64,000 nt of DNA from Haloactinomyces albus (GTDB taxonomy: Bacteria > Actinomycetota > Actinomycetes > Mycobacteriales > Pseudonocardiaceae). The DNA lies in the NCBI RefSeq assembly GCF_031458135.1, contig NZ_JAVDXW010000001.1:434001-498000 (forward strand), given 5' to 3'. This document shows, in pieces, positions 1 through 64,000 of this stretch. The notes beneath the pieces were generated by a model. It did no database searches and was not told where the DNA came from. It was given only the letters and a program-made list of their open reading frames with translations. Within the stretch, counting starts at the first letter, position 1. Every line of letters begins with the position of its first letter. A program made the translations under genes and the position numbers.

Positions 1-825
1 GAAATCGACCCGGTCCGCCACCCCGGCACGCTCGGCAACGGAGCGCAGCCGGGCGATCTCCGGGTCGGAGTCCCAGGTCGACCGTTCGGGGCCGCCCGCG
101 ATGACCAGTTCCGCGTCGGGCACGCCCGCGAGCGCGGTGATGACGGTATCGACACCCTTGCGCTCGACGAGACGTCCGATGCTGAGAATGCGGGGTCGAT
201 CGGTCCGGGCAGTGCTGGGACCTGCGGGAACGAACTTGGTGAGGTCGATTCCACACGGCACCACGGCGGTGCGTTCTTCCGGCACTCCCAGTTCGGTGAG
301 CTCGGAGACCTCGTCCGAGCACGTGGCCACGACGAGGTCGGCGGTGCGGGCCAATTCGGCCTCGATACGTTCGCGCTGAGGCGGGCTCGGGTCCTTGGCC
401 CCCTGGTGTCTGCGTTTGACCCGGCCCAGCGCGTGGAAGGTCTGCAGCACCGGCACGTCGATCCCGGTGAGACCGCGCCGTGCGGCCACACCACTCATCC
501 AGAAGTGTGCGTGCACCACATCCGGCTGCTGCAGTCCCCATCGCACGGACAGGTGATCGCCGAACTCCGCCATGTACGGCAGGAGCTCGTCTTTGGGGAT
601 CGGGCGCGGTGGCCCCGCGGGCACGTGCTCGACCGTGACCCCCGGCGCGGCCTGCACGGTAGCCGGGAGCTCCGTGGAGTCCCGCCGGGTATGCACGACC
701 ACCTGGTGGCCTCTGCGAGCGAGCCCGTTGGCCAGTTCGGCGACGTGGACGTTCTGCCCACCCGCGTCAACTCCCCCGAGCGCCGCGAGCGGACTCGCGT
801 GTTCGGAGACCATGTCGATTCTCAT
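1..825 (-). CDS. GT4 glycosyltransferase, partial (C-terminus beyond the window)
   Basis: This is a retaining glycosyltransferase of the GT-B fold that would transfer a sugar from a nucleotide-sugar donor at the cytoplasmic face. The frame is open for 275 codons from the ATG at 825 to the window edge. The N-terminus carries the glycine-rich acceptor-site signature GGVDAGGQNVHV seen in MshA and sucrose-phosphate-synthase-like GT4 enzymes. Around residues 215-235 a GRLVERKG segment opens the donor-binding domain. The start has a strong AGGAGGTG ribosome site and overlaps the upstream gene's stop by 4 bp (ATGA), so it is the last visible gene of the five-gene operon. The EX7E donor motif would lie in the missing part. 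The acceptor cannot be told from sequence. Confidence 0.9.
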   Translation of the reverse strand, partial: MRIDMVSEHASPLAALGGVDAGGQNVHVAELANGLARRGHQVVVHTRRDSTELPATVQAAPGVTVEHVPAGPPRPIPKDELLPYMAEFGDHLSVRWGLQQPDVVHAHFWMSGVAARRGLTGIDVPVLQTFHALGRVKRRHQGAKDPSPPQRERIEAELARTADLVVATCSDEVSELTELGVPEERTAVVPCGIDLTKFVPAGPSTARTDRPRILSIGRLVERKGVDTVITALAGVPDAELVIAGGPERSTWDSDPEIARLRSVAERAGVADRVDF

Positions 826-1787
826 CGGGACACCTCCTGCAACAGTCCGTCCCACGCGGCGAGGAATCGCTCCAGCGAGTACTTCCTGCGTGCCGCAGCA
901 CGAGCGGCCCGTCCCGCCTGCTCGGCACGTTCGGCATCACCCAGGAACTCCCGGATGGCCCGGGTCAGCACATCCAGCCGGGTGGAGACGACGCCTGCCT
1001 CGGACGGCACCGCCTCGACCGCTTCGGTCGCGGCGAGGGCGACCACCGGCATGCCGAGATGCATCGCCTCCACCAGGGACAGGCCCAATGACGTCCACCG
1101 GAACGGGTGCAGGTAGACCCGCCGGGCGGCCAGTGCGGCATGCATCCGTGGCTGTGGCAGGTCCTCGTGAACCGCGATCCGGTCCCGGCCGATGCCGAAC
1201 CGTGCGGGCACGCCCTCCACGCGCATTCCGTAGAGGTCCATCGGGGCGGTCGATGCGAATGAGGGCAGCAGGTCGGCGCCCGTGATACGGGCACGGCGCA
1301 CCGGCTCGTTGATCACCACGCCGACGCGCTCGAGTTCTCCGGTGTAGCGATGCCCCGGATCGACGATGCCGTGCTCGATCACCGTGGTCGGTGCCCGCCC
1401 GCAGTCCCAGAACATCTCGTTGAAGTGCGTGACGTGGACGAGGGGGATGTCGCTGCGCTCGGCCAGCGGATGTCGCGTACCCGCCACCTCACCGCGCGGG
1501 GTGTCGTGTTCGACGAACACCGCGGGCACGTCGATGCCGGGACGGCGACCGAGCCACTTCTCGGTCAGTTCCACTTCGTGCGGCCGTTGCAGCACGACGA
1601 CGTCGACGTCCTCGTCGCGCAGCTGATCCGGGGTGACCTCGACGGCATTGCTCGGCCAGGTATACGTCAACGCGCGACCGCGCCCGTCGGCGTCCCGATT
1701 CGGTGTCACCGGCACCAGGTACGTGTGGTCACCTCGCACGAAGGCGGTACTCCACGCACCGTGCACGTGCCAGGCCAGAATCCTCAT
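822..1787 (-). CDS. GT4-like glycosyltransferase
   Basis: A 321-residue glycosyltransferase whose C-terminal half has the GT-B donor-site pattern (SLGLSLVEAMHLGMPVVAL, around residues 255-275). The N-terminal half is less typical (HDTPRGE, HVTHFNEMFWD). The open frame extends further upstream, but the ATG at 1787 is preceded by GGAGGCGG and overlaps the stop of the preceding GT9 gene in an ATGA, so I place the start there. Its own stop overlaps the start of the next GT4 gene in the same way. It most likely adds one sugar in the glycan built by this operon. The exact donor and acceptor are unknown. Confidence 0.88.
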   Translation of the reverse strand: MRILAWHVHGAWSTAFVRGDHTYLVPVTPNRDADGRGRALTYTWPSNAVEVTPDQLRDEDVDVVVLQRPHEVELTEKWLGRRPGIDVPAVFVEHDTPRGEVAGTRHPLAERSDIPLVHVTHFNEMFWDCGRAPTTVIEHGIVDPGHRYTGELERVGVVINEPVRRARITGADLLPSFASTAPMDLYGMRVEGVPARFGIGRDRIAVHEDLPQPRMHAALAARRVYLHPFRWTSLGLSLVEAMHLGMPVVALAATEAVEAVPSEAGVVSTRLDVLTRAIREFLGDAERAEQAGRAARAAARRKYSLERFLAAWDGLLQEVSR

Positions 1788-2800
1788 GCCACCGCCTCCA
1801 TCATCGCCTCGACCGCCTCGACGACGTCGCAGGCACCGACCTCGGACAGGCAGGGATGGCCGGGTACGGGACACACCCTGGCCCGGGTGTCGCGGCACGG
1901 CGCGTCCTGATCACCGAGCAGCGTCGTCGCCACGCCGTAGGGCGCCCAGCGCGCAGCCCGCACCACGGGAGCGAACAGCGACACGACCGGGGTCCCCACC
2001 GCCGCGGCGAGATGGGCCGGGCCCGTATTCGGTGCCACGACCACACGGGCCCGGTCGAGCACCGCCGCCAGCTCGGCCATTCCGGTACGCCCTCCGAGAT
2101 CGGTCGCCACGTCACCGGCCACCCGCGCCGTCAGTGCACACTCGCCCGGAGTTCCGGTGACCACGACGCGGTGCCCCTGCGACACCAGCGAGCGCACCGC
2201 GGTGGCACACCGATCGGGTGGCCACTCCCGAGCGGGCACGGAAGCGCCGGGGTGCACCACGACATAACCGGGACCCCCGACCTTGTCCGTGACGTCCGGC
2301 AGGGGGCGACGGATCGCCAGCCGCCCCGAATCTCCGGGCGGAAGCGCGAAACCCGCCGCCCGAGCCAGTGACAGCGCGCGTTCGGGCTCCGGCGGGTCAC
2401 CGTCGACCCTGTGTCGCAGATCCAGCAGCGATCCCGGATAGTCCTCGCTGATCGCCCCGATCCAGTCGATGCCTGCCATGCGCAGTAGCAACGCCAGCGG
2501 CAACGCGGACTGGTGAAACGACGTGAGCACCAGGGCACGGCTCGGACCCACCGCGCGGATGCGGTCGACGAACTCGAGCATCTCGGCCCGCTCCACGGGA
2601 GCGGGTTCCGGATCGATCCACGGCGCGGACCACTCGATGACACTGTCCACACCGGGCAGCAGCTCGGCCGCCGCACGTCCACGGGGGCCTGCCAGCATCA
2701 CCACCGAATCGGCCTCGGCAGCCACCGCACGCACCGCCGGACCCGCCAGCAACACGTCGCCGACATTGTCCAGTCGGGCCACCAGAACCGTGTCGTTCAT
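1784..2800 (-). CDS. GT9 family (ADP-heptose:heptosyltransferase-like) glycosyltransferase
   Basis: A 338-residue protein of family GT9, the family of lipopolysaccharide heptosyltransferases WaaC and WaaF. The N-terminus has the typical ARLDNVGDVLLAGPAVRA. The C-terminal domain has VVHPGAS, AREWP and the donor-binding stretch GPAHLAAAVGTPVVSLFAP followed by RWAPYG. Family knowledge says these enzymes use ADP-heptose-type donors. Actinobacteria lack LPS, so the acceptor here is probably another surface or exported glycan. The heptose-phosphate phosphatase domain in the next gene supports a heptose donor. It sits in the overlapping operon with ATGA junctions on both sides. The ATG at 2800 is preceded by GGAGGGGGG. 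Confidence 0.9.
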   Translation of the reverse strand: MNDTVLVARLDNVGDVLLAGPAVRAVAAEADSVVMLAGPRGRAAAELLPGVDSVIEWSAPWIDPEPAPVERAEMLEFVDRIRAVGPSRALVLTSFHQSALPLALLLRMAGIDWIGAISEDYPGSLLDLRHRVDGDPPEPERALSLARAAGFALPPGDSGRLAIRRPLPDVTDKVGGPGYVVVHPGASVPAREWPPDRCATAVRSLVSQGHRVVVTGTPGECALTARVAGDVATDLGGRTGMAELAAVLDRARVVVAPNTGPAHLAAAVGTPVVSLFAPVVRAARWAPYGVATTLLGDQDAPCRDTRARVCPVPGHPCLSEVGACDVVEAVEAMMEAVA

Positions 2801-4311
2801 CGCGCACCCCCCTCCAGGAGCCGCCCGACCGCGTGCGCGACCGTCCGTGCGACCTCGGCCACCTGCCACGCATCGCGGACCTCCTCGGCCAACGTGCGTG
2901 CGGTCGGTACGAGAATCGCTCGAGCGCCCGCCGCGGCAGCGGCCTGCACATCCGCTCCGGTGTCGCCGATGACCGCACAGGAAGCGACGGGCACACCGAG
3001 AGCACGGGCAGCCCGCTCGATCAGGTCGGGAGCGGGTTTGCGGCAGGCGCACCCGTCGTCCTCACCGTGCACGCACACCTGCCAGGTGCCGAACGGCCCC
3101 AGGTGACGCTCGACCTCGTCGTTGACGGTGCGTACCTGGTCCTCGTCGAGCAGCCCACGGGCCACTCCGGACTGATTGCTGACCACACCGACCGCGATCC
3201 CACGCCTGCGCAGGTTGTCCAGTGCTTCGCGCACTCCCGCGATGGGGTGGACACGCTGCGGATCACCGTTGTAGGGCACGTCGTGGATCAGGGTGTCGTC
3301 CCGATCGAACAGCACCGCTGCCGGAATCTCGCGCCGTGCACGCCTTCTCCCCAGGCGACTGCGCAGCTCACCACGGGTCCGGTGCCAACACGCCACAGGT
3401 GGAATGAGGACACTGGTGACGAGCATCCTGGCGACCTCCGCCGGTGTACGCGGGCCCGGTGCGATACGCCGCCACGCGAATTCGGCGGTCAACGCGCACC
3501 ACACTGCCGCACCCGCCATCGCCACCGGTCGCCTTGTTGCTCGCCCCGCGCCGAGCGCGGTCACGAGCGCAGCGGTCGTCGCGGCCAGGTGCCTGCCGAT
3601 TCGACCGGGTCCCTCCCCCACGCGTCGGCGCCAGTTCCTGCCGTACTTGCGCCGCAGCACGGCGTTGTCGGCGTTGCCCGCCTGTGCACGCACGCTGGCA
3701 AAGAACCCGTCTGCCCGTACCGGGTGGGCGGTTCGCCGCGACCCGGCCACCAACCGGTAGCCCATCAGGCACACGCGGAGCGCGAGATCGGCATCCTCCC
3801 GGTAGGCACGGGGGAATTCCTCGTCGAAGCCGCCCACTCGGGCCAGAACTTCCCGCCGGTAGGCCATGTCCGCGGTGATCCACCAGGCACCGGCCAGTCC
3901 CGCGGTGCCGCGTTCGAGATCGGTCGGCGCGCGATCCCGGGGAAGGGGAACGACGATCCTTCCCTGGCATCCGGCGACGTCTTCATCGGCCGTCCCGAGG
4001 TCATGCTGCAATGCCCGGGCCCATCCCGGTTCGGGGACGACATCGTCATCGAGAAAGACCACCCACGGCGTCTCGGCCGACTGCCTGCCGACATTGCGTG
4101 CACCCGCCGGTCCCCGCCCCCCGGAACGCACGACTCGGGTCGCGACCGTGCCGGTCGGCAGCAGCAAGGCACCGTCCGCCTCGGGGCGATCGTCGACCAC
4201 GATGATCTCCTCCGGTGCCGGTGCTGCCTCCAGCGCCGCCAGGAGTGCACCGAGACTGGCGCGGCCCGTGGTGGGCACCACGACCGTGTACTGCACCGCG
4301 TCCGCGCTCAT
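2797..4311 (-). CDS. GT2 glycosyltransferase fused to GmhB-like HAD phosphatase
   Basis: A 504-residue two-domain protein. Residues about 7-230 are a GT-A family 2 glycosyltransferase, with VVDDRPE near 38-44 and the metal-binding DDD at 88-90. Residues about 240-310 are hydrophobic and basic and may touch the membrane. Residues about 330-500 are a HAD-IIIA phosphatase like D-glycero-D-manno-heptose-1,7-bisphosphate phosphatase. The nucleophile motif is D336-R-D338-D-T-L, then VVSNQSGVARG. The zinc ligands of that family are C413, H415, C421 and C423, and GDTGADV starts at 449. The protein could both make heptose-1-phosphate and transfer a sugar. The start at 4311 has GAGGAGT and overlaps the carbamoyltransferase stop. 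The fused arrangement is unusual. Confidence 0.9.
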   Translation of the reverse strand: MSADAVQYTVVVPTTGRASLGALLAALEAAPAPEEIIVVDDRPEADGALLLPTGTVATRVVRSGGRGPAGARNVGRQSAETPWVVFLDDDVVPEPGWARALQHDLGTADEDVAGCQGRIVVPLPRDRAPTDLERGTAGLAGAWWITADMAYRREVLARVGGFDEEFPRAYREDADLALRVCLMGYRLVAGSRRTAHPVRADGFFASVRAQAGNADNAVLRRKYGRNWRRRVGEGPGRIGRHLAATTAALVTALGAGRATRRPVAMAGAAVWCALTAEFAWRRIAPGPRTPAEVARMLVTSVLIPPVACWHRTRGELRSRLGRRRARREIPAAVLFDRDDTLIHDVPYNGDPQRVHPIAGVREALDNLRRRGIAVGVVSNQSGVARGLLDEDQVRTVNDEVERHLGPFGTWQVCVHGEDDGCACRKPAPDLIERAARALGVPVASCAVIGDTGADVQAAAAAGARAILVPTARTLAEEVRDAWQVAEVARTVAHAVGRLLEGGAR

Positions 4312-5942
4312 GCCGTACTCCTCGGCCTGCGAACGACGAAGGGCCCGAGCACGAGAACGTCGATGGGAGAGGCCCCGAAGCATTCGAGCGCATCGACCGG
4401 ATCGTCGACCATGGGTCTGCCCGCGGTGTTGAAGCTCGTGTTGATCACGGCCGGGATTCCCGTTCTGGCGGCGAATGCGTCGAGCAACCGTGCCGTCAGG
4501 GGTTCCTCCGCCCGCTCCACGGTCTGGATCCGAGCGGTGCCGTCCACATGCACGACCGCGGGGATGCGCTCCTGCCACTGCGGGTCCACATCGTGCACGA
4601 ACAGCATGTACGGGCTGGGCAGTGGTCCTCGGCTGAAGATCTCCGAAGCCCGTTCGGACAACACCATCGGAGCCACGGGCCGAAACTGTTCGCGCCCCTT
4701 GACGTCATTGAGGCGTTCGACATTGTCGGCATGTCCGGGATGCGCCAGCAGCGAACGGTGTCCGAGGGCGCGGGGGCCGAACTCGCTGCGTCCCTGAAAC
4801 CAGCCCACCGTCTCATTGCGCGCGACCGCTTCCGCGGCCTCCTGCGCCACGTCAGCCGGTCTCTCGTAGGGGATGCGCGCGGCGTCGAGCCGCGCGGCGA
4901 TCTCGGCGTCGTCGAAACCACGTCCGAGATCCGCCCCCGGCATGGGCCGAACCCTCTCCCCGGATTCGGCGGCCAGATGCAGTGCACCGCCCAGGGCCGT
5001 GCCCGCATCGCCTGCCGCGGGCTGGACCCATACCTCGTCGAACGGTCCCTCCTCGGCAAGGCGGGTGTTGGCCACGCAGTTCAACGCGATTCCCCCCGCC
5101 AGCGTCAGCCGCCGGCGACCGGTCTGGCGATGCAACCATCCCGCCAGTTCGAGCAGCACTTCCTCCAGTCTTGCCTGGACACTGGAGGCCAGTTCGGCGT
5201 GCTCGTCGCCGAGCTCCTCTCCGGGAGCTCGGCGCGGCGCCCATCGGGACCAGTCGATCGGCGCGATGTCGAAACCACCCACGTCACTGCGCACCAGCTC
5301 GGCGAAATCCGGCAGGAAACGCGGCTTCGCGTAGGAGGCCAGCGCCATCACCTTGTACTCGTCGCTGGAGCGGCGGAAACCGAGATGCTCGGTCAGCTCC
5401 TCGTACATCAGTCCGAGGGAGTGCGGCAGCCGCTGGCTTGCCAGCACGTGCAGGCGGCCGTCGCGGTACTCCCCCGCCAGCGCCGACGTGCACTCGCCGC
5501 GCCCGTCCGCGGTGAGCACGGCCGAATCGCCGAACGGAGCGGCGAGGCCCGCCGAAGCGGCATGGGCGACGTGATGCGGGACGAACCGCACGTTGTCCGT
5601 GGCCAGCCCCGGCAGTGCGGTCGCCAGGAATTGCGGGGCTCGGGTGGCGTATGTGGTGCGCAGTTCCTCCCACCCGGGGTCGAGTCCCGCCAGCTCGTGC
5701 TCGACGAGCTGCGGATCGTAGGAGTAGGCGACCGCGTCCAGGTCCGCAGGTCGTATCCCGGCCCGACGCAGACACCAGTGGGCGGCTTGCTCGGGCAGTT
5801 CCCATGCCGAGAAGGGCACCGGGCTCTTGCCGTGCTTGCGCCGGGTGAACCGTTCCTCTTCGGCCGCGGCGACCACCTCGCCGTCGACGACGAGAGCGGC
5901 GGCCGGATCGTGGAAGATCGCGTTGATACCGAGGATATGCAC
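4308..5942 (-). CDS. Carbamoyltransferase (NodU/TobZ family)
   Basis: A 544-residue O-carbamoyltransferase that would move a carbamoyl group from carbamoyl phosphate, via carbamoyl-AMP, to a hydroxyl of a sugar or other product. The N-terminus GINAIFHDPAAALV followed by AAEEERFTRRKHGK matches the Kae1-like domain of NodU/TobZ. Near residues 350-370 is the C-terminal-domain motif GRSEFGPRALGHRSLLA. I chose the GTG at 5942 because GGGAGGC lies 5 bp upstream and the protein then begins at the conserved VHILGIN. The longer ATG start at 5987 adds unconserved residues. It is the first gene of the ATGA-linked operon, so the glycan or glycosylated product is probably carbamoylated. Confidence 0.92.
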   Translation of the reverse strand: MHILGINAIFHDPAAALVVDGEVVAAAEEERFTRRKHGKSPVPFSAWELPEQAAHWCLRRAGIRPADLDAVAYSYDPQLVEHELAGLDPGWEELRTTYATRAPQFLATALPGLATDNVRFVPHHVAHAASAGLAAPFGDSAVLTADGRGECTSALAGEYRDGRLHVLASQRLPHSLGLMYEELTEHLGFRRSSDEYKVMALASYAKPRFLPDFAELVRSDVGGFDIAPIDWSRWAPRRAPGEELGDEHAELASSVQARLEEVLLELAGWLHRQTGRRRLTLAGGIALNCVANTRLAEEGPFDEVWVQPAAGDAGTALGGALHLAAESGERVRPMPGADLGRGFDDAEIAARLDAARIPYERPADVAQEAAEAVARNETVGWFQGRSEFGPRALGHRSLLAHPGHADNVERLNDVKGREQFRPVAPMVLSERASEIFSRGPLPSPYMLFVHDVDPQWQERIPAVVHVDGTARIQTVERAEEPLTARLLDAFAARTGIPAVINTSFNTAGRPMVDDPVDALECFGASPIDVLVLGPFVVRRPRSTA

Positions 5943-6095
5943 GAGACGCCTCCCGAGTGGGGCCGATGCTGCCCTTCGACGAAGCAATGGCAGATCACGG
6001 GCCGCTCACTTCGTCACGGAACTGCTTCCATACCGCTACCCTGCGAAGCGACTCTCTCAAACACACGGGCCGAACGTGGGTGGAAACCGGGGTTT

Positions 6096-7088
6096 TCAGG
6101 ACCCGGCCGTGGGCAGTCGAACACGGTCCGAAGCGGTGTCGGCACCCAGCTGCCCGGCGAACCAGTGGATGGTGCGCAGCAGGCCCTCGCGCAGCCCGAT
6201 CTCCGGTTGCCAGCCGAGCTGTTCGCCGGCCACGGTGATGTCCGGGCAGCGCCGCTGGGGATCGTCGACGGCTCCGACCGTGGAGTCGATCGGAGAGTCA
6301 CTGCCCACCAGCTCCCGGATCATCTCCGCGAGTTGCCGTACCGAATGCTCGTGCGGGTTGCCGATGTTGACCGGTCCCTCGGACTCGGAATCGGCGAGTG
6401 CCAGCAGTCCGCGCACCGTGTCGGAGACGTAGCACACCGACCGGGTCTGCTCGCCCGAACCGGCCACCGTCAGCGGCTCCGCGCGGAGAGCTTCGCAGAC
6501 GAACGTGGGCACCATACGGCCGTCATCCGGATGCATCCGGGGGCCGTAGGAGTTGAAGATGCGGGCGATGCCGGTGCGCGTTCCCCGTTCGCGGCGATAG
6601 GCGCAGGTCAGCGCTTCGGCATAGCGTTTCGCCTCGTCGTAGACCGCGCGGGGACCGACCGGATTGACATTGCCCCAGTAGCTCTCCCGCTGCGGATGTT
6701 CCAGCGGGTCACCGTAGACCTCACTGGTGGAGGCGAGGACGAAGCGGGCGCCCTTGTCGGCGGCCAGCTCCAGCGCATGCAGGCACCCCTGGCCGCCGAC
6801 CAGCATCGTCTCGATCGGGAGTCGCTGGTAGTCCTTCGGGGAGGCCGGTGAAGCCAGATGCAGCACGAGATCCACCTCGCCCGCTACCGACAACGGTCGA
6901 GTGACATCGCATTCCACCAGCCGAAACAGGGGATTCCTGGCACACTCTTCGACATTGCGGCGGCTGCCGGTGATGAGGTTGTCCAAGCAGACGACCTCGG
7001 TTCCCCGGGACAGGAGCTGCTCGCAGAGATGCGAACCCAGAAAGCCGGCCCCTCCTGTCACGACGGCACGCTGAAAACCGGTGTGCAC
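6096..7088 (-). CDS. NAD-dependent sugar epimerase/dehydratase, UDP-glucuronate decarboxylase-like
   Basis: A 330-residue extended short-chain dehydrogenase acting on nucleotide sugars. It shows the NAD-binding GGAGFLGSHL at residues 12-21, ASTSEVYG around the catalytic serine/threonine, the YDEAK active-site pair, and RIFNSYGPRM. The stretches SPASPKDYQRLP and GEQTRSVCYVSDTV resemble UDP-glucuronate decarboxylases (UDP-xylose synthases) more than dTDP-glucose dehydratases. The start is a GTG at 7088 with GAGAGGA 8 bp upstream. It lies 153 bp upstream of the carbamoyltransferase on the same strand and probably supplies a pentose or 4-keto sugar donor for the operon. The substrate is inferred. 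Confidence 0.88.
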   Translation of the reverse strand: MHTGFQRAVVTGGAGFLGSHLCEQLLSRGTEVVCLDNLITGSRRNVEECARNPLFRLVECDVTRPLSVAGEVDLVLHLASPASPKDYQRLPIETMLVGGQGCLHALELAADKGARFVLASTSEVYGDPLEHPQRESYWGNVNPVGPRAVYDEAKRYAEALTCAYRRERGTRTGIARIFNSYGPRMHPDDGRMVPTFVCEALRAEPLTVAGSGEQTRSVCYVSDTVRGLLALADSESEGPVNIGNPHEHSVRQLAEMIRELVGSDSPIDSTVGAVDDPQRRCPDITVAGEQLGWQPEIGLREGLLRTIHWFAGQLGADTASDRVRLPTAGS

Positions 7089-7215
7089 TCTCGGATTCCT
7101 CTCGCCGATGAGAATTACCGCGCCCGGTTACCCATGCGGGTCGAACGCCAACCACAGGCGTCGAAGAATCAGGAACCGGGTACCCCGAAACGGACCCCAG
7201 GACAGGAGGTGAGCG
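7089..7215. promoter_or_regulatory. Divergent promoter region of the two glycan units
   Basis: This 127-bp spacer separates the leftward epimerase from the rightward pyruvyltransferase and must hold the promoters of both. AGGAGGT at 7204-7210 is the ribosome site of the rightward gene. I saw no convincing -35/-10 pair or strong palindrome. Confidence 0.5.
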
Positions 7216-8136
7216 GTGCGGGTGCTGATCACCGGCTGGCCGAGTTTCCTCCACGGCGAGGCGACGGCGGGCGATGTCGCTGCGATGGAACGGGTCACCG
7301 CCGAGGTGGCCGCAGCGGGCATACCGTGCGAGAGCGCATGGAGTCCGGGTTTCGCGCCGGACGCGCTGAGTCTGGACGAGGCGTCCTGTACGGACTACAC
7401 CGATGTGGTCTTCGTCTGCGGTCCCGCGCACGGTCGGCAAGTACGAGAACTCCATCGGTGCTACGCACGGTGTCGGCGCCTGGCGATCGGTGTTTCGATC
7501 GTGGATCACCACGATCCCGCCGTCACCGGCTTTCACGCCGTGCTCGCACGGGACGGCCCGGGCACGGAACCCACTCGGGATATCGCCCTCGGCAGGGGAG
7601 CACCCCGTGCGCCGGTGGCCGGGGTGGTGCTGGCTCCCGGACAGCCGGAGTATTCGGGGAGACGCCTGCACGACAGCGTGCACGAGTGCCTCGGTAGCTG
7701 GCTCGCACGGCTGGACTGCGCCCCACTTCCGCTGGATACCCGGCTGGACAGCCGGGACTGGCGGCTGTGCTCCACTCCCGAGCAGTTCACCTCCCTGATC
7801 GCACGGGCCGATGTGGTGGTGACCTCCCGGCTGCACGGGCTGGTTTTCGCTCTGCAGCAGGGGGTTCCCGCCCTCGCGGTCGACCCGGTCTCCGAAGGGG
7901 GCAAGGTCACCGCTCAGGCGGCGGCATGGGACTGGCCCGCAGTCGTTTCGGCCGAGAACCTGGTCAACGGCGAGGAAAGCACCTCGGCCCTGCTGGATCG
8001 ATGGTGGTCCTGGTGTCTTTCCCCCGAAGCCCGTGCCCTCGCAGGCAGGAGAGCCGAAACCGGGGCGGATCCCAGTGCGACCTCGTTGTCGAAACTGGTG
8101 GAGCTACTGCGTCGCGCGCCGATTACCTCCCCCTGA
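7216..8136 (+). CDS. Polysaccharide pyruvyl transferase family protein
   Basis: A 306-residue protein of the polysaccharide pyruvyltransferase family, which adds pyruvate ketals to sugar residues of exopolysaccharides and cell-wall glycans. The diagnostic C-terminal segment is TSRLHGLVFALQQGVPALAVD followed by GGKV, around residues 200-235. The N-terminal half is less conserved. The GTG start has AGGAGGT 5 bp upstream. It is divergent from the epimerase and heads a short rightward unit with the GAF protein and a GT2. Pyruvylation would add negative charge to the glycan, fitting the carbamoylation and heptose genes opposite. The acceptor is unknown. Confidence 0.85.
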   Translation: MRVLITGWPSFLHGEATAGDVAAMERVTAEVAAAGIPCESAWSPGFAPDALSLDEASCTDYTDVVFVCGPAHGRQVRELHRCYARCRRLAIGVSIVDHHDPAVTGFHAVLARDGPGTEPTRDIALGRGAPRAPVAGVVLAPGQPEYSGRRLHDSVHECLGSWLARLDCAPLPLDTRLDSRDWRLCSTPEQFTSLIARADVVVTSRLHGLVFALQQGVPALAVDPVSEGGKVTAQAAAWDWPAVVSAENLVNGEESTSALLDRWWSWCLSPEARALAGRRAETGADPSATSLSKLVELLRRAPITSP

Positions 8137-8186
8137 AGCGGGTATCTCCGAAGAGAGCCGAGGCTGTGGGCAGACACGAGCGAACC

Positions 8187-8789
8187 ATGCCGAGGAGCAG
8201 GATGCGGAAGCCATGCCCGGAACGAAAAACGCGATTCCGGAGACGGAACGCACCGGCCGACGACGACATCGCGAGCCTGCTGCACACCCTGGCGGACGCC
8301 CTGCTCACCGACGACGGATCCGAAAGGACCGTGCACGAGGCGCTCGTGTTCCTCGTCTCCTCCTTGGCGGACGCCGACATGGCCAGTGTGACCACGGTGG
8401 AGACCGATGGGCGTGCGGAACCGACCGCCTACACCGACGAACGAGCGCACGCGATCGACCTCGCGCAATACCGGACCCAGGGCGGCCCCTGGGTGGAGGT
8501 GCTCCGCGCGGGCACCGTGGCGCAGGCCGTGCTCACCGAAGTACGCACCCACTGGCCGGAGTTCGTCCGCTGTGCCCGCGAAGCGCAGGTTCGCAGTTTC
8601 CTCTCGGCACCGCTGGTCCACCGAGAACGTGTTCGGGCAACGCTCAACCTGTACTCGTACTCGCGGATGCTGGGGGATTTCGACGCCGAGCGTATCCGGC
8701 CGTTCATCGCGGTACCGCGGGCTCGGGGACACCCCTGTGGAGGAGCACCGCGCGGCCAACGCCGAAGAACCGATCAGGAGGAACGATGA
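8187..8789 (+). CDS. GAF domain protein
   Basis: A protein of about 200 residues with one GAF domain (about residues 28-170: LLHTLADALL, FLVSSLADADMASV, RSFLSAPLVHRERVRATLNLYS) of the type common in actinobacterial signalling. It has no ANTAR or output domain. The last 25 residues are rich in Arg, Gly and Pro and look unlike a folded tail. Another frame there encodes TPVEEHRAANAEE, so a frameshift in the tail is possible. The stop (TGA in ATGA) overlaps the start of the next gene, however, which supports this frame being translated. The start is uncertain: ATG 8187 lacks a clear ribosome site and an in-frame GTG lies at 8166. Ligand unknown. Confidence 0.7.
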   Translation: MPRSRMRKPCPERKTRFRRRNAPADDDIASLLHTLADALLTDDGSERTVHEALVFLVSSLADADMASVTTVETDGRAEPTAYTDERAHAIDLAQYRTQGGPWVEVLRAGTVAQAVLTEVRTHWPEFVRCAREAQVRSFLSAPLVHRERVRATLNLYSYSRMLGDFDAERIRPFIAVPRARGHPCGGAPRGQRRRTDQEER

Positions 8790-9718
8790 GCCACGGGGCG
8801 CAGCAGCAACAGCAGCACGCCCCCGCCCAATCCGCGATGCGGGAATCGGCGGCACGCACCACCGTCGTGATCGCCACCCGCAACCGGGTGGCGCAGCTGG
8901 TGACCACACTGCGACAGCACCGGAAGTGCACGCCGGATTCGCCGATCATCGTGGTGGACAATGCCTCCACCGACGGCACCGCCCACACCGTCCGGCACGA
9001 GTTTCCCCACGTGCGGCTGCTTCGTACGCCACGCAACATGGGCGCTGCGGCGAGAAACCTCGGCGTGTTGTGCGCACGGACTCCGTATATCGCGTTCAGC
9101 GACGACGATTCATGGTGGGAAGCGGACTCACTGCAGCGCACCGAGCAAGCACTGGATGCCCACCCCCGACTCGGTTTGATCGCCGCGCGCACCCTGGTCG
9201 GTCCCGACAACAGGCCGGACCCGATCACGGAGGCAATGGCCCACAGTCCGTTGCACAGTGACCGTGCCCTCCCCGGGCCACCGATATTGGGTTTTCTGGC
9301 GTGTGCGGCCGCCGTCAGACGTGCTGCGTTCCTCGAGGTCGGCGGCTTCAGCTCGCTGCTGTTTTTCGTCGCGGAGGAAAGACTGCTGTCCTATGACCTG
9401 GCTGCCGCCGGCTGGTCCCTGGCCTATCTGGACACCGTGGTCACCCACCATCACCCCGCCGCGGATCGCCCCGACAACCAACAACGCCACAGCACCGAAC
9501 GGCGCAACCGCGCCCTGATCGCTTGGATGCGGCGACCGCGGCGCGAGGCCATCGCCGCGACGCGAGCACTGCTTCGCGAATCCCCGAACAGCACCACGGC
9601 ACTCACGGCACTCGGGGGACTCCTGCGGCGCCTGCCCCGAGCGCTCGCACAGCGCCACACATTGCCTGCCGAGGTCGAGCAGCAGATCGCTGCACTGCGC
9701 ACAGCTCGCCCGGAGTGA
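8786..9718 (+). CDS. GT2 family glycosyltransferase
   Basis: A 310-residue inverting glycosyltransferase of family 2. It has VVIATRNRVAQL near residue 27, VVDNASTDGT near 58, NMGAAARNLG near 88 and the metal-binding SDDDSWWEAD near 108. An acidic ED-like VAEERLL motif follows near 200. The N-terminus starts with a run of glutamines (AQQQQQH). An AGGAGGAACG ribosome site precedes the ATG, which overlaps the stop of the GAF gene by 4 bp, so the two are translationally coupled. With the pyruvyltransferase it belongs to the surface-glycan locus. No membrane segments are evident. Confidence 0.9.
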   Translation: MSHGAQQQQQHAPAQSAMRESAARTTVVIATRNRVAQLVTTLRQHRKCTPDSPIIVVDNASTDGTAHTVRHEFPHVRLLRTPRNMGAAARNLGVLCARTPYIAFSDDDSWWEADSLQRTEQALDAHPRLGLIAARTLVGPDNRPDPITEAMAHSPLHSDRALPGPPILGFLACAAAVRRAAFLEVGGFSSLLFFVAEERLLSYDLAAAGWSLAYLDTVVTHHHPAADRPDNQQRHSTERRNRALIAWMRRPRREAIAATRALLRESPNSTTALTALGGLLRRLPRALAQRHTLPAEVEQQIAALRTARPE

Positions 9719-9891
9719 TCCACGAACGAATCCGGCCCCACCACCCACTGTGTACATTCGAGCTCCGCGAGTTTGGCCGGAGCATCGCGGGGGAAGGCAG
9801 GAATCAGGAACATCCTGGCACGACCCCGTACACGTCACTGTCACCGGTGCTCGGGCAGCACTTCCCGAGCTTTCAAAGGGGATGACCACAG

Positions 9892-10365
9892 ATGAGACAT
9901 CCTTTGCTGCACGGCATGGCAGCCGGAGCCGCCGGAACGACCGCGCTCAACACCGCGACCTACCTCGACATGGCGCTGCGTGGCCGTCCGGCAAGCACAA
10001 CACCGGAACAGACGGTCCGGCGAGTGGAGGATCTCGTCGGCGCATCCCTGGCCGCTTCCGGAGCGGACACGGAACCAGCGGGCAATCGGCGGTCCGGGCT
10101 GGGAGCACTCCTCGGCGTCACCACCGGTATCGGGGCGGGCATGTTCTACGGGTCCGTGCGTGCGCGGTGCCCGAAAGCACCGCTGACACTGATGTCCTTG
10201 CTGGCCGGTGCCGCCGCGAACGTCGGCAGCGTCGCCCCGATGAGCGCACTCGGGGTGAGCGATCCTCGGCAATGGCCGGCGAGTTCCTGGGTGATGGATC
10301 TTCTGCCGCACCTCGCCTACGGATTGGCCACGGCTGCCGTCTACGACCGACTCGCCCCTCGATAA
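9892..10365 (+). CDS. Small membrane protein, paralogue of the one at 43001-43600
   Basis: A 157-residue protein of unknown function. It opens with HGMAAGAAGTTALNTATYLDMALRGRPAS and has hydrophobic stretches around residues 65-85 and 95-110, with a further one (LAYGLATAAVYD) near the end. AAAGGGG lies 8 bp upstream of the ATG. It ends 13 bp before the manganese catalase and is probably cotranscribed with it. A second copy of the family lies at 43001-43600, sharing the HGxAAGT-like start and the RTE-V-DL-H-AYALVTGLV-like end. A link to peroxide stress is inferred only from its neighbour. Confidence 0.75.
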   Translation: MRHPLLHGMAAGAAGTTALNTATYLDMALRGRPASTTPEQTVRRVEDLVGASLAASGADTEPAGNRRSGLGALLGVTTGIGAGMFYGSVRARCPKAPLTLMSLLAGAAANVGSVAPMSALGVSDPRQWPASSWVMDLLPHLAYGLATAAVYDRLAPR

Positions 10366-10378
10366 CAAGGGAGTACAC

Positions 10379-11254
10379 GTGTTCTACCACACCAAGCGCC
10401 TGCAGTTCGAGGCCAAGCCCGAGCAACCGGATCCCGTTTACGCGCACAAGCTGCAGGAGCTCATCGGCGGCGCGTGGGGTGAGATGACGGTGACCATGCG
10501 GTACCTGTTCCAAGGCTGGAACTGCCGCATGGAAGGCAAGTACAAAGACATGCTCATGGACATCGCCACCGAGGAGATGGGCCATGTCGAAATGCTCGCG
10601 ACCATGGTCGCACGGCTACTCGAAGGTGCTCCCTCGGACAAGACCACCGCAGCGGCGGAGAACGACCCGGTCATGGGCGCGATCATCGGCGGGATGGATC
10701 CGCAGCAGGCGATCGTCGGTGGAGGTGGAGCCACACCCAGCGACTCCAACGGTTACCCGTGGAACGGCCGGTACGTCATCGCCAGCGGCAATCTGCTCGC
10801 GGATTTCCGCTCCAATGTCACCGCCGAATCGCAGGGACGGCTGCAAACCGCGCGTCTGTACCACATGACCGATGACCCGGGTGTGAAGAACATGCTCAAG
10901 TTCAACCTCGCCCGCGACACCATGCACCAGAACCAGTGGCTGGCCGCCATCGAAGAGCTCAAGGCCGACGGAGTCGAGGATACCGTGGTGCCCAACGAGC
11001 TGTTCGACGAGGAATACCGCGAGCACGCAAGCACCCTGTGGCATCTCTCCGACGGGGACTCCTCGCAGGAAGGGCGCTGGGCAAGCGGCACCGCGCCCGA
11101 CGGTGACCACGAATTCAGCTTCGTGTCCAACCCCGAGCCGCTGGGCGGCCCCGCCAGTGCTCCGAAGCCACCCGAACATCTCTACGGGACGACCTGGAGC
11201 GAGGAGACCATGCTCCGCAAGGCCAAGAACACCGTCAAGGACAAGCTCACCTGA
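10379..11254 (+). CDS. Manganese catalase
   Basis: A 291-residue non-haem catalase with a dinuclear manganese centre that dismutates hydrogen peroxide in the cytoplasm. Family features include the N-terminal MFYHTKRLQF, LQELIGGAWGEMTVTMRYLFQ with a glutamate ligand, ATEEMGHVEMLATMV with the E-x-x-H ligand pair, and a later DTMHQNQW segment. Length is normal for the family. The GTG start is preceded by AAGGGA. It follows the small membrane protein by 13 bp and overlaps the 3' end of the convergent DUF1990 gene by 8 bp. Confidence 0.95.
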   Translation: MFYHTKRLQFEAKPEQPDPVYAHKLQELIGGAWGEMTVTMRYLFQGWNCRMEGKYKDMLMDIATEEMGHVEMLATMVARLLEGAPSDKTTAAAENDPVMGAIIGGMDPQQAIVGGGGATPSDSNGYPWNGRYVIASGNLLADFRSNVTAESQGRLQTARLYHMTDDPGVKNMLKFNLARDTMHQNQWLAAIEELKADGVEDTVVPNELFDEEYREHASTLWHLSDGDSSQEGRWASGTAPDGDHEFSFVSNPEPLGGPASAPKPPEHLYGTTWSEETMLRKAKNTVKDKLT

Positions 11255-11993
11255 ACGGTGGCGGATGATGCCGCGGCCGGCCGGGTTCGTGCCGCCGCAC
11301 GGTGAGGCGTTCGAGCACACTCGGCCGGGCGTCCGACGGGGCCAGGACCAGATCTCCGCGCCGCACGTTTTCCGCTCCTCGGGCGGGGAAGGACGCGGCA
11401 CGCAGCAGCCGGTGCAGCCGCCTGCCGCAGCGAGCGTAGAAGCGCAGCTGCGTTCGACGGCCGAACAGCAACCAGCCGACCCGCATGATCGGACCCAGTG
11501 TCGGTGACGCTTGTGAACAGCCGTTGATCACGAACTCCACGACTCCGGTTTCGGGATGCTTGACGACCTCGTAGGTCATCTTTCCGCGTTCGAGATGTCC
11601 TTCCAGCGTTTCGTAGGACCAACCCCACACCCGGTCGCCGTTCGGCCGTGTCTCATCGATGACCTCGGTCACGCGCACACCCATGAAAAACCGCAGGCCG
11701 TAGAACCGGCCCTCGAGCAGCATGTCCCGCCCGAGCAACGCGGCACGCCTGCGGTAGACGGCACGGATGCGCTGCGGAACCGAGAACTCGTAGTCCCGGA
11801 CCAGCGCGCAGGCGGTTTCCCACGCTCCTCCGGACTCGGGCGGTCCCGTCGCCTCCCGGGCCACCGCACGCCGGTGGGTGTCGAAGCTCCACTCCGGCGC
11901 ACGGACCTCTCCGTGATCATAGTTGACGCCGCGCTCGGCGAGTGCGCGGAGTGCTGCGGCATGGTCGAGAGTGTCGAGCAGTCGGCTTCGCAT
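11247..11993 (-). CDS. DUF1990 family protein
   Basis: A 248-residue cytoplasmic protein of the DUF1990 (SRPBCC-like) family of unknown function. The family core is visible in GVNYDHGEVRAPEW at residues 21-34, LLEGRFYGLRFFMGVRVTEV, WGWSYETLEGHLERGKMTYEVV and FARCGRRLH-like text near the end. The start follows the small membrane gene by 6 bp, so the two form an operon. A more divergent DUF1990-type protein is encoded just upstream on the other strand (12275-13027). Its 3' end overlaps the catalase gene. Confidence 0.85.
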   Translation of the reverse strand: MRSRLLDTLDHAAALRALAERGVNYDHGEVRAPEWSFDTHRRAVAREATGPPESGGAWETACALVRDYEFSVPQRIRAVYRRRAALLGRDMLLEGRFYGLRFFMGVRVTEVIDETRPNGDRVWGWSYETLEGHLERGKMTYEVVKHPETGVVEFVINGCSQASPTLGPIMRVGWLLFGRRTQLRFYARCGRRLHRLLRAASFPARGAENVRRGDLVLAPSDARPSVLERLTVRRHEPGRPRHHPPPFR

Positions 11994-11999
11994 GCGTGC

Positions 12000-12209
12000 T
12001 TACTCGAGTTCGCTCAGCGAGTCCCCGATCACCCACAAGGTCGGCGGCCACAATCCGACGAACAGCGCACGGCGTTCCGCGTTGCCCCGCTCCTCCTGAT
12101 CCACGGTTTTGGCTCGGATCCACAGCCCCACACACAGTGCGACGGCCCCGAGCGACATCAGGTGCACGTGAGTACTGCGCACACCCAGGCTGTGCAGTAT
12201 TTCGCGCAT
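12000..12209 (-). CDS. Small membrane protein of unknown function
   Basis: A 69-residue protein (MREILHSLGVRSTHVHLMSL onward) with one hydrophobic stretch around residues 17-32, a charged middle (AKTVDQEERGNAERR) and a second weakly hydrophobic segment (LFVGLWPPTLWVIGD). I chose the ATG at 12209 because GGAAGGTGAC lies 4 bp upstream. The frame stays open further upstream but without support. It is 6 bp upstream of the DUF1990 gene. No family is recognised. Confidence 0.65.
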   Translation of the reverse strand: MREILHSLGVRSTHVHLMSLGAVALCVGLWIRAKTVDQEERGNAERRALFVGLWPPTLWVIGDSLSELE

Positions 12210-12274
12210 GCTCGTCACCTTCCATGCGTGTCGTGCCATGCGTGTCGTGGCAGCGGGCGGGGAATACCTCCAGC

Positions 12275-13027
12275 ATGCCCTCATTGGTCCGAACTCGCCC
12301 GGGGAATGCCGCAGTTCCGCATCGGCTCGCCAATACCAGCCGCGCGGCCATCGTGCTGTACTGGCCGCTGGGAATGGCCCTCGTGTCCTGGAGATACCTG
12401 TGGCAGACCACGCCACTGCACCGGACCGAGGAATCCGGTGACTCCGGCGATCTGCCACCTGAGCCGCCCGCGGAACTGGTCGACGAGCGCAGCCAGCTTG
12501 CCGAGTCCGGCAGCGGCCCGCTGTTCCACCGCCGGTTCATCGTGGACATCCACGGCGGCCACGTCGACCCACCTCGGTTGCTGAACACGCTGACGGCCGA
12601 CCTGAACCAGGCGGTTCCTTCGGAGGTCACCGCGGTGCACGACCTGGGCCGCACCCGGCCCGGGCTGCAGCCCGGTGACGAGTTCGTCGTGCGCATGCCG
12701 GGACCGTGGGACGGCCCGGTCCGGGTGATCCACCGCGATGACACCGCACTGCGGTTGATGACCCTGGCCGGGCATCTCGAAGCCGGCCAGATCGAGTTCC
12801 GGGCCGAACGAACCGGCGCCTGTCTGCGGTTCGTGATCGAAGCGTGGGCACGCCCGAGCAACTCGCTGGTCCGGCTGCTGTACGCACGACTACGCCTGGC
12901 CAAGGAAATACAGTGCAACATGTGGGTGCGCTTCTGCCGCAGCACCGCTTCCCTCGCAGGCGGTCGCGCTCGCGGCGGCATCACCATCCACACCAGGAAG
13001 GTGCCACACACTCCCGAGGGCGTCTGA
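12275..13027 (+). CDS. Divergent DUF1990-type protein with N-terminal hydrophobic segment
   Basis: A protein of about 250 residues. Residues about 22-45 (SRAAIVLYWPLGMALVSWRY) are a possible membrane anchor. The rest resembles a distant DUF1990/SRPBCC domain: FHRRFIVDIHGG, FVVRMPGPWDGPVRV, TLAGHLEAGQIEFRAE, and EAWARPSNSLVRLLYARLRL followed by AKEIQCNMW. The ATG at 12275 is chosen because it keeps the hydrophobic segment. The ribosome site is weak and an internal ATG at 12374 is possible. It is divergent from the small membrane/DUF1990 operon, and the two DUF1990 proteins may work together. Function unknown. Confidence 0.7.
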   Translation: MPSLVRTRPGNAAVPHRLANTSRAAIVLYWPLGMALVSWRYLWQTTPLHRTEESGDSGDLPPEPPAELVDERSQLAESGSGPLFHRRFIVDIHGGHVDPPRLLNTLTADLNQAVPSEVTAVHDLGRTRPGLQPGDEFVVRMPGPWDGPVRVIHRDDTALRLMTLAGHLEAGQIEFRAERTGACLRFVIEAWARPSNSLVRLLYARLRLAKEIQCNMWVRFCRSTASLAGGRARGGITIHTRKVPHTPEGV

Positions 13028-13032
13028 CGCCT

Positions 13033-13062
13033 CTGCGGCAGTTTTGCCGGAAACTGCCGCAG
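13033..13062. terminator. Bidirectional terminator hairpin
   Basis: A perfect 12-bp inverted repeat (arm CTGCGGCAGTTT at 13033-13044, partner at 13051-13062) with a 6-nt loop fills the 41-bp gap between two convergent genes. One arm strand ends in a short T run. It probably stops transcription in both directions. Confidence 0.8.
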
Positions 13063-13068
13063 CGCCGC

Positions 13069-14211
13069 TCAGGCTGCCCTGCCGGGCTGCAGCAGAACCT
13101 TGGAGTACCCCGGCTCCCGGTTGTCGAACTTGGCATAGGCATCGGGCGCGTCGCTGAGCGGCAACTGCTTGGAAACCACGAAACTCGGGGCAGCGCGACC
13201 GGCGATGATCAAGTCCCGAAGTCGGTGGGCGTAGGCCTTCGCGTCGGCCTGCCCGGTACCCATGCGCAGGCCTCGCTCGAAGAACTTCCCGATGTCGACC
13301 AGCAACATCCCTTGAGCGGCGTTCTCGTTCGGGGCTCCCGGATCGGACGGAAGGTACAGGCCGACGGTGCCGATGGAGCCGGTGGGCCGGACGGTGTGAA
13401 CCAGCTGGTTGAGCACGATGGCAGGCTGCTCCGCACCTTCGGCGGCGGTGGCCTGGTAACCGACAGCATCCACGCCGCGGTCCACGCCGTCCTCGGACAG
13501 CGCGTCCTTGATCTGTTCCACCGGGTCACCCGCGGTGAAGTCGATGGGCTCGGCCCCGATCCGCTCGGCCAGTCGCAGGCGGTCGCCGACCTTGTCGACC
13601 ACGAACACCCGGGAAGCCCCCTTGAGCAACGCGGAATAGGCGGCCATCAGTCCGACCGGGCCCCCGCCGTACACGGCAACCGTTTCTCCGGGCCGCACAC
13701 CGGCAAGCTCGGTGGCGTGGTAACCGGTCGGGAAGATATCGGCCAGCAGCGCGAAGTCCTCCTCGTGCTCGGTCCCGCCCGGCAACTGCACACAGTTGAA
13801 GTCGGCGAACGGTACCCGCAGGTATTCAGCCTGGCCACCGCGGTAGGGCCCCATCGACACGTAGCCGTATGCGCCACCGGCGAAACCGGGGTTCACCGTC
13901 AGGCAGAAGGCCGTCTTCCCGGCCCGGCAGTTCCTGCAGTAGCCACAGGCGACGTTGAACGGCAGCACGACCCGGTCACCGCGCCGGGTACTCGTCACGC
14001 CGGAACCGATCTCCTCGACGATGCCCATGTTCTCGTGGCCGAACACGAGACCGGACTCGGCATCCGTGCGACCCTCGTACATGTGCAGGTCGGAGCCGCA
14101 GATCGCGGTGGTGGTGATCCGCACCAGGGCATCGGTGGGGGCCTCGATGCGAGGATCGTCCACCTCCTCCACCGCAACGTCGTAGGGCCCGCGATAGACG
14201 AGAGCACGCAT
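13069..14211 (-). CDS. Zinc-dependent alcohol/formaldehyde dehydrogenase family protein
   Basis: A 380-residue medium-chain dehydrogenase. The catalytic zinc ligands are in ICGSDLHMYEGR and the GHENMG motif. The structural zinc cysteines are in CGYCRNCRAGKTAFC. The NAD site is VYGGGPVGLMAA. The long insert after the zinc lobe (FADFNCVQLP, DIFPTGYHATELAGV) resembles glutathione-independent formaldehyde dehydrogenases and related dismutases. The ATG at 14211 has AGGAGG 7 bp upstream. The open frame continues far upstream but as a shadow of the opposite regulator gene. It is divergent from an IclR regulator that probably controls it. Confidence 0.92.
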   Translation of the reverse strand: MRALVYRGPYDVAVEEVDDPRIEAPTDALVRITTTAICGSDLHMYEGRTDAESGLVFGHENMGIVEEIGSGVTSTRRGDRVVLPFNVACGYCRNCRAGKTAFCLTVNPGFAGGAYGYVSMGPYRGGQAEYLRVPFADFNCVQLPGGTEHEEDFALLADIFPTGYHATELAGVRPGETVAVYGGGPVGLMAAYSALLKGASRVFVVDKVGDRLRLAERIGAEPIDFTAGDPVEQIKDALSEDGVDRGVDAVGYQATAAEGAEQPAIVLNQLVHTVRPTGSIGTVGLYLPSDPGAPNENAAQGMLLVDIGKFFERGLRMGTGQADAKAYAHRLRDLIIAGRAAPSFVVSKQLPLSDAPDAYAKFDNREPGYSKVLLQPGRAA

Positions 14212-14391
14212 GTCGAAGCCTCCTGGGACCGATCGCTGGTTTCTTGCCGTCCGTACCGATACCCATTTCCCCGTCGCGCAAACCGACCTCACTCGAACAG
14301 GAGAAGCGGCCGGACGCGCCCCGCGACATCGGGGACGGCTCAACAGCGCTACCGTCTGCGGACAGCAGACACAAGGAGACGGTCGGCAGCC

Positions 14392-15246
14392 ATGACAGCG
14401 GAGGCCCAGCGGGGGGATGCCCATCGGGGCGAGTCTCGCGGCACGAGCAGCAAGATGCCCGCAGTGCGCCATGCGGTCGGCGTACTGCGTCGCCTCGCGG
14501 CCAGTCCCGACCCGCTTCCGGCCGCGGCACTGGCCCGCTCCCTGGAGGTGCCGCGCAGCACCATGTACCACCTGCTGTCCGTGCTGGTGGACGAAGGACT
14601 GGTGGTACACCTTCCCGAACAACATCGCTACGGACTGGGCCTGGGCGTGTTCGAACTGGGATCGGCCTACTTGCGCCACGACCCTCTGGAACATCTGGCC
14701 CGCCCCCTGTTGGCACGCCTCGTCCAGGACGTGGGCGACACCGCCCACCTGGCCATCCTGCACGGCGCGGAGCTGCTCTACCTGCTGAAGGTCCAGCCCG
14801 AACATCCCACCACACTGGTCACCGATGTCGGAGTGCGCATGCCCGCCCACCTGACCGCATCCGGGCGGGCACTGCTGGCACACCTGCCCGCCGAACAGGT
14901 GCGTGCCCTGTTCCCCTCGCAGGAGTCCTTTCTGGACCGTACCGGCTCCGGCCCCCGTAATCTGCCCGAACTGCGCTCGATGCTGGCCACCGAGCGGCGG
15001 CGGGGCTGGTCGGAGGAAGACGGCCTCATCACCCCCGAGGTGGCCAGCGTGGCGGCACCCTCGTTCGACCACAACGGTCACCCGGTGGCCTCCGTGGCGG
15101 TACCGTTCCGTCGCCAGGCACGAGCTCCGGAGTCCTGGCCGCAACTGGCACGGCACGTGCTGCGAGCCGCCGATGCGCTGACTCACCGACTGGGCGGAAC
15201 ACCGCCGCAGCGCACGGCATCATCCACTGTCGACACCGAATCCTGA
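14392..15246 (+). CDS. IclR family transcriptional regulator
   Basis: A 284-residue regulator with an N-terminal winged helix (about residues 25-85: AVGVLRRLAASPDPLP, ALARSLEVPRSTMYHLLSVL) and a C-terminal GAF-like ligand domain (LLYLLKVQPE, HLTASGRALLAHLP, GWSEEDGLITPEVASVAAP). IclR proteins usually repress or activate neighbouring catabolic genes in response to a small aromatic or carboxylic ligand. It is divergent from the zinc dehydrogenase across 180 bp and converges on the formimidoylglutamate deiminase. AAGGAG lies 13 bp upstream, slightly far for a ribosome site. Ligand unknown. Confidence 0.93.
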   Translation: MTAEAQRGDAHRGESRGTSSKMPAVRHAVGVLRRLAASPDPLPAAALARSLEVPRSTMYHLLSVLVDEGLVVHLPEQHRYGLGLGVFELGSAYLRHDPLEHLARPLLARLVQDVGDTAHLAILHGAELLYLLKVQPEHPTTLVTDVGVRMPAHLTASGRALLAHLPAEQVRALFPSQESFLDRTGSGPRNLPELRSMLATERRRGWSEEDGLITPEVASVAAPSFDHNGHPVASVAVPFRRQARAPESWPQLARHVLRAADALTHRLGGTPPQRTASSTVDTES

Positions 15247-15283
15247 AGCTCCTCCGGAGAAATCGTGCTCGCGTGCGGGCTGC

Positions 15284-16609
15284 TCAGCCGTCGTGGTCAC
15301 GCAGCGCGGCAATCGCTTCCGCGAGCAGCGGCCCGATCTCGCCCAGTCGCTCGTGCACCCCGTCGCGTGCCACCACATGACCGCTCACCACCGCGGTGGA
15401 CACATCGGCTGCGGTCGCCACCAGCGGCACCTGCTTCGGTAGGCATCCCGCGGTGTTGGGTGTATCGGTGCGCACCGCCACCAGGTCGGCCGGGGCACCG
15501 ACTTCGATCCGCCCGGCCCGTGGCCAGCCGAGGGAGGCATGGCCGCGCTCACCGAGCGAAGCCACGAGCTCGGCGGGGGAGAACCGTCCGCGCTGCCCGG
15601 TGCGTAGTCGCTCACCGGCCTCCAAACCACGCGCTTCCAGCAACGGATCGACGACCGCGTGCTGATCGCTGCCCAAGCAGATCGACGAGCCGGCATCGGC
15701 CAACTCGCGAGCGGGGCCGATGCCATCGGCCAGATCCGCCTCGGTGGTTGGGCAGAAGCAGGTCGCCGCACGCGAGGAGCCGAGCAGCGTGATGTCCTCC
15801 GGGGTCAGATGGGTGGCATGCACGGCGGTGGTCCGCGGCGTCAACGCCCCGACCTCGTGCAGGATCTCGGCCGGAGTCCGCCCATACGCCTGCACACACG
15901 CCTCGTTCTCGGCGGGCTGCTCGGACAGGTGTACGTGCAGCGGGCGCTCCGGACCGGCCCCGGCTACCACGGCGGGCAGCTGCGCGCGGGGAACCGCCCG
16001 CACCGAGTGCACCGCAGCGCCGATCCGAGTATCGTCGTCGTCTTTCAAGCCGTCCAGACGCTGCGCCCATCCTTCGGCGCTGCCGTCGCCGAAGCGTAAC
16101 TGCGGTCGGTTCAGCGGTTGCCCGATTCCGCCGGTCAGATAGCACGTGTCCAGCACGGTGAGCCGGACACCGGCCTGCCGGGCGGCCTCCCGCAAGGCCT
16201 CCCCCATGATGTTGGGATCGGCATAGTGGCCGCCTCCCGGGGCATGGTGCACGTAGTGGAACTCGCCCACGCAGGACACTCCGGTCACTGCCATCTCGGC
16301 GTAGACCGCGCGGGCCAACGCCAGGTAGTTGTCCGGGTCCAGCCGCTCGGCCAGGGCATACATCTCGGTACGCCAGGTCCAGAAGGTGCCGCCCCCGTCA
16401 TGGGTGCGACCGCGCAGAGCACGATGAAAGGCATGCGAGTGCACATTGGCGATGCCGGGCAACACCACGCCCGGCAGCCGCTCGACACCCGCCGGAGCCA
16501 GCACTCCCGTGCGCAACTCGGTGATGTTGCCGTCGGTATCCACACCGACGAGTACGGATTCGGTCATTCCGGTGGGTAACCAGGCCCGCTCGCACCAGAA
16601 CCGCTCCAT
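15284..16609 (-). CDS. hutF: Formimidoylglutamate deiminase
   Basis: A 441-residue amidohydrolase that converts N-formimidoyl-L-glutamate to N-formyl-L-glutamate and ammonia in the five-step histidine degradation route. The metal ligands are visible in NVHSHAFHRAL, HLSEQPAENEA, HATHLTPED and LGSDQHAVVDPL. The tail GAPADLVAV is typical of the superfamily. I placed the start at 16609 (ATG after GGCGGGTGACG), since upstream residues are not conserved. The other hut genes are not in this window, so it either acts with a distant set or has drifted to a related substrate. Confidence 0.88.
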   Translation of the reverse strand: MERFWCERAWLPTGMTESVLVGVDTDGNITELRTGVLAPAGVERLPGVVLPGIANVHSHAFHRALRGRTHDGGGTFWTWRTEMYALAERLDPDNYLALARAVYAEMAVTGVSCVGEFHYVHHAPGGGHYADPNIMGEALREAARQAGVRLTVLDTCYLTGGIGQPLNRPQLRFGDGSAEGWAQRLDGLKDDDDTRIGAAVHSVRAVPRAQLPAVVAGAGPERPLHVHLSEQPAENEACVQAYGRTPAEILHEVGALTPRTTAVHATHLTPEDITLLGSSRAATCFCPTTEADLADGIGPARELADAGSSICLGSDQHAVVDPLLEARGLEAGERLRTGQRGRFSPAELVASLGERGHASLGWPRAGRIEVGAPADLVAVRTDTPNTAGCLPKQVPLVATAADVSTAVVSGHVVARDGVHERLGEIGPLLAEAIAALRDHDG

Positions 16610-16730
16610 CGTCACCCGCCTTCGGAGTTCGGCACGTCCATCACCTGCCCATCCCAACCCATCCGGCGGTACCGGCGCTGCCTCGATACGCATGAAGCGT
16701 CTGAAATGACAGATACGGAGCAGTGGGTGT

Positions 16731-17540
16731 TCACCGCACCGCCCACCGGCCGGTGAATTCCGGATCGGTCTTGGCCCGAAACGCTTCGAGCGCTGTGGCC
16801 GTGTCCTCGGTCGCGAAGTTGACCGCCTGCGCGCGGGCCTCGCCTGCCAACGCCTGCCGAAACGTCTGGTCCATTCCTTCATGGAGCAACGCCTTCGACT
16901 GAGCCAACGCCACCGGCGGTCCCTCCGCCAGCCGCTGCGCCAGCTCGGCCACGAAACCGTCGATCTCCTCGAGATTTTTCACCCAGGTCACCAGCCCCAG
17001 CGAGCGAGCTTCCTCGGCCCCGATGAAGTCACCCAGCAAGGCCAGCCGCTTGGCCTGCTGCAGCCCGACGATGCGCGGCAGTAGCCACGAACCACCGAAA
17101 TCCGGCGAAAGTCCTCTGCGCGCGAAAATCTGGGAAAACCGAGCCTCCGGAGAAGCCACCACCACGTCGCAGCCCAGCGCGAGATTCCACCCGGCACCGA
17201 CCGCCACTCCCGAGACCTTCGCAATGACCGGCTTACGCAACTCGTGCAGAGCCATGGCAATGTCGTTGATCCGGTGCATCCGGTTCAGCGGATGCTGTTC
17301 GTCGCGCTCTCCACCGAGATCGGCACCCGCGGAGAAATCCCCACCCGCCCCCGTGATCACCACGGTTCGCACGTCGTCGTTGTCCCGAGCAACGCACAAT
17401 GCCTCGTGCAAGGAGATCCACATCCGTGAATCGATCGCATTCTTACGATGCGGCCGGTTCAGCGTCACCGTCAGAATCGAGCCACCACGATCCAGCAGTA
17501 CCGACTCTTCCACCGGGCCGTGGTCCGGCTGCAGTGTCAT
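16731..17540 (-). CDS. Enoyl-CoA hydratase/isomerase family protein
   Basis: A 269-residue crotonase-fold enzyme. It has TVTLNRPHRKNAID near residue 25, the oxyanion segment GAGGDFSAGADLGG, and the second oxyanion and catalytic region GVAVGAGWNLALGCDVVVASPEA with FARRGLSPDFGGSW. The glutamate pair of classical hydratases is not obvious. The sequence reads more like a CoA isomerase or broad-specificity member. The ATG at 17540 is chosen because GGAGGG lies 9 bp upstream. It lies 44 bp downstream of the acyl-CoA ligase on the same strand, so the two form an operon for acyl-CoA degradation. Confidence 0.9.
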   Translation of the reverse strand: MTLQPDHGPVEESVLLDRGGSILTVTLNRPHRKNAIDSRMWISLHEALCVARDNDDVRTVVITGAGGDFSAGADLGGERDEQHPLNRMHRINDIAMALHELRKPVIAKVSGVAVGAGWNLALGCDVVVASPEARFSQIFARRGLSPDFGGSWLLPRIVGLQQAKRLALLGDFIGAEEARSLGLVTWVKNLEEIDGFVAELAQRLAEGPPVALAQSKALLHEGMDQTFRQALAGEARAQAVNFATEDTATALEAFRAKTDPEFTGRWAVR

Positions 17541-17584
17541 GGTTCCATTCCCTCCATCCGGCACCGGCCGGCCGCCGATGTCAC

Positions 17585-19132
17585 TCAGGACTTGCTCGCG
17601 GTTGCCGTGTAGCGCGCCTTGAGCTTGCCCTTGACCAGTTTCCCCGTCGGAGTACGCGGCAACTCCTCGACGAAGTCGACACTGCGCGGCGCCTTGTAGT
17701 GCGCGATCCGCTCCCGCACGGATTCGAGCAGCCTTCGTTCCAATTCCGGGCCGGGCTGCTCACCGGGCGCGGGCTGCACGACGGCCTTGACCGACTCTCC
17801 CATCTCCGCATCCGGAACACCGATCACGGCGACATCCACAATGGAGGGATGCAGGGCGAGTGCGTCCTCGACCTCCTGGGGGTAGATGTTCACTCCGCCG
17901 GAAATGATCATGAAGGCCTTGCGGTCGGTGAGGAAGAGGTCACCGTCGTCATCGAGGTAACCGACGTCGCCCACGGTGGCACAGTGCGGGCGCTGGGGAT
18001 GCATCGCGGTTTTCGTCTTCTCCGGGGCACCCAGGTACTCGAATTCCAAATCCGCACGTTCGAAGTAGACCGTGCCGACCTGTCCGGCAGGCAACTCGCG
18101 GCCTTCGTCGTCGCAGATCCGCAGTGTCCCCAAGGCGGCCCGTCCCACCGAACCCGGCTTGTCCAGCCACTGCCGGGAATCGATGAACGTCATGCCGAGG
18201 TTCTCGGTCGAGGCGTAGTACTCGTACAGAATCGGACCCCACCAGTCGATCATCGCGCGCTTGACGTCCACGGGACACGGGGCAGCGGCATGCACGGCGA
18301 CACGGTGACCGGACAGGTCGTAGCGAGCACGCACCTGCTCCGGCAGCTTGAGCATCCGGACGAACATCGTGGGCACCCACTGGCTGTGCGTGACCCGGTA
18401 GCGCTCGATGGCTCGCAGCGCGCCTTCGGGGTCGAAGCGCTCCATCATCACGACCGTGCCACCCAGCGCGTGGGTCGACGCACCGTACCGTAACGGTGCG
18501 GCATGATAGACCGGTGCAGGAGACAGATACACGGTCTCCGGCCCGAAACCGTACATCGCCTCGAGTACCTGAACGAGCCGATCACCGGGTTCGTCGACCT
18601 GGCGATCCGGAAGCGCGGGCTTGATCCCCTTGGGACGTCCCGTGGTGCCCGAGGAGTACAGCAAATCGCTGCCCCGCGGTTGGTCCACGGATGACTCGGC
18701 CGAGGCATCCGCCAAGGCCGACTCGTAGACCTCGTAGCCCTCGACCGGCCCGCCATACGCCAGCCGCGTGCGCACTCCGGGGATCTCGGTACGCAACTCC
18801 TGCGCCATACCGGACAGAGCCGCCGAGACCACCAGAACCGCGGCGCCGGAATCGTTGACGATGTAGGCGATCTCGGCAGGAGTGAGGTGATTGTTCACCG
18901 CAGTGAGGTACATGCCCGAGCGCACTGCCGCCCAGTACACCTCGTAGGCGTGAATCGAGTTGTCGGTCAGCAGCGCGACCACGTCACCGCTGCCCAGACC
19001 GGCCTCGCGCAGCACGTTGGCCAGTCGGACGGAGCGGTCCTCGAGTTCACCATAGGTCAGGCGCGCTCCGGACTCCGCCATGATCACAGCGTCGCGGTGG
19101 GGGTCGATCGCAGCGTGGGCACCTGGATACAT
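17585..19132 (-). CDS. Acyl-CoA synthetase (AMP-dependent ligase family)
   Basis: A 515-residue adenylating enzyme that activates a carboxylic acid to its CoA thioester through an acyl-AMP. The P-loop is LLYSSGTTGRPKG near residue 153. Further motifs are YEYYASTE (A5), VGDVGYLDDDGDLFLTDRKAFMIISGGVNIYPQEVE (A7-A8 and hinge) and PRTPTGKLVKGKL with the A10 lysine near the end. The ATG at 19132 has GAGGAGG 6 bp upstream. The TetR regulator is divergent and probably controls it. The acid is unknown, but the presence of the hydratase suggests a fatty, terpenoid or steroid side-chain acid. Confidence 0.94.
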   Translation of the reverse strand: MYPGAHAAIDPHRDAVIMAESGARLTYGELEDRSVRLANVLREAGLGSGDVVALLTDNSIHAYEVYWAAVRSGMYLTAVNNHLTPAEIAYIVNDSGAAVLVVSAALSGMAQELRTEIPGVRTRLAYGGPVEGYEVYESALADASAESSVDQPRGSDLLYSSGTTGRPKGIKPALPDRQVDEPGDRLVQVLEAMYGFGPETVYLSPAPVYHAAPLRYGASTHALGGTVVMMERFDPEGALRAIERYRVTHSQWVPTMFVRMLKLPEQVRARYDLSGHRVAVHAAAPCPVDVKRAMIDWWGPILYEYYASTENLGMTFIDSRQWLDKPGSVGRAALGTLRICDDEGRELPAGQVGTVYFERADLEFEYLGAPEKTKTAMHPQRPHCATVGDVGYLDDDGDLFLTDRKAFMIISGGVNIYPQEVEDALALHPSIVDVAVIGVPDAEMGESVKAVVQPAPGEQPGPELERRLLESVRERIAHYKAPRSVDFVEELPRTPTGKLVKGKLKARYTATASKS

Positions 19133-19247
19133 GCGGGCCTCCTCGAACCTGCTCGACGGTTTCGTAGCCTCGCACCACGCACACAAAACGGTCAACGCCG
19201 ACTGCTCACCTCGCCGCGAAAAAACACCACGCGGGTACGCTGGTCGG

Positions 19248-19877
19248 GTGGTCCGGTCCGAAACGATTTCGCCGCGCAGCCGCCGGGAGCGCACTGCCGA
19301 CAGCCGTGCTCTGATCCTCGACGCGGCTGTGGACTGCCTGATCGAACACGGCTACGCGGGTACCTCCACTGTGGTCATTCAGGCCAAGGCGGGGATTTCG
19401 CGCGGGCGCTTGCTGCACCACTTCCCGTCCCGGGACGAACTCCTGGTCGCCGCAGCACAGCACCTGGCGGGCACCCGGCTCGCGCAACTCGAGGAACGGG
19501 TGACACGGCTGCTGGCCAACGAGCCCGAAGGACGCCGGCGCGTCGACCGGTGCATCGAACTGCTCTGGGCGACGTTCCAGGAACCCCATTTCTGGGCGGC
19601 CATGGAACTGTGGAATGCCGCCCGGACGAATCCCGCGCTGAGTGCCGTGCTGCGCCCGGAAGAGCGGGAACTGCGTACCGCGATCCGTTCGGTGACCGAC
19701 CGAATCTGGGGTCCGGTGGTGACGGCACATCCGCGCTACCACGAGCTGCGCGAACTCCTGTTCACCAGCATGCGCGGAGCCGCCATGCCGTACGCCTTCG
19801 AGGACCGGCCCGCCGCCACCGACCCGCACCTGGAGCTCTGGAAAACCACGGCCCATCGACTGCTCTTCGACGAGTGA
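19248..19877 (+). CDS. TetR family transcriptional regulator
   Basis: A 209-residue repressor-type regulator. The N-terminal helix-turn-helix spans about residues 18-60 (LILDAAVDCLIEHGYAGTST, AKAGISRGRLLHHFPSRDEL). The C-terminal ligand domain includes FWAAMELWNAARTNPALSAVL. The frame is open upstream but the GTG at 19248 starts the conserved part. No strong ribosome site is seen. It is divergent from the ligase/hydratase operon over 115 bp and lies 139 bp upstream of a second acyl-CoA ligase, so it likely responds to an acyl-CoA and controls both. Confidence 0.88.
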   Translation: MVRSETISPRSRRERTADSRALILDAAVDCLIEHGYAGTSTVVIQAKAGISRGRLLHHFPSRDELLVAAAQHLAGTRLAQLEERVTRLLANEPEGRRRVDRCIELLWATFQEPHFWAAMELWNAARTNPALSAVLRPEERELRTAIRSVTDRIWGPVVTAHPRYHELRELLFTSMRGAAMPYAFEDRPAATDPHLELWKTTAHRLLFDE

Positions 19878-20016
19878 CATTCGACTGCCTCGACGAATGA
19901 CGTCCGAGCGAAATCAGCACAGCCGATCTTGACCGGACGCGCCATCGCCCTCAGTATGAGGTGAGTCACATTCACCCTTTGATGCGTTCGCGCCACCTCA
20001 CCCGTCGAGGAAGCCC

Positions 20017-21618
20017 ATGCACTCCACCGAGCACGCCATGACCGGGTCCGGGATGACCACGAGCGACCAACTCGGCCGACACGCGCGCAAGATTCCCGAA
20101 GAGGTGGCGCTGCGCTTCGAAGGCAGCAGTCGCACCTACCGGGAACTCGACGAACGGGTCACGCGGCTGGCCAACGCGCTGCGGCAGCGCGGTGTCGAAC
20201 CCGGGCTGCGCGTTGCCGTCATGGGCCTCAACAGCATGGAAGTCGTGGAAGCCTACCTCGCCTCCGCACGACTCGGAGCGATCTGCGTCCCGGTCAATTT
20301 CCGGTTCGTCGCCGACGAGGTCGCCTACGTGCTTTCCGACAGCGGCGCGACAGCCGCCGTGGTCGGCGCTCCGATGGTCGGGACCATGGCCAAAGCCCGC
20401 AGCCAGGCCCCCTCCGTGAGCACCTGCCTCGTCGTCGACGACGACCCGCACGATGCGGGGCAGGAAGCGGAGAGGTACGAGGACGTGCTGCGCAACGCTT
20501 CGGCCGAGCGCATCGAGCGCGCTGTCGACGAGCGTGCGCCCGCGTTCATCATGTACACCTCCGGCACCACCGGAAGACCCAAGGGTGCCGTGCTGACCCA
20601 TCACAACCTGCTGATGCATGCCTTCAGCTCGATGGCACACCTCGGTGCACCCGGTGACGACCGAGTATGGCTCGCGGCGGCGCCGCTGTTCCACATCGCC
20701 GGCCTGTCGGGGTTGCTTCCCACGCTGCTGGTCGGCGGCCGCACGGTGATCATGCCCTCCGGCCGGTTCGACCCGACCGAAACCGTCGACCTCCTCGAAC
20801 GCGAACGCGTCTCCTCGGTCTTCCTCGTTCCTGCGCAGTGGCAGGCGATCTGCAACGTCGCCGACATCGCCGAGCGCGACCTCTCGGCGCTGCGTCGGAT
20901 CTCCTGGGGCGCCGCCCCGGCGCCGACAGCGCTGCTGCGCACCATGATCGACACCTTTCCGCGGGCAGAGGTGATCACCTCGTTCGGGCAGACCGAGTGC
21001 AGCCCGGTGACGACCACATTGCGCGGCGAGGACGCGCTCCGCAAGATCGGGTCCATCGGCACTCCCATGCTCAACGTCGAGGTGCGGGTGGTCGATGACG
21101 ACATGAACGACGTACCCCGGGGCGAGGTCGGCGAAATCGTCTACCGCGGCCCCACGGTGATGCGGGAGTACTGGAACAAACCTCGGGAGACCGCCGAGGT
21201 CTTCCGGGGCGGCTGGTTCCACTCCGGCGACCTGGTACGCGAGGACGCCGACGGCTACCTCTACGTCGTCGACCGCAAGAAGGACATGATCATCTCGGGC
21301 GGGGAGAACATCTACTGCGCCGAGGTGGAGGATGTGCTCGCCGGACATCCCAAGGTCGGCGAGGTGGCTCTGATCGGCGTGCCGAACCACAGATGGGGAG
21401 AGACCCCGCTGGCGGTCATCGCCCCGCGGGAGTCCTCCGACCCTCCCACCGCAGCCGACATCGATGTCTGGTGCAGGCAGCACCTGGCCGGCTACAAGCG
21501 CCCGCGCGAGGTGGCGATCGTCTCCGAACTACCGCGCAATCCCAGCGGGAAGGTCCTCAAGACCGAGCTTCGCTCCCAACAGTCGGCCGGAAAGCTGGTG
21601 GCCGAGCAGACGAGCTGA
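20017..21618 (+). CDS. Long-chain fatty acid-CoA ligase family protein
   Basis: A 533-residue AMP-forming acyl-CoA ligase. Motifs are FIMYTSGTTGRPKGAVLTHHN near residue 188, TSFGQTE (A5), the GWFHSGDLVREDADGYLYVV stretch (A7), DRKKDMIISGGENIYCAEVE (A8) and PRNPSGKVLKTEL (A10 lysine). GAGGA lies upstream of the ATG; an in-frame ATG 8 codons later is also possible. It is more canonical than the other ligase in this window and follows the TetR gene. It converges on the hotdog thioesterase gene with a 13-bp gap. Confidence 0.94.
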   Translation: MHSTEHAMTGSGMTTSDQLGRHARKIPEEVALRFEGSSRTYRELDERVTRLANALRQRGVEPGLRVAVMGLNSMEVVEAYLASARLGAICVPVNFRFVADEVAYVLSDSGATAAVVGAPMVGTMAKARSQAPSVSTCLVVDDDPHDAGQEAERYEDVLRNASAERIERAVDERAPAFIMYTSGTTGRPKGAVLTHHNLLMHAFSSMAHLGAPGDDRVWLAAAPLFHIAGLSGLLPTLLVGGRTVIMPSGRFDPTETVDLLERERVSSVFLVPAQWQAICNVADIAERDLSALRRISWGAAPAPTALLRTMIDTFPRAEVITSFGQTECSPVTTTLRGEDALRKIGSIGTPMLNVEVRVVDDDMNDVPRGEVGEIVYRGPTVMREYWNKPRETAEVFRGGWFHSGDLVREDADGYLYVVDRKKDMIISGGENIYCAEVEDVLAGHPKVGEVALIGVPNHRWGETPLAVIAPRESSDPPTAADIDVWCRQHLAGYKRPREVAIVSELPRNPSGKVLKTELRSQQSAGKLVAEQTS

Positions 21619-21631
21619 GAGAAAGGCCGCG

Positions 21632-22309
21632 TCAGTCGCGCGCCATGCCCCGTGCTTCGGTCCACTGCGACGACTCTCCGAACAGGCGCCGGAGCTGTTC
21701 GTCACTGGGCACCAAGAACGTTCCTTCGGCTTCGACCAGCACGGTCTTCGGGTCCTCGGCGGTGGCGATGGTGGCCACCGGGCTGGACCGCCGGGCACTG
21801 GTCTCGGTCTGCTGGTGCCATCCGGCGATGCGCAACGGTGTCCGCAACGGCACCGGTCGCCGGTACCGCACCGACAGGTCCACCGTCATGCCCGGGCGGC
21901 CGCGAGTGCTGTGCGCATAGCCCAGGATCTGGTCGAGCAGCAGCGCACTGACGCCTCCGTGGGCATAACTGTGCGGGCCTTCGTGGATCAGCCCGAGTGT
22001 GCAGGTCCCGATCGCGACACCGTCGACGAGCTCGACACTCATCGGCGCGGCGAACGGGTTACCGGGCCCCATGGCCGGGTTGTACATCCGCCGACCCTCG
22101 CGCAAGCTGTCGATCGACGGGACCTGCTGTCGCGATCGGCTTGCCTTCTCCAGCGGTGGGATCAGTTCGCGGGCCTGCCGAGCAACCTCCAGCAGGGTCT
22201 CCGCGTCGACTTCGGTGGATACCGCGGCCTCATTCAGCTCGCGCAACACCGACCCCAGCTCGCGGGCGGCTTGCCGCCGTTCGTGGACGTCGGCCACGCT
22301 GTCACTCAC
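21632..22309 (-). CDS. Hotdog-fold (PaaI-type) thioesterase
   Basis: A 225-residue protein with a hotdog domain in its C-terminal two thirds. The signature HGGVSALLLDQILGYA near residue 118 carries the HGG active-site loop of PaaI-like acyl-CoA thioesterases, followed by TVDLSVRYRRPVPLRTPL. The N-terminal 60 residues are helical. The GTG start at 22309 has GGAGGAG 9 bp upstream. It probably hydrolyses a CoA thioester made in this acyl-CoA region. Confidence 0.88.
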   Translation of the reverse strand: MSDSVADVHERRQAARELGSVLRELNEAAVSTEVDAETLLEVARQARELIPPLEKASRSRQQVPSIDSLREGRRMYNPAMGPGNPFAAPMSVELVDGVAIGTCTLGLIHEGPHSYAHGGVSALLLDQILGYAHSTRGRPGMTVDLSVRYRRPVPLRTPLRIAGWHQQTETSARRSSPVATIATAEDPKTVLVEAEGTFLVPSDEQLRRLFGESSQWTEARGMARD

Positions 22310-22443
22310 GCGATGTTCTCCTCCACAGCTCGCCCGGCGGCCCGGATCCGCGACGCCTCAGTCTCACCTGCGTGCCCATAACAGTCAAGATGGACTGTCA
22401 TATCGCAGTCGGTGTGCCGGGGCTTCCGGGACGGCCACATCTC

Positions 22444-22489
22444 CGCCGCTGCCTGCCTCGGACCACCGGCCCCGGGGCAGGCAGCGGCG
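22444..22489 (-). terminator. Hairpin just downstream of the SDR gene
   Basis: A 14-bp perfect inverted repeat (arm CGCCGCTGCCTGCC at 22444-22457, partner 22476-22489) with an 18-nt CG-rich loop lies 7 bp past the stop of the leftward dehydrogenase gene. No T run follows, as is usual in high-GC terminators. Confidence 0.65.
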
Positions 22490-22496
22490 AACCCCC

Positions 22497-23258
22497 TTAC
22501 CGGGGGGCCATGCGGATGGCGCCATCGAGGCGGATGGTTTCGCCGTTGAGCATGGGGTTTTCGATGATGTGGGCGGCGAGATTGCCGTATTCGCCGGGAT
22601 CGCCCAGGCGCTGTGGGTGGGGGACCTGCTCGCCCAGGGACCGGGTGGCCTCGTCGCCGAGGCCGGCGAACAGCGGGGTGTGGAACAGTCCCGGGGCGAT
22701 GGTGTTGACCCGGATGTGGCGCTCGGCCAGATCCCGGGCGATGGGCAGGGTCATGCCCACGATGCCGCCCTTGGACGCCGAGTAGGCGGCCTGGCCGATC
22801 TGCCCCTCGTAGGCGGCCACCGAGGCGGTGTTGATGATCACGCCGCGTTCCTCGCCGATCGGGTCCGTGGCGCTGATGCGCTCGGCGGCCAGCCGGATCA
22901 CGTTGAACGTGCCGACCAGGTTGATCTGCACGACCTTGGTGAACTCCGCCAGCGGGAAAGCACCCTTCTTGCCGACGGTTTTGATGGCGTTGCCGATGCC
23001 GGCACAGTTGACCGCCACCCGCGGCGTGCCCAACTGCTCGGCGGCATCCAGCGCGGCAGCCACCTGGTCCTCATCGGTGACATCGGCACCGACGAACACC
23101 GCCTGCTCGCCCAGGCTCTCGGCCACGGACTTGCCCTCCGAGGACGGCAGATCCACCAGCACCACCCGGCCACCATCGGCCAGCAACCGCTTCGCCGTGG
23201 CCAACCCCAGCCCCGAGGCACCTCCGGTCACCACCGCAACACTGCCCTCAACCTGCAT
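22497..23258 (-). CDS. 3-hydroxyacyl-CoA dehydrogenase, SDR family (HSD10-like)
   Basis: A 253-residue classical short-chain dehydrogenase that would oxidise 3-hydroxyacyl-CoA with NAD. It has the cofactor motif [15 protein letters not shown] at residues 11-25, NCAGIG, the catalytic serine in [12 protein letters not shown], and YSASKGG (YxxxK). The stretch [13 protein letters not shown] and the C-terminal [12 protein letters not shown]-like ending are characteristic of type-II 3-hydroxyacyl-CoA dehydrogenases. The gene reads with the thioesterase, separated by a hairpin. It supplies the third step of beta-oxidation next to the ligases and hydratase. Confidence 0.92.
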
Positions 23259-23299
23259 GCGTCATCCTTCCCACGTATCGGTCGGAGTCGTTGTCCGAC

Positions 23300-23321
23300 A
23301 CGGGCATGGGTCCATGCCCGT
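23300..23321. promoter_or_regulatory. Palindromic candidate operator
   Basis: In the 292-bp spacer between the divergent dehydrogenase and CocE genes lies a 22-bp perfect dyad: arms ACGGGCATGG and CCATGCCCGT with a GT spacer. It is 42 bp upstream of the dehydrogenase start and 230 bp upstream of the CocE start. It could be a regulator binding site. The rest of the spacer shows no gene. Confidence 0.45.
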
Positions 23322-23550
23322 TCCCGTACATGTCTACAGTTCTCGGCTCGTCGACTCCACACCGCACGATCGTGAAGATTCCTCGCCCCACCCGAGCAGC
23401 TTCCCCGATCGGTGCCTTGCGCAGGCGTTCGAAGCGGAATCGCGCCGGGGAGGTGTACCGCAGCTCGCAGGCGGGTATCTCGCGTCATGTGCGCCGGCGA
23501 GACATCGGCGCGATGGCCCTGCAGCCGGAGCCGACCAGAGGAGCAGGCGA

Positions 23551-25575
23551 ATGCGGACCGTCACGTCCTTTCCGCACCCGGTCAAGGAGGAGGAGCACCG
23601 CTGGATACCGCTGCCGGACGGAACTCGCCTGGCCGCACGCATCTGGCGACCGGTGTCCTCGGACGACGATCCGGTACCGGCCATTCTGGAATTCATCCCC
23701 TACCGCAAACGTGATCTCACCGCACGCCGCGATTCCATCCACCACCCCTACATGGCCGGATACGGCTACGCATGCCTCCGCGTGGACCTGCGCGGCACCG
23801 GTGATTCGGAAGGCGTGCTCACCGACGAATATCGGGAGCAGGAATTCGTCGACGCCGAAAACGTCCTGGCCTGGATCGCCGATCAGCCCTGGTGCAGCGG
23901 GCGCACGGGCATGATGGGCATCTCCTGGGGTGGCTTCAACGCACTGCAGGTTGCCGCACGACGCCCTCCCGGACTCGGAGCGATTGTCACGGCATCCTCC
24001 AGCGACGATCGCTACGCCGACGACGTCCACTACATGGGCGGTTGCCTGCTCAGCGACAACCTGTCCTGGGCCTCCACGATGTTCGCGTACAACTCCTCCC
24101 CACCGGATCCCGCACTGGTCGGCGAGCGGTGGCGGGAGATGTGGCACCAGCGTCTGGAACAAAGCGGCCTGTGGATCGAGGAGTGGTTGCGGCACCAGCG
24201 GCGGGATGCCTACTGGGAACACGGCTCGGTCTGCGAGAACTTCTCCGACATCGAATGCGCCGTCATGGCGGTCAGCGGCTGGGCGGACGGATACTCGAAC
24301 TCGGTGTTCCGCCTCATGGCGAATCTCCATTCCCCCCGCAAGGGCCTCATCGGCCCCTGGTCGCACAAGTACCCGCACCTCGGCCAGCCCGGCCCGGCCA
24401 TCGGTTTCCTGCAGGAGCTCGTGCGCTGGTGGGACCACTGGCTCAAGGACATCGACAACGACGTCATGGAAGGGCCGATGCTCTACACCTGGATGCAGGA
24501 GAGCATGCCGCCCTCCACCGCCTACCACGAGCGGCCCGGCCGGTGGGTCGGAGAGCCGGAATGGCCCTCACCGCACGTTCAACGCATCGACTACCCGCTG
24601 GCACCCAACCGCATTCAGCGCCCCGGCGAGGAGCTGGAGAGCCGGGAACTGCGTCTCGAGTCCCCGCTGTCGGTCGGCCAGTTCGCGGGCAAGTGGTGCT
24701 CGTACAACGCACCGCCGGACCTGCCCTACGACCAGCGCGAGGAGGACGGAGGGTCGCTGGTCTTCGACAGCGACATCCTCACCGAACGGTGCGAGATCCT
24801 CGGTGGCCCCGTGCTGAACCTGGAATTCGCGGCGAGCCGGCCGGTGGCGATGGTCGCGGTACGCCTGTCCGACGTCGACCCCGATGGCCGGGCCACACGC
24901 GTCACCTACGGCCTGCTGAACCTGACCCACCTCCACGGCCACGACACCCCCGAAGAACTCATCCCCGACAAGCGCTACCACGTGCACGTGCAGCTCAACG
25001 GAGCGGCGCAGGCATTCCCGCCCGGCCATCGCATCCGGGTGTCACTGTCCACATCATACTGGCCGTTGGCGTGGCCGCCGCCGGAGCCGACACAGCTGAC
25101 CGTGTTCACCGGGGCGAGCTCGCTGCAGCTACCGATCCGCCCGGTCGGGGAAGCCGACGAGCTGCCCACTCCGGCCTTCGGCGAAGCCGAGGGAGCGGAG
25201 CCACTGCACACCAGCCAGATACGTCCGGGGGAGCAGCGCTGGACCGTCTCGCGGGATCTCGTCGAATACGAGTCGGCGCTGGAGGTCGTCAAGGACCTCG
25301 GGGTGGTGCACTTCCCCGACATCGATCTCGAGGTCACCCGGCGCGCCTACGAGCGGTATCGCTGGGTCGGCGACGACTTCCAGTCCGTGCGCGGCGAGAT
25401 CGAGTGGGAGATGGGGTTCGCCCGCGACGGCTGGCGGACCCAGACGATCACACGCACGGTGCTGGACTCGACCACGACCGAATTCCGTCTGCACGCCCAA
25501 CTCGACGCCTACGAGAACGGGCAACGAGTCTCCTCGCAGAACTGGCTTCGGGAGATCCCACGCGACCACGTCTGA
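23551..25575 (+). CDS. CocE/NonD family alpha/beta hydrolase
   Basis: A 674-residue serine hydrolase of the CocE/Xaa-Pro dipeptidyl-peptidase-like family, which cleaves acyl esters or N-acyl/prolyl amides. The nucleophile elbow MMGISWGG places Ser125. GTGDSEG near residue 83 is the family's conserved loop. A jelly-roll C-terminal domain begins near residue 390 (LGGPVLNLEFAASRPVAMVAVRLSDVDPDG). No signal peptide is seen. I chose ATG 23551 because AGAGGAG lies 6 bp upstream and the long upstream frame is unsupported. It is followed by the ATP-grasp gene after 34 bp. Confidence 0.9.
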   Translation: MRTVTSFPHPVKEEEHRWIPLPDGTRLAARIWRPVSSDDDPVPAILEFIPYRKRDLTARRDSIHHPYMAGYGYACLRVDLRGTGDSEGVLTDEYREQEFVDAENVLAWIADQPWCSGRTGMMGISWGGFNALQVAARRPPGLGAIVTASSSDDRYADDVHYMGGCLLSDNLSWASTMFAYNSSPPDPALVGERWREMWHQRLEQSGLWIEEWLRHQRRDAYWEHGSVCENFSDIECAVMAVSGWADGYSNSVFRLMANLHSPRKGLIGPWSHKYPHLGQPGPAIGFLQELVRWWDHWLKDIDNDVMEGPMLYTWMQESMPPSTAYHERPGRWVGEPEWPSPHVQRIDYPLAPNRIQRPGEELESRELRLESPLSVGQFAGKWCSYNAPPDLPYDQREEDGGSLVFDSDILTERCEILGGPVLNLEFAASRPVAMVAVRLSDVDPDGRATRVTYGLLNLTHLHGHDTPEELIPDKRYHVHVQLNGAAQAFPPGHRIRVSLSTSYWPLAWPPPEPTQLTVFTGASSLQLPIRPVGEADELPTPAFGEAEGAEPLHTSQIRPGEQRWTVSRDLVEYESALEVVKDLGVVHFPDIDLEVTRRAYERYRWVGDDFQSVRGEIEWEMGFARDGWRTQTITRTVLDSTTTEFRLHAQLDAYENGQRVSSQNWLREIPRDHV

Positions 25576-25609
25576 CCGGCATGTCCGACAAGGTGGAGGA
25601 ACAACCACG

Positions 25610-26890
25610 ATGCCCAAGAACATCTTCGTCCTGGGGCTCGATGACGAGAATCGACGCACGTTCGAAGACCTGCCCGACGCCGAGCAGCTCCGCTTCCACC
25701 CGCTGCTCAGCGTCGACGAGTTGCTCCGCGGCGAGATCCGGCTCGCCGAGCTGCTCGACCAGGCCGAAGAGCAGCTGGACTCCTTCGACGGCACCGTGGA
25801 TGCCATCGTCGGCTACTGGGACTTTCCGGTCAGCTCGATGGTGCCCATTCTGTGCCGTCACCGAGGGCTCCCGAGCGCGAGTCTGGAGGCCGTACTGAAA
25901 TGCGAGCACAAATACTGGAGCCGGCTGGAGCAACGGAAATCGATCGAGGAGCATCCGAGGTTCGCGCTGGTGCATCTCGACGACGAGGCGGCACCGGATA
26001 ATCTCCGCTACCCGATGTGGATCAAGCCGGTCAAGGCGTTCTCCTCGGAACTGGCATTTCTGGTCGAGGACGAACAGCAGTTCCGGAACGCGCTCGGGGA
26101 GATCCGCGCGGGGATCGGTCGTGTGGGCTCGCCGTTCGACTTCGCACTCTCGCACATCGAGCTGCCACCGGAGATCGCCGAGGTCGGCGGCCAGGCGTGT
26201 TTGGCCGAGGAATCCGTGTCCGGGCACCAGGTGACCGTCGAAGGGTACCACGACGGCGAGACCATCCACGTCTACGGAGTGATCGACTCCTACAACTACG
26301 AAGAAAGCCCCTCCTTCCAGCGCTACCAATACCCGTCGAAACTGCCGGAATCCGTCATCGAGCGTCTCATCGGCGTGTCGAAACGCATCATCGGCCACAT
26401 CGGGCTGCACTCGGTGTTCAACATCGAGTACTTCTGGAATGACGATGACGACACCATCCACCTCCTCGAGATCAATCCACGGCATTCCCAGTCACATGCG
26501 ATGCTGTTCGAGCAGGTCGACGGCGTACCGAATCACCACTGCATGGTGGAGCTCGCGCTGGGACACACACCGCACATGCCCCATCGACAAGGGCCTTACG
26601 CGGTCGGCGCCAAATGGTTCCACCGGCGCTTCTCCCGGGACGCGACAGTGCGCCGCAGCCCCACTTCCGAGGAAGTGGCGGCCATCGAACGCGATATCCC
26701 CGGCGTGCACGTGGAGATCGCGGTGAACCGCGGGGATCGGCTGTCCGATCTGTCCGGGCAGGACAGCTACAGCTACAATCTCGCGGTCATCCACGTCGGC
26801 GCGCACACCGAGGAGGAGCTGACGGACAAGTACGAACGCTGCGTCCAAGCACTGGCATTCGAGTTCGACGACCACGGGGTCGACGAGTAA
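25610..26890 (+). CDS. ATP-grasp domain ligase
   Basis: A 426-residue protein with an ATP-grasp fold, the family that joins a carboxylate (as acyl phosphate) to an amine or thiol. An N-terminal preATP-like domain (FVLGLDDENRRTFEDLP) precedes the lysine-bearing PMWIKPVKAFSSELAFLV near residue 140. LAEESVSGHQVTVEGYH and the magnesium-binding LLEINPRHSQSHAMLF near residue 287 follow. AGGTGGAGGAACAACC lies upstream. It is cotranscribed with the CocE hydrolase. The pair may make and trim an amide or peptide-like product, or recycle one. The substrates cannot be read from the sequence. Confidence 0.85.
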   Translation: MPKNIFVLGLDDENRRTFEDLPDAEQLRFHPLLSVDELLRGEIRLAELLDQAEEQLDSFDGTVDAIVGYWDFPVSSMVPILCRHRGLPSASLEAVLKCEHKYWSRLEQRKSIEEHPRFALVHLDDEAAPDNLRYPMWIKPVKAFSSELAFLVEDEQQFRNALGEIRAGIGRVGSPFDFALSHIELPPEIAEVGGQACLAEESVSGHQVTVEGYHDGETIHVYGVIDSYNYEESPSFQRYQYPSKLPESVIERLIGVSKRIIGHIGLHSVFNIEYFWNDDDDTIHLLEINPRHSQSHAMLFEQVDGVPNHHCMVELALGHTPHMPHRQGPYAVGAKWFHRRFSRDATVRRSPTSEEVAAIERDIPGVHVEIAVNRGDRLSDLSGQDSYSYNLAVIHVGAHTEEELTDKYERCVQALAFEFDDHGVDE

Positions 26891-26944
26891 AGGTGCTTGC
26901 GGACTGCTGCGCGACTGCTTCCCGGTCGACGACCCGGCCGCACA

Positions 26945-27670
26945 TCAGCCCCCGGAACCCACTTCACTGACGGCGGCGTCGATCCGCTGCGCCAGCTGCA
27001 GGTCGAGCTCCGTGACGGCGCCCAAGGAGCGAGTGCGCAGCGAGAACACCACGACTCCGTCGGAGCGCTCCTCGACCGAGGCGTGATGGCTGAGCTCCTG
27101 TTGCGCAGCGTTCACCCGGCGATGCACCGGATCCCACCGTTCCGGTGGAAGGACCACCTCGCGGCTGATGCGCTCGGTGTCACCGGCCCAGCCCACGAGC
27201 TGCTCCAGAGCTCGCTCCAGCTCCCCTGCATCCAACGGCCGCGGCCGATCATCGGCGCTGGCCGCTCTCCAGTCGGGCGGTGGTCCCCCTCCGGGAGCTG
27301 CGAACAGCGCGGAGAACTCATCCGGCAGGCGATGTTCCAGTGTGTCGGCCAGGGCTCGGTCCTGGGCGGTCAACTCGGACAGCACGCCCTGCGCCAGATA
27401 ACGAGCCCGTTCCGGAGTGCGCTCGGTCCGCTGGGCGACATCCTGCAGGAACTCCTCGAGACTGTGCGCGGAGGCATTCTCGAGTCCCCAGCGCACCGAG
27501 CTACGAATCGTCTCCGGCAAGGCCGTTGCCAGCTGCTGCTGATCCACACCGTCCAAGTGCCGAGCCACGGCCTCGACGACGTGCACCGCAGCCTGCCGTG
27601 CCTCATCGGTTTCCGACAGCCCGGCGTGGTTCTTCACGCCGTCGATGAACTCCTGATATTGAGCGACCAT
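26945..27670 (-). CDS. DUF2267 protein with C-terminal pterin-dehydratase-like domain
   Basis: A 241-residue protein. Residues about 1-130 are a DUF2267 domain (YQEFIDGVKNHAGLSETDEA, AVEAVARHLDG-like helix, LPETIRSSVRWG). Residues about 165-236 resemble the second half of pterin-4a-carbinolamine dehydratase: HHASVEERSDGVVVFSLRTRS, then GAVTELDLQLAQRIDAA. The first histidines and PD of the true enzyme are altered, so activity is doubtful. The ATG at 27670 has AGGAGC upstream. The ORF also extends 6 codons further. It converges on the ATP-grasp gene. Function unknown. Confidence 0.75.
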   Translation of the reverse strand: MVAQYQEFIDGVKNHAGLSETDEARQAAVHVVEAVARHLDGVDQQQLATALPETIRSSVRWGLENASAHSLEEFLQDVAQRTERTPERARYLAQGVLSELTAQDRALADTLEHRLPDEFSALFAAPGGGPPPDWRAASADDRPRPLDAGELERALEQLVGWAGDTERISREVVLPPERWDPVHRRVNAAQQELSHHASVEERSDGVVVFSLRTRSLGAVTELDLQLAQRIDAAVSEVGSGG

Positions 27671-27771
27671 GGCTGCTCCTGGTGACACGGGTTTTGACTC
27701 GCAGTTTGAGCGTTGCCCGCGGGGACCGCTGCCAAACCGCGATCACGTAGCGAATCATGCATGTCCTGGCT

Positions 27772-28053
27772 TCACCCGGTCATCCGCGCTCGCATTTCCG
27801 GCAGGAACTCCAGATCCTCACTCTGGATCCCTTCCAGGTCGATATCGTGCGGAAGCGCCGTGATCGGAGTCCGCTGCAGCAAGTACTTCACGGATTCGGC
27901 GACGAAGCGCTGCTCATCCGGTTCGGGCATGTCCAGCGCGTCGAGCAGGTCCTGCGTGAGCAACACCCGATGCTCCGTGGTCTGGTTGCTCTCGTGGACT
28001 TCCGCAGCGTACTCCCGCTCTCCCAGCTGAAGAACCTTCACACTCTCGGCCAT
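27772..28053 (-). CDS. Conserved hypothetical protein, 93 aa
   Basis: An acidic protein of 93 residues (MAESVKVLQLGEREYAAEVH onward) with two halves: a strand-rich start and a helical segment (DLLDALDMPEPDEQRFVAESVKYLL). AAAGGAGT lies 6 bp upstream of the ATG, so it is clearly expressed. It follows the small acidic gene by 66 bp on the same strand. I do not recognise a family. Confidence 0.75.
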   Translation of the reverse strand: MAESVKVLQLGEREYAAEVHESNQTTEHRVLLTQDLLDALDMPEPDEQRFVAESVKYLLQRTPITALPHDIDLEGIQSEDLEFLPEMRARMTG

Positions 28054-28119
28054 CGCGTACTCCTTTCGCGTTCTTCGGTGCACCCTCGGCGCGTGCCCGG
28101 CAGGCACGGGCACGGTGGA

Positions 28120-28302
28120 TCACCGTGACTCGGTACCCTCCTCCGATTCGGGAGGAACCGTCGGTTCGTCACCGTCCACGTCGATCGTTTCCAGTTCCGG
28201 GCTCTGTCCCAGTCCGTCATCAGGCAGTTGCCGTGGGTCCTCGGGGGCATCCGCGGTGTGCTCGTCCGGTTCGGGTCGTTCACTCATCGTCATTCCCGCC
28301 AT
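28120..28302 (-). CDS. Small acidic, probably disordered protein
   Basis: A protein of at most 60 residues, rich in Glu, Asp and Pro (ERPEPDEHTADAPEDPRQLP, then ETIDVDGDEPTVPPESEEGT). It has no hydrophobic core, so it is likely disordered. Starts at 28302, 28293 and 28287 are all possible; MSERPE at 28287 is a common N-terminus for such proteins. It reads towards the 93-residue gene. Very acidic small proteins are frequent in salt-tolerant actinobacteria. Function unknown. Confidence 0.5.
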   Translation of the reverse strand: MAGMTMSERPEPDEHTADAPEDPRQLPDDGLGQSPELETIDVDGDEPTVPPESEEGTESR

Positions 28303-28725
28303 TCCCCGCTGTCTTCACGAGTGCGAGCGGATCGCCACCGCTTACGTCGTCGGCCCACAAGAAGGGTTGTCACGAATGCCTGGTCCTTAATCCTCCCGAC
28401 AACGCCGATCCGTTCGGCGACAACAGCGCGAACACGGGACACGTGAGGGACCGTGCTCGCCGTACCGGCCGAAGCCGGACCTGCTTTCGGACACGAGAGT
28501 CACCTCTCGGCGATGCGTGCCGGTGAGAGTTTGACTGCGTCACAGCCGGGTAAGCCGTGCATGAATCCGAGTCACCGGAAAGGCACCGGAAGCGGTGGTG
28601 AAACCACCAACTGTGGCAGGAAGGATGATCGCTCTCCACATTTCCGCATGGTCGGCAGCCGACACTCCATACAACCGACCGGTCCGAACCGGTCGTTCCA
28701 TTCACAGCGAAAGAGGAGCTTCGTC
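28303..28725. other. 423-bp gene-free leader upstream of the acetate transporter
   Basis: No convincing gene lies here. It must hold the promoters of the leftward acidic-protein genes and the rightward transporter. Close to the transporter start is an 8-bp hairpin (CGACCGGT at 28676-28683, ACCGGTCG at 28688-28695). Further upstream is a small hairpin GGTGG-TGAAA-CCACC (28594-28608) and a repeated CACCGGA. A structured mRNA leader is possible, but I cannot assign a riboswitch class. Confidence 0.5.
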
Positions 28726-29475
28726 ATGACCAATGCCGCCGACGCGCGATCCCAGAGTGGTGACTCCTCGGACTTCACCTTCTGGAAGGACCATTCGCAG
28801 ATCTCCCTGTCGCCGGTGGCCGCACCGTCGATCCTGGGGCTGTACGGCTTCGCCGCTGCGACCTTCATGGTCTCCGCGAACCTGGCCGGATGGTATGGCA
28901 ACCCGGTGACTACACCGCTGATCCTGTTCCCCTTCGCGATGGCCATCGGGGGAATAGCCCAGTTCCTCGCAGGCATGTGGTCCTACCGTGCCCGCGATGC
29001 GGTCGCGACCGCAGCCCACGGCGCCTGGGGTTCCTTCTGGATCGCGTACGGGATTTACCACATCTTCATCGCAGTGGGGATACTGCCCGGCCCCGCCACC
29101 AGCACGGTAGCGGCCGTGGCGTTCGGGTACTGGTTCATCACGCTGGCTGCCATCACCTGGGCGGCAGCCTTCGCCGCGATGGCGGAGAACTTCACCATCG
29201 CCGCTGTGCTACTCACCCTGGCGGCGGGCGCGACGATTCTCGCGATCGGACTGCTCACCCAGGTCTCGGCCATCGAGACCGCAGGCGCCATCGTCCTGGT
29301 CGCGTCGGCCTGCATAGCCTGGTACGCCGCCACCTCCATGATGCTGCAGGCCACCTACGGCCGGGTGATCCTGCCGATGGGCAAGCCCAGCAAGGAAACC
29401 AACGTTCCGGGCCAGATCCCACAGCAACGTATCCAGTACGAATCCGGCGAGCCGGGTGTGAAGGTCGGCCAGTAA
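28726..29475 (+). CDS. GPR1/FUN34/YaaH family acetate/succinate transporter
   Basis: A 249-residue inner-membrane protein with six hydrophobic segments, of the acetate uptake transporter family (SatP type) that imports acetate or succinate with protons. Family text includes LSPVAAPSILGLYGFAAATFM near residue 27, LILFPFAMAIGGIAQFLAGMW, and AAHGAWGSFWIAYGI. The variant APSILGLYGF replaces the usual NPAPLGL. The ATG has AAGAGGAG 7 bp upstream. A long possible leader precedes it. Confidence 0.9.
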   Translation: MTNAADARSQSGDSSDFTFWKDHSQISLSPVAAPSILGLYGFAAATFMVSANLAGWYGNPVTTPLILFPFAMAIGGIAQFLAGMWSYRARDAVATAAHGAWGSFWIAYGIYHIFIAVGILPGPATSTVAAVAFGYWFITLAAITWAAAFAAMAENFTIAAVLLTLAAGATILAIGLLTQVSAIETAGAIVLVASACIAWYAATSMMLQATYGRVILPMGKPSKETNVPGQIPQQRIQYESGEPGVKVGQ

Positions 29476-29539
29476 CGAACGACCCACTCGCCGTACCGGC
29501 GGTCCGGGAGCACCTGTCCCGGGCCGCCGGTCCATGCTC

Positions 29540-29592
29540 GCGGCAGTGACCCCGCGGCAGTGACCCCGCGGCAGTGACCCCGCGGCAGTGAC
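29540..29592. repeat. Tandem 14-bp repeat (3.8 copies)
   Basis: Three perfect copies of GCGGCAGTGACCCC at 29540-29553, 29554-29567 and 29568-29581 are followed by a partial copy ending in GCGGCAGTGAC. The partial copy runs directly into the AAGGAG ribosome site of the hemerythrin gene. The repeat therefore lies in the 5' untranslated or promoter region of that gene. Confidence 0.95.
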
Positions 29593-29603
29593 AAGGAGTA
29601 ACG

Positions 29604-30167
29604 ATGACCACCACGCCGGGGCAGAACCTGGTCGATGTCATCATCGCCGACCATCGAGCCGTGGAGGAGGTATTCGGCCAGTTGGAGGCGGGTACCGGCT
29701 CCACCGAGCACCGCAGGCAACTCGTGGAGCACATGATCACCGAATTGGTGCGGCATGCCGTGGCCGAAGAACAGTACCTATACCCCGCCGCACGGGAGAA
29801 GCTTCCCGGCGGTGACCGGATCGCCGACCACGACCTCCAGGAACACACCGAGGCCGAACAGCTCATGAAGCAGCTCGAAACCCTCGAGACCGCCGACCCC
29901 GAGTTCGATCCTGTGCTCAGGAGATTGATCGCCGTCATCCGGCACCACGTCGAGGACGAGGAGAACGACCTGCTGCCACGGCTGTCCGAGGCGTGCACGG
30001 CCGAAGAACTCGACGACCTGGGGAAGAAAGTCGTCATGGCCAAGGGATCGGCACCGACGCGGCCACACCCCTCCGCGCCGAACAAGCCGCCCGCGAACAT
30101 GATTCTCGATTCCGGCGCCGGTATGATCGACCGACTCCGCGACACGCTTTCCGGTCGCAACCGGTGA
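29604..30167 (+). CDS. Hemerythrin (HHE) domain protein
   Basis: A 187-residue four-helix-bundle protein with a di-iron type ligand set: IADHRAVEE (first His), LVRHAVAEEQYLYP (H and E), DHDLQEHTEAEQL, and VIRHHVEDEENDLLP. Such proteins bind oxygen, nitric oxide or act in redox stress. The tail after residue 150 is Pro-rich and disordered. ACAAGGAGTAACG gives a strong ribosome site. A tandem repeat sits just upstream. It stands alone between the acetate transporter and a HATPase-like gene. A second HHE protein is in the formate dehydrogenase operon. Confidence 0.92.
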   Translation: MTTTPGQNLVDVIIADHRAVEEVFGQLEAGTGSTEHRRQLVEHMITELVRHAVAEEQYLYPAAREKLPGGDRIADHDLQEHTEAEQLMKQLETLETADPEFDPVLRRLIAVIRHHVEDEENDLLPRLSEACTAEELDDLGKKVVMAKGSAPTRPHPSAPNKPPANMILDSGAGMIDRLRDTLSGRNR

Positions 30168-30308
30168 CTCCGGCTGTTCGCCCCTACCGGTAAAGGACCG
30201 GCCGCGGATCCGATGCCACCGCGGAGTGGCCGGATACCTCCTCCTTCGTGCCATGCACCAGAGCCGTGCCGTCGGGTCCACACCCCGACGGAGGCTTCAC
30301 TCACCCAC

Positions 30309-30337
30309 TTGGCAAGATACAACTTTCGGGTGATACT
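30309..30337 (+). promoter_or_regulatory. Sigma-70-type promoter
   Basis: TTGGCA at 30309-30314 and GATACT at 30332-30337 are separated by exactly 17 bp, close to the housekeeping consensus. The predicted transcript would start near 30344, about 30 nt before the GTG of the HATPase-like gene and just before its GGAGGAAGGA site. Confidence 0.6.
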
Positions 30338-30375
30338 CGCTGCTCGCACCGGCCGTGCACGGAGGAAGGATCCAG

Positions 30376-30897
30376 GTGACCACCGAGACCGCACAGTTCG
30401 ACGAACTTCAACTCGTCGCACTGCCCAGCGCCCTGAACTGCTCCGAGCTCTTCGCACGCTTCACCCTCACCGAATGGTTCCTGCGCTCGCTGGCCGAGGA
30501 AGCCGCGCACGCGGCCAGACAATTGGTCGCGGCTGTGGTCGACAACGCCGATCCGCGGTCGCCGGGCATCCTGTCGGTGCGGCTGCGGCTGCATGGCGGC
30601 TACCTGGTGATCGAGGTCGAAAACGATCAACCGGAACATGCATCAGCCGTACCTCCCACGTTGGCGAGCGGTAAGACCGGCGTCAGCCCCCTGGAAAACC
30701 AGGGCACGCTCGTGTGGTGTGAACTGCCACTTCCGGCCGGTACCACGGCCTCGGAGGTGCCGCTGCCCCGGCGTGAGCCGAGGAGCTCGGAGGCCGCCGC
30801 CCGGATGAGCGACGACACCACCGAAGTGGATCCCCAGGTCATCCAACGGCTCCTGACCGGGCTGAGCCAGCCGCCTCCCGGCGGACCGACGGAGTGA
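30376..30897 (+). CDS. Degenerate HATPase (anti-sigma-type) protein
   Basis: A 173-residue protein resembling the small serine-kinase-type anti-sigma ATPases of actinobacteria. The N-box region reads AARQLVAAVVDNAD, followed by LSVRLRLHGGYLVIEVEND. The end of the fold reads GKTGVSPLENQGTLVWCELPLP, matching the usual tail of that family. The ATP-lid glycines are poorly kept, so ATP binding is uncertain. Residues after 125 are charged and disordered. I chose the GTG at 30376 because GGAGGAAGGA lies 5 bp upstream. It stands alone with its own promoter. Confidence 0.65.
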   Translation: MTTETAQFDELQLVALPSALNCSELFARFTLTEWFLRSLAEEAAHAARQLVAAVVDNADPRSPGILSVRLRLHGGYLVIEVENDQPEHASAVPPTLASGKTGVSPLENQGTLVWCELPLPAGTTASEVPLPRREPRSSEAAARMSDDTTEVDPQVIQRLLTGLSQPPPGGPTE

Positions 30898-30939
30898 CGT
30901 CGTGCATTCGCACGGCCGACGAAGGGCCGTTGCCGCCAT

Positions 30940-30968
30940 TCCGGGGTGAACAACTCTGTCACCCCGGA
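30940..30968 (+). terminator. Hairpin after the HATPase-like gene
   Basis: Arms TCCGGGGTGA (30940-30949) and TCACCCCGGA (30959-30968) form a 10-bp stem with a 9-nt loop, 43 bp past the stop codon. It probably ends that transcript. Confidence 0.65.
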
Positions 30969-31129
30969 GCCGCCGCTATGAGCTCCGTCACTTACCCACG
31001 TTGCTCGGCGTGCATCAATCATCACGCATCGTACTCTGAATCTCGTACCGGGCGGAAAATTCGATCTCCCCGGTAGGAACGCGGTCCGCCACTTGCGTAC
31101 AGCGACAACACGAGCGAGGAGTGCACGCC

Positions 31130-31294
31130 ATGCACGAGGATGAACGCCGAAACGTGGCACTCAGCAACTACGAGCGGTTGGCCGCCACCTTGGAGCAGAC
31201 CACCGATCCGGCTCAAGTGATCGTACTCGAGTCCTGCCTGGACGAACTCAGGACGGAAATCGGCGAGGCAGCGGAAGTGACCGGAACTTTCTAG
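31130..31294 (+). CDS. Small helical protein, 54 aa
   Basis: A 54-residue acidic protein (MHEDERRNVALSNYERLAAT onward, ending EAAEVTGTF) predicted to be two amphipathic helices. The ATG has a GCGAGGAG site 7 bp upstream. The stop codon TAG is immediately followed by a very strong terminator hairpin, so this looks like a genuine short transcription unit. No family recognised. Confidence 0.6.
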   Translation: MHEDERRNVALSNYERLAATLEQTTDPAQVIVLESCLDELRTEIGEAAEVTGTF

Positions 31295-31335
31295 CCCGGT
31301 GTGTACGGAGTCTTCGGACTCCGTACACACCGGGC
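31294..31335. terminator. 19-bp stem terminator with UUCG tetraloop
   Basis: Arms at 31294-31312 and 31317-31335 are perfectly complementary over 19 bp, and the loop is TTCG closed by a C-G pair, the exceptionally stable cUUCGg tetraloop. It starts within the stop codon of the 54-residue gene and lies 60 bp from the stop of the convergent deacetylase gene. It can therefore serve both directions. Confidence 0.9.
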
Positions 31336-31395
31336 CACCGCACGGCAACGGTCGGGAATTCAGTCACCACTGCGTTTCAGGGCGAATACGTCCCG

Positions 31396-32277
31396 TCACA
31401 CGGATACGCTCGAGAGCCGCTCATGCACATGCGCGGGGCCACACACGCTCTCGGCATGTGCGGTGATCTCCCGGAGTGGCACCACCCACATGCCCTCCAG
31501 CGCCTTGACCTGCTCGATCAATCGCTCCAGAGCATGGGCCTTGGCAGGCCGACCGGACAGGAACGGATGATTGGTCAGTACGAAGCAGCCGCCCTCGGCA
31601 TGCCGGGCACGAGCTTCGAGGAGCCACATCTGCAGGGCCTTTTCCGGATCCTCGATGATGCCGCTGCCGGTCCATCCGGGATAGAAGGCGTACTGCTCCC
31701 AGTCGTCCAGCGCCCAGTCCACCGGGATCTCGATGAGCGAGGCCGAGTCCGGCCCCGAAGTCGCGAGGCGATAGGGCACGTCGTCGTCGAGCAAACTGGT
31801 GTCGTAGCGGAATCCGCGTTCGGCCAACAGGCGTGGCGTATGCCAGTTCATCTCCCACCAGGGCGCCCGATAACCGATGGGGTGTACACCCACCCGCGCC
31901 AACGCTTCGAGGCCACGATCCAGGTAGTCGGCCTCCGTGCTCTCGTCGACCCCCTGCATCGGCTCGTGCAGGTAACCGTGATGAGCGATTTCGTGCCCAC
32001 CGTCGGCGATGGCGCGGACGGTGTCCGGGTAGCACTCGGCCGTGTAGCCCGGAACGAAGAAGGTAGCGCGGATGTCCTGGCGCTCCAGCAGCCGCAGCAG
32101 CCGCGGAGTACCGACGCGGGGCCCATAGGCCTGATGCCCCATGAGCGACATGCGGCCCGTCGCGCCGGGGTCGTGAGCCAGCACGCAGGATTCGGCGTCC
32201 ACGTCGAAGGTGAACGAGGCGGCCGCGCGGAAGTTCTGCGGCCAGGGGAAGGAACCGTCGGGAAACGTCACGGTCAC
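31396..32277 (-). CDS. Polysaccharide deacetylase family protein (PuuE/allantoinase-like)
   Basis: A 293-residue NodB-fold hydrolase. SFTFDVDAES carries the catalytic Asp. GHEIAHHGYLHEP carries the metal-binding histidines. GYRAPWWEMNWHTPRLLAERGFRYDTSLLDDDVPY is typical of the cofactor-independent allantoinase PuuE branch rather than of chitin or peptidoglycan deacetylases. No signal peptide is present, supporting a cytoplasmic small-molecule substrate. The GTG at 32277 or a GTG two codons later (better spaced from GGAG) is the start. It is cotranscribed with the NCS1 permease 49 bp upstream and likely acts on allantoin or a related cyclic amide. Confidence 0.85.
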   Translation of the reverse strand: MTVTFPDGSFPWPQNFRAAASFTFDVDAESCVLAHDPGATGRMSLMGHQAYGPRVGTPRLLRLLERQDIRATFFVPGYTAECYPDTVRAIADGGHEIAHHGYLHEPMQGVDESTEADYLDRGLEALARVGVHPIGYRAPWWEMNWHTPRLLAERGFRYDTSLLDDDVPYRLATSGPDSASLIEIPVDWALDDWEQYAFYPGWTGSGIIEDPEKALQMWLLEARARHAEGGCFVLTNHPFLSGRPAKAHALERLIEQVKALEGMWVVPLREITAHAESVCGPAHVHERLSSVSV

Positions 32278-32326
32278 GCTCCAAACCGGATTGCACGGGG
32301 ATGGTCGGCCGGGGAAGCAGGCATCG

Positions 32327-33841
32327 TCAGGGTCCTTCGGTCATCGCGGTGGCCGATGCCGCGTGACCATCCGTGAGCGCCCCGCTCGCCGGGGAGCTCA
32401 CGGCCTGTTGTGCTTGGTAGCGCCGGTGAATGCCGGGACCCAGGAGGGCATAGACCGTCGCCGACACGAGACCCCCGGCCAGCCAGGAAAGGTCGATCCC
32501 GCCCATGGCCGTGGCGATGGGCCCCTGAAAGACATCCAGAGCGCCGTACATGAACAGCCACGTGGAGACCACGCCTGCGACGAAGGCGGACATGGCAGCC
32601 CAGTTGATGTTCGGCAGCCGATCGGTGCCGACAGGCTCGAACAGCCGGTGGATCCGGTGCGAATCGCGCTCGATCCAGTAGAAGTGGACCAGCATGACGC
32701 CGCCCCACGAGGCGATCCATGCCACCAGCGAGACGAGCCAGGAGTCCAGCACGGCGGCGAACTCACCCCGGAAGATGAAAAACACCACGCACAGCATCGC
32801 GAAGAGGCCCACGAACACGCTCAAGGTCCGGCGGGACACCTTCAGGTCCAGCGCCTGTGCGGCCACGCCGAAGGTGTAGATGTTGAGGATGTTCGTCGCG
32901 ATCGGCCCGTGGACGACGAGGAACAGTACCGGCACGGCCAGGGAGCCGTAATTGTCGACGATCAACTGCCCGGGGTCGACCTGGCCGTTCTTGGTGGCCA
33001 GCGAGGCACCCAGCACACCCAGCCACACAACGGGCAGGAACTGCCCCAGTGTGCTGGCGAGGTAGAGCCTTCGGCGTGGCACCGTGGTGCTGACGAAGCG
33101 CGAATAGTCCGCTGCATAGGTGAACCACGTGATCCCCCAGCCGATGCCGATGGCGGTCATGACGGCGGTCATCGCGGCGATGCGCTCCGAGCCCGCGAGC
33201 ACCTCTCCGGACGGGCCGGCGTAGCTCCAGTCGATGTCCAGTTGCGTCCACGCGACGACCGACATCAACACCAGCACCACGATCGTCGGGGGCACCGTCC
33301 ATCTCTCGAAGCCGGCAATGGCCCGGTACCCGATCCAGGAGATCACCACCTGGATGGCCATGATCACCGCGGCGACCGCGATCTTGGCGGCATGGTTCGG
33401 CGCCTCGGGGTCCACCAGGCCGAGCTCGCCGAACAGGGCCATGACCAGATCCAGGATGATCCAGGTGTTGACGGCGCACCAACCGATCGCCAGCACCCCT
33501 TGGATGAGCGCGGGTACATAGGCACCCCGCCGGCCGAAAGCCGCACGCGAGAGCACCATTCCCGTGGCCCCGGTCCGCTGGCCGAGCAGCACGAACAAGC
33601 CGAACAGGGCCATTCCGACGAGGTTCCCCGCGATCAGCACGATCAGCGTGTCGGCCAGCCCCAGCCCCAGGTGGATACCCAACGCACCGAGTACCCAGTT
33701 GATCGGCGCGATGTTGGCCCCGGCCCAGATCCAGAACTGCCCCGACACCCGGGATGTACGAGCCTGTTCGGGAATCGGCTGCAGGACCTCTTCCAGGGCC
33801 TCCTGCTCGCTGTCGTCACCACGTACAGCGTTGGTTGTCAT
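32327..33841 (-). CDS. NCS1 family purine/cytosine/allantoin permease
   Basis: A 504-residue membrane transporter with twelve hydrophobic segments. The family text FWIWAGANIAPINWVLGALG near residue 36 is followed by GMALFGLFVLLGQRTGATGMVLSRAAFGRRG, then WFTYAADYSRF and FIFRGEFAAVLDSWL. NCS1 proteins import nucleobases, hydantoins or allantoin by cation symport. The ATG at 33841 has GGAGGC 6 bp upstream. The frame continues upstream but over the divergent regulatory region. It is divergent from a PucR regulator and in an operon with the deacetylase. Confidence 0.92.
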   Translation of the reverse strand: MTTNAVRGDDSEQEALEEVLQPIPEQARTSRVSGQFWIWAGANIAPINWVLGALGIHLGLGLADTLIVLIAGNLVGMALFGLFVLLGQRTGATGMVLSRAAFGRRGAYVPALIQGVLAIGWCAVNTWIILDLVMALFGELGLVDPEAPNHAAKIAVAAVIMAIQVVISWIGYRAIAGFERWTVPPTIVVLVLMSVVAWTQLDIDWSYAGPSGEVLAGSERIAAMTAVMTAIGIGWGITWFTYAADYSRFVSTTVPRRRLYLASTLGQFLPVVWLGVLGASLATKNGQVDPGQLIVDNYGSLAVPVLFLVVHGPIATNILNIYTFGVAAQALDLKVSRRTLSVFVGLFAMLCVVFFIFRGEFAAVLDSWLVSLVAWIASWGGVMLVHFYWIERDSHRIHRLFEPVGTDRLPNINWAAMSAFVAGVVSTWLFMYGALDVFQGPIATAMGGIDLSWLAGGLVSATVYALLGPGIHRRYQAQQAVSSPASGALTDGHAASATAMTEGP

Positions 33842-33910
33842 GTATTGCCTCCGCACGGCTTTCGTTGACTCCGCCATGCTTCTGGTCCGGACGGCTGTGA
33901 ACAAGGTACG

Positions 33911-33946
33911 TTTCGTCACTCAGAATTCATGCTCGAATGGACGAAA
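33911..33946. promoter_or_regulatory. Inverted repeat in the permease/PucR divergent region
   Basis: TTTCGTC (33911-33917) and GACGAAA (33940-33946) form a 7-bp dyad with 22 bp between arms, just before the PucR start and 70 bp from the permease start. It could be an operator for the adjacent regulator. Confidence 0.4.
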
Positions 33947-33950
33947 TGTC

Positions 33951-35453
33951 ATGTCGATATCTCTGCGTGCAGCGCTGGAACATCCCAGCCTGTCGCTCGC
34001 CGAACCGGTGCTGCTGACCGGGCAGGAGCACACGGCACGCCCGGTGCGCTGGGTGCACTCCAGCGAGGTACTGGATATCGCCCCTCTTCTGCGAGGTGGA
34101 GAACTGCTGCTCACCGGTGGGCTCGTGCTGTCCGAGGCACCCCCCGAACGCCAACGCCGCTACATTCGCGAACTGGCCTCCCGGGGAGTCACCGGCGTAG
34201 CGGTGGAAACGACCGAGGACAACACGGAGCTTCCCGATGCCCTGGTCGACGAGGCGTACCAGCAGGAGTTCGCGTTGATCCGACTCGGTCGGACCGTGCC
34301 GTTCGTGGAGGTCACCGAGAGCATCAACGCCTTGCTGATCAACGATTCGGTGCACCGGCTGCGGATCGCCGACTCGTTGTCCGACGAACTCTCGGCCCAG
34401 CTGACTTCCGGAAGTGACCTGCAAGGGCTGGTCGAGACTCTCGCGACAAGCACCGATGCGGAGATCACGGTATGCGACGAGTCCGGCGAACCACTCGCCG
34501 CCGCCCCCGCTTCCCCACGCACTCCGGAGGAACGCGCCAAAGCTTTCGAGGCACCGATCACCGTCCACGGGATGGTCGCGGCAATGCTCACGCTGCACCC
34601 GGGGCCCGATGCCGACCCCACCGTGGTCGAGGCGGCTCTCGACCGTGCTCCGCAATCGCTCGGACTCGCCTTGCTGCGCACGCGACCACCCGCGCCGAGC
34701 AACCGGGCCACCCGTGCCCTCTTCCGCGCACTCCGGCAGCCCGACCAGGTCACAACCGAGTTCCTCCCACTGGTCGAAGCCTCGGAACTGACCTCGGTCG
34801 GCACCTTCGTCGCCGCCGTCTCCGCGGACTCGGACAGAGGACATCCGGGGGCGGCAGAACAGGCCATGCGGCGACGCGGCAGGCAAGTCCTCAGTCATCT
34901 TGACGAGGGCGAGCTCCTGGCCATCGTCGCCCTGCCGTCCGAGAATCCCGACCATGCCCGACGGGCACTCATCGACGACATACGCCAGACCTACGACCCC
35001 GGTTCCCGGTTCCCCGTCATCGCCGTGGGCCCCCTTGCCCGCAGTGCCGAACGTCTCCCCCACACCGTCACCGAAGCACGCCGCTGCCTGGAACCGAACC
35101 TGCTGGACGCAGCGGCGCACGGAGTGATAGATGCGGGAAGCTGCTCCATCCGGAGACTCACGCACCGACTGGGCGCCAACACGATCCTGCAGGACTTCAT
35201 CGAGGAACAACTCGGCGGGATCCTGGAACAACCACCACAGAGCAGGGACAGGCTGCTGCACACTCTCGAGGTGTTCTTCGACTGCGCGGCCAACAAGACG
35301 GAAGCGGCACATCGTCTTCACCTGCGGCGGCAGACGCTGTACCAGCGGATCGCCAAACTCTCCCACTGCATCGGGCGGGATATCACCGAGTCCGAGTCGT
35401 TGGCGGGGTTGCAAGTCGCGGTACGACTGTGGCGCGGCCTCGGCCGGGGGTGA
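33951..35453 (+). CDS. PucR family transcriptional regulator
   Basis: A 500-residue regulator. The N-terminal PucR/purine-catabolism domain covers about residues 5-125 (VLLTGQEHTARPVRWVHSSE, GGELLLTGGLVLSE, EEFALIRLGR-like text). A GAF/GGDEF-like middle follows. The C-terminal CdaR/PucR helix-turn-helix spans about residues 430-495 (LLHTLEVFFDCAANKTEAAH, LRRQTLYQRIAKLSHCIG). PucR proteins activate purine and ureide degradation genes. It is divergent from the NCS1 permease/deacetylase operon. The ATG at 33951 begins the conserved region. Confidence 0.93.
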   Translation: MSISLRAALEHPSLSLAEPVLLTGQEHTARPVRWVHSSEVLDIAPLLRGGELLLTGGLVLSEAPPERQRRYIRELASRGVTGVAVETTEDNTELPDALVDEAYQQEFALIRLGRTVPFVEVTESINALLINDSVHRLRIADSLSDELSAQLTSGSDLQGLVETLATSTDAEITVCDESGEPLAAAPASPRTPEERAKAFEAPITVHGMVAAMLTLHPGPDADPTVVEAALDRAPQSLGLALLRTRPPAPSNRATRALFRALRQPDQVTTEFLPLVEASELTSVGTFVAAVSADSDRGHPGAAEQAMRRRGRQVLSHLDEGELLAIVALPSENPDHARRALIDDIRQTYDPGSRFPVIAVGPLARSAERLPHTVTEARRCLEPNLLDAAAHGVIDAGSCSIRRLTHRLGANTILQDFIEEQLGGILEQPPQSRDRLLHTLEVFFDCAANKTEAAHRLHLRRQTLYQRIAKLSHCIGRDITESESLAGLQVAVRLWRGLGRG

Positions 35454-35482
35454 TCGCCTGCGGAATCCCCGGACGAACAGTG

Positions 35483-36178
35483 TCAGTCCCTTCTGGGAAG
35501 TTCACCTGTTCTGGTGACGATCCGCGCCGCCTCGCGCACCGTGATGGCGTAGTCCTGCGCGCTTTTCTGCAGCAGCCCGAAAGCGTCCTCGTGGGTGGTC
35601 CGGTACTGCTCCGTCACGATGCCCATTGCTTCGCCGATGTCCCGCCGTGTTTCGACGGTCGTCTCCAGTTGCTCGCCCATGCGAGCAGTGGACAACGCCA
35701 TGGCAGCGTGTGAAGCGAAGATCCAGCCCACCTGCCGGGAACGTTCGGTGAACGCGTTCGCGCGGTTGCTGTACAGGTTCAACGCACCGAGAGTGTCCTC
35801 GCTGGTGAACAGCTGAAAGCCCATCATGCTGGCGATACCGAGCTCGCGGGCCCGCGGTGCATACCGTGGCCAACGATCCTCCGCGGCCATGTCGTCGACG
35901 CGATAGGTGGTGCCTTCGCGTGCGGCATCGAAACAAGGTCCCTCACCGAGCTCCGCTTGTGCCTGGTCGGACTTTCGCACGCGGTCACTGGTCTGCGCCG
36001 GGCTCTCCACGCCCCCGGCGCGCATCAGGAGAAGGCCGCAGTCGTCGCACCCGTCGATCAGTTCGACCGTGTGCTCCACGATCTTGTTCAGAGTCGCCTG
36101 TGCCGACGATTGAGCCAACAAGTCCCGGGATACGTGGGCGAGCGAGCTGGCGAGTGTGTCGACATCGTCCATATACAC
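35483..36178 (-). CDS. GAF-ANTAR domain regulator
   Basis: A protein of about 231 residues with an N-terminal GAF domain (about 10-160: QATLNKIVEHTVELIDGCDD, ELGEGPCFDAAREG, LFTSEDTLGALNLYS) and a C-terminal ANTAR domain (about 165-225: RRDIGEAMGIVTEQY, DAFGLLQKSAQDYAITVREAA). ANTAR proteins bind paired RNA hairpins and prevent termination. GGGAGGGGA suits a GTG start at 36178; an ATG at 36172 is the alternative. It lies 149 bp downstream of the formate dehydrogenase operon on the same strand and converges on PucR. Confidence 0.9.
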   Translation of the reverse strand: MYMDDVDTLASSLAHVSRDLLAQSSAQATLNKIVEHTVELIDGCDDCGLLLMRAGGVESPAQTSDRVRKSDQAQAELGEGPCFDAAREGTTYRVDDMAAEDRWPRYAPRARELGIASMMGFQLFTSEDTLGALNLYSNRANAFTERSRQVGWIFASHAAMALSTARMGEQLETTVETRRDIGEAMGIVTEQYRTTHEDAFGLLQKSAQDYAITVREAARIVTRTGELPRRD

Positions 36179-36327
36179 CGCTATCCCCTCCCGCCGGGCT
36201 CTCCCCATTCGTTCCCGCATTCCCGCACGCCCACACGTTTTCTCCCCATCGACCCCACGAAGACGGACTCTGCCGCGGCATCGTGGAGCACGACCACGGA
36301 CCGGTGGGTTCCTCTGCGACCTCGGTC

Positions 36328-37353
36328 TCACACGTGGTCGGCACCCTCGGAACGAACCGGCTCGCCGCGGCGCAACCGTGCCCGCTGGGGAACAACGGTG
36401 TACTTGGGATCGTCGGCCGAAGCCGTGCCCGCGTGGAAAACGCCCCACCGGGTGGCAGCGGAAGCGGCGAGCAAGGTGGCACCGGACAGGGCATTGGCGA
36501 TTCGGCTACCCCGACCCAGCAACGCACCGGCAAAGCCGACCACGGACAGCACCTTGCCTGCCCGCATGTACCGCCCCGAGCGTCCGGACGAATACGGCTC
36601 GGCCACCATGCCGAGACGCCGCTCCATCCACTGCGCGGACACCAACTCGACCGCCACGCCGAACGCTGCCATGTTGCGGGCAGGCGCGGCCTGTGCTGCC
36701 GGGGCGGCCAGCAGGCCGAGACCACCGGCGGCGGTGGCACCGGAGCCGACGAACATGAACGGCATCTCCCGGTAGCCATCGTGCCAGGCCGGTACCGCGG
36801 TATCGCTGACCAGTGCGGCGGTGTAGGCGGCAACGGCGGGGCCGAGCGCGGCCGCGCCCGCGGTGGCGGCTGCTCCGCAGCGGGGTACCCGACCGGTCCA
36901 TGCCGATGCCGTGGCGATCCCCGCCAAGGGGGTGAATCCGGCGAGCAGCCAGGAGCCGACACTCATCGGCGAAGTCACCTTGAACACGCGCAGCATGTTC
37001 AGAAACCGACCGGGTTTGCCGAGGTCGTGCACCAGTGCGGCGAGCGAGAGTGCGGCTCCTCCGAACGCACCGGCCTTGGCCACCCGCGCCAACGCGGGCC
37101 GACCAGTGAGATCCGCACCGGGCGCCAGCAGGGACGCGGCGCCTGCCAGGCCTCCGAGGAACAGGTAGCCGGGAATGTCGGGGGACTCCCAGACCGGGCC
37201 GTTGATGACGGGGCGACCGTAGTACGAGGTGAACTCGGTGTCGCCTTCCGGAGGTTGCTCACCCTGCTTCCGCCCTGCGGCGACGCCGATCAGCGCTTCC
37301 CGGTCGGGCCGGGCTCCTCGTCGCCCCTGCTTGGTAACCTCCGATTCGCTCAT
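36328..37353 (-). CDS. NrfD-type membrane subunit of formate dehydrogenase
   Basis: A 341-residue membrane protein with about eight hydrophobic segments, resembling NrfD/PsrC quinone-linked subunits (SPDIPGYLFLGGLAGAASLLA near residue 58, HDLGKPGRFLNMLRVFKVTSPMSVGSWLL near 110). It would carry electrons from the iron-sulphur subunit to the quinone pool. The N-terminal 50 residues are charged and cytoplasmic. Its ATG overlaps the FdhB stop in an ATGA. Cytochrome-b-type FdhI histidines are not the pattern here, so quinone coupling without haem is likely. Confidence 0.85.
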   Translation of the reverse strand: MSESEVTKQGRRGARPDREALIGVAAGRKQGEQPPEGDTEFTSYYGRPVINGPVWESPDIPGYLFLGGLAGAASLLAPGADLTGRPALARVAKAGAFGGAALSLAALVHDLGKPGRFLNMLRVFKVTSPMSVGSWLLAGFTPLAGIATASAWTGRVPRCGAAATAGAAALGPAVAAYTAALVSDTAVPAWHDGYREMPFMFVGSGATAAGGLGLLAAPAAQAAPARNMAAFGVAVELVSAQWMERRLGMVAEPYSSGRSGRYMRAGKVLSVVGFAGALLGRGSRIANALSGATLLAASAATRWGVFHAGTASADDPKYTVVPQRARLRRGEPVRSEGADHV

Positions 37354-38309
37354 GACCGCCTTCCGAATAGCGCATCGGCGAACGAGGCCGCCGCTGCGGC
37401 AGCGAGGGTGAGTGCGGCGGCGCCGACGCAGCGCCACATTGCGGGCAGGTCCCGGGTGGTGACCACCGGATCCGGCGGTAGGCCGTAGACCTCCGGTTCG
37501 TCCATCAACAGGAAGAACGCGCCGTCGCCGCCGACCCCGTCGTGGGGATCCTCGCCGTAGAGCCGGGCCCCGGTCTCGCCCGCGGAAACCAGCTGCTCGA
37601 CCCGTCCCCGGGCACGCTCGCGCAGTTCGTCCAGCGGCCCGAACTGGATGGAGTCGGTGGGGCACGCCTTGGCGCAGGCCGGCTCCATCCCGTCGCTGAG
37701 CCGGTCGTAGCACAGGGTGCATTTCCAGGCCCGACCGTCGCCCTTGCGCTGGTCGATGACCCCGTACGGGCAGGCGGGGATGCAGTAGCCACACCCGTTG
37801 CAGATGTCCTCCTGCACGACGACGGTGCCGAACTCGGTACGAAACAGCGATCCGGTGGGGCACACGTCCAGGCAAGCCGCGTGGGTGCAGTGCTTGCAGA
37901 CGTCCGAGGACATCAGCCAGCGCATCTGTCCGGGTTCTCCGGGAGTGGTCGGGGTGATACTCGCCTGCTCGGGGGGAGTACCCGATCCCTGTGCCGCCAG
38001 CGACAGCACATCGACATCCTCGTGCTGCACGCCGGGATCCTGCACGGCCAGCGGCTTGCGCTGTTCGATGAAGGCCACGTGCCGCCAGGTGTCGGCTCCC
38101 AGTCCCTCGCTGTTGTCGTAGGACATCCCGGTGAACACGAGACCGTCCTCCGGGATGGCGTTCCACTCCTTGCACGCCACCTCGCAGGCCTTGCATCCGA
38201 TACACACCGAGGTGTCGGTGAAAAAGCCCATGCGTGGCGGAGGATCATCGTAGCCGCCCAGTGTGGCCGGGTCGGCCTCCCCGAACAGCGCCCGCGAGTT
38301 CGTGGCCAC
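37350..38309 (-). CDS. Formate dehydrogenase iron-sulphur subunit
   Basis: A 319-residue ferredoxin-like subunit with four cysteine clusters for four [4Fe-4S] centres: CIGCKACEVACKEW, CKHCTHAACLDVCPTG, CNGCGYCIPACPYG and CTLCYDRL with CAKACP. This is the arrangement of FdnH/FdhB. A C-terminal hydrophobic segment (GAAALTLAAAAAASFADALF) probably anchors it to the membrane. I chose the GTG at 38309, preceded by GGAGGTG and starting 1 bp after the FdhA stop. It passes electrons from the molybdopterin subunit to the NrfD-like protein. Confidence 0.9.
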   Translation of the reverse strand: MATNSRALFGEADPATLGGYDDPPPRMGFFTDTSVCIGCKACEVACKEWNAIPEDGLVFTGMSYDNSEGLGADTWRHVAFIEQRKPLAVQDPGVQHEDVDVLSLAAQGSGTPPEQASITPTTPGEPGQMRWLMSSDVCKHCTHAACLDVCPTGSLFRTEFGTVVVQEDICNGCGYCIPACPYGVIDQRKGDGRAWKCTLCYDRLSDGMEPACAKACPTDSIQFGPLDELRERARGRVEQLVSAGETGARLYGEDPHDGVGGDGAFFLLMDEPEVYGLPPDPVVTTRDLPAMWRCVGAAALTLAAAAAASFADALFGRRS

Positions 38310-38310
38310 C

Positions 38311-41300
38311 TCACACCTCCGTTCCGGTTTGCTCGGTGATGCCCGCCTGCTCCTGGTACTCACGCACGAGGTCGGCGCGGGCCGCCCCCACCGGTCGACG
38401 CCCAGGCCGGATGTCGCAGGCCAACGCCTTCACCTCCTGAATGTGGGAGTTGGGGTCCAGCGAGATCGAGGACAGATCATTGAACGAGTCCCCGGTGCTG
38501 TAGCCGTTGGGGCCCCAGTGGTAGGGAATTCCGACGTGGTGCACCCGGCGGCCCCGGATCGTCATCGGCGTCATGCGCTCGGTGACCAGCAAGCGCGCCT
38601 CGACGGCACCTCGTGCGGTAACCACGGTGGCCCAGCCCAGGTGCTCCAGCCCGCGCTCGGCTGCCAACTCCGGCGACACCTCGCAGAAGAACTCCGGCTG
38701 CAACTCCGAGAGGTAGGGCAGCCAGCGGGACATGCCGCCCGCCGTGTGGTGCTCGGTGAGGCGGTAGGAGGTCAACACGTACGGATACACCTCCGTCCCC
38801 GGATCGTGACCGCTGGGCTGGTAGCGGTTGTTGGGATGCGGCCGGACCTGGCGGACCGGATTACGCTGCTGGGTGTAGAGCAGGTTGCTCACCGGCGAGT
38901 CCTGCGGCTCGTAGTGCGCAGGCAGTGGACCATCGGTCAGCCCGGCGGGCACGAACAGCCATGCCTTGCCGTCGGCCTGCATGATGAACGGATCGATGCC
39001 GGACAGTGCCTCGGCTCCTCTCGCACCGTCGGGTGGGCGGTAGTGCGGTGACTTGGACTTGTCGTAGTCCGGGATGTCGTGCCCGGTCCATGCCGCCTTC
39101 TCCGCATCCCACCAGATCAGGGCCTTGCGCTCGCTCCACGGGTTGCCGTCGGGATCGGCCGAGGCACGGTTGTAGAGGATGCGCCGATTGGCAGGCCACG
39201 CCCAGCCCCACTCGTTGGCGACCCAGTTCTGCTGTACCTGCGGCTTGCGCCGGGATGCCTGGTTGATGCCGTCGGTGTAGACGCCGCAGTAGATCCAGCA
39301 GCCACACACGGTCGAACCGTCGGCGTTGAGCTGTTCGTAGTTGGTCAGCGGGTTTCCGTCGGCTCCCCAACCGTTGATCTCGGCGAGCACCGACTCGGCC
39401 TCGGGCTCGTCGATCTCTCCCTTGGTGGGATAGTCCCAGGTCAGATCGAGTACCGGACGGTCCCTCTCGTCGACGCTGCCCGCGAGCTTGCGCTGGATGC
39501 GCCTGCCGAGGTGGTAGGTGAACCACAAGTCGCTGCGCGCATCGCCTGCGGGCTCGACGGCCTGGTGGTGCCACTGCAGCAACCGCTGCGTGTTGGTGAA
39601 GCTGCCGTCCTTCTCGGTGTGCGCGGCGGCGGGCAGGAAGAACACCTCGGTGCCGATGTCCTCGGTGTGCAGTTCCCCGGTTTCGATCTCCGGGCCGTCC
39701 TTCCACCAGGTCGCGCTTTCGATCAACGAGAAGTCGCGGACCACCAGCCAGTCCAGGTTGGCCATGCCCAGCCGCTGCATCTTCGCGTTGGCCGATCCGA
39801 CGGCGGGGTTCTCCCCCATCAGAAAGTAGCCCTTGCACTCCCCCGCCAGTTGGGACCGGACCGTCTCGTAAGTGCTGTGGCTGCCGGTCAGCCGGGGCAG
39901 ATAGTCGAAGCAGAAGTCGCTGTCCGGAGTCGCCGCCGGACCCCACCAGGCCTTGAGCAGGCTGACCATGTAGGCCCGCATCTCGGCCCAGTATCCCTTG
40001 CGGGTGGATTCCGCGGTGATGAACGCGTCGAGGTCCTCGTTGGAGTGCGCGTGCGGCATCGGGATGTAGCCGGGCAGCAGGTTGAACAGGGTCGGAATGT
40101 CGGTCGAGCCCTGGATCGAGGCGTGTCCCCGCAACGCCATCACTCCACCACCGGGGCGGCCGATGTTGCCCAGCAGACTCTGCAGGATGGAGGCCGACCG
40201 GATGTACTGCACGCCCACCGTGTGCTGCGTCCAGCCGACCGAGTAGACGAACGAACTCGTCCGGTCACGTCCGGAGTTGTCGGTGAGCAACTCGCACACC
40301 CGGTGGAACGTCTCCTGCGGCACGCCGCAGATCTGCTCCACCACCTCCGGGGTGTACCGGGCGTAGTGCCGCTTGAGCACCTGGAACACGCAGCGCGGAT
40401 GCTCCAGCGTCTCGTCGTTGGTGATCTGGGCGGTGACCTCGGCCCCGCCCGAGCCGTGCGCCTCACCGCGGCCCGCCTGGCGCAAGCCGAAGCTGCCCTG
40501 CACTCGGTCGGCGTACTCCTTGTCGCGCTTCCCGGAAGCGGCCTGCACCTCGACGCCCTCGTACTGCCACGTGTGGAAGTCGTAGATCCGCGACTCCGGA
40601 TCCAGCCCCGAGAAAACACCGTCGAGATCCTCGGTGTCGACGTAGTCCTCGGTGAGCACCGTCGGAGCGTTGGTGTAGGCGACCAGATACTCCCGGAAGT
40701 ACTTCTCCCGGGTCAGAACATAGTTGATGATCCCGCCGATGAAGGCGATGTCGGTGCCCGCCCGCAACGGCACGTGGATATCGGCCAGCGCACTGGTCCG
40801 AGTGAATCGAGGATCGACGTGGATCAGGGTCGCGCCGCGTGCTTTCGCCTCCATCACCCACTGGAACCCGACCGGGTGGCACTCGGCCATGTTCGAACCC
40901 TCGATGACGATGCAATCGGAGTTCTGCAGGTCCTGCTGGAAGGTGGTGGCCCCTCCCCGGCCGAACGAGGTTCCCAAACTGGGAACCGTGGAGGAGTGTC
41001 AAACACGCGCCTGGTTCTCGATCTGAACGGCCCCGAGCGCGGTGAACAGTTTCTTGATGAGGTAATTCTCCTCGTTGTCCAAAGTGGCCCCGCCGAGGCT
41101 GGCGATCCCCATCGTGCGGCGCGTGCGCACACCGCTCTGCTCCCACTGCCAACCCTGCTGCCGGCTTTCGATCACGCGGTCGGCGATCATGTCCATCGCC
41201 GTGTCGAGATCGAGGGACTCCCATTCGGTGCCGTGCGGACGCCGGTAGAGCACCTGGTGTTCGCGAGCCGATCCGGTGGTCAGCTGCAGGCTCGCCGCGC

Positions 41301-41562
41301 CCTTCGGGCACAACCGCCCCCGGCTGACCGGCGAGTCCGGGTCACCCTCCACCTGGGTGACCTTGCCCTCGGCGACGTAGACGTTCTGGCCGCAACCCAC
41401 CGCGCAGTAGGGGCAGACCGACTTGACGACCTTCTGCGCGGTCCGCGTTCGCGGGGCGAGATGCTCGCTGGCCGAGCTTTTGGCCGCAGCACCGCGCCCG
41501 TAGGGATCACCGGCACCGATTTGCCGGAGGACCGGCCACCCGAGCCAGTCACGCACACCCAT
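38311..41562 (-). CDS. fdhA: Selenocysteine-containing formate dehydrogenase, catalytic subunit
   Basis: Read through one in-frame UGA (41001-40999), the gene encodes 1083 residues of the molybdopterin oxidoreductase family that oxidises formate to CO2. The N-terminal [4Fe-4S] ligands are C50, C53, C57 and C85. Residue 188 is the UGA, in the context ENQARV-U-HSSTVPSLGTSFGRGG. That corresponds to Sec196 of E. coli FdnG (ARVUHGPTVASLAPTFGRGA). The reading frame is continuous before and after. Downstream come SNMAECHPVGFQWVMEA, HVDPRFTRTS and the C-terminal GYSTGDSFNDLSS. No twin-arginine signal is seen, so it probably works in the cytoplasm. GGGAGG lies 7 bp before ATG 41562. It is third from last in the operon. 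Confidence 0.9.
40969..41001 (-). promoter_or_regulatory. UGA selenocysteine codon with SECIS-like hairpin
   Basis: On the transcript strand the UGA is followed after 11 nt by a perfect 7-bp stem (GGTTCCC and GGGAACC) with a 5-nt loop AGTTT. Bacterial SECIS elements lie inside the coding sequence right after UGA, with a small upper stem at about this distance and a G-U in the apical loop. Both features are present. The bulged U of the E. coli element is not. Confidence 0.75.
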
Positions 41563-41598
41563 CGAATGCCTCCCGTGTGTCCTCTCTCCGGCACCGGA

Positions 41599-42393
41599 TC
41601 ACCGGCTACTGTCCTGATTGGTCACCTGGCGTAATACCTCTCCCAGCGACTCCAGCTCCTCGGCCGACATCACCCGGCGCAGTTCGAGAAACAGGTGGTC
41701 CTGGTAGGCCGCATGCTGGTGCGACTGCGAAATCAACCGCCCCACCAGTTGGTCGAACTCCTCGCTGTCGGCGGCGTGCTCGCCGAGTGCGCTCAGCGTT
41801 TCCTGCTCCTGCTGTTGCCGCTGCGCAGCACCATCGGCCCAGCGATCACCATCGGGCAATGCCCGCCGCACGGCGGGCCAGAAGTGTTCGTTCTCGATCG
41901 TTTCGTGCCTGTTCAGCATGGCGGTGATCGAGCCGACGAGCTCCCCGCGCTGGGCGATCTGCTCCGCCGACCCACCGGTGCTGTGGCCGGGCAGTGTCTT
42001 GAGTTCCTTGATCATCGCCGCGATCCGGTTGTGCTCGCGGGTGAGCACCACAGTGGCGCCGCCCTCGTCCGGTTCCCGGAACCGCTCCGACTTTTCCTCG
42101 CGCCGGGCGGTGGCCTCCCGCAACTGCGGGTCGGCCCGGACTCGAGAGCGGATCCACCGGCGCACCCTCTCCTTGGAGGTCGGGTTCTCCGCCGGCGGAT
42201 TGGCCAGAGCCTGACCGGCCGGCTGGGCTCCGCTGCGCTGCCTGTCACCGGTGGGCAACGTGTCACCGCCGTCGGCGGGCACGCCGGTGGCGATCAGATG
42301 TGCCTGCCCCGCCGGAATGCCCAGGCGCTCGCCGATGCTCCGATAATCCAGGCCCTGGTCGAGAAGTTCCCGCACCTGCTGCCTGCTGGGCAT
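41599..42393 (-). CDS. Hemerythrin-domain protein with N-terminal HTH-like segment
   Basis: A 264-residue protein. Residues about 1-40 (RQQVRELLDQGLDYRSIGER, LGIPAGQAHLIATG) look like a short helix-turn-helix. A charged linker follows. Residues about 115-255 are an HHE bundle: LTREHNRIAAMIKEL, LNRHETIENEHFWPAV and ISQSHQHAAYQDHLFLEL supply likely iron ligands. It lies 36 bp upstream of fdhA on the same strand and so is the first gene of the formate dehydrogenase operon. It may sense or scavenge oxygen for the oxygen-sensitive enzyme. This role is inferred. Confidence 0.82.
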   Translation of the reverse strand: MPSRQQVRELLDQGLDYRSIGERLGIPAGQAHLIATGVPADGGDTLPTGDRQRSGAQPAGQALANPPAENPTSKERVRRWIRSRVRADPQLREATARREEKSERFREPDEGGATVVLTREHNRIAAMIKELKTLPGHSTGGSAEQIAQRGELVGSITAMLNRHETIENEHFWPAVRRALPDGDRWADGAAQRQQQEQETLSALGEHAADSEEFDQLVGRLISQSHQHAAYQDHLFLELRRVMSAEELESLGEVLRQVTNQDSSR

Positions 42394-42562
42394 CGGTCAC
42401 CTCCGCACTCTGCCCGGATCACCCGCCCTACCGTGCACCCGAGCGCAGCGGCACGCCACTCGAGGCCGCGCAGCACACAAGCGAGAGCACGTTGCCCTGG
42501 CATTTTCGGCACCAAAGTCCCTCGCAGGCTTGAAATCGGATCCTTCGGGGTATGCGTAGGCC

Positions 42563-42910
42563 ATGAACGAGACCGAGCCGAGCGGTCATCGCGGCGACGG
42601 TTCCTGGCAGCAGCTCAGCCAGGCGCTGACCGGTGTGGCCGCAGTGTGGCGAATAGCGGGATCCTCCCAAGCACAGTCCGGCCCCGAAAGCGTTCCCGCT
42701 ACTCACCAACTCGGACAGACCGAGGCGAACGAACTCGCCCGATCCGGGTATGAGGCGATCGAAGCGCTGGCGGGAATCGCCACGGTGCTGTCCGGACAGG
42801 AAGGAGCGGTACAGGCATGGGAGTCGGCCCGGGAAGCTCAGCAGGAGGCCTGGCGGCACTGGCGCGTCGCCATGGACGCTCAGGTTCCCGATGAGGACAC
42901 GCCCCCCTGA
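42563..42910 (+). CDS. Hypothetical protein, 115 aa
   Basis: A 115-residue soluble protein without recognised family. The middle and end form probable long helices (NELARSGYEAIEALAGIATV, AWESAREAQQEAWRHWRVAM). It is divergent from the formate dehydrogenase operon across 169 bp. No strong ribosome site is visible before the ATG. Composition resembles neighbouring genes, which supports coding. Confidence 0.55.
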   Translation: MNETEPSGHRGDGSWQQLSQALTGVAAVWRIAGSSQAQSGPESVPATHQLGQTEANELARSGYEAIEALAGIATVLSGQEGAVQAWESAREAQQEAWRHWRVAMDAQVPDEDTPP

Positions 42911-43000
42911 CGCCCACCCGGCGTGCCCTTCCACGCACCCGAGCGGAACTTCCGGGGAAACCATGCGTTCGAATCGTCTCCGGCCGGGTACCCGAAGATC

Positions 43001-43600
43001 ATGGACAACAAGGGAAATCACCATCGTTCGGCACGGATGCGTGCACGGGCGATGAGCGTGTTTCGGCGCGGTGCTGTACACGGATGTGCTGCGGGCACTG
43101 TCGGGGTCGCGGTGATGACGCTGGGGGAGGAACTGGAGCAGCGCTGGACGGGGCGGCCGAACTCGCACGTGCCGGGCCGCACTCTGGCACGGTTGCTCGG
43201 GTCTCCCCTGCCACCGAGCAGAATGAACCTGCTGATGCATCTGGGCCAGGGAGCGCTGCTGGGCATGCTCCGGGGCGTGATGGCGGACTCGGGGCTGCGG
43301 GGACCGTGGTCCTCGGCGATGTTCGCCGTGGTGCGCCTGACCAACGACCAGACCCTGGAAAACGCCAGCGGTGTCGGTGCGCCGCCGTGGACGTGGCCGC
43401 GCACCGAACTCGTCGTCGACCTGGCGCACAAGGCCGTGTATGCCCTGGTGACAGGGCTCGTGGCCGACAGGCTGGCCGCCCGGATCGGCCCGGGGCCGGG
43501 CCTGCAGCACGCGCGGCTGCGCCACGGTCGTCATCCCGATATCGGCCCGGTGGAGCCCGTGCCGACACCGACCCCCGAGCAGGGCAACGAACGGCGATAA
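43001..43600 (+). CDS. Membrane-associated protein, paralogue of the one at 9892-10365
   Basis: A protein of up to 199 residues. Its core begins at RRGAVHGCAAGTVGVAVMTLG (about residue 20) and ends near LVVDLAHKAVYALVTGLVADRLAAR. This matches the order of features in the protein beside the manganese catalase. Hydrophobic stretches are short, and a Pro-rich tail follows. Starts at 43001, 43037 or 43052 are possible, and the last gives MSVFRRG. Function unknown; the two copies define a small family in this genome. Confidence 0.6.
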   Translation: MDNKGNHHRSARMRARAMSVFRRGAVHGCAAGTVGVAVMTLGEELEQRWTGRPNSHVPGRTLARLLGSPLPPSRMNLLMHLGQGALLGMLRGVMADSGLRGPWSSAMFAVVRLTNDQTLENASGVGAPPWTWPRTELVVDLAHKAVYALVTGLVADRLAARIGPGPGLQHARLRHGRHPDIGPVEPVPTPTPEQGNERR

Positions 43601-43658
43601 CCGCCGCGCGTCCGACCTCGGACCCGAAAAGCCACCGGCACATCGTAACTTGACAAGC

Positions 43659-45026
43659 GTGCGCACGAAGCCGAGTCAAGCAGCACCCCCGCAATCACCA
43701 CGGCCCCGGTGGCAGCGAGCCCGCCCCCTGCTTGCCGACCTGGCCGTTGTACTCGCCGGGGCATGGCTGGTGTGGCGTGCCGGTGTCGTCGGGCAGCGGC
43801 TGCTCGATCAGGGTGTGAACCTGTTCCTCGACTTTCCCCCGCTCTTCGCGAGCTGGGCGCCACACACCGGTCCCGGCACGGTCCCGGCGATCCTGATCGC
43901 GCTCACCGTCGTTCTCGGCGGTCCGATACTGGCCACACGCCTGCGTTGGGGACCGCTCCTGGCGGTCACCTACCTGGCCACACTGGCGTGGACGATCAGC
44001 ATGACCCTCATCGACGGCTGGCGGCACGGCGTCCTGGACAAGCTGACCAGTAGCAAGAACTTCCTGGCCGAAGTTCCGCGCGTCGACAGCATCCCCGCGA
44101 TGCTGCGGGAGTTCACCGACCACATCGTGGCGGGCCCCGGCTCGTGGGCGACCCACGTGGCCGGCCACCCGCCGGGCGCACTCATGATTTTCGTCGGGAT
44201 GGACCGGATCGGGCTGGGCGGCGGTGTGGCCGGTGCCGCCCTGTGCGTGCTCGTCGGTGCCACGGTCGGTGTCGGCATCGGGGCAACCCTGCGTGCACTC
44301 GGTGAAGAGCACGTGGCCCGTAAGCTGCTGCCCTTCACGGTCCTGATGCCCGGCGTCGTCTGGGTGGGCGTTTCCACCGACGGCCTGTTCGCCGGCGTCC
44401 TGACCGGTGGCGTGGCACTACTGGCGATCGGTACGAGCCGAGAAGGACTTGCCGGGGATCTCACGGCGCTGTGTGGTGGTCTCCTGCTGGGCTACACGCT
44501 GTATCTGTCGTACGGTCTCGTCCTCGCCGGGCTGCTGCCTCTCGTGGTACTCGCATTGACCCGCCGGTTGCGACCGAGTCTGGCCGCCGTACTCGGGGTG
44601 GCCGTGGTGGTGGGCCTGTTCACCGCCGGGGGCTTCTGGTGGTGGGAAGGCTACGAACTGGTCGAGGTGCGCTACTACCAGGGAATAGCCGCCACTCGGC
44701 CCTACAGCTACTTCATCTGGGCCAATCTCGCCTGCCTCGTGCTGGCCACCGGCCCCGCCGTGCTCGCCGGGGTGCGACGACTCGCCGCCGCACCCCGGAG
44801 CCTGGCGATCGGGGCTCGCCTACTGACATCGGCCACGCTGCTTGCCGTGGCCATCGCCGACCTGTCCGGGATGAGCAAGGCCGAGGTGGAGCGGATCTGG
44901 CTGCCGTTTTCGCTGTGGCTCGTCCTCCCCTGCGCCCTGCTCCCCCAGCGCCAGGTCAAATGGTGGTTGGCCGCCCAGGCCATGCTGGCTCTGCTGATCA
45001 ACCACCTACTGCGTACCCGCTGGTGA
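43659..45026 (+). CDS. Polytopic membrane protein, possible GT-C type glycosyltransferase
   Basis: A protein of about 455 residues with roughly ten hydrophobic segments. Segment 1 is near residue 25 (LLADLAVVLAGAWLVWRAGV). A large non-membrane loop around residues 120-165 contains WATHVAGHPPGALMIF. The HPPG motif recurs in actinobacterial polyprenol-dependent mannosyl/arabinosyltransferase-like membrane proteins. I chose the GTG at 43659; a TTG at 43650 is also in frame. No ribosome site is evident, so it may be leaderless. The function is a suggestion from topology and motif only. Confidence 0.7.
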   Translation: MRTKPSQAAPPQSPRPRWQRARPLLADLAVVLAGAWLVWRAGVVGQRLLDQGVNLFLDFPPLFASWAPHTGPGTVPAILIALTVVLGGPILATRLRWGPLLAVTYLATLAWTISMTLIDGWRHGVLDKLTSSKNFLAEVPRVDSIPAMLREFTDHIVAGPGSWATHVAGHPPGALMIFVGMDRIGLGGGVAGAALCVLVGATVGVGIGATLRALGEEHVARKLLPFTVLMPGVVWVGVSTDGLFAGVLTGGVALLAIGTSREGLAGDLTALCGGLLLGYTLYLSYGLVLAGLLPLVVLALTRRLRPSLAAVLGVAVVVGLFTAGGFWWWEGYELVEVRYYQGIAATRPYSYFIWANLACLVLATGPAVLAGVRRLAAAPRSLAIGARLLTSATLLAVAIADLSGMSKAEVERIWLPFSLWLVLPCALLPQRQVKWWLAAQAMLALLINHLLRTRW

Positions 45027-45061
45027 GCCGGTGCGCCCGGAGGTCGACGGGCAGCACCGGT

Positions 45062-45367
45062 TCAGCCGGTCTGCCGGAGAGCCTCGATGCGATCGGCCAG
45101 CCCCAGATCGTTCTCGGTCACCCCGCCCTCCGAGTGTGTGGTGATCCGCACCGTGAGGCGGTTGTAGTCGTGCACGCTCAGATCCGGATGGTGATTGGCC
45201 TCGTTGGCCAGGTGCGCGATCGCATTCGCGAAGGTCATCGTCGCCAGGAAACCCTTCAACTGCCACGTCTTGCGCACCGTGCCATCGCTGTACTCCCACT
45301 CGGGAAGTTCGGCCAGCCGGTTGTCGATCGTGGTTCGGTCCAGCAGTTCGGGCACGAGGTTCTCCAT
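45062..45367 (-). CDS. Pterin-4a-carbinolamine dehydratase
   Basis: A 101-residue enzyme that dehydrates 4a-hydroxytetrahydropterin. It contains the signature ANHHPDLSVHDYNRLTVRITTH followed by EGGVTENDLGLADRIE, covering the active-site histidines and the dimer helix. Length is normal. The ATG at 45367 is chosen because the family begins there. It converges on the polytopic membrane gene and lies 50 bp downstream of the DUF2795-like gene on the same strand. No phenylalanine hydroxylase is in the window. Confidence 0.93.
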   Translation of the reverse strand: MENLVPELLDRTTIDNRLAELPEWEYSDGTVRKTWQLKGFLATMTFANAIAHLANEANHHPDLSVHDYNRLTVRITTHSEGGVTENDLGLADRIEALRQTG

Positions 45368-45417
45368 TCTTGTCGCGGCAGTCCGAAACGGCCAGGATGG
45401 TGCACTCGCCGATCGGC

Positions 45418-45630
45418 TCAGCCCGAGAGTTCCTCGTCGGGCCGCTGCGGCACAGCTTGCTCGACTTCCTCGCTGCTGCCGTAGCTGCCGTCCGGAAGCG
45501 ATTCCAGCGCCCGCAGGGTCTTCTCCGCGGCCCCACGGTCTTCGGCATAGGCCACCAGGTCCGACTTCTCGGCAGGGAACTCCAGTCCCTGCAGTGCTTT
45601 CGTGACGCGTCGTTCGTCCGAATCGGTCAC
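45418..45630 (-). CDS. DUF2795-like small protein
   Basis: A 70-residue protein resembling DUF2795 (LEFPAEKSDLVAYAEDRGAA followed by LRALESLPDGSYGSSEEVEQAV), a small helical domain common in actinobacteria. The GTG at 45630 has GAGGAG 7 bp upstream; the longer ATG start at 45654 is not supported. The C-terminus is acidic. It precedes the pterin dehydratase by 50 bp. The 225 bp towards the BCCT gene hold no clear gene. Confidence 0.8.
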   Translation of the reverse strand: MTDSDERRVTKALQGLEFPAEKSDLVAYAEDRGAAEKTLRALESLPDGSYGSSEEVEQAVPQRPDEELSG

Positions 45631-45855
45631 CGTTGTTCTCCTCGACGTGATCATCGTAGCGCTCGTGCCTGCCCGGTGGTCCGCCCTTGTCGGCGGACAC
45701 GCCGGGTCCTTCCTCCGGAGTACCCACGCAGCCGCCGTTCACACGTGAGGCAGCCGAGCGCGGAGAGGACATCAGCAAGCCGTCGGCGAACATCCCGATC
45801 AGCGCAGCAGGTAGCCGTGAGTTATCTGCGGTGGCCACCGACGGAACAAGCGCAC

Positions 45856-47457
45856 TCATCGTTCCAATGCTTCTCGCACCCGGTCTTCGGATTCGGTGGG
45901 GCGGCTGCACGAGTGCTCCTCCGAAAGGGACAAGGACTCCTCCCGGTGGGGGCCGTTCTCCTTCGAGAGGGTCTTGTAGAAGGCCACGCAGATGCCGACC
46001 AGGATGACCACGAACGGTGTCCCGATGAGCACCGAGGCTTTCTGAAGCGCGCCGAGTCCGCCGGAAACCAGCAGGACCGCCGCGACGCCGGCCAGCAGGA
46101 TTCCCCAGAGGAGCCGGACCCAGGTCTTGGGATTCGTAGAGCCACCGGTGGACAGCTCGCCCAGCACAACGGTACCGGCGTCCGCACCGGCGACGAAGAA
46201 CACCCACAGCACCACCAGCGTGATAATCGACAAGAGGATGGGCAGCGGGTACTCCTGAATGAAGACGAACATCCCCGCAGCCGGGCTTTGCTCCACGGTC
46301 TCGGCGATATCGGAGGCCTGTCCGCCGCGGGCCAGTTGCAGCGCCGCTCCGCCGAACACAGCGATCCAGATCATGCTGACCACACTGGGGACGAGAACGG
46401 TGGCCACGACGAACTCGCGAATGCTGCGTCCACGGGAGATGCGGGCCATGAACATTCCCACGTACGGGGCCCAGGCGATCCACCAGGACCAGTAGAACAC
46501 GGTCCAACTCCCCAACCACTCCGTGTTCGGACTGAACGCGTCCAGCCGGAAACTCATCGGGATGATGTTGCTCAGGTAGTTACCGATTCCCTCGGTGAAG
46601 ACGTTGAGCTGTGTGATGGTCGGTCCGACGACGAAGTAGAAGACGAGCAGCAGCGGGGCGATGAGCATGCTGATGTTGGCGAGCCACTTGATGCCGTGCT
46701 CGATCCGCGTCGTCGCCGAGACCATGAACGCCGCCGTGGTGAGTCCGAGGACCACGAGCTGCACCAGTACCACCGTGGGAAGCCCGAACGTCTGACCGAG
46801 TCCGGCCGTGATCTGCAGTCCGGCCTGCCCCAGGGCCACGGCGATGCCGAACACCACCGCAAGCACCGCCAGGATGTCGATCGTCTTTCCCACGGGGCCG
46901 TCGACGCGATCGCCGATCAGGGGGCGGAAAATGGTGCTGAGCAGTGCCTTTTCACCCTTGCGGTGGGTGAAGTAGGCCACGGCCAGACCGGCGGTGGCGT
47001 AGATCGCCCAGGGGTGCAGCGCCCAGTGGAAAAAGGAGTACTGAACGGCCACCCCGGCGGCCTCTTCGGAGCCGGGCCTGGCGAGGCCGAACGGCACGTT
47101 GACGTAGTGCGACAACGGCTCGGCCAGGCCCCAGAAGATGATGGAGGGCCCCATGCCCGCCTGAAACATCATGGCGAACCAGGACAGGCGGCCGAACTCG
47201 GGCCTGTCGGTTTTCTTCCCGAGTTTGATCCTGCCGTACCTGCTCACCCCCAGGTAGATGACGAAGATCAGGAACAGGTTCGCCGCGAGCAGGAAGAACC
47301 AACTCAGGTGCGATACGACGTAGTCGAACAGTCGAGTGGTGACGACGCTGAAGTTCGTCGGCGCGACCCCACCCCAGAGGACGATCAGTGCCGAGACCAC
47401 GACGGAGACGACGAAAACGGCTCCGATCGTGGTCTGTTTACTTTTTGATGTTCGCAT
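45856..47457 (-). CDS. BCCT family transporter (choline/glycine betaine type)
   Basis: A 533-residue transporter with twelve hydrophobic segments that imports trimethylammonium compounds with sodium or protons. The family motif region is GMGPSIIFWGLAEPLSHY near residue 105. YSFFHWALHPWAIYATAGL follows near 140. The substrate-box tryptophans appear in TVFYWSWWIAWAPYVGMFMARISRGRSIREF near 330. The C-terminal 40 residues are charged, as in osmosensing members. Start ATG 47457 or GTG 47466. The start lies inside an AT-rich motif shared with the sulfatase promoter region. It probably feeds osmoprotection or catabolism linked to that operon. Confidence 0.93.
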   Translation of the reverse strand: MRTSKSKQTTIGAVFVVSVVVSALIVLWGGVAPTNFSVVTTRLFDYVVSHLSWFFLLAANLFLIFVIYLGVSRYGRIKLGKKTDRPEFGRLSWFAMMFQAGMGPSIIFWGLAEPLSHYVNVPFGLARPGSEEAAGVAVQYSFFHWALHPWAIYATAGLAVAYFTHRKGEKALLSTIFRPLIGDRVDGPVGKTIDILAVLAVVFGIAVALGQAGLQITAGLGQTFGLPTVVLVQLVVLGLTTAAFMVSATTRIEHGIKWLANISMLIAPLLLVFYFVVGPTITQLNVFTEGIGNYLSNIIPMSFRLDAFSPNTEWLGSWTVFYWSWWIAWAPYVGMFMARISRGRSIREFVVATVLVPSVVSMIWIAVFGGAALQLARGGQASDIAETVEQSPAAGMFVFIQEYPLPILLSIITLVVLWVFFVAGADAGTVVLGELSTGGSTNPKTWVRLLWGILLAGVAAVLLVSGGLGALQKASVLIGTPFVVILVGICVAFYKTLSKENGPHREESLSLSEEHSCSRPTESEDRVREALER

Positions 47458-47470
47458 AGAAACCACTATC
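47442..47470 (-). promoter_or_regulatory. AT-rich motif at the BCCT start, shared with the sulfatase promoter region
   Basis: On the + strand TTTTTGA (47442-47448) is followed 6 bp later by CATAGAAACCA (47455-47465) and CTAT. The same arrangement occurs at 52183-52213. On the - strand it contains the dyad ATAG-N6-CTAT and overlaps the BCCT start codon. A LysR-type box is possible. Confidence 0.55.
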
Positions 47471-47686
47471 TTTTAAGGTTGGAGACGTGCGGACAAAGCG
47501 GACGCTGTCGACGATCCGGGGTCACGATGACTCGATATACACTACCGCGAAATCATCAGCGGCCCGAACAAAATAAAATTATGACCAAGAACACGATGAC
47601 ATTCCGGAACTCGGATGGTCAACACATCGGCACGAATCCGCGCAGATCAATTCCGAATCGGATTAATTGAGGGCAGCCGGGCCGAT

Positions 47687-48592
47687 TCACGTTTCCGGTT
47701 CCGGCCCGTCGGACTCGAATGCGAACCGACGCGCCAGCGCGACGAATTCCGCCGCCGCGGGCGAGAGCGGCCCGGAGCGCCAGAACAGGACCCCGCGTCG
47801 CAGGACGCGGGGCCGCAGGGGCAGCACGACCGCTCCCTGCTGGGCGGCATCCCGGGCCATCGACCTCGGCAACAGGGTCGCACCCGCACCGGTGAGCACA
47901 AGCGGAACGACCATGGCCTGGTGCGCCGTCTCGACGGCGATTCGGGGGCGCACGCCGAGCGTGCCCACCACGTCATCGATGACCTCACGGGTCGCCGTCG
48001 ACTCCGGGGTGGTCACGAAGTCCAGGGTGGCCAACTCGGCGATGCTCAGCCGAGCACGCTCGAACGAGGACCAGTCGGGGGGAAGCACGGCGTGGATCTC
48101 GCGTCCCCGCAGCATGATGCTGTCCATCTCACGAACGGGAGCCGGGGAGTCGGCCATGCCGAGCTCACACTCACCTGCCCGCACCGCGCTGGTCACATCC
48201 GAGCCGGCTTCCGGATCGGATATTCGGATCGATACCTTCGGATACTCCCGCAGGAACTCCCCGACCAGCGCGGCCAGCGGGTCCACCGCCAGTGTCGTCT
48301 GCGAGACGATGTCCAGCTGGCCTCCGCTGATCCCCAGGACCTCGCGTACCGAGTCGGCCGCCGTGCTCAGATCACGCAGCACCTGACGCGCGGGCTCCCG
48401 CAACACCTCACCCGCCGGCGTGAGGACCACACCGTGCGCCAGCCGATGAAAGACGCGCCCGCCCAGCTTCTGCTCGAGCGTGGCGATCGCATGCGACAGG
48501 GACGGCTGTGCCACTCGAAGTGCCTGGGCCGCGGCGGTGAAGCTGCCGTGCTCGGCGATGGCCAAGAAATACTCCAGCTCCCGGCGTTCCAT
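47687..48592 (-). CDS. LysR family transcriptional regulator
   Basis: A 301-residue regulator. The N-terminal winged helix covers residues about 3-62 (ELEYFLAIAEHGSFTAAAQAL, AQPSLSHAIATLEQKLGGRVF). The C-terminal effector domain starts near residue 90 (QLDIVSQTTLAVDPLAALVG). It lies 40 bp after the formylglycine-generating enzyme gene on the same strand and 229 bp before the BCCT gene. It is therefore well placed to control both units. The ATG at 48592 follows an AGGGGCAGGG stretch. Confidence 0.93.
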   Translation of the reverse strand: MERRELEYFLAIAEHGSFTAAAQALRVAQPSLSHAIATLEQKLGGRVFHRLAHGVVLTPAGEVLREPARQVLRDLSTAADSVREVLGISGGQLDIVSQTTLAVDPLAALVGEFLREYPKVSIRISDPEAGSDVTSAVRAGECELGMADSPAPVREMDSIMLRGREIHAVLPPDWSSFERARLSIAELATLDFVTTPESTATREVIDDVVGTLGVRPRIAVETAHQAMVVPLVLTGAGATLLPRSMARDAAQQGAVVLPLRPRVLRRGVLFWRSGPLSPAAAEFVALARRFAFESDGPEPET

Positions 48593-48632
48593 ATCGCCCT
48601 GCCCCTCTCCTGGTCGGGCCGTCCACGTGGGC

Positions 48633-49586
48633 CTATGCGTTGCGGGCGCAGCGGAAGCCGGTGTTGCCGATCGAGGTATCCGGTGTGATTCCCTGACGCG
48701 CGCTGACGCGGTAACGCCGACAGTACGACTCGTGGCACAGATACGAACCGCCACGGGCGATGCGGCGGGTCCCGTGGGCGGGCCCGCGTGGATTCGTCCG
48801 GGGCTTCCGCGAGGGGACAGTGTCGTCGAACCAGTCGTGGCACCATTCCCAGATGTTGCCGGTCATGTTGTACAGCCCGTAGGCGTTGGCCGGGAACTGT
48901 GCGACCGGGCACGTGCCGTACCAGCCGTCGGCGCGGGTGTTGTGCTGTGGGAACGTGCCCTGCCAGACGTTCATCCGATGCCGACCGTCGGGTTCCAGTT
49001 CGTCGCCCCAGGGGAAGGCGCACCCCTGCAGTCCCGCTCGGGCGGCGTATTCCCACTCCGCCTCGGTGGGCAGGCGCAGCCCTGCCCACTCGCAGTAGGC
49101 CTTGGCGTCGGCCCAGGTCACATGTACCACGGGATGGTCCTGGCGGGTTCGTACATCCGACTGCCCCCCTTCCGGGTGGGCCCAGTCGGATCCCTCCACG
49201 ACCCGCCACCACGGCGCCGCAGCGACGCCTTGCGTGGGCGGGAAGTCGTCCGGCAGGAGCCCGCCGAAAACGAAGGACCAGCCGAACCGTTCGGCCTCGG
49301 TGCGGTAGCCGGTCGACCCCACGAACGCCGCGAAGTCCGCATTGGACACCGCGGTGGCACTGATCCAGAACGGGTCGAGGGTGACCGGGCGGACCGGCCC
49401 CTCCCCGTCATCGGGATAGGCACGCGAGTCCTCGCTGCCCATCAGGAAGTCGCCACCGTCCAGCAGCACCATTCCCTCGGTGCTTCCGGAGTCGCCGGTA
49501 TTCGGGTGTGTCGTGGCGGATGCCTGCCCGCTCCCTCGTACGATCGAGGGAGCGCAGCAGCCACCGCCCGTGGGTGCCTCACTCAT
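48633..49586 (-). CDS. Formylglycine-generating enzyme (sulfatase-modifying factor)
   Basis: A 317-residue copper-dependent oxidase that converts the active-site cysteine of sulfatases to formylglycine. Features are GMVLLDGGDFLMGSED near residue 38, HPVVHVTWADAKAYCEWAG, LPTEAEWEYAARAG, GNIWEWCHDWF and RIARGGSYLCHESYCRRYRVSARQG. The cysteine pair in SYLCHESYC matches the two catalytic cysteines of the bacterial enzyme. The tail GNTGFRCAR is typical. Its start overlaps the sulfatase stop by 8 bp, tying its synthesis to its substrate. Confidence 0.95.
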   Translation of the reverse strand: MSEAPTGGGCCAPSIVRGSGQASATTHPNTGDSGSTEGMVLLDGGDFLMGSEDSRAYPDDGEGPVRPVTLDPFWISATAVSNADFAAFVGSTGYRTEAERFGWSFVFGGLLPDDFPPTQGVAAAPWWRVVEGSDWAHPEGGQSDVRTRQDHPVVHVTWADAKAYCEWAGLRLPTEAEWEYAARAGLQGCAFPWGDELEPDGRHRMNVWQGTFPQHNTRADGWYGTCPVAQFPANAYGLYNMTGNIWEWCHDWFDDTVPSRKPRTNPRGPAHGTRRIARGGSYLCHESYCRRYRVSARQGITPDTSIGNTGFRCARNA

Positions 49587-51939
49587 GTGCTGTCCGGAAA
49601 TGCTCACGTCCCTCGGCAGCCTCGCGGTCACTGTGCATCTCGCCACTCAGGTCGATGCGCACCGACTCCAGCCGCCCACTGAACCGGTTGTCCACCGGCG
49701 CGTAGTCCTCGGTGACCGGTGAGGCCCGGTCCATGCCGATGTCGAAGGTCTCGTCGAAGGCGAAGTAGTATGGGATCGTCCCCTCGACACGACCCTTGTC
49801 CACCTGCTCGCCGCCGACGTGCAGCGTGGCATCGCCGCCCTTGCCGACGCCGCCACCGTCGTAGTCGAAGTCCAGCCTTATCTCGTGCCGCCCGGCGGGC
49901 AGCACGTCACCTCGGACCTTGTAGACCTCCAGGCCGAAGTAGTTGTAGGCATAGACCGGGCGCCCCTCGTGCAGGTACAGCGACCAGCCACCGAAACGCC
50001 CGCCCTGGGCCACCAGGACACCGTCGGCGCCGCTGTCGGGCACCTCGAACGCGGCGGTGACCGAATGCGAGCGGTTCTTGACGTTGGGCGCGGTCTCCTC
50101 GGTCAGGCGCGCGGCACCGGGGTGGAAGGTCACCGACCGGCGATCACCCATCAAATCCAGCCGCCCCGCCTCCTTCGGGTTCTCCCGCTCGGTCATCCGG
50201 TCGTCAAGCGGGAACACCTGGTGCTTGGCGGCCTCGATGAGAAACAGCTGCTGCAGTTCGCGCAGCTTACCGGGATGCTCGGCCGAGATGTCGCGGGCCT
50301 GCGTCCAGTCGGTGTTGGTGTCGTAGAGCTCCCAGCGATCGTCGTCGAAGTAACGCCGTCGCCCTTCCTGGACCATCTCCCACGGCGTGCCGTGGCGGGT
50401 CACCGCCATCCACCCGTCGAGATAGATGCCCCGGTTGCCCACCATCTCGAAGTACTGCAGGCGGTGCCGATCGGCGGCGGCGGCCTCGTTGAAGCTGTAG
50501 AGCATGCTGGTGCCCTCGACAGCCTGCTGGGACACCCCGTTGACGGTCGAGGGGTGCGGTAGTCCGGCCGCTTCCAGCACCGTCGGCAACACGTCGATGA
50601 CATGGTGGAACTGGTTGCGGATCCCGCCGCGCTCGGCGATGCCTCGTGGCCAGTGCACGACCATCCCGTCGCGGGTACCACCGAAGTGGGAGGCGACCTG
50701 CTTGGTCCACTGGTACGGCGTGTTCATCGCCAGCGCCCAGCCGACCGGGTAGTGCGCGTGCGTCGTCGCATCGCCCAGCGACTCCCGGTGCTCGTTGATG
50801 AACTCGGCGCTGTCCTCGATACCGCTGGCGATGCGGTGCTCGTTGAGGGTGCCGCCGAGCCCGCCCTCGGCCGAGGCCCCGTTGTCTCCGAGGATGTAGA
50901 CGAACAACGTGTTGTCCAGCTCACCGATCTCCTCCAACGCGTCGACGAACCGGCCGATCTGCACGTCGGTGTGCTCGGCAAAGCCCGCGTAGAGCTCCAT
51001 CAGTGAAGCCGCCGAACGCTGTTCGGCCTCGGAGAGCTCGTCCCAATGCGGCACGCCCTCGGCCCACGGCGCAAGCTCCGCGTCCTGCGGGACCACACCC
51101 AGCTCCTTCTGACGCTGCAGCGTGATCTCACGCTGGCGGTCCCATCCGTGATCGAAGCATCCCCGGTACTTGTCCCGATACTCCTGGGGCACGTGGTACG
51201 GCGCATGCGTGGCACCGAACGAAAGATAGGTGAAAAAGGGGTTGTCCGGTTTGAGCGAGTGCTGGTTACGCACCCAGTCGATGGCCTGGTCCACCTGGTC
51301 TGCGGACAAGTGGTATCCCTCCTCGGGCGTCCGGGAGGGTTCCACCGGCGTCGTACCGTCGAACAACACCGGATACCAATGATTCATCTCGGCGCAGAGG
51401 AAACCGTAGAACTTCTCGAATCCCTCTCCCGTGGGCCACCGATCGAACGGCCCCGCGGCACTGACATCACGGGCGGGGGTCTGGTGCCACTTGCCGAACG
51501 CCGCCGTGTTGTAGCCGTTACCCTGCAGCACCTGACCGATCGTGGCCGCACTCAACGGACGCACACCGCTATACCCCGGAGCAGCACTGGCCATTTCCGT
51601 CGTCGCTCCCATCCCGACCGAGTGGTGATTGCGGCCGGTCAGCAGGGACTGCCGGGTCGGCGAGCACACAGCGGTCACGTGGAATCGGGTGTAGCGCAGC
51701 CCGTCCTGGGCGAGCCTGTCCGCGGTGGGCATCTCACACGGCCCACCGAACGCACTCGGCGCGCCGAACCCCATGTCGTCGAGCAGAACCACCACCACAT
51801 TCGGGGCACCTTCCGGTGCCCGCAACGGCTGCGGCGGCTCATAGGCCGGGTCCTGATCACGCACGTCCAGCGAGGTGGGGGACGGCTGGGCGGTATCGGG
51901 AATCGGAAGCTGTTCGCGGTTCATCGCAGCCTCGGCCAC
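49579..51939 (-). CDS. Arylsulfatase (type I, formylglycine)
   Basis: A 786-residue sulfatase similar in length and layout to mycobacterial AtsA/AtsD-type enzymes. Metal ligands are in VVVLLDDMGFG near residue 50. The modification motif CSPTR with Cys92 follows, then LLTGRNHHSVGMG, GKWHQTP and FTYLSFGATHAPYH. The C-terminal domain (from about 600) is beta-rich. No signal peptide is seen. I chose the GTG at 51939 because GGAGGT lies 5 bp upstream; an ATG five codons later is possible. It heads the operon with the formylglycine-generating enzyme and LysR. The sulfate ester is unknown. Confidence 0.93.
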   Translation of the reverse strand: MAEAAMNREQLPIPDTAQPSPTSLDVRDQDPAYEPPQPLRAPEGAPNVVVVLLDDMGFGAPSAFGGPCEMPTADRLAQDGLRYTRFHVTAVCSPTRQSLLTGRNHHSVGMGATTEMASAAPGYSGVRPLSAATIGQVLQGNGYNTAAFGKWHQTPARDVSAAGPFDRWPTGEGFEKFYGFLCAEMNHWYPVLFDGTTPVEPSRTPEEGYHLSADQVDQAIDWVRNQHSLKPDNPFFTYLSFGATHAPYHVPQEYRDKYRGCFDHGWDRQREITLQRQKELGVVPQDAELAPWAEGVPHWDELSEAEQRSAASLMELYAGFAEHTDVQIGRFVDALEEIGELDNTLFVYILGDNGASAEGGLGGTLNEHRIASGIEDSAEFINEHRESLGDATTHAHYPVGWALAMNTPYQWTKQVASHFGGTRDGMVVHWPRGIAERGGIRNQFHHVIDVLPTVLEAAGLPHPSTVNGVSQQAVEGTSMLYSFNEAAAADRHRLQYFEMVGNRGIYLDGWMAVTRHGTPWEMVQEGRRRYFDDDRWELYDTNTDWTQARDISAEHPGKLRELQQLFLIEAAKHQVFPLDDRMTERENPKEAGRLDLMGDRRSVTFHPGAARLTEETAPNVKNRSHSVTAAFEVPDSGADGVLVAQGGRFGGWSLYLHEGRPVYAYNYFGLEVYKVRGDVLPAGRHEIRLDFDYDGGGVGKGGDATLHVGGEQVDKGRVEGTIPYYFAFDETFDIGMDRASPVTEDYAPVDNRFSGRLESVRIDLSGEMHSDREAAEGREHFRTAHE

Positions 51940-52371
51940 GCTCGACCTCCTGTCGTACATCACATTCATGCATCCGCACCGGAATACCGAGGTCCGGCGC
52001 CATTCGGCGAACACGCGTCAGAACTCTTTGTTGATGCGCATTCTGCTGCGGCCGGATGCTAGTGGCACGTAACCGGCGCGCAAACCCCCGCCACGTCCAC
52101 AGGCGATCTCTCCTTGAGTTGCAGAACACACCGGCGTGTGTTCACCGCCTGCGCAGACCGCTTTTCGGACAATTACAGACCATTTTTGAATACGAGCCAT
52201 AGAAACCATCTATAAAATCTTCCCGAATGCGGTCGTCACCTCGTTCGGCCGCAGCTACACCGGCGGTCCGGGGAGAATCCGGCGGTCTCCGGTGCCGGTA
52301 TCGACCCCGGCGTCCGCCGGTGATGCGCCATGGTGGTGACCAGCAGGCTCGCAAGCCGATACGGTGGCGGC
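51940..52371. other. 432-bp region between the sulfatase and CutA genes
   Basis: No confident gene. The part from 52165 to 52230 is markedly AT-rich and holds the motif shared with the BCCT start. A 60-codon frame on the - strand (52018-52200, MARIQKWSVIV onward) begins inside that motif but resembles nothing I know. The remainder should contain the sulfatase and CutA promoters. Confidence 0.5.
52183..52213 (-). promoter_or_regulatory. AT-rich motif upstream of the sulfatase operon
   Basis: TTTTTGA (52183-52189), 8 bp, CATAGAAACCA (52198-52208), TCTAT: the same elements as at the BCCT gene start. On the - strand it includes ATAG-N7-CTAT, which fits the T-N11-A LysR box. It lies about 250 bp upstream of the sulfatase start. 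Confidence 0.55.
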
Positions 52372-52689
52372 ATGGCGGACTACGTGCAGGTCGTGACGAC
52401 AACGGATTCGGAACAGGCTGCGGCGACGCTGGCCCGCAGCATCGTCGAGGCCCATGGCGGGGCATGCGTTCAGGTGATGCCGATCCGCAGTTTCTATCGC
52501 TGGGAGGGCACCGTTCAGGACGACCCGGAATGGCAACTGCAGATCAAGACGTCGGCAGCACGGCTGGATCACCTGATCGAGCACATCACCACGCAGCACC
52601 CCTATGACGTTCCGGAAATCATCGCCACGCCGATCACCGGCGGACACGACGCCTACCTGTCGTGGGTGGACGAGGAAACCGGGTCCTGA
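52372..52689 (+). CDS. cutA: CutA family divalent-cation tolerance protein
   Basis: A 105-residue trimeric ferredoxin-like protein implicated in copper and other divalent cation tolerance. Family features are VTTTDSEQAAATLARSIVE, then VQVMPIRSFYRWEGTVQDDPEWQLQIKTS, with HPYDVPEIIATPITGGHDAYLSWV near the end. The ATG at 52372 is chosen from family length. The frame extends 14 codons upstream. It stands alone. Confidence 0.93.
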   Translation: MADYVQVVTTTDSEQAAATLARSIVEAHGGACVQVMPIRSFYRWEGTVQDDPEWQLQIKTSAARLDHLIEHITTQHPYDVPEIIATPITGGHDAYLSWVDEETGS

Positions 52690-52913
52690 CTTCCCGGTAC
52701 CGACTCCCGGTACAGCAACGCGCTCGGCGAGTGACGCGCTGCGGGGACGCTCGGGTGTCCATCGACCCGGCTGCGAACGGCCATGCGCGGTAAGGTGTGT
52801 CCTGCACCATAGTCCGACACGCGTCCGGACCGTGCAGCACAGTCGATCACGGTGTTGTCGAAAGAAGCGCCACGGTGGTGCGGATCGGCACGGGCGAAAG
52901 GAGCCCCTGAGCG

Positions 52914-53393
52914 ATGTCCGAGAACCCGCAGCAGGAGGAAACTCGCTCCCACCAGCCGGCATCGACCCAACCGGCAGCAACGAGTTCTTCCGCGGAAAAG
53001 CCCCGCGGAGGGACTGCCATCGCGCCGCAAGTGGTACAGAAGATCACCGGCCTCGCCGCTCGTGAGGTCTCCGGTATTCACGCGATGGGCGGTGGAGCCT
53101 CCCGCGCTTTCGGGGCAGTGCGCGAGCGTGTCCCCGGGGCAGGCACCGCACAGACCGCCGGTGTCCGGGTCGAGGTCGGCGAGAAGCAGGCCGCGATCGA
53201 CCTGGATGTGATTGCCGAGTACGGTGCGCCCATCGTCGATCTGACCCGTACGGTGCGACGTAACGTGATCTCCGCAGTGCAGCAGATGGCCGGGCTGGAA
53301 GTCATCGAGGTCAACATCGCGGTCAACGATGTGCACGTACCGTCCGAGGGCAACGGTGAGCAGCAGTCGGCGGCACCGTCTCGCGTCGAATGA
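52914..53393 (+). CDS. Asp23/Gls24 family envelope stress protein
   Basis: A 159-residue protein. The first 35 residues are disordered and rich in Gln, Glu and Ser. The Asp23 domain then runs from TAIAPQVVQKITGLAAREVSG to LEVIEVNIAVNDVHVP. Proteins of this family associate with the membrane through a small partner and respond to alkaline or cell-envelope stress. The start has GAAAGGAG about 14 bp upstream of the ATG. A small membrane protein follows 93 bp later and may be the anchor. Confidence 0.9.
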   Translation: MSENPQQEETRSHQPASTQPAATSSSAEKPRGGTAIAPQVVQKITGLAAREVSGIHAMGGGASRAFGAVRERVPGAGTAQTAGVRVEVGEKQAAIDLDVIAEYGAPIVDLTRTVRRNVISAVQQMAGLEVIEVNIAVNDVHVPSEGNGEQQSAAPSRVE

Positions 53394-53486
53394 CGGGTGT
53401 ACCGGCTTCAGCGCGGATGTCCGCCCGCGTTCGAACATCGGCGAGCTCGTCTGTACCGGACACAGCGAGGTGAGGACACGTCGCGG

Positions 53487-53807
53487 ATGAAGGGGCAACC
53501 GCTGAGTAACCGCAACGACGTCCGCGTGGCAGGAGCGGTGATCCTGCTCGGAACGAGCGTGTGGATCTTCACCATCGAGTGGCGCTGGTTCGTCACCGGC
53601 ATACTCGCCGCGGCCGCTGCCGTGGCCGGGGTACGGGCACAACGTCGCTGGAACGACTGGACCACCGTGGCAAGTGCCGTCGCGATCGCGGCCGGTCTGG
53701 CCATATGGCTGTGGACCGGTGACGGTCGATGGGCGATCCTCGGTCTCTTCCCGCTCCTGTTCGTCCTCATTCGACGCCTCGCCACTGCTCTCGAGACTCG
53801 GAGATAG
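53487..53807 (+). CDS. Small membrane protein, possible Asp23 partner
   Basis: A 106-residue protein with two or three hydrophobic segments ([46 protein letters not shown]) and a basic C-terminus. AGGTGAGG lies about 16 bp upstream of the ATG. By position after the Asp23 gene it may play the membrane-anchor role that AmaP/DUF2273 proteins play elsewhere. I see no clear homology. Confidence 0.65.
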
Positions 53808-54021
53808 AGCCAGCAACGAGAGCGCCACACCCCTGCACGCAACCCCACCTTCCGCTCAACGGAAATATCGTCGTTCGGCGGTAGCGAAATTCCTCGGCTG
53901 TCTGTCCAACGATCCCATCCGAGTGCGAGCATTCCCGATCAAGCAAACAGCGGCGTTTGCGGTTGCGCTCGGCCACCGAGCCGATCCTGCGCCCGTCGAC
54001 TCTGTGGAAGGGACGGTATTC

Positions 54022-55392
54022 GTGCAGGTGCTATGGGGAATCGGCGGCATGCTCGTGCTGTTGCTGATCGCGTTCGCATTGTCGATCAGTCCCCGCTCCG
54101 TCAGACCGCGAACAGTGATCGGGGCGCTGCTCATCCAGGTCCTCTTCGCGATCCTCGTGCTGCAGTGGCCGGTCGGCAGACAAGTCCTGCAGGCGGTCGC
54201 CGACGGCGTGGGCAAGGTGATCAATTCGGCCAACGAGGGCATCGAGTTCATGGTCGGCCCGATCCTGCCCGAAGAGGGCACGCTGTTCGCTTTCCAAGTA
54301 CTGCCACTGATCGTGTTCGTGGCCTCGCTGGCCGCCGTGCTCTACCACTGGAACATCCTGCAGTGGATCGTGCGCATCATCGGCGGCGGCCTGCAGAAGG
54401 TACTGGGCACCACCAGAGCCGAATCCCTCAATGCGACCGCGAACATCTTCGTCGGCCAAACCGAGGCACCACTGGTCATCCGCCCCTACCTGGCCAAGAT
54501 GACGCGCTCGGAGTTCTTCGCCGTCATGGCCGGTGGTCTCTCGACCGTCGCCGGTACGGTCCTGGTCGGCTACTCACTCCTGGGCGCGCGACTGGAGTAC
54601 CTGATCGCGGCGAGCTTCATGGCCGCGCCTGCAGGGCTGCTCATGGCGAAGATCATCGTTCCGGAAACGGAGCGCACGAAAAGCGACAGGGCGGTGACCA
54701 GCTCGGCGCCCCTCCGTAGCACGGAGGCGAGCGCCGACCATGCCGACGCGACCGCGCGTGACAGTTCGGAAAACGGCAGCACCCCGGAGTCGGCGAGCTC
54801 GAACATCGACGAGACGGCGGAGGACGGCAAGCGTTCGGACCAGTCCCCCGCCGAGGAGGGCATGACCTCGGAGAAACCGCGCAACGTCATCGATGCGGCT
54901 GCCACCGGGGCTTCGGACGGTCTCAAACTGGCGCTGAACGTCGGTGCCATGCTGTTCGCGTTCATTTCGCTGATCGCACTGCTCAACCTGATCATCGGCG
55001 GACTCGGGGGTCTGGTCGGCTTGGAGGACCTCACCTTCCAGAAGATCCTCGGCTACATCTTCTCCCCGGTCATGGTCGCCATCGGTGTTCCGTTCAACGA
55101 GGCCATCGAAGCAGGTAGCTTCCTCGGCCAGAAACTGGCACTCAACGAGTTCGTCGCGTTCGCCGATTTCGGGCCGGTCGCCGATGAGTTCACCCCCAAG
55201 ACAGCAACGATCATCACCTTCGCACTCACCGGATTCGCCAACTTCAGCTCCCTGGGAATCCTGCTCGGCGGGCTCGGCGGACTCGTGCCGGATCGCCGCC
55301 CGATGATCGCGAAATATGCCATCCGGGCAGTCCTCGCGGGCACGTTGGCCAATCTCATGAGCGCCACCATCGCCGGCATGCTCATCGGCTGA
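54022..55392 (+). CDS. NupC-type concentrative nucleoside transporter
   Basis: A 456-residue CNT family symporter for nucleosides. The hallmark is [19 protein letters not shown] near residue 139. The C-terminal transport domain has [20 protein letters not shown] near 415. Between these, residues about 216-286 form a long polar insert rich in Ser, Glu, Asp and Ala ([20 protein letters not shown]) that is not in typical members and likely sits in the aqueous phase. I chose the GTG at 54022; GTG 54004 is an alternative. The gene is preceded by 214 bp without a gene. Confidence 0.92.
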
Positions 55393-55462
55393 GGTGATGC
55401 CGCGCTTCTCCGCCGATGCGCAAGGCCCGCGAGAGAGCCATCGGACGAGCACGATCCTTCGA

Positions 55463-57598
55463 TCACCGCACGCGCGAAACCGCCAGCGTTTCGCACTGTC
55501 CCGATGCCGGACCCCGCACGGAGTTGAGTCCCCTGTCCCCTGCGGGGCCCGGAACATTCCCGGTACACCCCAGCGCACCATCGATCGCGTTATCCGTCAC
55601 GACAATCGAGCGCGTACCCACGTTGCCGTGCACGGACACCGGACCGTGCACGATCGAACGGGCGATCGTGACTTTCCCGGTCGAACCGGTCACCGAAACC
55701 CGCCCCGAGACCCTCGCGCCTTCCAGACGCACGATGCCGGTCGCACGCTCGACCCGCACGGGCCCGGAAACCGTTCCGCCGGATATCCACACCGCATCGG
55801 GTCGGTGTGCCTCGACCGGTCCGGCGATCGCCGAGCGCACGGCCACGAGCGATGCCGCCGGGCCCACTCGCACCGGACCCGTCACGACGGCATCACGCAG
55901 GCACGTCACTCCTCCATCGGACACTCGCAGCGGTCCGTGGTGTGTTCCCGTGATGGTGGCGGTGCACCCGGCCACCGCCACCATGGCCGCCACGGGCTCA
56001 CGGCTTTCCCGATTGTCGTCTCCGACCGTGGTGTTGCTGATGTCGACATAGGCGCCGCGGTACCGGCGCCGCTGGTACTGCAGGCGCAATGCGGCGACAC
56101 CGGTCTGGTGCCCGGTCAGCACCGCTCGATCGTCGTAGGCTGCCACCGTGACCGGACTGGTGGGATTCAGCGTGGCCCGGACGCGGTTCAAGGGCCGGGA
56201 CAGGTCCATCGCCGCCCCGGATGCGCTGGTCACGGCCCAGCGTAGTTCGCCCGCTTGCTGCCCGCTCATGTCGATGAGTCGGGCGTTGGTGGTCAGCGAA
56301 TACGGTGCCACTCCGGACGGGACGGGTTCGTCACTCACCGACTGTTCGATCACCAGGGACGGGCTGCCGCCCACATCGGGGTCGCCGGCTGAAAAACGCA
56401 TTCGTTCGGTGTACAAGCGCCGGTCGACCGTGGGTGAAGGGCGTGCTTGATGGAGGTAGTAAAGTTGCGATCCGTCCGGTGAGGACACCACGCTTCCGTG
56501 CCCGGGGGAGTACATGCCCATGCTCGCATCCCGAGCCAGGACGGGGTTGTTCTCGCTTCTTCGCCACGGCCCCAGTGGACTGTCCGACACGGCATAGCCG
56601 ACCCCGTAGGTGTCCCTCGTGCCGTGCTCGGCGGAATAGAGCAGGTAGTAGACGGGAACACGCCGACCGCTCTCGAACCGGTGATGCTCGACCACCGTGG
56701 GGCCTTCCATCCGATGTCGGTCTCGGGGCACTGCACCCGACCCGGCATCATCGACGTGGGCGTTTTCCCCCTCCGGTGTGTCCGGTCCGTCCGGCCGCTG
56801 GTCGAGGACGGAGGTGAACCCGTCCTTGCGCACGCCGGGTGGATCCCCGGGAGCCTTGTTCGCATTGACGTAGCGGGGACGGATTCGGGGCATCGTCCGG
56901 CCGGTCGGATCATGCCACCAGCCCGTGGTCAACTCGACGGCGTGGACGGCCGAGGGCTGTGCGTACGCGCCGCGCGCGGAATCCCGATCCCTCCGGAAAG
57001 CACCACGGGCGAAGTACAGGTAGATGCGCCCGTGGTCGAACAGGATGTGCGGATCGGTCACCGCGATGTAGCTGCCCGGACTCCCCGGAGCGTAGGGGAC
57101 GTAGTCGAGTGGTTTGCCGGTGATGTCGCGGAACGGTCCTCGTGGTGATTCCGCGACCGCCACTCCCAGCTTGCCGGATCGCTCGGCGACGTTGTCGCGC
57201 TTGCGCGCGGAGTAGAACAGGTAGTACAGGTCCGTTTCGGTGTTGTGATAGACCTCCGGCGCCCGGAACCGATCATGCCCCCACCGGTTCCCGTCGTCCA
57301 CGTCCAGCGCACCGCCCGGGAGCCGTTCCCAGGTCGCCAGGTCCGGCGAACGGTGAATGGCGAACCGGTATCCGGTGTCCGCAGTGGTGGTGGAGTACGC
57401 GTAGTAATAGCCGCTGTCCCGGTCGTAGAGGACATACGGGTCGCTGCCGAGCGTCGCGGCATTGTTGTAGTAGGTGGCATTGGTCGTCTCTCCACGTACC
57501 GCACCATCCTGCTCGGCACGGCTGCCGCCCGGTCCCATCGCGAGCACCAACGGGAGGATGATCAGTGCACTCAGGATGCGCAGGCGACACACGGTCAT
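55463..57598 (-). CDS. Secreted GH43-type glycosidase with C-terminal beta-helix repeats
   Basis: A 711-residue protein with an N-terminal signal peptide (RLRILSALIILPLVLAMGPG). A five-bladed beta-propeller glycoside hydrolase domain follows. The family acids appear as LGSDPYVLYDRDSG (base), AVTDPHILFDHG and FRAPEVYHNTE (acid). The middle of the protein, about residues 400-520, is a beta-sandwich. Residues about 570-690 are short repeats with GPV and GRV turns, suggesting a right-handed beta-helix. Substrate is probably an arabinan- or xylan-type glycan. The ATG at 57598 is chosen because the signal peptide starts there. It is divergent from the peptidase gene. Confidence 0.85.
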   Translation of the reverse strand: MTVCRLRILSALIILPLVLAMGPGGSRAEQDGAVRGETTNATYYNNAATLGSDPYVLYDRDSGYYYAYSTTTADTGYRFAIHRSPDLATWERLPGGALDVDDGNRWGHDRFRAPEVYHNTETDLYYLFYSARKRDNVAERSGKLGVAVAESPRGPFRDITGKPLDYVPYAPGSPGSYIAVTDPHILFDHGRIYLYFARGAFRRDRDSARGAYAQPSAVHAVELTTGWWHDPTGRTMPRIRPRYVNANKAPGDPPGVRKDGFTSVLDQRPDGPDTPEGENAHVDDAGSGAVPRDRHRMEGPTVVEHHRFESGRRVPVYYLLYSAEHGTRDTYGVGYAVSDSPLGPWRRSENNPVLARDASMGMYSPGHGSVVSSPDGSQLYYLHQARPSPTVDRRLYTERMRFSAGDPDVGGSPSLVIEQSVSDEPVPSGVAPYSLTTNARLIDMSGQQAGELRWAVTSASGAAMDLSRPLNRVRATLNPTSPVTVAAYDDRAVLTGHQTGVAALRLQYQRRRYRGAYVDISNTTVGDDNRESREPVAAMVAVAGCTATITGTHHGPLRVSDGGVTCLRDAVVTGPVRVGPAASLVAVRSAIAGPVEAHRPDAVWISGGTVSGPVRVERATGIVRLEGARVSGRVSVTGSTGKVTIARSIVHGPVSVHGNVGTRSIVVTDNAIDGALGCTGNVPGPAGDRGLNSVRGPASGQCETLAVSRVR

Positions 57599-57780
57599 CC
57601 CCTCCCCTCTGTCACGGCCGCGGCACACCGGCGAGGGCAGTTACCGGCTACCGGCGATGAGCACGGCTTCTCACGGGCAGCGAAGAAACGATGTCCCATT
57701 GTAGAGCGGAATCGCCTGCGGCACCGGAGCAACGCACACCACCCGGCCCGGATCGCCACCCGATTTGGCAGGCTGCGTGC

Positions 57781-59892
57781 ATGTCCTCACCCGACACGTC
57801 GCCAGAGCAATCCTTTCCTCGGCACAGCGCCCTGACGCAGGGATTCACTCTCGGTGCTCCTCGAAACGTCACCGTTGTTCCCGGCGGGAGGACCGTGCTC
57901 TTCCTCCGTTCCTCCAGCGGCACCGACCGCAGCAACGCGCTGTGGGCATTGGATACCCGTTCCGGTACGGAACGGTGCATCGCCGATCCGATCGCATTGC
58001 AGGGCGAGGAAGCCATCTCCGCAGCGGAACAGGCTCGTCGGGAACGCGCGCGAGAGCGCGCCGCGGGAATCACCGCGTACTCCACCGATCGGGAGGTCGG
58101 CCAAGTCTCGTTCACTCTTTCGGGGCGACTCTTCCTGGCCGACCTCACCACCGGGACCGTGCGGGAACTTCCGGCACAGTCTCCCGTGGCCGATCCGAGA
58201 CCGGATCCCGACGGTCGGCACATCGCCTACACCTCCCGCGGGCAACTCCGAGTGATCAACGTGGACGGCTCCGCTGACCGGGCACTCGCCGAACCCGAAC
58301 ACGAGCAGGTCCGATGGGGTGTCGCCGAATTCATCGCGGCCGAGGAAATGGGACGCAGCCGCGGCTACTGGTGGTCACCCGACGGCACGGTGCTGCTGAC
58401 CGCGCGCGTGGACGAAACTCCCGTGCAGCTGTGGTACCTCGCCGATCCCACGCATCCGGCGGAGCAACCGACCACCATGCCCTATCCGGCTGCCGGAACC
58501 GCCAACGCCGAGGTCACGCTGGCGCTGATCGGGCTCGATGCTCGCCACATCGACGTTTCGTGGGACCGGGAGGTCTTTCCCTACCTGGTGGCCGCCCACT
58601 GGTCGCCGTACGGACCTCCGCTGCTCACCGTGCAAACCCGGGATCAGCGTACCCAGCTCGTCCTCGCGCTCGATCCCGAGACCGGACGAACACGAGAACT
58701 GCACCGGGAAACGGACCCGCATTGGGTGGAGATCAAATCGGGGTGGCCCTCCTGGACACCGGACGGGCAACTCGTGCGAATCAGTGCCCACGAGGGTGCC
58801 TATCGGCTCATGGTCGGCGGCCAGGACCGGACCGGCAACGACATACAGGTCCGCGCGGTCCTGGACATCGACGACGAGGACATCCTGCTGTCTGCATCGG
58901 AACGGGATCCGGCACAGATCCACGTGTATCGAGCCGGTCCGCAGGGAATCGAGCGCCTGTCCAGCGGCGTCGGAGTACACACCGCCACCCGCTCCGGTGC
59001 GACCATGGTGCTGTCCTCCTCCGGCCTCGACGAACCGGGCACCCGAATGATCGTTGTCGAGGGCACACGCCGAATCACCGAGATCGGCTCCCGTGCCGAC
59101 ACGCCCACGATCGAACCCAAGGTCGAACTGCTGTGGGCCGGAGAACGCGAGCTGCGCAGTGCACTGCTGCTGCCCGACGGCTACCGGCCCGAACACGGCC
59201 CGCTTCCCGTGCTGCTCGACCCGTACGGCGGTCCCCAGGCACAGCGGGTCCTGGCTCGGCAGTACGGCTATCTCACTTCCCAGTGGTTCGCCGACCAGGG
59301 ATTCGCCGTGGTGGTCACCGATGGACGAGGCATGGCCGGGCGCACACCGGAGTGGGACCGCGCGGTCGCGGGCGACCTGGCCGGGCCACCGCTGGATGAC
59401 CAGATCGACGCGCTGCACGCGATCGCCGCCGAGCACCCGGAACTGGACCTCGACCGGGTCGCCGTCCGCGGCTGGTCGTTCGGAGGTTACCTGGCTGCCC
59501 TGGCCGTACTACAGCGGCCGGATATCTTTCACGCGGCGATCGCCGGTGCCGCCGTGTGCGACTGGCGGCTCTACGACACCCACTACACCGAGCGCTACCT
59601 CGGCGATCCGGGCAGCGCACCCGAGGTGTACGAGTCGAACTCCCTGATCGGTGCGGCAGCACAGCTGAGACGCCCGATGCTGATCGTGCACGGCACTGTC
59701 GACGACAATGTCGTGCCCGCCCATTCACTGCGCCTGTCGGCCGCACTCACGGCGGCGGCCCGACCGCACACGCTGCTGCCACTGCCCGGCGTGAGCCACG
59801 TTCCCACGACGGAGACCACGACGGAGAACCTGCTGCGGCTCCAGCTCGATTTCCTGCAACGGGCGCTCGGTGGCGAGCCCGGGCCCGCATGA
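57781..59892 (+). CDS. Prolyl oligopeptidase family (S9B, dipeptidyl-peptidase IV-like)
   Basis: A 703-residue serine peptidase. An N-terminal beta-propeller carries DPP4-type glutamates in FIAAEEMGRSRGYWW near residue 183. The alpha/beta hydrolase domain has the nucleophile Ser566 in GWSFGGYL, Asp641 in HGTVDDNV and His673 in GVSHVP. It would release Xaa-Pro or Xaa-Ala dipeptides. There is no signal peptide, so it appears cytoplasmic. The ATG at 57781 begins after an unconserved upstream stretch. Two strong hairpins follow it. Confidence 0.94.
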   Translation: MSSPDTSPEQSFPRHSALTQGFTLGAPRNVTVVPGGRTVLFLRSSSGTDRSNALWALDTRSGTERCIADPIALQGEEAISAAEQARRERARERAAGITAYSTDREVGQVSFTLSGRLFLADLTTGTVRELPAQSPVADPRPDPDGRHIAYTSRGQLRVINVDGSADRALAEPEHEQVRWGVAEFIAAEEMGRSRGYWWSPDGTVLLTARVDETPVQLWYLADPTHPAEQPTTMPYPAAGTANAEVTLALIGLDARHIDVSWDREVFPYLVAAHWSPYGPPLLTVQTRDQRTQLVLALDPETGRTRELHRETDPHWVEIKSGWPSWTPDGQLVRISAHEGAYRLMVGGQDRTGNDIQVRAVLDIDDEDILLSASERDPAQIHVYRAGPQGIERLSSGVGVHTATRSGATMVLSSSGLDEPGTRMIVVEGTRRITEIGSRADTPTIEPKVELLWAGERELRSALLLPDGYRPEHGPLPVLLDPYGGPQAQRVLARQYGYLTSQWFADQGFAVVVTDGRGMAGRTPEWDRAVAGDLAGPPLDDQIDALHAIAAEHPELDLDRVAVRGWSFGGYLAALAVLQRPDIFHAAIAGAAVCDWRLYDTHYTERYLGDPGSAPEVYESNSLIGAAAQLRRPMLIVHGTVDDNVVPAHSLRLSAALTAAARPHTLLPLPGVSHVPTTETTTENLLRLQLDFLQRALGGEPGPA

Positions 59893-59898
59893 ACCGAC

Positions 59899-59991
59899 CT
59901 CGGTGGCCACCGGATCCGGTGGCCACCGAGACGAGTGGTTTCCGAAAGACCGCTCGGACGGTCGCCGAACCGCCGCCTCAGGCGGCGGTTC
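59899..59991 (+). terminator. Tandem palindromic terminators between convergent genes
   Basis: A perfect 32-bp palindrome (59899-59930, each half beginning CTCGGTGGCCACCGG) starts 7 bp after the peptidase stop. A second hairpin follows: arms GAACCGCCGCC (59967-59977) and GGCGGCGGTTC (59981-59991) around a 3-nt loop. The convergent aldo/keto reductase gene stops at 60046, so both transcripts can end here. Confidence 0.8.
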
Positions 59992-60045
59992 GCTTCGTTG
60001 AAGGCCGTTCAGGGAGCCACCACGGTGTCCGGTCGACCGAGCAGG

Positions 60046-60879
60046 TCACAGAATCTCCAGCGGGGTGGGCCGCTGCGGTGCCGGGAACTCGGCATCGAGC
60101 CGGGAAAGGTCCTCCGCCGAGAGGGACACCTCCAGTGCGGCATGGTTCTGCTCGACGTGCTCGATGGTCGCGGCCTTCGGGATGGCGCACACACCGTCCT
60201 GGTGCAGCACCCACGCGACGGCCACCTGAGCCGGTGACACGCCGTGCTCCCCGGCGATATCGCGCAGAACCGTGTTGCCGAGCAGCCTGCCCTGTTCGAT
60301 CGGCGAGTACGCCATGACCGGCATGTTCCGCTCACGGCACCACGGCAACAGCTCGAACTCGACACCGCGCCGGGTCAGGTTGTACAGCACCTGATTGGTC
60401 TGTACCTCACGGCCTGCCTCGGCGGAGAACACCTCGCGCATGTCATCGGGATCGAAGTTGCTCACGCCGAAATAGCGGATCTTGCCATCGGCTTGCAGCT
60501 CCCGAAATGCCTCCAGCGTCTCCTCCAGCGGTGTGCCACCCCGCCAGTGCAGCAGGTAGAGATCCACCCGATCGGTGTTCAGGCGCCGCAAACTGCGTTC
60601 GCATGCCTCGACGGCTCCGCGCCTGCTCGCGTTGTGCGGGAACACCTTGCTGACCAGAAACGCTTCGTCCCGCCGACCGGAGATCGCCTCCCCGACGACT
60701 TCCTCCGCACCGCCGCTGCCGTACATCTCGGCGGTATCCAGCAGACCGATCCCGAGGTCGAGACCGTGTCGCAACGCCGCCACCTCGGCGGCGCGGTCCG
60801 CTCCTCGTTCACCCATGCCCCAGGTGCCCTGCCCCAGCACGGGCAGGCTCGCACCGGAGGGTAGCTGTAGGTGCCGCAT
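60046..60879 (-). CDS. Aldo/keto reductase
   Basis: A 277-residue NADPH-dependent oxidoreductase with a TIM barrel. LGLLDTAEMYGSGGAEEVVG-like text near residue 46 holds the catalytic Asp and Tyr. FLVSKVFPHNA holds the Lys, and YLLHWRGG holds the His. GVSNFDPDDM and the cofactor segment AIPKAATIEHVEQN near residue 240 complete the fold. The start is ATG 60879; a GTG four codons upstream is possible. It stands alone downstream of the Der gene's 3' side. Substrate unknown. Confidence 0.92.
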   Translation of the reverse strand: MRHLQLPSGASLPVLGQGTWGMGERGADRAAEVAALRHGLDLGIGLLDTAEMYGSGGAEEVVGEAISGRRDEAFLVSKVFPHNASRRGAVEACERSLRRLNTDRVDLYLLHWRGGTPLEETLEAFRELQADGKIRYFGVSNFDPDDMREVFSAEAGREVQTNQVLYNLTRRGVEFELLPWCRERNMPVMAYSPIEQGRLLGNTVLRDIAGEHGVSPAQVAVAWVLHQDGVCAIPKAATIEHVEQNHAALEVSLSAEDLSRLDAEFPAPQRPTPLEIL

Positions 60880-60962
60880 CGTTTCGCACACTTTCGTTTC
60901 TCGAAGAAGAGCAACAGGTCGTGCCGGGCGTGCACACAGCCTACGAGATCGAGGAACCCTGC

Positions 60963-62417
60963 CTACCGCCGGGAACTCTTCGGGTCCTTGCGCTCGCGGA
61001 CCCGCACCGAAATGCGTACCGGACTCCCCACGAATCCGAACGTCTCCCGGAATTTACGCTCCAGGAATCGGCGGTAGCCCGCCTCCAAAAAGCCCGTGGT
61101 GAACAGCACCAGTGTCGGCGGCCGCGGATGCGCCTGGGTGGCGAACATGATCTTCGGCTGTTTCCCGCCACGCACGGGCGGAGGATGTGCCGCGACCACG
61201 TCGGAAATCCAGGAGTTGATCTTCCCGGTGGAGACCCGCTGGTCCCACGAGTCCAAGGCGGCACGAAGCGAAGGCGCCAATTTCGCCACCGCACGCCCCG
61301 TCTCCGCCGAAATGTTGACGCGTTCCGCCCAGCGCGCGCGCACCAACTGCCGGTCGATCTCCTTGTTCAGCTTCTGTCTGCGCTCGTCGTCGACCAGGTC
61401 CCATTTGTTGTAGGCGATGACCAGAGCACGCCCGGCCTCGATCACCATGCTGATGACTCGCAGGTCCTGCTCGCTCAGTGGTTCGGAGGCATCGACCAGC
61501 ACGATGGCGACTTCGGCCGCCTCGATCGCCGCCTTGGTGCGCAGCGAAGCGTAGTACTCGGTGCCCTGGGCGGTCTTGACCCGCTTGCGCAACCCCGCGG
61601 TATCGACGAAGCGCCACACCTCGCCATCGAGTTCGACCAGCGAGTCGACAGGATCGACCGTGGTGCCCGCCGCCTCGTCGACCACGGCGCGCTGTTCACC
61701 GACGAGGCGGTTGAGCAGGCTGGACTTGCCGACATTGGGCTTGCCGAGCAGAGCGACCCTACGTGGACCGCCCGTGGCGGCGAATTCCTCGCGCGGGGTG
61801 GTCGGGAACGCTTCCAGGACCTTGTCGAGCAGGTCGCCGGAGCCACGGCCGTGGGTGGCACTCACCGGCTGCGGCTCGCCCAGCCCCAGCGACCACAGTG
61901 CCGCCGCCTCGGCCAGGGTACGCTGATCATCGACCTTGTTCGCCGCCAGCAAGACCGGACGCTTGGAACGGCGCAGCACCTTCGCGACCGCTTCTTCGGC
62001 CTCGGTGGCACCGACCTGGACATCCACGACCAGAAGTACGACGTCGGCGGCGGACATCGCCCTCTCCGCCTGTGCCGTTATCGACGCCTGCATGCCCTTC
62101 GCATCGGGTTCCCAGCCTCCGGTGTCCACGACCGTGAAGCGCCGACCGCTCCACAGCGCGTCGTAAGCCACTCGGTCCCTGGTTACCCCAGGAGTGTCCT
62201 GCACGACGGCCTCGCGGCGCCCCAGCAGTCGATTCACCAACGTCGACTTGCCCACGTTGGGACGGCCGACCACCGCCAGTACCGGCTGCGGTGCTCCGGC
62301 ACCGTCCGGCTCGTCCGAGTACTCGGCATCATCGAACGCCATCCATTCGGACTCGTCGAACCAGCTCCCGTCCAGTTCGCTACCGTCGCTCGCATCCGCC
62401 AGCGGATCTTCGGTCAC
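60963..62417 (-). CDS. der: Ribosome biogenesis GTPase Der (EngA)
   Basis: A 484-residue protein with two tandem GTPase domains that acts in 50S subunit assembly. The first has [18 protein letters not shown] at about residue 48, [13 protein letters not shown] and NKVDD. The second has [16 protein letters not shown] near 222, DTAGLRKR and NKWDLV. A KH-like C-terminal domain ends in [12 protein letters not shown]. An acidic 45-residue N-terminal extension is typical of actinobacterial Der. The GTG start overlaps the plsC stop by 4 bp (GTGA). Confidence 0.97.
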
Positions 62418-63160
62418 GCTTGGTTCCCTCTCGCATCGTCATCGCAGTCGTCGCAGTCGTCGCGTTCGTCGCCGGTCAGCCGGTCCAGCTCCCCGAGCAG
62501 CTCCACCAGTTCGCTACGAACCCGCTCCGTGGCGGCGGTCAGGCCGGCCCGCCCCTTCGCCTCCGGCAACGTCACCGGCTCGCCGAACAACACGTCCACC
62601 CTGGGCAGGAATCTCCGCTTCCGCCCTTCCGGCCGCCGCGTACCCCGGCAGACGACCGGCAGTACGCGCGCCCCGGAGGAGCGTGCCAGCCAGGCCGCGC
62701 CGTGCTGGGCATTGCTCACGACTCCGTCTCCGCGCGTTCCCTCCGGAAACACACCGACCAGGCCACCGGCACGCAATACCCGCATCGCCGCCATCAATGG
62801 CGCGCGGTCCGCCTCACCCCGGCGCACCGGAAGTTGGCCGATCCTGCGCAGAAACCATCCCAGCGGCCCGCGAAACATCTCGTATTTGACCAGGAACACG
62901 GCACTGCGCCGCACCATGCCGAACAGCAGCGGCCCATCCACCATCGAGCTGTGATTGGCCACCAGCACGATGGCACCCGACTTCGGTATTCGTTCGCCAT
63001 GGTGGATGGTCACGCGGTAGGGCAGCCGAACGAAAGTAGCCCCGATCCACCGCCCCAGGCGATGCCATGCCGACGAGGCGCCCTCCGGAAGCATACCGTC
63101 CGCGGCAGCCGGTGTCCCCGCGGCTGCCGACTTCCGGCTGCGACTGTTCTCGGCGGTCAT
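62414..63160 (-). CDS. 1-acyl-sn-glycerol-3-phosphate acyltransferase (PlsC family)
   Basis: A 248-residue acyltransferase for phospholipid synthesis at the membrane. The catalytic motif is NHSSMVDG (H-x4-D) near residue 69. [10 protein letters not shown] and the substrate motif [10 protein letters not shown] follow. The C-terminus has an odd short repeat of Asp and Cys (DDCDDCDDD) encoded by GCAGTCGTC units at 62436-62473. It overlaps cmk upstream (ATGA) and der downstream (GTGA), the standard actinobacterial order. Confidence 0.93.
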
Positions 63161-63882
63161 CGAATCGTTCGTTCCTCCCCGGCCAGAAGACCACGCTGCT
63201 CGACGAGTTTGTGCAACTGCGTCAACGCACCGGCCACATCCAGCTCCGTCGTGTCCAACTCGACGGAATCATCGGCCATCCGCAGCGGCGAGACCGCACG
63301 GCCGGAATCCAGATCGTCCCGTCTGCGCACGTCCGCGTGGGTCCGTTCCAGGTCGGTGCCACGGCCTGCTGCGGCATCCTGCGCGGTACGCCGCTGTGCT
63401 CGCGCATGGGCCGAGGCAGTGAGATAGACCTTCAGTCCTGCCTCCGGTGCGACGACGGTGCCGATGTCGCGGCCTTCCACGACGATCCCTCCGGACTGCT
63501 TCACCGCCTGCCGGATCAATCGCCGCTGCTCGTCCACCAGCAGTTCCCGCACGGCGGGGATGGCCGATACCGCCGAGACGGAACCGGTCACGGCCGGACC
63601 ACGTATATCGTGCTCCACCCCCTCCCCCGCCAAGGTTACCGTCGGATGCACCGGGTCCGTCCCCATCACCAGCTCCGCCGAACGCGCGGCATGCGCAACG
63701 GCCTCGGCATCGGAGACCGCCGCTCGCACACGAAGCGCGGCGAGCGTGATCGCCCGATACATCGCGCCGGTGTCCAGGTAGGCAGCCCCCAGGGCGGACG
63801 CCAACCGACGAGCCACCGTGGATTTCCCGGTCCCCGATGGACCATCGAGCGCCACGACGCCGCGGAGCGCGGACTGTGCCAC
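63157..63882 (-). CDS. cmk: Cytidylate kinase
   Basis: A 241-residue kinase that converts CMP and dCMP to diphosphates. The P-loop is ALDGPSGTGKSTVARRLA at about residues 11-28. YLDTGAMYRAITLAAL and VVEGRDIGTVV are the nucleotide-binding segments. RRTAQDAAAGRG forms the lid. The GTG start has AAGGAGG 10 bp upstream. It is the first gene of the cmk-plsC-der operon with overlapping junctions, which places this end of the window in conserved chromosome. Confidence 0.96.
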   Translation of the reverse strand: MAQSALRGVVALDGPSGTGKSTVARRLASALGAAYLDTGAMYRAITLAALRVRAAVSDAEAVAHAARSAELVMGTDPVHPTVTLAGEGVEHDIRGPAVTGSVSAVSAIPAVRELLVDEQRRLIRQAVKQSGGIVVEGRDIGTVVAPEAGLKVYLTASAHARAQRRTAQDAAAGRGTDLERTHADVRRRDDLDSGRAVSPLRMADDSVELDTTELDVAGALTQLHKLVEQRGLLAGEERTIR

Positions 63883-64000
63883 CTCGGGTGCCCTCCTTCA
63901 TCGCAAACGACCGGCGGCAATGCCGGGCCGACCTTCCATTCTGCCTGCCTGGGAGACACCAGCCGCACTCGCACCCCATGGGAGCGACATACCGTGAAGA
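63883..64000. other. Upstream of cmk, no gene seen
   Basis: These last 118 bp contain the ribosome site of cmk and probably its promoter or the end of an upstream gene. I see no reading frame I can support here. Confidence 0.4.

Follow-up and report, generated by a model that had tools for sequence, protein, structure and literature searches.

The presence of heptose-type enzymes in Haloactinomyces albus raises the question of what an actinobacterium does with them, heptose being usually tied to the lipopolysaccharide of Gram-negative bacteria. The window, as we call the whole stretch of 64,000 nucleotides that was analyzed (contig NZ_JAVDXW010000001.1), holds the upstream part of an operon that extends beyond its left edge with gmhA, hldE, an SDR gene, a second GT9 gene and genes for UDP-glucose dehydrogenases; the flank to the left was read as positions -19999..0 (L004). 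Operon coordinates were set by hand from all open frames; the automatic caller gave several shadow frames. In the direction of transcription, followed by the divergent neighbor, the genes are:

6096..7088, minus strand, UXS, predicted UDP-glucuronate decarboxylase (UDP-xylose synthase)
4308..5942, minus strand, CmT, O-carbamoyltransferase of the NodU/TobZ type; GTG start; PF16861 (E=1.2e-65), PF02543 (E=1.3e-51)
2797..4311, minus strand, GT2-GmhB fusion; GT2 in residues ~1-320, GmhB-type heptose-1,7-bisphosphate 7-phosphatase in residues ~330-495
1784..2800, minus strand, GT9a, heptosyltransferase family; PF01075 (E=2.6e-24)
822..1787, minus strand, GT4a; ATG start in an ATGA overlap; PF00534 (E=2.5e-09)
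825..-389 (1..825 inside the window), minus strand, GT4b; nearest NCBIfam model MshA, under its cut-off
-412..-1017, minus strand, left of the window, GmhA; start picked by its ribosome-binding site
-1014..-2429, minus strand, left of the window, HldE
-2457..-3146, minus strand, left of the window, SDR
-3143..-4114, minus strand, left of the window, GT9b; PF01075
-4111..-4926, minus strand, left of the window, short UGDH-like protein
-4978..-6297, minus strand, left of the window, UGDH
7216..8136, plus strand, polysaccharide pyruvyltransferase family; PF04230 (E=1.6e-11)

An earlier note had described five leftward genes (CmT, GT2-GmhB fusion, GT9, GT4, GT4) joined by four successive ATGA overlaps, with a pyruvyltransferase gene on the opposite strand. 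The coordinates and the Pfam and NCBIfam profile searches bear out the arrangement and the domain content of all five, and the divergent gene is real. At 4311, 2800, 1787 and 825 the ATG start of the downstream gene overlaps the TGA of the gene upstream. Four-base overlaps are by themselves commonplace in high-GC operons. In 80 named relatives a junction was counted if an in-frame start codon near the projected start overlapped the upstream stop by four bases. Such overlaps were found at the CmT/GT2-GmhB junction in 52 of 66 same-strand pairs (34 as ATGA), at GT2-GmhB/GT9 in 72 of 77 same-strand pairs (39 as ATGA), at GT9/GT4 in 33 of 56 pairs (19 as ATGA; the two genes are direct neighbors in only 39 of these pairs) and at GT4/GT4 in 44 of 56 pairs (32 as ATGA). 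As yardstick the junction between HldE and SDR was taken, which is free of overlap in the window's operon; it gave 20 of 52. Because the junctions recur in relatives, a chance origin of the overlaps was rejected.

From the GmhB domain next to a GT9 enzyme the note had also suggested an activated heptose, to be abandoned if the genome lacked heptose kinase/adenylyltransferase genes, and it had pointed leftward for gmhA and an HldE-type enzyme. Both genes lie just beyond the window edge in the same operon, which together with GmhB fused to GT2 and two GT9-family proteins supports the suggestion. GmhA and HldE are two genes with a GTGA overlap. Motifs of catalytic type occur in the heptose-type enzymes. 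The GT2-GmhB protein bears DRDDT, CxH...CxCRKP and GDTGAD, and its hydropathy profile has no peak. HldE carries Tyr at position 5 of its (F/L)xxGxSTT-type motif, from which ADP-heptose is predicted to be the main product.

Every heptose-related protein scores under its NCBIfam equivalog cut-off: HldE 276 bits vs. 521, although it matches the HldE model across its entire length, GmhA 169 vs. 276, GmhB 107 vs. 178, the nucleotidyltransferase domain of HldE 177 vs. 181.5, and both GT9s far under the cut-offs of heptose-related models. Among solved structures GmhA has 15 matches, the top 12 of them phosphoheptose isomerases, followed by two DiaA entries; the GmhB part matches the unassigned HAD hydrolase 3l8h first and the heptose-bisphosphate phosphatase 4pnh second, D,D-heptose bisphosphate phosphatases taking places two to four. 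The nearest solved structure of the nucleotidyltransferase domain is labeled putative cytidylyltransferase (5x9q, E=1.7e-33), so that ATP as co-substrate is not firm. Judged from these sub-cut-off matches, the operon has the complete gene set predicted for ADP-D,D-heptose (GmhA, HldE kinase plus nucleotidyltransferase, GmhB). For the HldD 6-epimerase needed for ADP-L,D-heptose, a genome search gave 11 matches, none of which exceeds the cut-off, the best having 120 bits vs. 274.6.

The gene upstream of CmT, earlier called a nucleotide-sugar epimerase, was considered as HldD and rejected; by structure match it is a UDP-xylose synthase, with 348 bits to UDP-glucuronic acid decarboxylase 1 (4gll, E=6.7e-103) vs. 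123 bits to the best epimerase. GT9a matches the GT9 protein 3tov (E=2e-08) and then WaaC (6dfe/2gt1, E=7.4e-07) in the PDB, and both GT9s contain PF01075, with alignments to WaaF and WaaC; family membership of this kind is no proof that ADP-heptose is the donor.

The note could not match the locus to a known pathway. There is one: passages of PMC6767563 describe SCO6179-6190 of Streptomyces coelicolor, named cwg for "cell wall glycan", as an operon of 12 genes that are a sigma-E target and are induced by vancomycin. As reference for the gene comparison we used a locus (L160) recognized as cwg by the published promoter, which is present there exactly and at the published spacing of 147 bp before a 12-gene operon in the same order; identities are 50-67%. 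All 12 cwg genes have counterparts at the window locus, two of them displaced and two fused. As in S. coelicolor, the first ten functions are collinear (UXS-CmT-GT2-GmhB-GT9-GT4-GT4-GmhA-HldE-GT9). Unlike in cwg, GT2 and GmhB are fused (in L160 they are separate genes, readable with an ATGA overlap), SDR is inserted, UGDH and short UGDH are extra, and the two GT2 genes corresponding to genes 11 and 12 lie elsewhere:

8837..9718, plus strand, GT2, displaced counterpart of cwg gene 11
-17968..-18879, left of the window, displaced counterpart of cwg gene 12

In L160, L164 and L166 the best match of the GT2 at 8837..9718 is at the gene-11 position (49-53% identity), and it or a sister GT2 has matches with E<1e-20 in 38 of the 80 named loci. 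A search of 392 genomes with the promoter pattern gave nine matches, with UXS and then CmT directly downstream in six; the first gene behind the promoter in these six loci is 60-63% identical to UXS of the window. Two loci with three mismatches to the cwg promoter (L162, L163) are without any cwg-like gene, and one with a single mismatch (L161) bears just a GT2 and a GT4b remnant. Gene order and identity mark the window operon as an orthologue of published cwg.

Neither UXS nor CmT is preceded within 300 bp by a strict AAC-spacer-GTC element, and the one loose sigma-E motif upstream of each compares with 0.45 and 0.38 expected in shuffles. Since no sigma-E promoter stands above chance, we name the locus an orthologous operon, not a member of the sigma-E regulon; sigE-cseABC is reportedly missing outside Streptomyces (passages of PMC6767563).

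The synteny spans many actinobacterial genera. Among 296 genomes of the class, 61 have a CmT orthologue, 76 a strong HldE and 57 both (Fisher p=2.6e-39), leaving four CmT genomes without strong HldE and 19 with HldE but without CmT; in 52 of the 61 the two genes lie within 20 kb on one contig. In the 80 named loci GT9a was found in 76, GmhA and HldE in 70 each, CmT in 68 and GT9b in 67. A close CmT is absent from 9 of 57 long loci, and thus carbamoylation would not be universal.

What the operon makes can be read in several ways. The nearest solved structures of CmT include 7xb6, the novobiocin enzyme 9s2t, TobZ and GdmN, of which the last three tailor antibiotics, and this would suit a specialized-metabolite cluster in which ADP-heptose enters a small molecule that is then carbamoylated. 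The septacidin and hygromycin B pathways, the actinobacterial uses of heptose named in the literature passages, also make ADP-heptose in an actinobacterium, as is predicted here. The window operon differs from them in that antibiotic scaffold genes were seen neither among its genes nor, by eye, among the recurrent neighbor families; such broad synteny is untypical of antibiotic clusters, and in Streptomyces the orthologous operon belongs to the cell-envelope stress response (passages of PMC6767563). We therefore disfavor this reading as very unlikely. Nor is cwg an antibiotic cluster, so that the match to a described one, which the earlier note had named as fatal to its proposal, did not turn up.

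The highest-scoring model for GT4b is MshA (231 bits, cut-off 462.5), and that of sucrose-phosphate synthase matches as well (110 bits); both enzymes use soluble phosphorylated acceptors. The product could accordingly be a cytoplasmic or secreted heptoside of inositol phosphate or another sugar phosphate instead of a wall glycan. That export and ligation genes were not seen among the neighbor clusters agrees weakly with it. Five to seven glycosyltransferases are, however, a large number for a small glycoside, and the orthologue is co-regulated with wall genes (passages of PMC6767563), which makes a small heptoside rather unlikely. Finally, the sub-cut-off scores and the lack of an HldD over its cut-off could mean that the heptose-type enzymes act on a different phosphosugar and the GT9s on another donor. 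But all three enzymes, linked by function, are grouped in one operon, the structure matches of GmhA and of the GmhB part point to heptose, and absence of HldD would mean only that the D,D epimer is retained; we regard a heptose-free product as highly improbable.

Thus the operon, already known as cwg, probably makes a short heptose-containing envelope glycan. Observed are its genes with their domains and motifs, the synteny, and the identity to the operon that follows the cwg promoter; from these we infer the catalytic steps, donor and acceptor specificities, carbamoylation site and surface location given below. GmhA would turn sedoheptulose 7-phosphate into D,D-heptose 7-phosphate, the kinase domain of HldE would form the 1,7-bisphosphate, and the GmhB domain would strip the 7-phosphate, the three proteins together yielding ADP-D-glycero-D-manno-heptose; with no HldD over its cut-off, the D,D epimer would simply be kept. 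UGDH and UXS would provide UDP-glucuronate and UDP-xylose, the latter as second donor. The two GT9 enzymes would attach heptose; transfer of xylose or other sugars to an acceptor would fall to the GT4 and GT2 enzymes. Five to seven glycosyltransferases would assemble the glycan, and the carbamoyltransferase would cap one of its hydroxyls, plausibly that of a heptose, for which the Pseudomonas LPS core gives a precedent. Looked through by eye, 40 listed clusters of recurrent neighbors showed no recognizable flippase, polymerase, lipid-carrier transferase or ligase, a weak test since the gene caller misses genes (19 GmhA called vs. 70 by tblastn); location at the surface is accordingly a prediction. 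The carbamoylated, possibly pyruvylated surface glycan of the earlier note is plausible; the pyruvyltransferase, which may add a ketal, has family members near the operon in 3 of 7 stretches from the genus taken as Streptomyces and in 17 of the 80 named loci.

A predicted product of heptose, xylose and carbamoyl tells chemists which cwg sugars to seek, offers clean gene deletions in a laboratory strain and ties an actinobacterial stress operon to the puzzle of NDP-heptose enzymes in Gram-positives. More tentatively, much of the Gram-positive Actinomycetota may make a non-LPS O-carbamoylated D-glycero-D-manno-heptose/xylose envelope oligosaccharide, raised by vancomycin in Streptomyces, and hold an ADP-heptose pool like that which ALPK1 senses in Gram-negatives. 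The heptose reading predicts that ALPK1, as sensor of ADP-heptose, could detect operon-bearing bacteria.

In 2022 Tang reportedly described tridomain NDP-heptose synthetases from actinobacteria. According to passages of PMC11573728 they unite isomerase, kinase and nucleotidyltransferase. The Pseudomonas LPS core, in the literature passages, involves heptosyltransferases, a putative carbamoyltransferase, WapO, and 7-O-carbamoyl-heptose; the carbamoyl carbon gives a 13C NMR signal at about 159 ppm. By this description the inner-core cluster resembles the window operon in combining heptosyltransferase-family genes with a carbamoyltransferase, but there L,D-heptose is placed on lipid A-Kdo and heptose kinases are present, whereas the window operon is without such a kinase and HldD is sub-cut-off. 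With the tridomain synthetases the operon shares isomerase, kinase and nucleotidyltransferase, although as two overlapping genes; in-frame GmhA-HldE fusions occur in 4 of 68 loci of the same cluster.

The putative carbamoylated-glycan operon at the left edge of the window (contig 1, positions 434001-498000; genome 5.24 Mb) runs on beyond that edge, as the open frames of the left flank show.

Genes of the operon and its upstream and divergent neighbours (negative positions lie in the left flank, locus L004)
7216-8136, plus (divergent), pyruvyltransferase-family protein (PyrT; family match)
7088-6096, minus, UDP-glucuronate decarboxylase (UXS; 4gll, E = 6.7e-103)
5942-4308, minus, carbamoyltransferase (CmT; Pfam and NCBIfam domains)
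4311-2797, minus, GT2-GmhB (Pfam and NCBIfam domains)
2800-1784, minus, GT9 (GT9a; Pfam and NCBIfam domains)
1787-822, minus, GT4 (GT4a; Pfam and NCBIfam domains)
825 to -389, minus, GT4 (GT4b; Pfam and NCBIfam domains)
-412 to -1017, minus, GmhA (phosphoheptose isomerase 5i01, E = 1.7e-43)
-1014 to -2429, minus, HldE (kinase and nucleotidyltransferase domains; HldE model, 276 bits)
After HldE, minus, dehydrogenase-family gene (SDR)
After SDR, minus, second GT9 (GT9b; WaaF 1psw, E = 2.8e-14)
-4926 to -4111 (L004:15074-15889), minus, short UGDH-like gene (C-terminal UDP-binding domain not matched)
After the short UGDH-like gene, minus, full UDP-glucose dehydrogenase (UGDH)

The coordinates and domains bear out the earlier note's five minus-strand genes from CmT to GT4 with four ATGA overlaps, and overlapping junctions are present in named relatives too. 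The leftward search for gmhA and HldE-type genes proposed there was positive, both being in the same operon. Farther left, GTGA overlaps join GmhA to HldE and SDR to GT9b, and an ATGA overlap joins GT9b to the short UGDH-like gene, which is present in just 2 of 80 named loci (the best 80 of at least 460 relatives) and is possibly a degenerate or repurposed dehydrogenase.

The GmhB part of GT2-GmhB retains DRDDT, CxH...CxCRKP and GDTGAD, which we take to be GmhB-type motifs. The nearest solved proteins are 4e84, labelled heptose 7-phosphate kinase, for the HldE kinase domain and 5x9q, labelled putative cytidylyltransferase, for its nucleotidyltransferase domain. None of the heptose-related NCBIfam equivalog cut-offs was reached by the operon proteins, and the heptose-enzyme activities are therefore given as putative. 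The genome contains no HldD over the cut-off (11 matches, the best with 120 bits vs 274.6), which points to D,D-heptose as the predicted donor. By its strict criteria PMC7725333 reports ADP-L,D-heptose in Gammaproteobacteria only, conceding a false negative. As to the nucleotide, Arg at position 5 of (F/L)xxGxSTT is linked in PMC11461863 to CTP/UTP use, though not strictly required. The HldE terminus here reads LEDGYSTS..., with Tyr at this position; among 70 named relatives there were Tyr in 27, Arg in 26, His in 14 and no match in 3.

The upstream gene, formerly called an epimerase, is a UDP-glucuronate decarboxylase; UGDH and this enzyme would between them provide UDP-xylose. On the opposite strand there is indeed a gene of the pyruvyltransferase family. 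Shortly past it and GT2 genes lies a manganese catalase gene (10379-11254, plus; PF05067, E = 1.7e-101). That CmT may carbamoylate heptose is an analogy suggested by Pseudomonas, where PMC8005017 and PMC7168646 describe a carbamoyl group at O-7 of HepII, attributed to WapO (PA5005), a putative carbamoyltransferase adjoining heptosyltransferases. The operon's recurrent neighbours included no recognisable flippase, polymerase or ligase, though this test was weak.

The operon type is already known as cwg ('cell wall glycan', SCO6179-6190 of Streptomyces coelicolor); added here, with no claim to priority, are its proposed assignment to heptose, xylose and carbamoyl transfer and how widely it occurs. 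The 29-base cwg promoter, searched with at most 3 mismatches in 392 genomes of one genus (that of G144, taken to be Streptomyces partly from this promoter match), gave 9 matches, the reversed control 0. UXS and CmT followed in 6 of the 9, a remnant in 1 and nothing cwg-like in 2. In genome G564 (locus L160) the exact promoter lies exactly 147 bp upstream of the GTG start of UXS, the first of 12 co-directional genes (UXS, CmT, GT2, GmhB, GT9, GT4, GT4, GmhA, HldE, GT9, GT2, GT2); judged by the promoter match, L160 is from S. coelicolor or a close relative. Its first ten genes are 50-67% identical to the window proteins, and genes 11 and 12 match 8837-9718 (plus) at 49% and -18879 to -17968 (minus) at 59%. 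In L160 GT2 and GmhB are separate, readable as overlapping by ATGA, whereas in the window they are fused and that junction is missing. Locus L161 (G461:C1:6066000-6085000) has the promoter at one mismatch and, behind it, nothing but a GT2 and a GT4b match; the operon there therefore seems to be decaying.

Among 296 genomes of the class, picked independently of the cluster, a CmT orthologue (E ≤ 1e-120) occurs in 61, always at ≤ 1.9e-209, HldE domain II (E < 1e-40) in 76 and both in 57 (Fisher p = 2.6e-39, illustrative only since related genomes are not independent). In 52 of the 61 the two lie within 20 kb on one contig. GT2-GmhB or parts of it were matched (E ≤ 1e-45) in 82. The cluster is patchy: genera g31 and g60 each mix genomes with and without it.

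When named genomes were scanned with the alignment of GT2-GmhB, at least 460 relatives were confirmed. The best 80, which are thus enriched for similarity to the fused protein, include Saccharopolyspora, Nocardia, Amycolatopsis, Mycobacterium, Actinomadura, Blastococcus, Cellulomonas, Kribbella and Nocardiopsis. Among them are also MAG contigs that bear the labels Acidimicrobiales, Solirubrobacterales, Candidatus Dormibacteraeota and Candidatus Methylomirabilota; loci under the latter two labels are short, with just 2-3 operon genes, and possibly mis-binned. Present in these 80 loci were GT9a (76), GmhA and HldE (70 each), CmT (68), GT9b (67), GT4b (66), GT4a (63), UXS (54), SDR (52), UGDH (30) and PyrT (17). 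Fifty-seven loci are 20 kb or longer, and 37 of these have all eight core genes, though genes may fall outside the fetched locus; a close CmT is missing from the fetched stretch in 9 of the 57, eight of them labelled Blastococcus or Geodermatophilus. GmhA and HldE share a single open frame in 4 of 68 loci (L089, L106, L109, L111), likely tridomain heptose synthetases within the same cluster.

The HldE nucleotidyltransferase domain is strongly matched in more than one copy in 24 of 76 class genomes (e.g., G088, G101, G215, G250, G315); in several of these, two copies stand some 10 kb from each other on opposite strands, a hint of a second heptose cluster.
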